Shown here in pieces: positions 1 to 36,457 of a stretch of 36,457 nt of DNA. How positions within the stretch are numbered: the first letter of the stretch is position 1; the number at the start of each line of letters is the position of its first letter. This DNA is from Nitrospinota bacterium (GTDB taxonomy: Bacteria > Nitrospinota_A > UBA7883): the NCBI GenBank assembly GCA_029881335.1, contig JAOUMU010000018.1, forward strand, positions 1 to 36,457, in the 5' to 3' direction. Under the pieces are notes generated by a model that did not search any database, was not told the DNA's origin, and worked only from the letters and a program-made list of their open reading frames with translations. The position numbers were made by a program, and so were the translations under genes.

Positions 1-128
1 CGGACGCCGAGTCGTTGTGCAGGGAGAACCTTAGCCTGGCGCCCGGCGCCTATCAGTGGAAAGTGATCGCCGACGACGGGCGCGACGGCCAACTCGAATC
101 GGAAGTGAGAAGCTTCGTAGTGGAGTAG
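1..128 (+). CDS. C-terminal fragment of a protein ending in a fibronectin type III-like domain (partial, 5' end outside window)
   Basis: Frame starting at base 3 reads DAESLCRENLSLAPGAYQWKVIADDGRDGQLESEVRSFVVE*; the Y-x-W-K-V-x-A-D-D-G...S-x-V-x-S-F pattern is typical of a terminal FN3 strand set. Confidence 0.55.
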   Translation, partial: DAESLCRENLSLAPGAYQWKVIADDGRDGQLESEVRSFVVE

Positions 129-181
129 AACAGTTATTTTAGAAGTCTCTTGGGCAGCCCGATAAAGTCACCCCCACCCAG

Positions 182-209
182 CCCTCCCCCGTCAAAGGGG
201 GAGGGTTTT
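182..209 (+). terminator. Rho-independent terminator-like hairpin
   Basis: Perfect 9-bp stem CCCTCCCCC-GTCAAA-GGGGGAGGG followed by TTTT, about 55 bp after the upstream stop codon. It could also belong to a dispersed REP-like family. Confidence 0.6.
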
Positions 210-525
210 AGGTTTTCGCTTCTCCGTGGGGATGACGAAGGAGGCCGGGGAGCCTGACACACCGGAGAGCGGGGGTATCTGTTGTCCAATAGTGGGTCGG
301 CCATCGCCGCCACGCTAATGGATGCGATGGCAACCTATTCTGTGTGGCTTGGAAATGTTCGCATAATCCGTTCTTTGAATCCAAATAGAATAGGGAGCAT
401 CATTATGTCTACACGTCATACTGTCCAGACTTCCTGTAATTCGTAACTGGATGTAACAATGCAGGGCTGCGGATCTGTTGCTACACGCTCAGGACATAAC
501 CGTGGCTGCACGAGGGGACATAACT

Positions 526-1920
526 ATGGGTATAGATATAAGACTCAAGCAATTTGTTCAGAATAGGTATTTTTCTGACCTCTCCGGGATGATCGCCGCC
601 CAGCAGGAGACGATTTCCAGGCTTGAAACCAGGATCTACGGCAAGGAACGCCAACTGGCCGAGGCCGAAGGCAAGAGCAGGAATATGGAGCGGTTCCAGG
701 GAACGATGGAACAGTACATGATCGGCATCCAGGAAACAATGCGTCAGATCGTCGATACATCGGTGGAGCAGATACGCAATGTCGATCTGATGTCAGACAA
801 TTTCAACTCGCTAATCGGCGATATAGAGCGGGTGACCTCCTCCATAACGGAAATGCACGATTCCTTCGGGCAAGTGGTGGAGGGGGCCAAAATGGTGGTG
901 GAAATGGCCAAGGAAAGCTCCGAGCGATGCGACGCCGGGGAAGGGGGGATGGATGCTGCTTCAAAAGCCATGGATCGGCTTAAATCTAGCGTTGGAGAAA
1001 TAACCGGGATACTGGAGCAGATCAAGAAAATCGCAGCCAGCACAAATCTGCTGGCGCTCAACGCCGTGATCGAGGCGGCCAGCGCGGGCGAAGCGGGGAG
1101 GGGATTTTCCGTAGTCGCCGCCGAAGTCAAGAACCTGGCGAAGGAGTCGGCCTTGCGAGCCGAGGAGATCCGCGGCAAGGTTATGAACCTGGAGCAGGCC
1201 ACGAAGGATGTGTACCGGATGGTGAAAAGCTCCACCGATGGCCCGTCCAAGGAGGGGGCCGACCTGGAATCGGCGGTGGAGATATTCGCCCACTTGGGCA
1301 GGGCGGCGCACAGCACTTCCAGATACAGCCAGAAGATATTGACCGAGATGGAGGAGCAGATATTCATCTCAAGGGGAGTGGTGGACTATATCGGTGAATT
1401 GGGCAAGTCTGTGAATAAAGTCGGTGAAAAAACCGGGCGATTCGTAGTGGAGGCGGTTTCCCTGGGATCCATGGCCAGAAGCGCGCTTCTGATGTTCAAA
1501 GAGATCGACAAGAGGGAAAAAAGCGCCGCCGACCTCCTGGAGGAGGCTAAATTTGGCCATCGTTCCTGGATGATTATTGTCCGGGGATGGCTTCTGGATC
1601 CGGCCACGGTGTATGAGCCAAGAAAGATTGTCTCCCATGATAAATGCGCCATAGCCTCTTTGCGTTCCCATCCAAAGCTCGCCTCTGTGAGCTTCGATTC
1701 GATAGACTCCCCCAATGGGGCGCACAGGGCCTTGCACACCCAGGTAGTGGAAATTGCCAGGCTGCTGGAGCCGATCAAACAAAACCCATCCATGCCGGAG
1801 GAAGCAAAAGCCGAAAAACTCTCCGAGGGGCAAAAAATGTACAAGAGGCTTTGGCTATATTCGGACCAGACCGTAAGGTTCCTCAATGCGTTGGCCGAGG
1901 AGCGGATGGATCTGGATTAA
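526..1920 (+). CDS. Soluble methyl-accepting chemotaxis-like protein with C-terminal CZB-like zinc-binding domain
   Basis: MCP signalling hairpin [38 protein letters not shown]-terminal FGHRSW...DKCAIASL...AHRALH matches the His/Cys/His/His layout of CZB domains. No N-terminal transmembrane segment. ATG at 526 preferred over TTG at 478. Confidence 0.85.
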
Positions 1921-2036
1921 AACTGCCTCCTCGACACGCCGAAATTAACTTATCCAATTTTCGTGACAACAAATTATTGGCGTATTGAAGCACCTTCCAT
2001 ATCTCTGGCGATAACGCGAGGGGGGCGGTTTCCAGA

Positions 2037-2156
2037 ATGGAGGCTTTTAAAAGCAAAAAAGAGGCGGAAAAGCCATACCTGACGCTGTTGGGGTTGTCCG
2101 ATGATGCCGTCTATTTTCTGCGCAAAACAGGGGTAACCTCCTGGCTTGACCACTAA
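2037..2156 (+). CDS. Possible 39-aa small protein
   Basis: ATG ORF MEAFKSKKEAEKPYLTLLGLSDDAVYFLRKTGVTSWLDH* with an upstream purine-rich GAGGGGGG stretch. No homology support. Confidence 0.25.
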   Translation: MEAFKSKKEAEKPYLTLLGLSDDAVYFLRKTGVTSWLDH

Positions 2157-2329
2157 CTCTCACCAGCGTTGCCATGCCGAAGCGCCACCACATATAACTA
2201 CAATTCAAACTAACAAGTTGCAAATCATCCATCCTGCCTGTAACCTTTGATCCTGTCGTGCATCAAATATTGGTAGGTTCGTGCGCTCCGGAAGGGAGTG
2301 CTTCTGGGTAAACAACGAGAGGAAACAAC

Positions 2330-2701
2330 ATGAGCCAGAGCATAAACAAGATTCTTTTCATAGTCACCACCGAGGATGAGGAAACGTTTCGGGCAAGCAT
2401 GCTCAACGCCTCCAACCTTCTGGCCTCCGATGTAGCGGTCAAGTTTTTCATCAGCCAGAAAGCGTGCCACTTTTTCACAAAAAAATTCCATGAAACCGCT
2501 CCGGAAGGGGATACCACGGTAAAGGGGAGGTTGACAGGGGCGCTTAAACTGGGCGCTGAAATAATCGTGTGCCGCACCGCCATCAGCAACTATGGGATAG
2601 CGCCGGAGGAGATAATCGACAGTGTGGATCCGACCAAGGGGTGGATGGATATCGTGGACGATCATATCGACCCATCGGTGAAGGTGGTCTGGGTAGGGTA
2701 G
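2330..2701 (+). CDS. DsrE/DsrF-like family protein
   Basis: 123-aa ORF with good ribosome-binding site (GAGAGGAAAC). Fold pattern KILFIVTTEDEETFRASMLNASNLLASDVAVKFFISQKA...GAEIIVCRTAISNYGI resembles small DsrE-type proteins. Confidence 0.6.
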   Translation: MSQSINKILFIVTTEDEETFRASMLNASNLLASDVAVKFFISQKACHFFTKKFHETAPEGDTTVKGRLTGALKLGAEIIVCRTAISNYGIAPEEIIDSVDPTKGWMDIVDDHIDPSVKVVWVG

Positions 2702-2849
2702 GGGGGCGACAGAACCTGGCTCATAATTTCCGCTTTGGGCGCCAAACCGGACATTTGGCTGTCACACACCGGCCCGCGGGCTGTTATATTGTTGCTAAAC
2801 TATAACCAAACGTGGGATTTTTTATCTTTTGGTGATAAGGATAGAACCG

Positions 2850-3083
2850 ATGAAAACAAGGGAAAAAAAGCTATCTTTCGATCCGAAGGCCTTCCTGAAT
2901 CTAAAGTGTCCGCTATGCGACACAGTATTGTTGCGCAAAAGAGTAACGACGGCAGGTACGTGGATTCAAGTCGCCATGGGGGTGTTGCTGATTCCGGTTC
3001 TGGTGGGGTTCTACATCATTTACAGGGCCTTGAAGGGGCGCAACGAGGTCTATTCCTGCCCCTCCTGCGGCAGGACCAACTGA
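2850..3083 (+). CDS. Small LITAF-like zinc-ribbon membrane protein
   Basis: KCPLCDTVLLRKRVTTAGTWIQVAMGVLLIPVLVGFYIIYRALKGRNEVYSCPSCGRTN: two CPxC knuckles flank one hydrophobic segment. ATG at 2850 preferred over TTG at 2829. Confidence 0.6.
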   Translation: MKTREKKLSFDPKAFLNLKCPLCDTVLLRKRVTTAGTWIQVAMGVLLIPVLVGFYIIYRALKGRNEVYSCPSCGRTN

Positions 3084-3093
3084 CACCGCAAGG

Positions 3094-4713
<1,620 letters not shown>

Positions 4714-4785
4714 GGATTAAATGCTACCGATGGCGGCCCAGCCGCCAAAAGAGAGCCGCAGCAGGCATGGCTGCGAAAGGGGTAT

Positions 4786-5490
4786 TTACAGCTCTGTCCG
4801 GAATTCGAAATTATACGAACCTATGGAAAACTTGTCACCGTTATTCAGTTCCTTACGGTCGACATTTTTATTGTCGAACTTCACCCGGGCCATCCCCCCC
4901 TTGAAGATGATCTCGTATTTGGAGCCGGACCTTTTGATGGTGGCGGCGATTTTGCCAATGGTTATCCCTTTGATCTGAATTTCAGCGTCGTCGCCCGAGC
5001 CGATATTAACGATACCCTTGCTCAGCTCGGCGACCTTGGGTGCGCCGGAGGTCTGGTGCAAGAAGAGCTTGGCGGCGGGGCCAGCTGGGGCGGTTTTCCC
5101 TTCGGAGGCCACTTCCTGGGCAAGCATCGACTTCATCTTCGACGTGTCGATCATCATGGTTTTCCCGCTCATGTCGTCCTCTTCATCAAAACCCATGCCG
5201 CCGGACTCCTCCGGATTGTCGAAGGTGAAGGTAAATCGGCCTATCCTGATGACATCGCCGGAGGAAAGCTCCTGGGTAGTGATCTGGGCCTCGTTGATGA
5301 AGGTGCCATTGGTACTGTCCAGATCGTGGGCTATGTACCTGTTACCAAGCTTCTCGATCTTCAGGTGCTTGGCCGATATGGCGGGATTCTTCAGGATGAT
5401 GTCGCCCTTCTCCCGGCCGATGATGATGGTTTTATTGATGTCGACTTCTTTTAAAACCTTTTCCTTTGTGGCTATTGTCAGCTTTGCCAT
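4786..5490 (-). CDS. FHA-domain protein (N-terminal canonical FHA, C-terminal second FHA-like repeat)
   Basis: IIIGREKGDIILKNPAISAKHLKIEKLGNRYIAHDLDSTNGTFINE is a canonical FHA signature. The C-terminal VNIGSGDDAEIQIKGITIGKIAATIKRSGSKYEI...NGDKFSIGSYNFEF is a divergent second copy. Confidence 0.85.
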   Translation of the reverse strand: MAKLTIATKEKVLKEVDINKTIIIGREKGDIILKNPAISAKHLKIEKLGNRYIAHDLDSTNGTFINEAQITTQELSSGDVIRIGRFTFTFDNPEESGGMGFDEEDDMSGKTMMIDTSKMKSMLAQEVASEGKTAPAGPAAKLFLHQTSGAPKVAELSKGIVNIGSGDDAEIQIKGITIGKIAATIKRSGSKYEIIFKGGMARVKFDNKNVDRKELNNGDKFSIGSYNFEFRTEL

Positions 5491-5593
5491 TGCACTCTTT
5501 ATTCTGGTTTAAATAAAACTGAGTTTATATACCATGACGTTCATATGTCAATCAATACCTATTTTCCGATACCTTTTAAAGTCCGCGGGACGC

Positions 5594-6970
5594 TCATTTG
5601 GAACCAAGCATCCCCTGGACCAGCTTCTTTACATCGGCGGCGTATTTTTCACCCGCCTGGGCCACTGCCTCGTGGGTCAGCACCCGACTTTTCATCGACG
5701 CTGTATCGTTGGCTATCAGCGCCAGGGCAGTCACCGGGATTCCCACTCCAGCCGCCGCCAGCGCTTCAGGAATCACGGACATACACACTGCGTCCGCTCC
5801 CATGGTCCGCAGCCAGCTCCTCTCGGCCGGCGTCTCGTACACCGGCCCGCGCACACCCGCCAAAACTCCCTCCTGACGGATGACTCTGATTCTACGGCAA
5901 ATCCGCTCCGATTGGGTAATCATTTTTTCATCATACACGGCAGACAAGTCCACAAAGGGGGATGGATCGGAATTAGGGTTTTCCCCGAAAAAAGGATTGT
6001 CTCCCATGAGGTTAATATGATCCCTCACCAACATCACATCTCCGGCCCGGTATTTTGGATTCAGGCCGCCGGCTGATGTGGTCAGGATCAGGTATTCCAC
6101 ACCCAGCGACATAAAGACTCTCAGCGGCAACACCACATCCGCCATCGACATGGTCTCGTAAAAATGAAGCCTCCCTTCACAAAATAGAGTAGGTGTACCC
6201 CCCACCATGCCGACCCGCACGCGGCCTGGATGGCCCTCGGCCGAAGGCTGCTTGAATCCGGGAATCTTCGAAAACTCTATCGGTTCCCCTTCCGCCAGTT
6301 CCGCCACGGGGTAGAGCCCGGAGCCGAGGATCACCGCCACCTTGGGTCTGACCTCCAGATGCCTTTTCAGGTATGTCACCGCCCTTCGGTTTTTTGTCAC
6401 CAGGGACCCCAGGTTAATCGTTCGCTCTCCCGCCTTAAAAGGTGAATTGTACTCGTCCAGATCCACCACCGCCGGCCCGGGGCCCTCCCCACCACGTATA
6501 GACCTGGTAGGCAGGCGCTTTTTGGGCGACTTCTCGTCCGTCAGCCTCACCTTCAGCTGAGTTCCATCGGGCAGGGACTTGATCTCGTATTTATCCTCAT
6601 CCCATCGTTCGGTTTTTCCGACGGGTCCCGCAGTCGGGCGCCTGTCGCGATTTCCAGTTATTTCCCTGCTCCGGGACACAGGTGGCTTGGACACAGGTGT
6701 TCTGGACATGGGCGCTCTCACGGGAGCCGCTTTTTTCCCCCTTCTTGGCTGCCTGGCGGGTGGAGGCTCCGGCGCGGGAGACTTTTGCTCAGGCGTGGTT
6801 TCAGCAGGAGCCGGGGCTTCCACTTTTCTGCGGCGCAGGGTTGTTGGCCTGGTTAGTGCGCGTTTGGCGGTTCTCGATTTGCGCTTGGCTCCGGTCTCCC
6901 CGGCATCAGTCTCCTGCGTCTCTGGAGTACTCAATGTATTTTTTCTGTTGTTGTCTTCAGTGTCAGGCAT
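5594..6970 (-). CDS. Purine nucleoside phosphorylase with ~200-aa basic/Pro-rich N-terminal extension
   Basis: PNP motifs VAVILGSGL, EGHPGRVRVG, CEGRLHFYE, LILTTSAGGLNPKYRAGDVMLVRDHINLMGDNPF, GPVYETPAE, GADAVCMSVIPEALAA, ALIANDTA...THEAV. The extra N-terminus is K/R/P/A rich. Confidence 0.9.
   Translation of the reverse strand: MPDTEDNNRKNTLSTPETQETDAGETGAKRKSRTAKRALTRPTTLRRRKVEAPAPAETTPEQKSPAPEPPPARQPRRGKKAAPVRAPMSRTPVSKPPVSRSREITGNRDRRPTAGPVGKTERWDEDKYEIKSLPDGTQLKVRLTDEKSPKKRLPTRSIRGGEGPGPAVVDLDEYNSPFKAGERTINLGSLVTKNRRAVTYLKRHLEVRPKVAVILGSGLYPVAELAEGEPIEFSKIPGFKQPSAEGHPGRVRVGMVGGTPTLFCEGRLHFYETMSMADVVLPLRVFMSLGVEYLILTTSAGGLNPKYRAGDVMLVRDHINLMGDNPFFGENPNSDPSPFVDLSAVYDEKMITQSERICRRIRVIRQEGVLAGVRGPVYETPAERSWLRTMGADAVCMSVIPEALAAAGVGIPVTALALIANDTASMKSRVLTHEAVAQAGEKYAADVKKLVQGMLGSK
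6674..6718. repeat. 15-bp x 3 in-frame tandem repeat inside the PNP N-terminal extension
   Basis: GGACACAGGTGGCTT / GGACACAGGTGTTCT / GGACATGGGCGCTCT. Confidence 0.7.
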
Positions 6971-7215
6971 CAGATTCGTTGGTCTGCTCGTTCCGGCGGC
7001 TGCTCGCGGAGCCAGGCGCCGCGGAAAGTCGTTTCACTCTCTCGCCAGGGCCGCCGTTAATTGTTTTTAAAGTTCCGCTATTTTACCCCAAAGCGGCTTC
7101 ACAGTGACGGACAATAATTCCATTTGATCTCATTTCATGATAAAAGCCTAAATGGTCGGCCAGACTACTGGGCCTGGATTCAGGGAAGTCATTCTCATAA
7201 AGGCGATAATTATAA

Positions 7216-8820
7216 ATGGATAGTAATTCAGGCATCCACGATGAAAGGGCGCCAGGCTGGGTCCATTATGCCGCCGCTGCCTTTGGCGGGACCGGGATGG
7301 CCCTCACCTATCCTGATTATGGGCTGTGGCCGTTGGCCTGGTTCTCGGTCGCTCCCTTTCTGTTCACCCTGCGGGGGAGGGCGCCGCATCACGGGGCCTG
7401 GCTCGGCTTCCTGTTTGGGCTCTTTTATTTCGGCCCCACACTTACATGGCTGTCGAACACCATGACCAACTACGGTCATATGTCGGTCTGGCTGGCGGCG
7501 CTGGTGAACGCTCTGGCAGTGGTGATCATCTCCTTGTTTACCGCCTTTTTCGGGTGGCTTACAGCCTGGATTGGCCGTAAGACCAGCGGCGACATGGCCC
7601 TGCTCTGCGCTCCCGTCATGTGGGTGGCGGTGGAGCTTCTGCGCAGTCACTTGCCCATTCTGGCGTTTCCCTGGGCCAGGATCGCCGATGGCCAATATCT
7701 GTTCCTCATGTTTATACAGATAGCGGATTTTTGCGGTGAAGAGGGAGCTGGATTCCTGATTATGTTTGTCAACGCCGCATGGGCAGCCATGATCTGGTGG
7801 ATGGTGGATAAAAGCCGCCGTTTCCCCATCCGGTTGGCCGCCATGGCGCTTATTCTTTTCACTTCCTCCATGGTCTATGGTCAGGCCAGGCTGGCGCAAA
7901 GCGAAAAAATAAAAGGCGAGCCTGTGCCGGTGGCGCTGCTGCAGGGGAACATCGACCAGGCCCGCAAGTGGGAGCGGGAGTACCAGCGGGAGCAGGTGAA
8001 GATGTATATCGACATGACGTTGAAAGCCTCCGCAAATGGCGCCAGGCTGGTGGTCTGGCCGGAGGCGGCCGCCACTTTCTATTTCGGCAAGGATCCCTAT
8101 TACGACGGGCTGATGAAACAGGTGGCGCAAATGGCCAAGGTGACCATGCTCTTCGGCGCGGTGGACGACGGAGTGAGGGATGGGAAGCGGATATCGTTCA
8201 ACAGCGCCTGGATTCTAGACATGAGCGGGCATGCCGAAAAATACGACAAGGTGCGCCTGGCGCCCTTCGGTGAATTCGTGCCCCTGCCAAAGCTGCTTTT
8301 TTTCGTCCACCAGATTGCCCACTCCATAGGTGATGTCACCCCGGGCGAGCAGGTTCACACCCTCGACGGCGGCGGCCTGCGGCTGGGTCCACAGATATGC
8401 TTCGAGATTATCTTTCCACAATACAGCGCCCAGTTGGCGGCCATGGGCGCCGGAGCCATAGTCACCATCACCAACGATTCCTGGTTCGGCATGTCGCCAG
8501 CGTCGCGCCAGAGCATGTCGATGGCGGTTTTTCGCGCCGTGGAGAACAGGATCCCGATGCTAAGGGCAGCCCAGTCGGGTGTATCCGCCATAATCGGCCC
8601 GGATGGGAGAATAACCGCTCAAACGCCTCTGTTCGTCAAGACCACTCTTTACGGCTCGTACATCCCCCGAACAGGCCCACCCACTTTCTATAGTCTTTAT
8701 GGTTGGCTGGTCCCATGGTTTTTTGCCCTCGGCGGAGTCGCCATACTTGTGTGGGCCTACTTTGGCGCAAGGCGCTCCAAGGTCTCGGGGGTCCTCTATC
8801 CGGCAGCCCCCTCCATTTAA
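7216..8820 (+). CDS. lnt: Apolipoprotein N-acyltransferase
   Basis: 534 aa; multi-TM N-terminus followed by a nitrilase-like domain: LVVWPEAAATFYF, YDKVRLAPFGEFVPLP, GPQICFEIIFP, TNDSWFG, AVENRIPMLRAAQSGVSAIIGPDG. Confidence 0.95.
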   Translation: MDSNSGIHDERAPGWVHYAAAAFGGTGMALTYPDYGLWPLAWFSVAPFLFTLRGRAPHHGAWLGFLFGLFYFGPTLTWLSNTMTNYGHMSVWLAALVNALAVVIISLFTAFFGWLTAWIGRKTSGDMALLCAPVMWVAVELLRSHLPILAFPWARIADGQYLFLMFIQIADFCGEEGAGFLIMFVNAAWAAMIWWMVDKSRRFPIRLAAMALILFTSSMVYGQARLAQSEKIKGEPVPVALLQGNIDQARKWEREYQREQVKMYIDMTLKASANGARLVVWPEAAATFYFGKDPYYDGLMKQVAQMAKVTMLFGAVDDGVRDGKRISFNSAWILDMSGHAEKYDKVRLAPFGEFVPLPKLLFFVHQIAHSIGDVTPGEQVHTLDGGGLRLGPQICFEIIFPQYSAQLAAMGAGAIVTITNDSWFGMSPASRQSMSMAVFRAVENRIPMLRAAQSGVSAIIGPDGRITAQTPLFVKTTLYGSYIPRTGPPTFYSLYGWLVPWFFALGGVAILVWAYFGARRSKVSGVLYPAAPSI

Positions 8821-8937
8821 CCTTTTTCGGCGGATGATTATGGGATAAACTTCTGGCGATGGCTCACGCTTGGGCAAAACAACTGAGCCGGACGGAGGAA
8901 CATTCTGTGTGAAACCGATGAAGGATGCTGGAATAGG

Positions 8938-9399
8938 ATGAGAATCACCGAATATCTGACAAAGGAAATGATTGCCGTGGACCTTAAAGCCTCCGGCAAG
9001 GAGGAGGCTATTGCCGCCATGGTGGATCATATGGTGGCCCAGGGAGGTGTGGAAACAGCCCGACGGGACGCATTGAAAGAAAAGCTGACCGAGCGTGAGG
9101 CTTTGGGCTCCACGGGCGTGGGTGGCGGGGTCGCCATCCCCCATGCATCGGGGGAGGATATGGAAAAGATGATGGTGGCTATTGGAAAATTCCCGGAGGG
9201 AGTGGATTATAAGGCCATTGATGGTAAACCTGTGGAACTGGTCTTCATGATAGTCGGCCCAGCGCGCCAGCCCAGGGCTCACTTGCAGCTTTTGGCTGCC
9301 ATAGTCCGAATACTGCGAAACAAGTCACTGTTAAAGTCGATCCAGGAGTCCACCGATCCTGAGCATATTTATAAAAGCCTGATGGATGCCGAGAGGTAA
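8938..9399 (+). CDS. PTS EIIA domain protein (PtsN/EIIA-fructose type)
   Basis: EREALGSTGVGGGVAIPHASGED contains the phosphorylatable His context; downstream VELVFMIVGPARQPRAHLQLLAAIVRIL is typical of EIIA-Ntr. Confidence 0.9.
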   Translation: MRITEYLTKEMIAVDLKASGKEEAIAAMVDHMVAQGGVETARRDALKEKLTEREALGSTGVGGGVAIPHASGEDMEKMMVAIGKFPEGVDYKAIDGKPVELVFMIVGPARQPRAHLQLLAAIVRILRNKSLLKSIQESTDPEHIYKSLMDAER

Positions 9400-9403
9400 T
9401 AAG

Positions 9404-9781
9404 ATGTCCCACGAGCTATTCATCTGCGTGATAAACCGCCCGGAGGCGGTGGAGGATGTGATCGCCGGAATGCTGGAGATTGGTGTTCGCGGCTGTACAA
9501 TCATAGATACAAAAGGGATGGGGAAAGTCATTTCACAGGACATTCCCATCTTTTCCGGATTCAAAACCTTGTTTGCCGGAGCCCGGGAGTCCAACGTGAC
9601 TATATTCTCCGTGATGGACGCCGATCTGGTGGATGACGCTATTAAGATCATAGAGGATATCTATCAGTCCTTCTCGGAGCCCAGTTCCGGCATCGCCTTC
9701 AGCCTGCCCATCTCCAGGGTGAAGGGAATCAGCAAAAAAGAACCGGAAATGGAATCAGAACCGGAACCGGAAACCGAGTGA
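9404..9781 (+). CDS. PII-like signalling protein
   Basis: Small protein HELFICVINRPEAVEDVIAGMLEIGVRGCTIIDTKGMGKVI...ESNVTIFSVMDADLVDDAIKIIEDI with a PII-type beta-alpha-beta pattern and an acidic EPEMESEPEPETE tail. ATG at 9404, right after the EIIA stop. Confidence 0.7.
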   Translation: MSHELFICVINRPEAVEDVIAGMLEIGVRGCTIIDTKGMGKVISQDIPIFSGFKTLFAGARESNVTIFSVMDADLVDDAIKIIEDIYQSFSEPSSGIAFSLPISRVKGISKKEPEMESEPEPETE

Positions 9782-9803
9782 GCGTCATGGTCTTGCCTTT
9801 TCG

Positions 9804-11048
9804 ATGAACAACCTGGTATGGATCATCATTGGACTTGTAGGCGTCGGCTTCATCTGGGCTGGCTTCATCTTCTCCAAGGAGCGGCTGCCCGCCTTCGCCA
9901 GGGAGACTTTGCTCACCGGCTGGGAAGTTTTCCTGCTGGGTTTTGCCATTGGGCCAGGAGGGCTGGGGCTCATCGGCGTGGGGGAGCTGAACCAGCTAAA
10001 CCCGTTCATTGCCCTGGGGCTGGGTTGGGCCGGGCTTATATTCGGCGCCCAACTACGGGTGGCGGATCTGCGGAAGGTGGAGCCGTTCCTGCGGTACATG
10101 ACCGTAGGACAGGCGCTGGCCACCGGGGTGGGTCTCTTCATAATATTCTTTTTCCTTGCGCTGACGCTCCGTGGCGGTCAGCTAAGCGAGCTTGCCGTGG
10201 CGGCGTTTCTGGTGGCGGCGGCGTGCTCTGTCTCCTCCCCCACAGCCATCAGCATGACGGCGGCCAGGCTGCCGAAGTCGGCGCTGCCAAAAGTGCGCCC
10301 CCTGTTGGTGATTGCCACCCTGGATCTGGCGCCTGCGCTGGTGGTGGTGGGTCTGGTGTTCTGCTTCTTCGATGGAGCGCGCGGCGCGGCATTCTCCGAG
10401 GAGCGGGGAGTGGCCCTTTTTTTCCATTCGTTTCTTATCGCCGCCCTGCTGTCGGCGATGTTTCTGCTGATCGACAGGAAGCGTCTATCCGAGGAGCATA
10501 ACCTGGTGGTGTTTCTGGGTTTTATCATTTTCGCTTCCGGCATCAGCTTCTACCTGGGATTATCGCCACTGTTTACAAATCTTCTGGTGGGAGTGATCCT
10601 GGCAAACGTCTTGAGCCACGATGATTCTCTGCACACAGCCCTGCACTCCACAGAGAAGCCGTTTTACGTGATTCTGCTGGTGTTGGCGGGTATGTGGTGG
10701 ACGGCGGAGGGCGCCGCAGTGTGGATCACGGCCCTGGCCCTGGCGGCGGGGAGAATGGCCCTGAAACTGTATTCCATGCGGGCGCTGGAGCGGCTGGTGG
10801 AAGGAGGGAGGCAACTTGCGCCCGAGGCTGGGCTGGCGCTCTGCTCGCCAGGCGCCATGGGCCTTGCTATGGGGCTCAACTTCATGCTTGGTTATCACAG
10901 TGATATGGCGGTGTTCGCTTTTGGAGTGATAGCCGTCTCCACAATGTTCAGCGAGGTGGTGGCCCCTGCGCTGATCCGGCGGGCGGTGGGCGAGGGGGAA
11001 CTGACGAAGAAGGCCGAGAGCCAGGAGAAGATGAATGAAACTGGTTAA
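9804..11048 (+). CDS. Cation:proton antiporter-like (CPA2/KefB-type) membrane protein, copy 1
   Basis: 414-aa multi-TM protein: GPGGLGLIGVGELNQL, GLGWAGLIFGAQLRV, AAACSVSSPTAISMTAARLP. Sits in an operon with a related membrane protein. Confidence 0.75.
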   Translation: MNNLVWIIIGLVGVGFIWAGFIFSKERLPAFARETLLTGWEVFLLGFAIGPGGLGLIGVGELNQLNPFIALGLGWAGLIFGAQLRVADLRKVEPFLRYMTVGQALATGVGLFIIFFFLALTLRGGQLSELAVAAFLVAAACSVSSPTAISMTAARLPKSALPKVRPLLVIATLDLAPALVVVGLVFCFFDGARGAAFSEERGVALFFHSFLIAALLSAMFLLIDRKRLSEEHNLVVFLGFIIFASGISFYLGLSPLFTNLLVGVILANVLSHDDSLHTALHSTEKPFYVILLVLAGMWWTAEGAAVWITALALAAGRMALKLYSMRALERLVEGGRQLAPEAGLALCSPGAMGLAMGLNFMLGYHSDMAVFAFGVIAVSTMFSEVVAPALIRRAVGEGELTKKAESQEKMNETG

Positions 11049-12390
11049 CGCCCTTAGGATCGCTGCGGTGGCGGGGCTGGCCACGGCGCTTATTCTTTTG
11101 GCCCGATCCATCGGCTCCGAGCTGGGGATCGCCAGCGCCATGGCAGAGAGCGCAATGGCTCTCGGCTTCCTGTTGCTGTTCGCGTTCTTTCTGGGCCAGG
11201 CTTCCCCGGTGATCGGGGCGCCCAGGATAACGGGATATCTGCTGGCGGGAATCGCCGCAGGCCCCTATGCGCTGAACCTGGTGAGCTTGGAGAGCGCGGA
11301 GCCGCTACGCCTGGTGAATGGGCTTGCCCTCTCTTTGATAGCCTTCACCGCCGGGGGTGAGCTGAAGCTGGAGCGATATAAACCGCGGATCAAGGCGCTC
11401 TCCCTGGCGGTGGTGGGGCAGTCCACGTCGGCGATGGTGTTCGTGATGGCGGTGATGTTTCCCGCATTCTACTTCTCCGGTGTGACTGATGTTGTATCGC
11501 CCACCAACCCGGTGGCCGCGGCCTTCGGGGCGGCGCTGCTGCTGGGGATTCTCTCCATGGCCAATTCCCCGGCCACTGCCGTGGCGGTGATCACAGAGGG
11601 GAGGGCCAAGGGGCCCGTCTCCGAGATAGTCATGGGATCCACGGTCATGGTGGACGTGGTGGTGATCCTGGTTTTTGGTCTTCTGGCGCCGGTGGTGGGG
11701 CATTTTCTGGGGATGGCGGAGAGCGGCCAGGCTTCCGGGGTACTGCGGCATATCGGGGGCGCCGTTGTGATAGGCCTAGTGGCGGGCGCGGTGATGATAC
11801 TGGCGCTTCGCCAGACAGAGGAGAACGCGGCGCTGTGGGTCTCCGGCATGGCCATGGCCTTGTCGGAAGTGTCGATCCATTTTCACGTGAGCGCCATGCT
11901 GGCTGCGATCGTGGCCGGATTCATGGTGGAGAATTATTCTAAAAGCGGTGAGAAGCTGATCAAGGCGATCGAGTATTCTTCTGCTCCAGTCTATGTCATT
12001 TTCTTCTCCCTGGCGGGACAGGGGCTGGATCTCTCCGCTCTTGCGGCGAACCTGCCGCTGGCCGTGGCGCTGGTGCTCTCCCGAATGGCGGGAGTGTGGC
12101 TGGGGGTGAACACCGGGCTGAAAATGGCGGGAGAACCTGGGGAGATGCGGAAGAACGCCTGGCAAGGCTTCATCGGGCAGGCGGGGATAAACATAGGCTT
12201 TGCGGTGCTGGCGCAACAGTTATTCGGTCCCGTGGGTGGGGTAGTCGCCACCATAGCCATATCGGCGGTGGCGGTGAACCAGGTGGTGGGTCCCATCATG
12301 ATGCGGCGAGCGCTGGTGGCAGCCGGAGAGATATCCTCCGGCGCCCCGGCCACGAAAAGTGTCAAGACAGAACCAGCTACCCAGGGCTGA
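11035..12390 (+). CDS. Cation:proton antiporter (CPA2/KefB-type), copy 2
   Basis: 451-aa multi-TM: ITGYLLAGIAAGPYALNLV, LSLIAFTAGGELKLERYKPRIKAL, LGILSMANSPATAVAVITEGRAKGPVSEIVMG, GQAGINIGFAVLAQQLFGPVGGVVATIAISAVAVNQVVGPIMMRRAL. Start overlaps the end of copy 1. Confidence 0.85.
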   Translation: MKLVNALRIAAVAGLATALILLARSIGSELGIASAMAESAMALGFLLLFAFFLGQASPVIGAPRITGYLLAGIAAGPYALNLVSLESAEPLRLVNGLALSLIAFTAGGELKLERYKPRIKALSLAVVGQSTSAMVFVMAVMFPAFYFSGVTDVVSPTNPVAAAFGAALLLGILSMANSPATAVAVITEGRAKGPVSEIVMGSTVMVDVVVILVFGLLAPVVGHFLGMAESGQASGVLRHIGGAVVIGLVAGAVMILALRQTEENAALWVSGMAMALSEVSIHFHVSAMLAAIVAGFMVENYSKSGEKLIKAIEYSSAPVYVIFFSLAGQGLDLSALAANLPLAVALVLSRMAGVWLGVNTGLKMAGEPGEMRKNAWQGFIGQAGINIGFAVLAQQLFGPVGGVVATIAISAVAVNQVVGPIMMRRALVAAGEISSGAPATKSVKTEPATQG

Positions 12391-12615
12391 GTGTATCGGG
12401 CCGTGGACGGTCACTATGTATATGCGCTTGTTGGGTTGGTGCATATACAGTCAAGTTTCGTTGGGGATGTCCTCCTGTTGTCATTTGTACGCGGAAGCTA
12501 GTAGTTGTTAATCGCGCGGGTAGGGTGTATAATCCACTCCGTTAAGTTGATCCATATCATCCCGCGGGATTGGGCGTGGGAAATATGCGCAAAATCTAAA
12601 ACAACAGGAGGATTT

Positions 12616-13154
12616 ATGTCCCAGGAATCTGTGAAAGAGGCATTGCTTGCCACCATCGGCGCGATCAAAGAAAAGCCGGAAGCGGGAAGGGCTGTTTTCC
12701 GTAGCGAGACTAAATGGATCAGTGATGTGAAATGCGAGGCGAACATCCGGGATTTTAACACAATGACCATCGATGAGCCCCCGGAGCTGGGAGGAGGGAA
12801 TGCCGGACCGAATCCTGTAGAGCTTCTGCTGGCGGCGCTGGGAACCTGCCAGGAGATCATGTACGCCGCCTATGCCTCTGTCATGGGCGTGGAACTGACC
12901 TCGCTGAAGGTGGATGTGAAAGGCTATCTAGATTTGCAGGGGCTTTTTTTGGGATGGATGAGAATATCCCCTCCGGCTACAGCAAGATTCAGTACGTTAC
13001 TCACATCGAAAGCCCGGCCGATGCCGAGACTATGAAGCAACTAATCCAGACGGTGGAGAGCCACTGCCCTGTGCTGGATACGCTGGTGCGCGCCATAGAG
13101 GTGACCGGCGAGGTGAGGGTTAACGGAAGCAAACTGGAGATGGTGAAAGCTTAA
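12616..13154 (+). pseudogene. OsmC-family protein split by a frameshift at a T7 run (12944-12950)
   Basis: Frame 1 MSQESVKEALLATIGAIKEK...GPNPVELLLAALGTCQEIMYAAYASVMGVELTSLKVDVKGYLDLQGLF; frame 2 continues GMDENIPSGYSKIQYVTHIESPADAETMKQLIQTVESHCPVLDTLVRAIEVTGEVRV. Together they make a full OsmC protein. Confidence 0.85.
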
Positions 13155-13167
13155 TTCACTTGAAGTT

Positions 13168-13206
13168 ACGGCGGTCCGGCATGAAAACCGGCCGCCGTCT
13201 TTTTTT
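13168..13206 (+). terminator. Rho-independent terminator downstream of the OsmC-family gene
   Basis: ACGGCGGTCCGG catgaaaa CCGGCCGCCGT followed by cTTTTTTT. Confidence 0.85.
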
Positions 13207-13248
13207 GCCCATGAGCGGTTTGAATTTCTTGATTATTGCCATGTGCAT

Positions 13249-13282
13249 AAAAAAACCGCCCGGCCATCACAGCCGAGCGGTT
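13249..13282 (-). terminator. Rho-independent terminator for lipoprotein A
   Basis: Minus strand: AACCGCTCGGC-TGTGATG-GCCGGGCGGTT-TTTTT, an 11-bp stem with one wobble. Confidence 0.9.
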
Positions 13283-13306
13283 GAAATTGAGTACAGGAAT
13301 CAGGCG

Positions 13307-13981
13307 CTATTTCTTACCTTTGCCGCCTCCCAGCACACTGGGATCCACGCCCAAGGCCTTGCATATCTCGCCCCAGCCCATACCGGAGAGGCGCATGTCC
13401 ACGATAGTTGTCATCGAGGCTCCTGAGGCTTCCATGATCGCCTTAATCTTGGCTATCTGCGCGTCATTAAAACCAAGGTCGTGGAGCTGCTGATCTGTAA
13501 GATTGGTATCAGCAGGAGGCGGATCGGTCGGGGCCGGATCGGTCGGGGCCGGATCGGTCGGCGCGGGATCGGTCGGCGCGGGAGCAGGAGCGTAATCGAT
13601 TACCCATGTGGATGGATCCAGGAAAGCGTTGCCGCTTATCGACAGCGCGTCACCCATCAACGCCAGTGCGTAGACCGCAAGCTGGGTCATAAAAGGATCC
13701 TTCAGAGTAACGGTATAGTCGCCTTGTGGAACGTTGGTAAACTGGAACGCCCCTGTCATCATATCCACAGGTGAAGACTGGATCGCAACACCTGAGGCGT
13801 CAACAATCTCCGCGTTGAACTGCAAGACCAACGCCGAATCAGTGACAGATGGCGTGCCTTTCGCTGCTTGCTCCATGTTGCTGGATCCGCAGGCTGCAAG
13901 CATCGAAGCCGCAAACAGCATTACGGCGATGTTTACGCCCATTTTTTTCTCATTGTTTTTCAATTTGTTCTCGCCTCTCAT
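13307..13981 (-). CDS. Putative lipoprotein A with DPAPT repeats and C-terminal MRLSGMGWG motif
   Basis: Signal peptide with lipobox MLFAASMLAAC-GSSN; (TDPAP)n linker; C-terminal VDMRLSGMGWGEICKALGVDPSVLGGGKGKK. ATG at 13981 with GGAAGG upstream. Confidence 0.75.
   Translation of the reverse strand: MRGENKLKNNEKKMGVNIAVMLFAASMLAACGSSNMEQAAKGTPSVTDSALVLQFNAEIVDASGVAIQSSPVDMMTGAFQFTNVPQGDYTVTLKDPFMTQLAVYALALMGDALSISGNAFLDPSTWVIDYAPAPAPTDPAPTDPAPTDPAPTDPPPADTNLTDQQLHDLGFNDAQIAKIKAIMEASGASMTTIVDMRLSGMGWGEICKALGVDPSVLGGGKGKK
13521..13580. repeat. 15-bp x 4 coding tandem repeat (DPAPT linker)
   Basis: GGATCGGTCGGGGCC x2 followed by GGATCGGTCGGCGCG x2. Confidence 0.9.
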
Positions 13982-14295
13982 TTTTCGATTTCCTTCCAAG
14001 CTTAAATATATGTCTCGTCATTTATCAAATATGGTCCGTTCAATGCCAATCACATTCAACATACACTACAGCAATAACGGCGCCAATAAAAACGATGCAG
14101 TAAGCGCATGTATATCAAGCACATACAATGGTGACATGGAAAACGCATTCAGAAGAGTATCTATTAATGTACTTGAGCGTCGGATAATGAATACAGTTGG
14201 ATTTCCAGTATGTTTGGTGGCGAGGGGTCGTCTATGAAGAGGGGATGGCGCATGGTTTAAAGCGCAAGGTAATTGAGGCGGTGGGCAATATCTAT

Positions 14296-14322
14296 AAAAA
14301 AGCCCGGCCATGACAGCCGGGC
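14296..14322 (-). terminator. Rho-independent terminator for lipoprotein B
   Basis: Minus strand: GCCCGGC-TGTCATG-GCCGGGC-TTTTTT, a perfect stem nearly identical in core and loop to the 13249-13282 terminator. Confidence 0.9.
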
Positions 14323-14349
14323 GATTTGTTGGATCAGTCTAGCTTTATG

Positions 14350-15075
14350 CTACTTATTCCCATGGCCGTTTCCATTGCCGTTGTTGCCTTTGCCGGGATT
14401 ATCCGGTTTGCCATTGCCTTTATCTTTCCTGCCGGCGTTTTTGGCGCTTCTGGTTTTCTTGGGATCCCATCCATCCGGATGACCCATGCCGAGGTGGCCC
14501 GGATGCAGGCCCAGCTCATGAGCGATCTGTCCCCAGCCCATGCCGGAAAGACGCATAGCCTCCACCTCGCTGGCTGGTATACCTGCAAGATCGCCAATTT
14601 TAGCTGCTCTCTCCTGCTGGGTCTCATTCAACGAGGAGTCGCCATCATTTGAATCGAATTCAATTTCCCACGTCGCCTGGTTGTCGTTAAAGGAACCGGT
14701 CAGCTTTGCGTCGTCACCTTCCATTATGCTAACATCAACTTCCGTGATCACCTCGTCGGTGTCCGGATCAACGAATCGCAGGGTGTAGTCTCCTTCCGCC
14801 ACACCGCCGAAAGAGAAATTACCGTTGGAGTCGACATAGGTTTCGGCTACCACATCGCCGTTGATGTCCACCAGTTGCACCAGGACGCCAGTCATTGGCT
14901 CGTCACCTGCGACCAACCAGTTAGCTCGGGCCGCCGATCCGTCATTATAGATGGCGCTGCCGGAAATATTGTTGCCACCTGTTCCGCTACCGCAGGCAGG
15001 CAAAACCATAGCCACCAAGGCCAGCATGGCAAAGCTCAATCCTGCTTTTTTAACATAATTAGTCATAAGTTCCAT
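14350..15075 (-). CDS. Putative lipoprotein B, paralogous C-terminus to lipoprotein A
   Basis: Lipobox LALVAMVLPAC-GSG; SpaA/Cna-B-like segment MTGVLVQLVDINGDVVAETYVDSNGNFSFGGVAEGDYTLRFVDPDT; C-terminal EAMRLSGMGWGQIAHELGLHPGHLGMGH and G/N/K-rich tail. ATG at 15075 with GGGAGAG upstream. Confidence 0.75.
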   Translation of the reverse strand: MELMTNYVKKAGLSFAMLALVAMVLPACGSGTGGNNISGSAIYNDGSAARANWLVAGDEPMTGVLVQLVDINGDVVAETYVDSNGNFSFGGVAEGDYTLRFVDPDTDEVITEVDVSIMEGDDAKLTGSFNDNQATWEIEFDSNDGDSSLNETQQERAAKIGDLAGIPASEVEAMRLSGMGWGQIAHELGLHPGHLGMGHPDGWDPKKTRSAKNAGRKDKGNGKPDNPGKGNNGNGNGHGNK

Positions 15076-15451
15076 TTCCCACTCTCCCTGCCTACATGTT
15101 AGAAAACAAAAATAAATTACAGTTGATGAATGGTGCAGATTCCGTACCAAAGAACCTGCGCGTGGAACAGGCAAGAATACAGTCCGTTATAGGGAGGTTC
15201 CGTATACCTGACTTTGCTTGTGTGTACTGTAGTGCACAGGGAAGTCTATTAAAAAGGACTTTTTCTATTTCCAGTTTCTCCCCTCACTGTATCGCCTTGG
15301 TGCAATTGATCCCTGGCTGGAATGCCAGAATGTAACCAAACCGAAAACCCTCCGTAACATTGTCGTAATAATTGGGGGAGTATACTTCTGGGGAGCATAC
15401 AAGAAGTCCCCCAGCATATGGGAGGAAGGCATTGGATTCCTTCTCTATTTA

Positions 15452-18088
15452 ATGGTTGAAGAACGAATGGACCAGGCAGATCTGCTTTCCACGGATCAGG
15501 GAGCCAAATCGCCGGCTGTGTACAAGAGACCGAAGGAGACCAAGCGCCTGGTATTGGTGGCGGACATCATCGCTGGATATGTGATATCGGTCGGCGGGGT
15601 ATTGGTGATAGCGGCTGTGATGGGGATACTTATATACCTTGTCAGCCAGGTTGTCCCCCTGTTCCGGGCCGGAGTGGTCACAAGCCAAAACAGCGCCATC
15701 CGCCCTGCTCCATGGGCCATAAGCTCCGCCACCATGCTCGACGAGTATCATCATCTGGCGGTGGAGATCGGCCCTGCCGGGCGCATTATCGCATACCACC
15801 CCAGAAGCGGTGAGATCGTCTCTGAAACCAGAATCGATTTCAACGGCGCCGAGTCCACCACCATGGCATTCGACAAGGGCGCGGATGGCTGGGCTGCGGG
15901 TTTTGCCGATGGTTCCATGGCTTTCGGATCGGTCAAGTTTCAAGTTGAAGTCTTCCCTGCGGGATTCGACCTTTCCGGTATGCGCCCCCTGGGGGGAGAT
16001 GACTGGATTGGGGATGGCGCTGTTTACAGCAAGGTGGCTGGCGGCCAGATCCGGGTGGCGCGGGTGGTAGCCGTCACGGAAAAGATAATTAAAAGCGGCG
16101 GCGGTAAAGTTGTGGCCCTGTCGATGGCCGTTTTCGGAAGGCAGCGCAACCGCATGAACGCTCTGGCCGCGCTCGATTCCCGTGGCGGACTGTCGCTCCA
16201 CATCGCCCAGACCAGGAAGAACATGATGACTGGCAAGATGAAGATATCGGTCAAATCCTACTCCCTGCCGAAGGCGCCTAAAGCGCTGGATAAACCAAGG
16301 TTGTTCCTCACGGAGAACGGGGCGGATATTCTGCTGGTGGCCGGGGATGGGGTGCTCTATCGCTATAATGCGCGGGAGCCTTCCCAGGCCTTCCTGGCGG
16401 AGACCGTTAGCCTCACTTCACCTGGCGTACGGGTGACGGCCGCCGCTTTAATGTCCGGCCGCCAATCGCTTGCGGTGGGTGGGTCCAATGGCGGCGTGGG
16501 GATACATTTCATACTGTCCAATCCCGGCTCGGTCACCTCCGATGGTTATAAGGTGGTCCGGGCCAGGCGGCTGGAGCCGCACAAGGGGCCGGTGACGGCC
16601 ATTGTTCCTGCGGCGGGGGGCAAGTCCTTCCTCACCGCCGGACCGGGAGAGTTGTGGCTTCGCAACGGCGCGGGGGAGAGCGTGATATTGCGGCTGGACG
16701 CCGGGGCGCCTGGTGACATCCGGGGTCTGGACATCACATCCCGCTTGGACGGCGCGCTGTTGTCCACAAACAGTGGCGCGATTCGCTTGTGGGAGATCAA
16801 AGTTCCACATCCGGAGGCTTCCTGGCGGGCATTTTTTGGGAAAGTATGGTATGAGGGATACAAGGCGCCATCCTACACTTGGCAATCGTCGGCGGCCACC
16901 GATGATTTCGAGCCCAAGCTCTCTTTGATGCCCTTGATCTTCGGCACCTTGAAAGCCACATTTTATTCCATGCTCTTCGCCGTGCCGGTGGCATTGCTGG
17001 CGGCCGTGTTCACATCAGAGTTTTTAGAAAAGAACCATCGCGCCCCGCTGAAAACCGCCATGGAGATGATGGCCTCGCTTCCATCGGTGGCGTTGGGATT
17101 CGTAGCCGCCCTAGTGCTGGCGCCGGTGGTGGAGCGCGGGATAGGCCCGGTGTTGCTGGCCGGGCTCCTCATCCCACTTTCCCTGGTGGGGGGCGCCATG
17201 CTGTGGCAGCTTCTTCCTCAGCCTGTGTCGGAAAGGCTTTCCGGGCGTTTCAAATTCATGGCAATTGCCTCGGCCATGGGTATCGGGGTGTTGGCGACAC
17301 TGGCGCTAGGCGGGTTATTCGAATCGGCATTCTTCGGAGGGGATTTCAAGCTATGGCTCACGGAAAAGGATGTCTCCGCCGTACCGTTTCTTTTTATGCT
17401 GCTTTTTCCGATGGCCACAGCCGCCGTGGCCGTGGCCGGAGCGCGATATACCGGAAGGGGAGGGCGCCGGGGAAGCCAGGCCCAGGGTGGGCTGGGCGCC
17501 GGGGCAATGGAGCTGGCCAAGGCTTCCATGGTGGCGATATCCGCCGCGCTATTGGCATGGATCGCCGCAGTGGTGGCCCAGGGCACCGGGTTCGACCCCA
17601 GGGACGGCCTGGTGGGACCCTACGTCCAGCGCAATACACTTATAGTCGGCTTCGCCATGGGATTCGCCGTAATCCCTATCATATACACCTTGGCCGAGGA
17701 CGCTCTTGCCGCGGTGCCGGACCATCTGCGCGGCGCCAGCCTGGGCTGCGGCGCCACGGTGTGGCAGACGGCTATATGGGTGGTGGTTCCCACGGCTGCC
17801 AGCGGAATATTTTCCGCCGTGATGATCGGCATGGGCCGGGCCGTGGGGGAGACCATGATCGTGGTGATGGCCGCAGGGAACACTCCCGTGATGGAGCTCA
17901 ATGTCTTCGGCGGCCTGCGGGCCTTGTCGGCGAATATAGCCGTGGAGCTGCCGGAAGCGGTGGTGGGTGGTACTTTATACAGAACCCTGTTCCTCGCCGG
18001 GCTCACTTTGTTTGTGATGACTTTTGCGATCAACACCCTGGCTGAGGTTGTGCGCTTGCGGTTCAGAAAAAGATTTTCGAGGTTATGA
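15452..18088 (+). CDS. pstC: Phosphate ABC transporter permease PstC, long form with large N-terminal propeller-like periplasmic domain
   Basis: FFGKVWYEGYKAPSYTWQSSAATDDFEPKLSLMPLIFGTLKATFYSMLFAVPVALLAAVFTSEFL; ASLGCGATVWQTAIWVVVPTAASGIFSAVMIGMGRAVGETMIVVMAAGNTPV. Confidence 0.93.
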   Translation: MVEERMDQADLLSTDQGAKSPAVYKRPKETKRLVLVADIIAGYVISVGGVLVIAAVMGILIYLVSQVVPLFRAGVVTSQNSAIRPAPWAISSATMLDEYHHLAVEIGPAGRIIAYHPRSGEIVSETRIDFNGAESTTMAFDKGADGWAAGFADGSMAFGSVKFQVEVFPAGFDLSGMRPLGGDDWIGDGAVYSKVAGGQIRVARVVAVTEKIIKSGGGKVVALSMAVFGRQRNRMNALAALDSRGGLSLHIAQTRKNMMTGKMKISVKSYSLPKAPKALDKPRLFLTENGADILLVAGDGVLYRYNAREPSQAFLAETVSLTSPGVRVTAAALMSGRQSLAVGGSNGGVGIHFILSNPGSVTSDGYKVVRARRLEPHKGPVTAIVPAAGGKSFLTAGPGELWLRNGAGESVILRLDAGAPGDIRGLDITSRLDGALLSTNSGAIRLWEIKVPHPEASWRAFFGKVWYEGYKAPSYTWQSSAATDDFEPKLSLMPLIFGTLKATFYSMLFAVPVALLAAVFTSEFLEKNHRAPLKTAMEMMASLPSVALGFVAALVLAPVVERGIGPVLLAGLLIPLSLVGGAMLWQLLPQPVSERLSGRFKFMAIASAMGIGVLATLALGGLFESAFFGGDFKLWLTEKDVSAVPFLFMLLFPMATAAVAVAGARYTGRGGRRGSQAQGGLGAGAMELAKASMVAISAALLAWIAAVVAQGTGFDPRDGLVGPYVQRNTLIVGFAMGFAVIPIIYTLAEDALAAVPDHLRGASLGCGATVWQTAIWVVVPTAASGIFSAVMIGMGRAVGETMIVVMAAGNTPVMELNVFGGLRALSANIAVELPEAVVGGTLYRTLFLAGLTLFVMTFAINTLAEVVRLRFRKRFSRL

Positions 18089-19764
18089 TGGCGCATAAAA
18101 GCGATATGGAACACCCCCCCCGCCGGAGCGCCCACGCTCCCCTTTCGGCCAGGGGTGAGCCATATGTCTGGCTGTTGGGAGGGGCTTTGGCTGGCGGAGT
18201 GGTGATGATAATCGGGTTTCTGGTCCTTGTCACATATAATGGACTAAAAGCGTTCTGGCCCAGGCCCGTGGCCGTTATCACCATGGTCGATGGCGCCAGG
18301 ACCGCGGGCGAAATGGTCCGGACGGAAACCTATTCCCTCCATAGTGAGGCGGAGTCCTCCGGGCAGGGAACCCGTTCTCTTTACCGGGTGGGAAACTTCG
18401 ATCTTACCAGCGAGGATTTCAAGTGGGTGGACCAGCCGGATGTGAAGTCGATACAGGAGCCGGAAGATATCGTGCTGGTGGAGCGGCTGGAGTGGGGGCC
18501 GTTTATTGGAACGCTGGTCTCCGCGAGCGCGCGAGAGACAACCACAGCCGCGGAGAAACTGGACAAAAATGATCTCCAGGAATTGATAAACCAGGCTCAT
18601 GAAAGGCGTGAAAAAATCCAGCTTATCCAGCGCGGCGTCCTGGGTGATGTGAACCGCGACATGGAAGCAGTCCGGTTGTCGCTACGATGGGCCGCCATGG
18701 AGCATGGCGGGGATTCAAGGGAATACGCCTCTATTGAAAAGGAAAAATCGGAAGAGACTGAAAGACTGGAGTCGGAGTACGCCAGGTTGTCGGAGGAGGC
18801 GGCCCGGCTGGACGCCGAGGACGCGGCGATAACCTTCACTTTTGCCGATGTCTCCGGCAGGGAAATAACGATTCGGCAAAGCGGTGTGGTGCGGATGTAT
18901 TGGCCCAACACCCAGGGTATCTTAGGCAAGACTGGAGTATATATTGCGCGCTGGTGGGAGTTTCTCACCGCCGAGCCGAGGGAAGCCAATACGGAAGGTG
19001 GCGTGATGCCTGCCATATTCGGCACCTTCGTGATGACCGTGATGATGGCGTTGCTGGTGGCGCCCTTCGGCGTGATGGCGGCTCTGTACCTTCGCGAGTA
19101 CGCCAGGCAGAGCGCGCTGGTGAGCCTTGTCCGGATCTCTGTGAACAACATGGCCGGCGTACCATCGATAGTGTATGGCATATTCGGCCTGGGATTCTTC
19201 GCCTACGGAGTGGGAGGGTGGATGGACGGCTGGATGTACGCCGAGCGGCTGCCCAGTCCCACCTTCGGCACCGGCGGGGTGCTGTGGGCCTCGTTGACCT
19301 TGGCTCTTCTCACGGCGCCAGTGGTGATCGTGGCCACTGAGGAGGCCCTCTCCGCCGTGCCTCAGTCGGCCAGAGAGGGATCTTTGGCCTGTGGCGCGTC
19401 CAAGTGGCAGACGATCCGGTATATCGTGCTTCCAAAGGCTTTGCCGGGTATAATGACGGGGCTGATCCTGGCCATGGCCAGGGGCGCGGGGGAAGTGGCC
19501 CCCCTGATGCTAGTGGGAGTGGTGAAGCTGGCGCCGGAGCTTCCGGTGGACATGGTATTTCCATACGTCCACCTGGAGCGCAGCTTCATGTGCCTTGGAT
19601 TCCATATATACGACGTGGGATTCCAGTCGCGCAACGCCGAGGCGGGAAAGCCCATGGTATTCATGACGACGCTGCTGCTGATGAGTGTGGTGGCGGCGCT
19701 GAACGCCGGGGCCATTATTATCCGGAACAGGTTGAAGAAAAGATATGTGGCGGGACATTTTTAG
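18085..19764 (+). CDS. pstA: Phosphate ABC transporter permease PstA, long form
   Basis: VSVNNMAGVPSIVYGIFGLGFF-type region, EGSLACGASKWQTIRYIVLPKALPGIMTGLILAMARGAGEVAPLMLVGVVK; ATGA overlap with pstC. Confidence 0.93.
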   Translation: MMAHKSDMEHPPRRSAHAPLSARGEPYVWLLGGALAGGVVMIIGFLVLVTYNGLKAFWPRPVAVITMVDGARTAGEMVRTETYSLHSEAESSGQGTRSLYRVGNFDLTSEDFKWVDQPDVKSIQEPEDIVLVERLEWGPFIGTLVSASARETTTAAEKLDKNDLQELINQAHERREKIQLIQRGVLGDVNRDMEAVRLSLRWAAMEHGGDSREYASIEKEKSEETERLESEYARLSEEAARLDAEDAAITFTFADVSGREITIRQSGVVRMYWPNTQGILGKTGVYIARWWEFLTAEPREANTEGGVMPAIFGTFVMTVMMALLVAPFGVMAALYLREYARQSALVSLVRISVNNMAGVPSIVYGIFGLGFFAYGVGGWMDGWMYAERLPSPTFGTGGVLWASLTLALLTAPVVIVATEEALSAVPQSAREGSLACGASKWQTIRYIVLPKALPGIMTGLILAMARGAGEVAPLMLVGVVKLAPELPVDMVFPYVHLERSFMCLGFHIYDVGFQSRNAEAGKPMVFMTTLLLMSVVAALNAGAIIIRNRLKKRYVAGHF

Positions 19765-19779
19765 CGGACCGGGAATATT

Positions 19780-20601
19780 ATGAGCGCTAATTCTTTAAGT
19801 CATCACCATGAGGATCCCACCATCCGCCACGAGCGGAAGGGGGAGGAGGGCTCGCTGGTGTCGACGGAAGATTTCTCCTTGTGGTATGGCGACAGCCAGG
19901 CGTTGTATGACGTGGAAATGGCGCTGGAGAAGGGATTGGTGACGGCGCTCATTGGCCCCTCCGGCTGCGGAAAATCTACACTGTTGCGCTCCTTTAACAG
20001 GATGAACGACCTGATAGACGGGCTGCGGGTGGAAGGGAGTATCAAGTTCGACGGGCATGATATCTTCGCCCCGGACGTGGACGTGATCGGCTTGCGAAAG
20101 AGAATGGGCATGGTGTTTCAGAAGCCGAATCCGTTCCCCATGTCAATTGCCGAAAACGTTGGCTACCCACTGAGAGTGGATGGCGTGCGCGACAGGAAGC
20201 TAATCGCGGAAACCGTGGAGAGGGCGCTAAAGTCCTCGGCGCTGTGGGAAGAGGTGAAGGATCGGCTGGACCAGAGCGCCCTGGGCCTTTCCGGCGGGCA
20301 GCAGCAGCGCCTCTGTATCGCCAGGGCCATCGCGGCGGACCCGGACGTGCTGCTGATGGACGAACCCTGCTCCGCGCTGGACCCGGTGGCCACGGCCAAG
20401 ATAGAAGAGCTGATAGACGAACTGGCTGGACGGTATACAATAGTGATAGTGACGCACAACATGCAGCAGGCTGCGCGGGTGTCTCACAACACGGCGTTCA
20501 TGTATCTGGGGCGGCTGGTGGAATATGGCGAGACCGGCGCGATATTCACCGTACCCAGGGCGGACCGGACGAAGGAATATGTGACGGGCCGCTTCGGCTG
20601 A
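19780..20601 (+). CDS. pstB: Phosphate ABC transporter ATP-binding protein
   Basis: Walker [77 protein letters not shown]. Confidence 0.97.
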
Positions 20602-20645
20602 GCCGATGACGCTGAAGGAACATCATAATATAGGACAATTGAAAG

Positions 20646-21320
20646 ATGAGACCTCATACAAGTAAGAATTTCGAGGCGGAGCTAAGCCACCTGAAGGACA
20701 CAGTCCTGCGGATGGGGGGGATGGTGGAGACGGCCATAGGCAAGGCCATGAGGGCTCTGGAGTGGAGAGACGCCAAGCTGGCGCAGACCGTGATCGAGGA
20801 GGATCATATCGTCAATAAGTACGAGGTGGATATAGACGATATGTGCGTGGGGATAGTGGCGCTGCGCCAACCGGCGGCGGAGGATCTGCGGCTGATCATC
20901 ACCGGCCTGAAAATATCGACGGACCTGGAGAGAATCGGCGACCTGGCGGCGAACATCAGCGAGCGGGTGCTGGAGATAATGAACGACCCGCACAGCGGAT
21001 CGCTGAACGACCTTATGCGCATGTCCCAGATCGCCCAGGGTATGCTTCACGACAGCCTGGACGCATATGTGGGCCGCGACGCGGAGAAGGCGGAGGCTGT
21101 GTGCCGACGTGACGAGACAGTGGATGAGCTGAACCGGCAGTTGTTCAGAGCCTTATTGACGGAGATGAAAGACGCGCCTGCCGATGTCTCCAGCTATCTT
21201 AGCCTGATGAATATATCAAAGCAGATGGAGAGGATCGCTGATCATTCCACCAATATAGCGGAAATGGTCATTTATCTGGTCAAGGGTAAGGACATCCGCC
21301 ACACATCGTTCGGCAAGTAG
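20646..21320 (+). CDS. phoU: Phosphate transport system regulatory protein PhoU
   Basis: 224 aa with two PhoU repeats: LRQPAAEDLRLIITGLKISTDLERIGDLAANI and LMNISKQMERIADHSTNIAEMVIYLVKGKDIRH. Confidence 0.95.
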   Translation: MRPHTSKNFEAELSHLKDTVLRMGGMVETAIGKAMRALEWRDAKLAQTVIEEDHIVNKYEVDIDDMCVGIVALRQPAAEDLRLIITGLKISTDLERIGDLAANISERVLEIMNDPHSGSLNDLMRMSQIAQGMLHDSLDAYVGRDAEKAEAVCRRDETVDELNRQLFRALLTEMKDAPADVSSYLSLMNISKQMERIADHSTNIAEMVIYLVKGKDIRHTSFGK

Positions 21321-21345
21321 CCGCGGCGTCCGCGGACAAAATCAT

Positions 21346-22065
21346 ATGGCCAGAATCCTGGTTGCGGATGACGAAGAGGACATTCTGGAGCTGGTGCGGT
21401 ATAACCTGGCGGTGAACGGCCATGAGGTGGAAACTGCCCTGACAGGGGGCGGCGCCCTGGAAGCGGCGATGGCCAGGCCACCGGATCTTCTGATACTGGA
21501 CGTGATGCTGCCGGATCTCTTGGGCTTCGAGGTTTTGCGCCGGTTGCGCAAAAGCCGGGCAGGGGCGCATGTGCCGGTGATCATGCTCACCGCCAAAAGC
21601 TCGGAGCCGGATGTGCTGGTGGGATTCGAGCTGGGAGCCGACGATTACGTGACCAAGCCATTTAGCCCCAGGGAGCTGGTGGCCCGGGTCCGGGCGGTTT
21701 TGGCCCGCTACAAGGGAGATGCGGAAAAGGAAACAGGGCCGCTAAAGTTCGGGCGACTGGAGATTAATCGAGAGTCTTGCCAGGTGTTTGTTGATGGGGA
21801 GGAGTTGCAGCTTGCGCCCCAGGAGTACCGGCTGCTGGTGTTCATGGCGGCGCGGCCCATGAGAATGTTTACTCGAGAAAGCCTCATCGAAGGGGCATGG
21901 GGGCCGGAGCTGCATATCGATCCTCGCACGGTGGATGTCCATGTGAGAAGGCTGCGCTCCAGGATAGAGAAAGATCCTTCCGCTCCCGCGTTTCTGGAAA
22001 CGGTGCGCGGCAGTGGATATCGATTCAATCCCGAGGGAAAAAACATCGGAGGTCGGCGTCAATAA
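21346..22065 (+). CDS. phoB: Phosphate regulon response regulator (OmpR family)
   Basis: Receiver ILVADDEEDILELVRYNL...LLILDVMLPD...MLTAKSSEPDVLVGFELGADDYVTKPFSPRELVARVRAVL plus winged helix IDPRTVDVHVRRLRSRIE...VRGSGYRF. Confidence 0.94.
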   Translation: MARILVADDEEDILELVRYNLAVNGHEVETALTGGGALEAAMARPPDLLILDVMLPDLLGFEVLRRLRKSRAGAHVPVIMLTAKSSEPDVLVGFELGADDYVTKPFSPRELVARVRAVLARYKGDAEKETGPLKFGRLEINRESCQVFVDGEELQLAPQEYRLLVFMAARPMRMFTRESLIEGAWGPELHIDPRTVDVHVRRLRSRIEKDPSAPAFLETVRGSGYRFNPEGKNIGGRRQ

Positions 22066-22066
22066 C

Positions 22067-23818
22067 ATGTTTCATCGAGGCCTCTACACATACATACTCA
22101 CGGCCCTTGGCCTGTCGCTCCTGGCCCTGGTGCTGATCATAGAGATCCTGGCTGACTCTTTCCTGTGGGAGTACCAGGCCAGGGAGGCGGAAATGGATCT
22201 GGAGCGGGCCGCCAGCCAGGCTTCGGCGCAACTGATCCCATGGAGCGCTGGGAATTCCAGGCTGGTCCATGACATGGGGCGCGCCACCGATTTCAGGTTC
22301 ACCATCATAGGCAGAGACGGCGCCGTGCTGGCGGATTCCTTGCTGGACAAGGGGAAAATGAAAAATTACATCTCCCTGCCGGAGGTGACACGGGCGCTAG
22401 AGGGGCGGGGCGGAGTGGTCCGGCGCAAGAGCGCGGCCCTGGGAAAGGAGATGCTCTACCTTGCCATTCCCACTGATCCTGTGATCCGAGTGTCCAAGCC
22501 TGTTTCGGAGGTGGAGGAACTGACCGAGGGGATGAAGTTCCGGCTGCTAATCATTTCCATCCCGGCGCTTTTGATCGCCATGCTCATATCGTACCTGGTG
22601 GCCAAGCCGCTGACCCGCCGTATGAAGGTGATGGAAGGTTTTGCCTCCGCTCTGGCGGAGGGGGATTACGGTTCGGCGCTGGATAGTACAGGGGCCGGGG
22701 AGCTGGGAGGGGTGGAAAGGAGCCTGGAAACGCTTCGCAAAAAGCTCAAGGAGCTTGTATGGCGATTGTCAGAGGACAGGCAGAGGCTGGCATCCATCAT
22801 GGATGGCATACCAGACGCTGTTTTGCTGTTCGGGTGGGATGGCAGACTGATCGCGGCCAACGAGGCGGCCCAGAAGCTGCTGCGCCTGCCGGTGGGGGGG
22901 CAGGATAAGCTGAGGAGGGAAGAGGTGGTGCGTGAGCCGGAGATCCTGACGGCGCTGGACATGGTTTGCGCTTCCAGGAAACAGACGGACACGCCTTTTC
23001 GGATAAGCTGGCGTGAGCCGGAAATGGAGCTGGAGGTGATATGTCGGCCGATGGTGAACGAGATGGGGCAATGCGGCGCGCTTTTGCTGATGCGAGACAT
23101 CACAAGGCAGGTCCGCCTGGAGAGGGTGCGTAGCGACTTTATCGCCAACATGGCTCATGAGCTGCTGACACCGCTGACCGCCATCCGGGGCGCGGCGGAG
23201 ACATTGATAGACTCTCAAACGGCGCCTGAGGGCTCGCATCGCAAGTTTCTGGAGACCATCCACAGGCACTCCATAAGGCTGGGAAACATAGTGACGGATG
23301 TATCGCAGCTTTCCAGGATAGAGGGGGGCGGCACACCGGTGGTGAACATGGAGATGGACGCCAGGCGCCCCGTGGAGGATGTGATGGCGCTTTTCACTGC
23401 GGAGGCGGAGAAGGCCGGCCTTTCGCTGGGGGTGGAGGCGCCGGAGGAGCCGGTCCGGCTGGTGTCTGACGCGGAGAAGATCGAATCTATCCTGGTGAAT
23501 CTGGTCCAGAACGCTGTCCGGTACACCCCTTCGGGAGGATCGGTGATGATATGCGTCCGTGGGGGGGCCGCCGGGGCTGTGTTCGAGGTGCGCGATACCG
23601 GTGTGGGGATCCCGTTCAAGGATATCCCCCGTGTCACCGAACGCTTCTATCGGGTGGATCCTGGCCGCTCGCGGGAAAAGGGGGGCACCGGCCTGGGGCT
23701 CAGCATCGTTCGCCACCTGGTGACGTCGCTTGGGGGGAAGATGGCCATAGAAAGCCAGCTTGGCAGAGGAACCACGGTGAGGCTGGAACTGCCGTCGCTG
23801 CCATCATCGGCCCAATAA
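22067..23818 (+). CDS. phoR: Phosphate regulon sensor histidine kinase
   Basis: TM N-terminus, PAS-like region, H-box NMAHELLTPLTAIRGAAETL, N-box LVNLVQNAVRYTP, DTGVGIPFKDIPRVTERFYRVDPGRSREKGGTGLGLSIVRHL. ATG at 22067 follows the phoB stop. Confidence 0.92.
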   Translation: MFHRGLYTYILTALGLSLLALVLIIEILADSFLWEYQAREAEMDLERAASQASAQLIPWSAGNSRLVHDMGRATDFRFTIIGRDGAVLADSLLDKGKMKNYISLPEVTRALEGRGGVVRRKSAALGKEMLYLAIPTDPVIRVSKPVSEVEELTEGMKFRLLIISIPALLIAMLISYLVAKPLTRRMKVMEGFASALAEGDYGSALDSTGAGELGGVERSLETLRKKLKELVWRLSEDRQRLASIMDGIPDAVLLFGWDGRLIAANEAAQKLLRLPVGGQDKLRREEVVREPEILTALDMVCASRKQTDTPFRISWREPEMELEVICRPMVNEMGQCGALLLMRDITRQVRLERVRSDFIANMAHELLTPLTAIRGAAETLIDSQTAPEGSHRKFLETIHRHSIRLGNIVTDVSQLSRIEGGGTPVVNMEMDARRPVEDVMALFTAEAEKAGLSLGVEAPEEPVRLVSDAEKIESILVNLVQNAVRYTPSGGSVMICVRGGAAGAVFEVRDTGVGIPFKDIPRVTERFYRVDPGRSREKGGTGLGLSIVRHLVTSLGGKMAIESQLGRGTTVRLELPSLPSSAQ

Positions 23819-23875
23819 TAGCGGCGATAAAACATCGCGCCTGGCCCGGCGTGGACGCTCTGGGCCGTTGGCGCG

Positions 23876-24166
23876 TCATTTGAAGATTTTCTTTATGTCC
23901 TGGTTGACCTTGTCCAGCCCTTCATTGATCTCTTTTTTCAACTTCTCGGATTTATCGCTGCTCAGCGCTTTTCGAACCGCCTTGGGCAGAGTCAACCATT
24001 TGACCGGATTCATGTCCCTGGCGTCCACGTATGTGTCGTCGAAAGTCATTTTCTCCTTCTGGACCAGCTTTACCTTGTATCCATCGTCGTGGAGCACTAA
24101 GTGGACATTCATGACCGCTCCCAAGGTTACCACCACCGTCGTCGTAATAATCACAATATACTTCAT
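23876..24166 (-). CDS. Small exported/membrane-anchored protein of unknown function
   Basis: MKYIVIITTTVVVTLGAVMNVHLVLHDDGYKVKLVQKEKMTFDDTYVDARDMNPVKWLTLPKAVRKAL...; signal/TM N-terminus; GGGAGAGG upstream of ATG at 24166. Confidence 0.7.
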   Translation of the reverse strand: MKYIVIITTTVVVTLGAVMNVHLVLHDDGYKVKLVQKEKMTFDDTYVDARDMNPVKWLTLPKAVRKALSSDKSEKLKKEINEGLDKVNQDIKKIFK

Positions 24167-24191
24167 CAGCCTCTCCCTGGTTGACTTACCT

Positions 24192-25568
24192 TTATCCATC
24201 CAGCAACGCTTCCATGGCCCCGGCCACGTCCGCCACCTGGATTATATCAAGCCCTTCCATCTTTTGGGAGACGCCTTTTCCCCTGGGGATCACGGCCCGG
24301 GTAAAGCCCAGCTTGGCCCCTTCGGCGACCCTACGCTCCAGGTTGGACACCGCTCTTGTTTCCCCGGCCAATCCTACCTCCCCCAGCACGATTGTCAGCG
24401 GATCGATGGTCACGTCCCGGAAGCTGGAGACCACCGCGGCGCAAACCGCCAGGTCCGCCGCCGGTTCGTCTATCCTCGCGCCGCCTGCCACGTTGACGAA
24501 TACGTCTTCCCCCATCAGGTGGTATCCCCCTCTTTTTTCGATAATGGCCAGAAGAATGGCCAGGCGGTTCTGGTCGAATCCGGAGGTGGCGCGGCGTGGG
24601 GAGGCAAGGTGGCTGGAGCAGACCAAAGCCTGTATCTCCAGCAGCAGAGGTCGGGCGCCGTTGACGCAAGCGGTGACCACGGATCCTGGGGCGCCCTGAG
24701 GCCGCTCCGAAAGGAACAGCTGGGAGGGATTGTCCACCTGGACCAGCCCCTCCGGTTTCATTTCGAATACACCGATCTCGTTTGTGGAGCCGAAACGGTT
24801 TTTTACCCCTCGGACGATCCGGAAAGGTCCGCCGCGCTCCCCCTCGAAATAAAGGACCGTGTCCACCATATGCTCCAGCAGCCTGGGGCCGGCAATGGCG
24901 CCGTCCTTGGTTACATGGCCGATCAGAAACATCGGTATGGAGCTGGACTTGCATTTTGCCAGCAGCCTTCCCGCCGATTCCCGGATCTGCCCCACTGTGC
25001 CGGGGGCGGAAGGAACCTCGTCGGTGTATATGGTTTGGATAGAGTCGATCACCACCATCAAGGGATTCAACTTGTCGATGTGGGACTCGATAAGCTCCAC
25101 CTGGGTCTCCGGCAGGAGAAACAGGTTGTCGGACAGATTACCCAGCCTCAGGCCGCGCATCCTGATTTGGCCCGGGGATTCCTCGCCGGAAACATACAGA
25201 ACCGACCCCCTCTTTGCCATCAGCCCCGCCACCTGCAACAACAGGGTCGATTTCCCTATTCCCGGGTCTCCGCCGACAAGGATGAAAGATCCGGGGACGA
25301 CCCCTCCACCCAGGGTGCGATCCAATTCCGCGATACCGGTTGGGATCCTGGACGCAGAGTCCTCAATAAAGGCTTTGGTTATAGGCTCAGGCCGGTGGCT
25401 TGAATCCACGGGCGCCCATCGTCTTCTGGCGCCGGTGGAAGGTTTGGAGTTGTCCTGGATTTCCTCGGCCATGGAGTCCCACGCCTGGCATGAGGGGCAT
25501 TTGCCAAGCCAGGAGGCGGAGTTATGACCGCATTTCTGACAAATGAATATTCTGGAAACCTTGGCCAT
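24192..25568 (-). CDS. radA: DNA repair protein RadA/Sms
   Basis: FICQKCGHNSASWLGKCPSCQAWDS zinc finger, GGDPGIGKSTLLLQ Walker A, GVKNRFGSTNEIGVFEM (KNRFG), Lon-like C-terminus GGARIDEPAADLAVCAAVVSS. Confidence 0.97.
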   Translation of the reverse strand: MAKVSRIFICQKCGHNSASWLGKCPSCQAWDSMAEEIQDNSKPSTGARRRWAPVDSSHRPEPITKAFIEDSASRIPTGIAELDRTLGGGVVPGSFILVGGDPGIGKSTLLLQVAGLMAKRGSVLYVSGEESPGQIRMRGLRLGNLSDNLFLLPETQVELIESHIDKLNPLMVVIDSIQTIYTDEVPSAPGTVGQIRESAGRLLAKCKSSSIPMFLIGHVTKDGAIAGPRLLEHMVDTVLYFEGERGGPFRIVRGVKNRFGSTNEIGVFEMKPEGLVQVDNPSQLFLSERPQGAPGSVVTACVNGARPLLLEIQALVCSSHLASPRRATSGFDQNRLAILLAIIEKRGGYHLMGEDVFVNVAGGARIDEPAADLAVCAAVVSSFRDVTIDPLTIVLGEVGLAGETRAVSNLERRVAEGAKLGFTRAVIPRGKGVSQKMEGLDIIQVADVAGAMEALLDG

Positions 25569-25603
25569 GGCCCCTTTGAGAGGAAGGAAGATGGCGCCTG
25601 GAG

Positions 25604-26317
25604 CTACATGGCTCCTTTTTGCCCTTCCGGTTTAATTTTCGGCGCCACTCTGGACTCGCCAGTTTTCTGGTTAACAAGGAGCTCGGTGACTTTATCGCCC
25701 TGTTTATCCTGGGTCGGAGCGATGCTGGCGAAGACCACCTGGTAGTTATAACCAGCGACATCATTCTGATTGATGTTTGTTACGTACTCCAACTCGGCGG
25801 TTTCTCCAGGCCCCAGCCAGTCCGCCCGAATTTTCCCCTCTCTATAAGGGATTTCGATATCAGGTATCCTCTTGCGGTCGTTTGTATATAGTATTACGTC
25901 CATGCGGAGACCGGCGGCGGGGTATGGCATGTTGTTTTTGATAGTGGCGACTATCACCGCCGTTCCGCCCACGGAGGGGCTTAACTCAAAGTTAGCGACC
26001 TCCACACCGTTCTTGGTGATTTCCTTCTGTTTCTTCGCCTCGTCGGAGGGAGCCTCCTCCTCTATTGCAGGAGCGGTCCCGGCCGAAGGGTCCGCCACAG
26101 TATTTTCTTCCGAATCGGAGTATCGAATCACCTGTTGCTTTACTTCAATTCTTTCGACGTTATTGTTTTTCAAGGTGACATCGGCATTGTCGCTGAAATT
26201 TACGGCGCCACTCTTGTCCTTCCACTTGAATATCTGGCCGGAGGCTGTGTCGATAGGCAGAGCCAGGAACGCAAGAGCGGCCAAGACCGACAGGAACCGA
26301 TTGGCCGTACACTTCAT
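25604..26317 (-). CDS. Exported DUF4124-like domain protein
   Basis: Signal peptide MKCTANRFLSVLAALAFLALPIDTASG then QIFKWKDKSGAVNFSDNADV (DUF4124-type start). Strong purine RBS before ATG 26317. Confidence 0.75.
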   Translation of the reverse strand: MKCTANRFLSVLAALAFLALPIDTASGQIFKWKDKSGAVNFSDNADVTLKNNNVERIEVKQQVIRYSDSEENTVADPSAGTAPAIEEEAPSDEAKKQKEITKNGVEVANFELSPSVGGTAVIVATIKNNMPYPAAGLRMDVILYTNDRKRIPDIEIPYREGKIRADWLGPGETAELEYVTNINQNDVAGYNYQVVFASIAPTQDKQGDKVTELLVNQKTGESRVAPKIKPEGQKGAM

Positions 26318-26621
26318 AACATCTCTCTCTTTCATGTTAATTAAATTATAACATTGAAATCAGGATTACCAGTCAAGGAAAAGAAGTAAATGAGAAAAAA
26401 AAGCAATATTTTCATATGTAGCTGAATAACAACAGGATACGCATAGTGAAGTACCTGGCAAAATGTAAAGAAGTGGCCATAAGTCCTTGACACGGCACAG
26501 GGCTGTAGCATTTATTCTACATGATTGAATGTAGATGGGAGTCATCAGTCATGCAAAGATCTGTTACATATCCGAATTGATGCAACGTCAGGCTTGTCCC
26601 GCTATCAGGACCGCTCTGAAA

Positions 26622-27461
26622 TTATGGAGTGGCCGCCACCATCGAAGATCGCAATCTGGCGCCCGGGTGGGCCGGGCTTCCATCGGGATTCGTTCGCTCC
26701 AAAAACTCAAAGACCAGATTGGCCCCATCCATGGAATAGCCTGTCTTTCGAAGAGCTGTTGCCGCAAACAGGTCCGCCTGAATCTCCTCCATGCAGCATT
26801 GGGCGGAGCCTTGCAGTTGCCCATCCGCCGGGATAGTGTGTCCCAGGTAGATGTGACCCAACTCATGGTATATAATGAAGGCCATGGCGGACTCGAAGAG
26901 GTTGCCCTGCTCCACCGGGCCGGACAAGGTGGCAGGCTGGTATTGCGATAAGCCCGCGGATGGATCACTGTCTTTATGTTTACCAGCGGACTCTTCCAGG
27001 ATGGACAGCAAGCCCAGGCTTACAGAGACTTCTTGTCCGTGGGAAAATGCGAACACATCGCCGCTGCCGCACGCCATGACCACCGCATTATGGTATGGGA
27101 TTTCTTTGGCTCTCTCCCCATAGGTCCGGGTAGCGCCAAGAAACTCCACTTTCCCCCAGGATGCGACTGGGGGATAGGCGGTGTTGAAACGGTGGATGGT
27201 GTTTTCGATTATTGCTCCGTATCCTGGTGGAACTTGTCCGGGGCAATCCGGATCGACGCGAAACTCCGATTCGTTGTGGAGCGTTGGCATTGTTGCTTGC
27301 GGAGCAGACATGCTTTTGGAGGAATCCTGTCCGGCGGGAAGGGCTTTCCCCATGGCAAACCCGGCCGCAGGTTCGCCGGTTCCACCGCAGGCCGCCAGCA
27401 ACAGCGCCGCGCCAGATAACCCCAGCGCCATTCTGAGACGGCGCAAGCCTGAATTTAACAT
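26622..27461 (-). CDS. Putative lipoprotein metalloprotease (M48-like)
   Basis: Lipobox ALLLAAC-GGTG; FIIYHELGHIYLGH zinc motif and downstream EEIQADLFAATAL (ExxxD third ligand). Confidence 0.75.
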   Translation of the reverse strand: MLNSGLRRLRMALGLSGAALLLAACGGTGEPAAGFAMGKALPAGQDSSKSMSAPQATMPTLHNESEFRVDPDCPGQVPPGYGAIIENTIHRFNTAYPPVASWGKVEFLGATRTYGERAKEIPYHNAVVMACGSGDVFAFSHGQEVSVSLGLLSILEESAGKHKDSDPSAGLSQYQPATLSGPVEQGNLFESAMAFIIYHELGHIYLGHTIPADGQLQGSAQCCMEEIQADLFAATALRKTGYSMDGANLVFEFLERTNPDGSPAHPGARLRSSMVAATP

Positions 27462-27611
27462 AACTGCAGATTATATCATTCTTTTCACGGAATGTGCCTG
27501 TGCTCCATGAGTTTATGGATTTGGCGGAATCATCTGGCATGCAGGGGAAAGCGGATATGGGAGCTACGTCTTACTTTAGGGCGCCAGGGGGGCATGCCAC
27601 CGTGGTTGGGT

Positions 27612-28556
27612 TTATTCGAGGGCGCTTCGGGAGAAAAATCCTTGGGGTTTGTTAAGAGGGATTTTAGCGGCGAAATCGAGAAGGTCGGTTTGACAGAAGC
27701 CAGGATCGAACAACTCGCTCAGGTCGTGCTCCTCGTGATGATGGCTGCAAAGCTTGATTTTTCCATCCGCGGAAAGCCAGAACCTACGGCATTCATAGCA
27801 ATTCTGCTGTCTGGAGCAGGTTAAAAGCTCCACCGATGGACCTCCGCCAGCTACATTCCATGTATATTGGTTTTCCCCTTGCTCCAGGTGGCAGGTCTTG
27901 CCGATCTCATCAAGGATCCAATCGAAAAAATCCTCACCACCTGTCTTCTCTTCCGTGGCTCTTACCGGGTAACCGTTCGCAGTGGCCCACAAGGCCACCT
28001 CGACCATCTCTTTTTTCGCCAGGCCGGGCGCTCTTTGAGTTTCGATGGCAACTTTCACTCCGAAACTTGCCGCAATATGAATTCCTTCCAGCAACTCATC
28101 CAAGGCGCCAAGGCCCTGTCCGGTAGTGGTCGAAAACTGGTCAGGGTCCACGGTGGGGATGGCGACCCAAAGCCTGTCCATGCCGACCTTGGACAACGGG
28201 CCGATGAGTGTGGGTAGCAACCGGCTACCGGTCCTGACTGTGATTTCCACCTTTGGACGGATGCCAGAGAGCCCGGAAACCAGTTCCACTATGTCCGGAC
28301 GCAAGAGCGGCTCCTTCCCGGCAAGCAGGGCCTTGTTCAGCCCCAGCGCGGACATGATTTTCATAAAGGACACTATATGCTCCGACGGAAACGAGGAAAC
28401 TAATTCCGCGTCACTCCCGTCGCCGGAGGCTACCTGACCGTTCGAGGGCTCGTCGCCCGCCAGAATCTCGATCAGGTCTAGTGGCCTGTTGAACTTATCT
28501 AACAACATAGCAGTGAACCTGATTTCAATTCTGGGCCTGCTTTCGGTCTGTGTCAA
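27612..28556 (-). CDS. MoaA-like protein lacking the radical-SAM CX3CX2C motif
   Basis: GLNKALLAGKEPLLRPDIVELVSGL parallels MoaA LTGGEPLLRKD; C-terminal CYECRRFWLSADGKIKLC equals the MoaA CX2CX13C cluster motif. The N-terminal position expected to hold CxxxCxxC reads DKFNRPLDLIEI. Start codon (TTG at 28556) uncertain. Confidence 0.75.
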   Translation of the reverse strand: MTQTESRPRIEIRFTAMLLDKFNRPLDLIEILAGDEPSNGQVASGDGSDAELVSSFPSEHIVSFMKIMSALGLNKALLAGKEPLLRPDIVELVSGLSGIRPKVEITVRTGSRLLPTLIGPLSKVGMDRLWVAIPTVDPDQFSTTTGQGLGALDELLEGIHIAASFGVKVAIETQRAPGLAKKEMVEVALWATANGYPVRATEEKTGGEDFFDWILDEIGKTCHLEQGENQYTWNVAGGGPSVELLTCSRQQNCYECRRFWLSADGKIKLCSHHHEEHDLSELFDPGFCQTDLLDFAAKIPLNKPQGFFSRSALE

Positions 28557-28626
28557 TCAACTTTTTTCGGCCATATCACTGAACCGGAGCTTTGGCTGGT
28601 GGCCGGTTTGGGCTATCATCTTCAGC

Positions 28627-29673
28627 ATGACAGAAAAAGAGCTGATTACCCTGGGGATAGAGACATCATGCGATGAAACGGCGGTGGCTGTTTTGCGAGG
28701 CCCACACCAGGTTCTAAGTTCCCTGGTGGCGTCCCAGGATGATATTCACGGTGTCCATGGGGGTATCGTGCCGGAGCTTGCCTGCAGGCGGCATGTGGAG
28801 CTGATTCATCCGCTCACCCTCTCCGCACTGGAGAAGGCGAAAGTGGGCCTGGAGGATATCGGATTGGTGGCCGTGACCCGCGGGCCGGGGCTGGTGGGGG
28901 CGCTGCTGGTGGGGCTCTCATACGCCAAGGCTCTAGCCTGGGCTGCCGGGCTGCCGCTGGTGGGGGTCAACCACCTGGAGGGGCATGTCTATTCCGCCCT
29001 GGTCCATGAACCGCGGACACCACTGCCCTGTCTGGTGTTGATGGTATCCGGCGGCCATACGGAGCTTTTCATTATGGAGGCGTCATACTCTTTGACCTGG
29101 CTGGGAGGCACCCGAGACGACGCCGCGGGTGAAGCTTTCGACAAGGTGGCAAGGCTGCTGGGGCTCGGCTACCCAGGCGGCCCCATTGTCGACAAAATGG
29201 CCAGGGAGGGGAAAGCCGTGTATGACGTGCCGGTGGCGTTAAAGTCCCAGGATACGCTGGAATTTTCCTTCTCCGGGCCGAAAACCGCAGTGAAGAATAT
29301 AATTAACGGGCTGAACAAGGAAACGCCTGGCAGGCTGCCGGTGGCGGATATCTGCGCGTCTTTCCAATCCGCTGTGGCCCTGGCGCTGTATGGCAAGACC
29401 CGGCTGGCGGCTCAAAAGCATAAACCGGTGTCTATAGCCGTGGTGGGCGGAGTGGCGCGCAACTCGGCGGTGCGGGAGAAGATAGGCGCCCTGGGAAGAG
29501 AACTGGGAATACCTGTGACCATCCCCCCGCCGGATCTGTGCACGGATAACGCCGTCATGATAGCCGCTGCCGGGGCGGGGCTGTTTATCCGGGACAGGAG
29601 CAATCCCGCTTTCCGCGACTTCACCCAGATGGACGCGAAACCCTCCTGGCTCCCTGGCGTGCAGCTGAAATAA
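28627..29673 (+). CDS. tsaD: tRNA N6-adenosine threonylcarbamoyltransferase
   Basis: LGIETSCDETAVAVL, GGIVPELACRRHVELI, VNHLEGHVYSAL, LVLMVSGGHTELF, DDAAGEAFDKVARLLGLGYPGGP, GGVARNSAVREKI. ATG at 28627. Confidence 0.97.
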   Translation: MTEKELITLGIETSCDETAVAVLRGPHQVLSSLVASQDDIHGVHGGIVPELACRRHVELIHPLTLSALEKAKVGLEDIGLVAVTRGPGLVGALLVGLSYAKALAWAAGLPLVGVNHLEGHVYSALVHEPRTPLPCLVLMVSGGHTELFIMEASYSLTWLGGTRDDAAGEAFDKVARLLGLGYPGGPIVDKMAREGKAVYDVPVALKSQDTLEFSFSGPKTAVKNIINGLNKETPGRLPVADICASFQSAVALALYGKTRLAAQKHKPVSIAVVGGVARNSAVREKIGALGRELGIPVTIPPPDLCTDNAVMIAAAGAGLFIRDRSNPAFRDFTQMDAKPSWLPGVQLK

Positions 29674-29674
29674 T

Positions 29675-30427
29675 TTATTTCTCCGCCAGCAGCTTGTCGA
29701 TCACCTCGGAGAAGTAAGCGACATCCACCGCGCCGCGCACGTGGACCCCGTTTACAAAAAAGGTCGGGGTGGCCTGGATTCGCAACTCGTTTCCAAGGTT
29801 TACATCCCGGTCTATTCTTGCGTCGAAATTGGGATCACTGAAGTCGTTTTTGAACTGTGTCGGGTCCAGCCCCAGCTTGCGGGCGTAGTCCACGAATAAA
29901 ATCACAGGTTCCGGCGCCGCTCCCCACTCGGATTGTCTTCGCATTAACATGTCGTGATATGCCCAGAACTTCCCCTGTTTTTCCGCGGCCAGGCTGGCCT
30001 TGGCGGCGGACCGGGCGGCAGCGTGGTTCGACAAGGGGAAATGCTTGTATGCGATTCGCACCTTGTCCCTATATTTTTTCTGCACCTGGCTTAGGGTATT
30101 CACCGATTGGGCGCAGTATGGGCACTGGAAGTCGGAAAATTCCACGATAGTGATCTGGCCGCTCGGGTTGCCCTTCAGGGGCAAGCCTTCAACGCCGAGT
30201 AACTTACTGTTGGCGAACGCCTCGGATAATTCCCTTTCCCTGGCTTGGCGCTTCTTTTCTTCATAATAGGCCTGCATGGAGCGCTCTATCACCTCCGGGT
30301 GGGCCATGATATATTTTTCTACGATCCTATTGATCTGTTCGTGATCGACACCTTCCTGGGCAAGGGCCACCGGGGCGCCCACCTCCAGCGTCAGAGACAC
30401 GCAAAGAGCCATGACTATATATTTCAT
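29675..30427 (-). CDS. DsbA-family thiol:disulfide protein (exported)
   Basis: Signal peptide; ITIVEFSDFQCPYCAQSVNTL (CPYC), KHFPLSNHAAARSAAKASLAAEKQGKFWAYHDML, IQATPTFFVNGVHVRGA. Confidence 0.9.
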   Translation of the reverse strand: MKYIVMALCVSLTLEVGAPVALAQEGVDHEQINRIVEKYIMAHPEVIERSMQAYYEEKKRQARERELSEAFANSKLLGVEGLPLKGNPSGQITIVEFSDFQCPYCAQSVNTLSQVQKKYRDKVRIAYKHFPLSNHAAARSAAKASLAAEKQGKFWAYHDMLMRRQSEWGAAPEPVILFVDYARKLGLDPTQFKNDFSDPNFDARIDRDVNLGNELRIQATPTFFVNGVHVRGAVDVAYFSEVIDKLLAEK

Positions 30428-30594
30428 ATTTTCCTTTTTACTTATGTAAACACTATGTATCGACATCATATATGATCGCGGGCGCCCCGTTCAAACCTCG
30501 CGCAGGCGATACCGCGCGCCGAAAAATATTTTATCGAAGGGATTGATGGAATGAAAATATACTACAGGTGCAAATAGATGGAAGGTTGTTAAAC

Positions 30595-30966
30595 ATGACA
30601 AGCGCTACGAAAAAGTCACTGATGAGCCTGGGGCTGGCTGTGGGTGTGATAGCAGGGTTTATGACTTTTATGTTTTTTTTGCTGCTACTCCTTAATCCTA
30701 ATCCTCACGGAAGTTATCTGAATGTGGTAATTGGGATATATGTGGCTCCCCCTTTCACTCTAGGGGCGCTGCCAATCATTTACCACAAGCTATCACGCTA
30801 TTGGGGCCTTGTGTATGAGGATCAAGCGCCCTGCGCAAAATGCGGAGCCCAGGTTAGCTATCACCTGTCAACCTGCCCCGATGCGAAGCGCCATGTAAGC
30901 CTGCAAAGCGTGAGTGGAGGAGGGTGGGTTCGTCGCAGTTGGCCTTCATCCAAAGTGCGACTCTGA
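30595..30966 (+). CDS. Small two-TM protein with C-terminal Cys pattern (CAKC...C)
   Basis: MTSATKKSLMSLGLAVGVIAGFMTFMFFLLLLL...YEDQAPCAKCGAQVSYHLSTCPDAKRH. ATG at 30595. Confidence 0.5.
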   Translation: MTSATKKSLMSLGLAVGVIAGFMTFMFFLLLLLNPNPHGSYLNVVIGIYVAPPFTLGALPIIYHKLSRYWGLVYEDQAPCAKCGAQVSYHLSTCPDAKRHVSLQSVSGGGWVRRSWPSSKVRL

Positions 30967-31234
30967 CAGAGACGGTTTGAAAGGTTATCCTGATGCCTGG
31001 TTGTGGGACAGCACGTGTGGAGGTTTACGAGGAGTGGAAACAGACCGTCAAAAAACAATTGAAATGCTATTTCTGATCCACCCCGCCAATGGGGACCTCC
31101 TCGCAATGAAGAAGCTGATGGCGAAAATCCTGATATTTGTGGACAAACCGCAAATCCACGGTCTTACCGCAATCCAGATAGCCAGAAATAACGGCCACGC
31201 TGATATGGTCGAATACCTGATCAGCAGCCCATAG
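30914..31234 (+). CDS. Ankyrin-repeat-like small ORF, possibly a degenerate or frameshifted gene
   Basis: C-terminal ANGDLLAMKKLMAKILIFVDKPQIHGLTAIQIARNNGHADMVEYLISS fits an ankyrin repeat (G-x-T-A-x-x-x-A-x-x-x-G-H-x-x-x-V-x-x-L). Confidence 0.4.
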   Translation: MEEGGFVAVGLHPKCDSDRDGLKGYPDAWLWDSTCGGLRGVETDRQKTIEMLFLIHPANGDLLAMKKLMAKILIFVDKPQIHGLTAIQIARNNGHADMVEYLISSP

Positions 31235-31259
31235 GCCTGTCAATCCCGGCGGTGAACCA

Positions 31260-32753
31260 TTAATTGAACGGATTCAATTTTCCGGAATACCTTTTGACAA
31301 ATCTTTTCACGTGAGAAGTCGCTCGAAAATCCCTCTTGTCTGTCATGCAGGTTATCAACCTGGGAATGGCGATCGACAGATAAAAATTCTTGATAGCGAA
31401 AATACGATATGTTCCGGTGTTCACTAAAAAGTTCACAAACCATCTGGGCAGGTGGGGCAGCCAGTGAAGTATGAAGGCCACCGCGGCCAGACGTCTGGCG
31501 TCAGAGACGCTGCCGCCGTAGTAGAAGCTGGGGTCGGAGGGCTGCTCCAGATTCGGGTCGTTGATCTCCGCCGCCTCAGATTCGGTCATCAAGCCGCTGG
31601 TTACCGCCTGGTCTATGATCTTTGTTTTCGGATAATACTTCAGCCAGAACACGCTTATCCCGTCTGGCCGTACTTTGTTGTAGAATCGCATGGCATCCTC
31701 CTGATTCTCCACCGTATCCTCCGGAACGCCCAGCATATGGTCCACCCGCACCATGATCCCCCTGGCCTTGGTCATTGCGATGGCCTCCTCGATCTTTTTA
31801 TTGTTAGATTTTCGGAATAGTATATCGCGGCACAAGTCCTCCGACACCGACTGAACCCCCATCTGCACGTTTACGCAGCCGGCTTCCTTCAGAAGATCCG
31901 CCTTGTGTTCGTTTTGCTGGAAGGGGGAAGTTATGCACTGGAAGGGGAGCCCAACCTCGGTCTTGTATTTTCGGCAAAACTCCTCCAGCCACTCGGTGTG
32001 GGTGGTGAAGCAGTCATCCACCAGTACAAAATACTTGACGCCCAAATGTTCCTTGGCGCGCTTGAATTCGGCGATTACCCGGTCCACATTGGTTTGCCGA
32101 ATGTTTCTTTTGCGTCCGCCCCCATTGGTGTATGAATATGCGCAATAGGAGCAGGCGTAAGGGCAACCCCTGCCGGTCATGGCCAGGTATTCATCTTTCA
32201 TCTCCGGCAGGTACGCCATGAACGGCTCTTTATTCGGGAACGGCAGTTCGTCCATGTTCGGAAGGTCACCGATGGTAAAATCGCCGATCATCGATCCGTT
32301 TCTTTTATGGATGATTCCGTTGGTCGCCTTGTCTGGCATGATGACGCTCCCATTGACCTTAAGAGAAGCCAGCCACCTGGGAAGCGAGACCTCAGCCTCT
32401 CCCATGGCCAGGGCGTCCACTTCATCGCGGGCCAAAGTCTCCTTCGGCAGGAGCGTGGGGTGGATACCACCGAAGATGGTGGTGGCCCCGCTTATTTTTT
32501 TCAGCTCTGCGGCCACTCGCACCTGGCTCTTGAAAATATCGCTGACCGCCGAAAAAGCGACCACATCCGGCGCCAATTCGGCCACCTTTCCGGCAAGAGC
32601 GGCGAAATCCAGATCGTGATTAACAAAATTAGTATAGGAATCATTGGCGGAATAAAAAACGAAATCAACTTCGTGCCCCTCTTTTTCGAGGACACTCATC
32701 AGGGATTGAACGCCGATGCTCTCCGCGTCTGGATATACAAAAGCAACTTTCAT
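31260..32753 (-). CDS. B12-binding-domain radical SAM protein
   Basis: N-terminal cobalamin-binding-like MKVAFVYPDAESIGVQSLMSVLEKEGHEVDF...TIFGGIHPTLLP; radical SAM CPYACSYCAY (CX3CX2C). Confidence 0.92.
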   Translation of the reverse strand: MKVAFVYPDAESIGVQSLMSVLEKEGHEVDFVFYSANDSYTNFVNHDLDFAALAGKVAELAPDVVAFSAVSDIFKSQVRVAAELKKISGATTIFGGIHPTLLPKETLARDEVDALAMGEAEVSLPRWLASLKVNGSVIMPDKATNGIIHKRNGSMIGDFTIGDLPNMDELPFPNKEPFMAYLPEMKDEYLAMTGRGCPYACSYCAYSYTNGGGRKRNIRQTNVDRVIAEFKRAKEHLGVKYFVLVDDCFTTHTEWLEEFCRKYKTEVGLPFQCITSPFQQNEHKADLLKEAGCVNVQMGVQSVSEDLCRDILFRKSNNKKIEEAIAMTKARGIMVRVDHMLGVPEDTVENQEDAMRFYNKVRPDGISVFWLKYYPKTKIIDQAVTSGLMTESEAAEINDPNLEQPSDPSFYYGGSVSDARRLAAVAFILHWLPHLPRWFVNFLVNTGTYRIFAIKNFYLSIAIPRLITCMTDKRDFRATSHVKRFVKRYSGKLNPFN

Positions 32754-33198
32754 CGTTTGGATTAGTAATTATCAGGTTTTTGATTTTCCGATGGGACGCT
32801 TGTCTGGCCGCCCGGCGAATCCAGAACTCGTCCGTGCCTATATCCGCATTATATCCAAATCAGCGGGAGGATCAAGTGAAGTTTGCATTAGTCGGGTTGA
32901 ATGAAAATGTACGCCCATCGTCCGCGAAGACATTCGCCGCGCCGCTGGTGGTACTGCTGTTCATTCAGTTAAGTTTTATCCCTATCACGATGAATGGATA
33001 AACTGGTGGCATCGGTGTCTGCTAAACACGGACGCGACGATGCTGGCCATTTTCTGGATGCGTGTACATTATCGGGGATGTAGGTTATGAGGGCTGGTGT
33101 CGGAGTATGCTCTTCCTCACTGGAAGGGATTGGGCGCCTCACACCGAGTCCGGCAAAAGGACTTCGGGCGGGATTTCTCCAATAGGCGCTCTTACCCT

Positions 33199-34203
33199 TT
33201 AAGGGGTTCGAGGAGCGTTCTCCCTCTTCCAGGAATCCGCCGCTTTTGCGAACCTTTTGATGATTTCTCCAGCAGGCTCCACAGAAGATATCCCCCGGAC
33301 GCTTTTCCCGGCCTGGAAATACTCAAGATATCCCTTCCCTTTTTGGGAGGCGTTTTTAAGCTGGAAGAATGATCGCAACGTGTAGATCATCCTCATCCAT
33401 TTCTTGGTAATGTTTCCCTTCAGAAGATATTTTGCTATTGGTCCCGCTTTGACGCCCTGTTTTTCGATATACGGCGTGCGGATAATCGATACAGGTACTC
33501 CGCTAATTTTATCCGTCAGGACAATATCCTCTTCAGAGGCGTTTACAATCACCTCCTTGTAATCGCTATGTGAATTGCACTCCACGGTGGCGATAAAACG
33601 GGTGCCCATCTGGACCCCCGAATATCCGGTCGCAAGCGCTTTTACATAATCTCTTTCGGTGGATATTCCCCCTGCGCATATTAGCGGGACTTTGAAAGGA
33701 GAAACTTCCTCGTATAGCTTTTCAGCCGATAGCGCGCCCGCATGACCCCCGGCACGGTTGTTAACGCAAATCAGGCCGTCCACTCCATTATCCAGCGCCT
33801 TATTGGCCCATTTGCCTTCTGTGACATCGTGGTAGACAACGCCGCCGATCGAATGCGCCTCCTCCACCACCCATTTCGGGTTTCCCAGCGCAGTGATGAA
33901 AAACTTTATCCCTTCCTCCAGCGCGATATCCACCCACTCGCGCATCCTTTTTTCGTATCTGGAGGAAGACTTCTCCACAAGAGCGTTAAAGCCGATCGGC
34001 TTGTCAGTGATGGAACGGATAAACTTAATCCCGGCGCGGAGCTCATGGCCGTGGACGTATATCATAGACACCGGTTGGATTATCCCCAGGCCACCCGCCC
34101 TGGAAACGGCCGCCACCAGCTCAGGGTTGCTGCAAGGATACATGGCGCCGCATATGACGGGGGTCTCTATCCCAGCGGCTTGCGTGAATTTGCTGTCATC
34201 CAT
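33199..34203 (-). CDS. Nitronate monooxygenase / 2-nitropropane dioxygenase-family flavoprotein
   Basis: ETPVICGAMYPCSNPELVAAVSRAGGLGIIQ, GLICVNNRAGGHAG, PLICAGGISTERDYVKALATGYSGVQMGTRFIATVEC. Confidence 0.87.
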   Translation of the reverse strand: MDDSKFTQAAGIETPVICGAMYPCSNPELVAAVSRAGGLGIIQPVSMIYVHGHELRAGIKFIRSITDKPIGFNALVEKSSSRYEKRMREWVDIALEEGIKFFITALGNPKWVVEEAHSIGGVVYHDVTEGKWANKALDNGVDGLICVNNRAGGHAGALSAEKLYEEVSPFKVPLICAGGISTERDYVKALATGYSGVQMGTRFIATVECNSHSDYKEVIVNASEEDIVLTDKISGVPVSIIRTPYIEKQGVKAGPIAKYLLKGNITKKWMRMIYTLRSFFQLKNASQKGKGYLEYFQAGKSVRGISSVEPAGEIIKRFAKAADSWKRENAPRTP

Positions 34204-34314
34204 ACGTTAATTCTAGACCTTATGAGAGGCGCCAGCAATGTCATTTGGCGTGTATGGCAAGTGGCATAGACTCTCATTCCGCTTCCCCGTGGCCGCCTGA
34301 CCTTGGACTTTACA

Positions 34315-35106
34315 TCACTTATTGCCCATTCCCTTGTAAATCCCCGCGAACTGCTCCATGGTGATATCCTCCGCCCGCAAAGAGGGCGCCACACCGGCCG
34401 CATCTAGCGCCTTTAGCAGCGTCTCCGGGCTATCGAAAAGCTTCGACAAATTATTCTTGATCTTTTTTCGCCTGTGCACAAAGGATGTCTGCACCAGGCT
34501 GAAGAACCCCTCCTCGTTTTCTATCCGCACGGGTGGCGCTTTTCGGGGAACCAGCCGGATCACCGCGCTGTCTACCTTCGGCCTGGGCCTAAAGGCGCTC
34601 GGCGGGACATCGAATAAATATTCCGTATGGCAATGATATCCCACGAAAACTGATAGCGATCCGTATCCCTTTTCCCCAGCCGAGGCGCAGAGCCTGTGGG
34701 CCACCTCCGCCTGGGTCATCAGGGTCATGGAGGCCACTCTCTCCTTGTGGTTTATCAGGGTCTTGATGATGGGGGTGGCCACGGAATAAGGAAGATTGCT
34801 GGCTACGTGGAACGGGGAGGGGAGGGTGGTGTAATCGAACTTCAGCGCGTTGGCCCTCAACAGGTGGAATCTCTCCCTTCCCCTAAAGGTCTTCACCAGA
34901 TAGCCATAAAGCTCCTGGTCCAGCTCCAGCGCGGTCACATTGGCGCCTGTGTCCAGCAGCGGGCCCGTCAGCGCTCCTTTGCCGGGGCCGATCTCCACAA
35001 TGGTCACACCCGGCGCCGCACCGGAAGCCTCGGCGATTCGCTGGGCGATGGCCCTGTCCGCCAGGAAATGCTGGCCCAGTTTATGTTTTTGTCCATGCTC
35101 CCGCAC
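34315..35106 (-). CDS. rsmA: 16S rRNA (adenine1518/1519-N6) dimethyltransferase
   Basis: KHKLGQHFLADRAIAQRIAEASGA, VEIGPGKGALTGPLL, VASNLPYSVATPIIKTLI, FRPRPKVDSAVIRL. Confidence 0.96.
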   Translation of the reverse strand: MREHGQKHKLGQHFLADRAIAQRIAEASGAAPGVTIVEIGPGKGALTGPLLDTGANVTALELDQELYGYLVKTFRGRERFHLLRANALKFDYTTLPSPFHVASNLPYSVATPIIKTLINHKERVASMTLMTQAEVAHRLCASAGEKGYGSLSVFVGYHCHTEYLFDVPPSAFRPRPKVDSAVIRLVPRKAPPVRIENEEGFFSLVQTSFVHRRKKIKNNLSKLFDSPETLLKALDAAGVAPSLRAEDITMEQFAGIYKGMGNK

Positions 35107-35107
35107 G

Positions 35108-36112
35108 TTAAAAGCCTCCTTTCAGCATCCTGGCCGCAGTGCGGATAGCGTGGACCATTGGTCTTTCGTCCGCCATATTCTTCCCCGCTATGTCAAAAGC
35201 GGTGCCATGATCCACGGAGACCCGCAGGAAGGGCAGGCCCAGGGTGACATTCACCGTCTCCCCGAAGCTTAGCGCCTTGACGGGGATCAGCCCCTGGTCG
35301 TGATACATGGCGATTGCCACATCGTACTTTTCCCTGGCCCGGGGTGTGAACATTGTGTCCGCCGGGTGGGGGCCGGTGATCTCCACTCCCGCGCGCCGGG
35401 CGCCGCGTATGGCTGGCGTGATGATCCTGGCCTCCTCATCGCCGAACAAGCCACCGTCGGATGCGTGAGGATTTAGCCCGCAGAGGGCGATCCTGGGGGA
35501 GGAGAGGCCGTACTGTTTCACTGACCGGGCCACCAGCAGGATGAGGTCCCGCAATTTTTCAAATTTCAGAAGGCGTGGTATATCCTTCACCGCCACATGG
35601 GTGGTTGCCACCACCACTTTGAGCTTGCGGCTGGCCAGCATCATCGCCACGGGGACGCCGCCGCAACGGCTGGCCAGAAACTCCGTATGCCCGGCGATCC
35701 TGTATCCGGCCCGGTTGACCGCTTCTTTGCTGATGGGGGCGGTGACCATGGCGGCGAACTCTCCCCTCTGGGTCCGGGTGATGGCCTCCTCCAGGGCGCT
35801 CATGGCGGCCTGGCCGGCGGATTTGGATATTTTACCCATGTTCTCATGGGAAAAAGGAAACGCCGCCGCCTTTACCACGGCCATGGTATCAAGTCCGCCC
35901 CGGCCATAGCTCGCATCGATAACCTTCATCGGTAATTTGAGGTGTATGGCCAGGTGGGCCATATGGTCGGGATCGCCGAAAACGGTGATCCTTTTTCTTA
36001 AGGTGGGTGAAATATGGGCAAAGGCCAATAGAATCACTTCGGGACCGATGCCTGAGGGGTCCCCCCAGGTGATGGCGATCCTGTTCCCCGGATGGGTGGA
36101 GGAAGCTTTCAT
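35108..36112 (-). CDS. pdxA: 4-hydroxythreonine-4-phosphate dehydrogenase
   Basis: IAITWGDPSGIGPEVILLAF, TAPISKEAVNRAGYRIAGHTEFLA, CGLNPHASDGGLFGDEEARIITPAI, GPHPADTMF, YHDQGLIPVKALSFGETVNVTLGLPFLRVSVDHGTAFDIAGK. Confidence 0.96.
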   Translation of the reverse strand: MKASSTHPGNRIAITWGDPSGIGPEVILLAFAHISPTLRKRITVFGDPDHMAHLAIHLKLPMKVIDASYGRGGLDTMAVVKAAAFPFSHENMGKISKSAGQAAMSALEEAITRTQRGEFAAMVTAPISKEAVNRAGYRIAGHTEFLASRCGGVPVAMMLASRKLKVVVATTHVAVKDIPRLLKFEKLRDLILLVARSVKQYGLSSPRIALCGLNPHASDGGLFGDEEARIITPAIRGARRAGVEITGPHPADTMFTPRAREKYDVAIAMYHDQGLIPVKALSFGETVNVTLGLPFLRVSVDHGTAFDIAGKNMADERPMVHAIRTAARMLKGGF

Positions 36113-36322
36113 AGTGTCCTTGAAAAAATGTTTCCAGGCGTTGGGCCAGGCGCCAGGGCGATGGTTCCTGGCTGCTCTATTTTTGCACAACGCCGCCGCG
36201 CCAGCAACGGGTGGTGAAATAGAAGTTGATTTTAGCCGATGGTATGGTTTTAAATGAGGATTCTACAATAGAGGGTGAATCCTGTTGAGCATGGCAGCAG
36301 AAAAGCGTTTGGGGGAGGATCT

Positions 36323-36457
36323 TTGACCAAATCATTACATACCGGGACTGGTCCCACTGGGGCGGTGGAGTATAAGGACATCATCGCGCCCTATGGCCAG
36401 GACCTGGCTCGGGTGGAGGAGGCTATCCGGTCCAACTTCAGCTCCGATGTGGCCCTG
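36323..36457 (+). CDS. Polyprenyl synthetase family N-terminus (partial, 3' end outside window)
   Basis: TTG-start ORF MTKSLHTGTGPTGAVEYKDIIAPYGQDLARVEEAIRSNFSSDVAL with upstream GGGGGAGGAT RBS; resembles IspB/HepT-type N-termini. Confidence 0.55.
   Translation, partial: MTKSLHTGTGPTGAVEYKDIIAPYGQDLARVEEAIRSNFSSDVAL

Follow-up and report, generated by a model that had tools for sequence, protein, structure and literature searches.

The window, a stretch of 36,457 nucleotides from a Nitrospinota bacterium (contig JAOUMU010000018.1), carries on its minus strand an unbroken open reading frame at 28556-27612, which the original prediction described as an intact ORF of about 314 codons. The frame is indeed open throughout, and the start had to be moved. 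The TTG at 28556, taken as the start, makes up the first three bases of the -35 box in a promoter-like sequence, TTGACA-N17-CAGAAT (28528..28556, minus strand; 10 of 12 matches), and both hexamers are identical in a sister species of the same genus (G001; the window genome is G000). G001 also has a 1-nt indel that shifts the TTG out of frame relative to the ATG at 28508, and most relatives start with a Met matching this ATG. Since the TTG lies within the -35 hexamer, the indel breaks the frame and the relatives begin at this Met, we rejected TTG 28556 as the start codon; the gene most likely runs from ATG 28508 to 27612 (27612..28508, minus strand) and encodes a protein of 298 residues. Residue numbers below follow the ORF, counted from TTG 28556. 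The gene is flanked by a divergent tsaD (28630..29673, plus strand), which marks synteny with G001, and, downstream on the same strand, by a gene for an M48-like lipoprotein with the HExxH motif of a metallopeptidase (26622..27461, minus strand; Pfam PF01435).

Profile searches placed the protein near, and outside, MoaA. It scored 90.5 bits against NCBIfam TIGR02666 moaA (E-value 9.8e-26), under the curated cut-off of 284 bits, and 33.4 bits against Pfam Mob_synth_C, just under the cut-off; in the PDB it matched the MoaA of S. aureus (E-value 2.2e-8). The resemblance to MoaA is thus well above anything chance would give. The match to Pfam PF04055 Radical_SAM was above the gathering score (34.6 versus 29.5 bits, E-value 2.7e-8) and began at profile position 30, past the cluster region; judged by this score, the protein is a member of the radical SAM superfamily by descent. 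A search for a true moaA elsewhere in the genome, which had been suggested as a check, found a separate and complete one (C193) scoring 347.8 bits against TIGR02666, and moaC is present as well. The C-terminal double glycine, functionally important in MoaA (PMC3602415), occurs in 10 of 10 MoaA proteins of the order and is absent from the whole paralog family described below, the window protein ending in FFSRSALE. As side observations, the 94%-complete G001 assembly has moaC though no canonical moaA above 1e-35, which is probably an assembly gap, and another genome of the order (G007) has two full-length canonical moaA genes (C3:140106-141077 and C1:207838-208806) plus the paralog.

The original prediction regarded the protein as a MoaA that had lost its cluster. 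With a family profile (A2) built from eight full-length relatives, we found instead that it belongs to a separate, order-specific family of MoaA paralogs, supported both by profile score and by a tree clade. The family occurs in 8 of the 12 genomes of the order at 410–472 bits (410.7 bits for the window protein, at most 203 for MoaA proteins), and we found no further member in the 385 genomes searched, including 24 of the phylum, i.e., none in about 370 bacterial genomes beyond the order. Among the matches listed in a broader contig search there were only MoaA/NirJ-type relatives. Paralogs and MoaA were split in the tree at 100/100, and we thus rejected the possibility that the gene is a degraded duplicate of the moaA found elsewhere in this genome; the paralog family had shed hallmarks of MoaA (the GG tail and the equivalents of Arg17 and Arg268) by the time the cluster was lost. 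Six members, loci L043-L048 (in G003, G004, G008, G007, G011 and G009, respectively), have the full radical-SAM cluster motif, and two, those of the window genus, are without it. Like the window protein, to which they are orthologs with 28–36% identity over the full length, the six have the W in CxRxW, a C-terminus of the form AKIxLNKP and no GG tail; unlike it, they have CX3CX2C and TNG intact, as well as GGEP (GREP in one), and are without C222, C247, C288 and the HHH run. Across L043-L048 an intact cluster motif goes together with a missing GG tail; Arg268 is replaced by W and Arg17 by Q or E. The paralog adjoins an RlmD-like gene in G003, G008 and G009, and a sodium:alanine-type symporter as well in G003 and G008 (by eye).

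Within the tree, the window genus nested among the paralogs of its own family, f1, at 96/96. The stem leading to the genus was 2.01 changes per site long and the tips 0.30–0.34; the long stem and short tips thus show a single derived loss of the cluster, in a burst in the ancestor of the genus, with slower evolution afterwards. Comparisons within the genus rest on two informative genomes, G000 and G001, as the assembly of the third (G002) is without the stretch. G002 has no copy of the paralog and also no copy of the universal tsaD, which led us to reject a true loss there in favor of an assembly gap.

The cluster columns of the window protein align without a gap to those of its relatives over the same 30-residue stretch. 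In the former radical-SAM cluster loop (residues 37-51, PSNGQVASGDGSDAE; 28404..28448, minus strand) C37 has become P, C41 Q and C44 S, and in the two genus members together positions 37/41/44 read P, Q/R and S; the loss of the SAM cluster was thus correctly predicted, and the G001 protein, without all three cluster cysteines, is a homolog with the same loss of the kind the prediction had proposed looking for. The place of the loss had been misaligned, however. RFTAMLLDKFNRPLDLIEI does not correspond to R-I-S-V-T-D-R-C-N-F-R-C in MoaA, as the true cluster columns lie downstream at residues 37/41/44, and on the family alignment we likewise rejected a pairing of DKFNRPLDLIEI with the Cys motif; DKFNRP is the conserved N-terminus of the paralog family, with D..-R as its counterpart in MoaA. 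The SAM motif GGEP is degenerate (GKEP, residues 80-83; 28308..28319, minus strand), as the prediction had seen; G001 also has GKEP, and the cluster-bearing relatives have GGEP (GREP in G004). A second SAM-binding motif, TNG, present in 6 of 6 cluster-bearing relatives and in 10 of 10 MoaA proteins of the order, is TGS in the window protein (residues 109-111; 28224..28232, minus strand) and TAS in G001. GKEP and TGS/TAS together uphold the proposed loss of SAM-binding features, although the change from TNG to TGS, like three new cysteines described below, was not part of the original prediction. The six cluster-bearing relatives share 51 invariant columns, and both genus members retain 35 of these. 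Those lost, concentrated on the SAM and substrate side of the protein, include C37, C41, C44, N180, N257, both N110 and G111 in TNG, and R77 (R71 in MoaA, Leu here). Among those unchanged are W260, G265, the cysteines C253, C256 and C270, the D20-K-F-x-R24 start and the K...NKP end. With the cluster cysteines and GGEP/TNG replaced, the protein would not qualify by function as a radical SAM enzyme.

The C-terminal cluster motif has been kept, as predicted. CYECRRFWLSADGKIKLC (C253, C256 and C270; 27747..27800, minus strand) aligns exactly with the CX2CX13C of MoaA and is invariant in the whole paralog family and in MoaA. The window and G001 proteins have exactly six cysteines each, in identical places and all in the C-terminal domain, and three of the six, C222 (27891..27893), C247 (27816..27818) and C288 (27693..27695, all minus strand), have no counterpart in the cluster-bearing paralogs or in MoaA. 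C247, six residues ahead of the cluster motif, is Cys only in G000 and G001 and P/A/M/R/A/F in the cluster-bearing relatives. Also new are H223, directly after C222, and H272-H273-H274 straight after the third cluster Cys (27735..27743, minus strand), the run being found only in G000 and G001. Cys and His make up 7 of the 36 genus-specific conserved columns of the C-terminal domain (P about 6e-5 relative to the window's own protein composition, in a post hoc test that treats columns as independent) and none of the 31 such columns of the barrel. The auxiliary cluster of MoaA has three Cys ligands only, and C247 would be the leading candidate to supply the missing fourth.

An AlphaFold2 model had a pLDDT of 83.9 and a pTM of 0.83, with an input alignment of 17 MoaA homologs that biases it towards MoaA; without an alignment the pLDDT was 36. 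In the alignment-based model the pLDDT fell below 50 only in the old cluster loop, which is predicted to be disordered, and in the final six residues, and its top Foldseek match was MoaA 1TV7 (TM 0.81). Structure prediction, which had been proposed as a check for a MoaA-like barrel, thus gave a predicted MoaA fold, from a model whose alignment consisted of MoaA sequences. Compared with MoaA (TIGR02666; 1TV7, 2FB2), then, the window protein shares the predicted fold, the domain order, CX2CX13C and the N-terminal D..-R, but it has no CX3CX2C, has GKEP/TGS for GGEP/TNG, has no C-terminal GG, has replaced the equivalents of Arg17 and Arg268, and scores below the family cut-off; on these features it would not be assigned as MoaA (GTP 3',8-cyclase).

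Taken together, we think it likely that this is a pseudo-radical-SAM Fe-S protein, derived from an order-specific MoaA paralog, in which the C-terminal metal site has been remodeled. The ancestral paralog would be the protein that is apparently still a radical-SAM enzyme in the relatives; a single loss in the genus ancestor removed the [4Fe-4S] site that cleaves SAM along with the SAM-binding residues, while the TIM-barrel scaffold and the CX2CX13C motif were retained and the C-terminal domain acquired Cys and His. Because the three cysteines and the SAM-binding residues are gone, established radical-SAM chemistry leads us to expect no SAM cleavage, and the 5'-deoxyadenosyl radical could presumably no longer be made, although a dependence on SAM via some non-Cys site may exist. 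The C-terminal Fe-S cluster would still be bound, probably with added ligands, and in place of radical chemistry the protein would have a structural or redox role, sense a ligand or act as a partner. A more specific version, which we hold only tentatively, is that the metal chemistry moved: the SAM cluster of the barrel was removed, and the open site of the auxiliary cluster was closed or extended by the three new cysteines and the His run, with the outcome that the MoaA scaffold now serves as a redox or sensor protein. Of the repurposed non-radical-SAM Fe-S protein originally proposed, the clusterless state, the retained C-terminal motif and fold, and the action of selection have stood; the view of it as a MoaA that lost its cluster has not, and GTP binding is doubtful.

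The conservation data would also fit a protein that retains a structural [4Fe-4S] or zinc site and acts only as scaffold or regulatory partner to another protein, in which case the new cysteines would be incidental. Identity between the two genus members is 90–100% per 20-residue block in the GKEP region and at both extremes of the protein (the N-terminal edge of the barrel and the C-terminal end), and drops to 25–35% at residues 131-170 in the middle of the barrel, where part of the old active site appears to be drifting; constraint is thus strongest at the two ends, and NCBIfam already names cluster-free relatives of radical-SAM enzymes (TIGR04347 pseudo-SAM/SPASM). We nevertheless consider a scaffold role of this kind unlikely, as it is difficult to see the gain of three cysteines and three consecutive histidines within one domain as incidental, and no linked partner gene was found. 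The M48-like lipoprotein gene does adjoin the paralog in family f1 (G000, G003 and G004, plus G001 via overlapping contig ends), but it is present in 11 of the 12 genomes of the order, including some where the paralog is missing, and we assigned no functional link between the two.

Slow decay of a dispensable enzyme, beginning with the active site and with the remainder to follow, could account for the long stem branch, for the low identity in the barrel centre and for the absence of the paralog from the 99%-complete G006, a genome in the same family-rank group as the window genus that has moaA only. We judge it improbable, however. The G000 and G001 paralogs are 66% identical with both frames intact, the promoter-like hexamers are the same, and the final 20 residues of the aligned core are 100% identical between the two species. 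The dN/dS between the two paralogs is 0.26, within the range of functional neighbors (tsaD 0.15, dsbA 0.28, lipoprotein 0.35, DUF4124 protein 0.15 and radA 0.07), and this purifying selection in two species agrees with the earlier statement that the gene is not a random pseudogene.

The original prediction had also suggested a GTP- or nucleotide-binding role, and in MoaA itself GTP makes contact with the open iron of the auxiliary cluster (Hanzelmann and Schindelin 2006, as cited in PMC5715301). A sensor in which the C-terminal cluster offers an open coordination site in this way would be compatible with the C-terminal motif, with the equivalents of K69 and R192, all present in the window protein, and with R258 as the equivalent of R266. 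The remainder of the site argues against it: the residues mutated in the MoaA triple mutant 2FB2 (R17, R266 and R268, from the structure titles) correspond to E30, R258 and W260, and R71 corresponds to a Leu. Since the equivalents of R17 and R268 are replaced throughout the family, and so before the cluster was lost, R71 in the window genus and R266 in the sister species (Lys), GTP is an unlikely ligand, and we regard a nucleotide sensor as very unlikely indeed. Separately, we noted that R199, at the position of MoaA R192, is Arg in both genus members and Tyr in most cluster-bearing paralogs, an apparent return to the MoaA residue.

An assembly or frameshift artefact hiding the cluster, which a draft of 199 contigs might suggest, is hardly credible and was rejected as far as two assemblies can tell: CX3CX2C, whose presence in an upstream frame of homologs had been named as grounds for abandoning the prediction, is absent from the ORF and from the other two forward frames of the region, which carry stops, and G001, assembled independently and 66% identical in this protein, shows the same loss with a loop of equal length.

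NCBIfam already has named entries for pseudo-radical-SAM proteins, and the MoaA-type lineage described here is unnamed. TIGR04347 of haloarchaea is similar, going by its NCBIfam name, in having a radical-SAM fold without the SAM cluster and with C-terminal cluster motifs, but the window protein scores 15 bits against its cut-off of 525, and TIGR04347 has a SPASM and not a MoaA-type C-terminus and is an independent lineage. SPASM/Twitch domains (e.g., in PqqE) have an auxiliary Fe-S cluster in the C-terminal domain, where the motif of the window protein likewise lies, but the spacing here is MoaA-type and the primary SAM cluster is absent. Roles given for SPASM/Twitch clusters in PMC5715301 include electron transfer and substrate anchoring, Twitch having a single auxiliary cluster. 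Clusterless relatives of MoaA were not described in any of the open-access literature searched. The unnamed MoaA-paralog family revealed here provides a rare case in which the defining cluster was lost, the auxiliary cluster motif was kept and cluster-bearing orthologs are still available; with six relatives that have the cluster and two that do not, the changes can be polarized, and what each of the two clusters does can be tested separately. The comparison suggests that evolution has turned an enzyme into another kind of metal protein. It also calls for caution, as automated naming could label the paralog proteins MoaA. Elsewhere in the window, away from the paralog, a gene at 31260-32753 (minus strand) encodes a B12-binding-domain radical-SAM protein with an intact-looking CPYACSYC (CX3CX2C).
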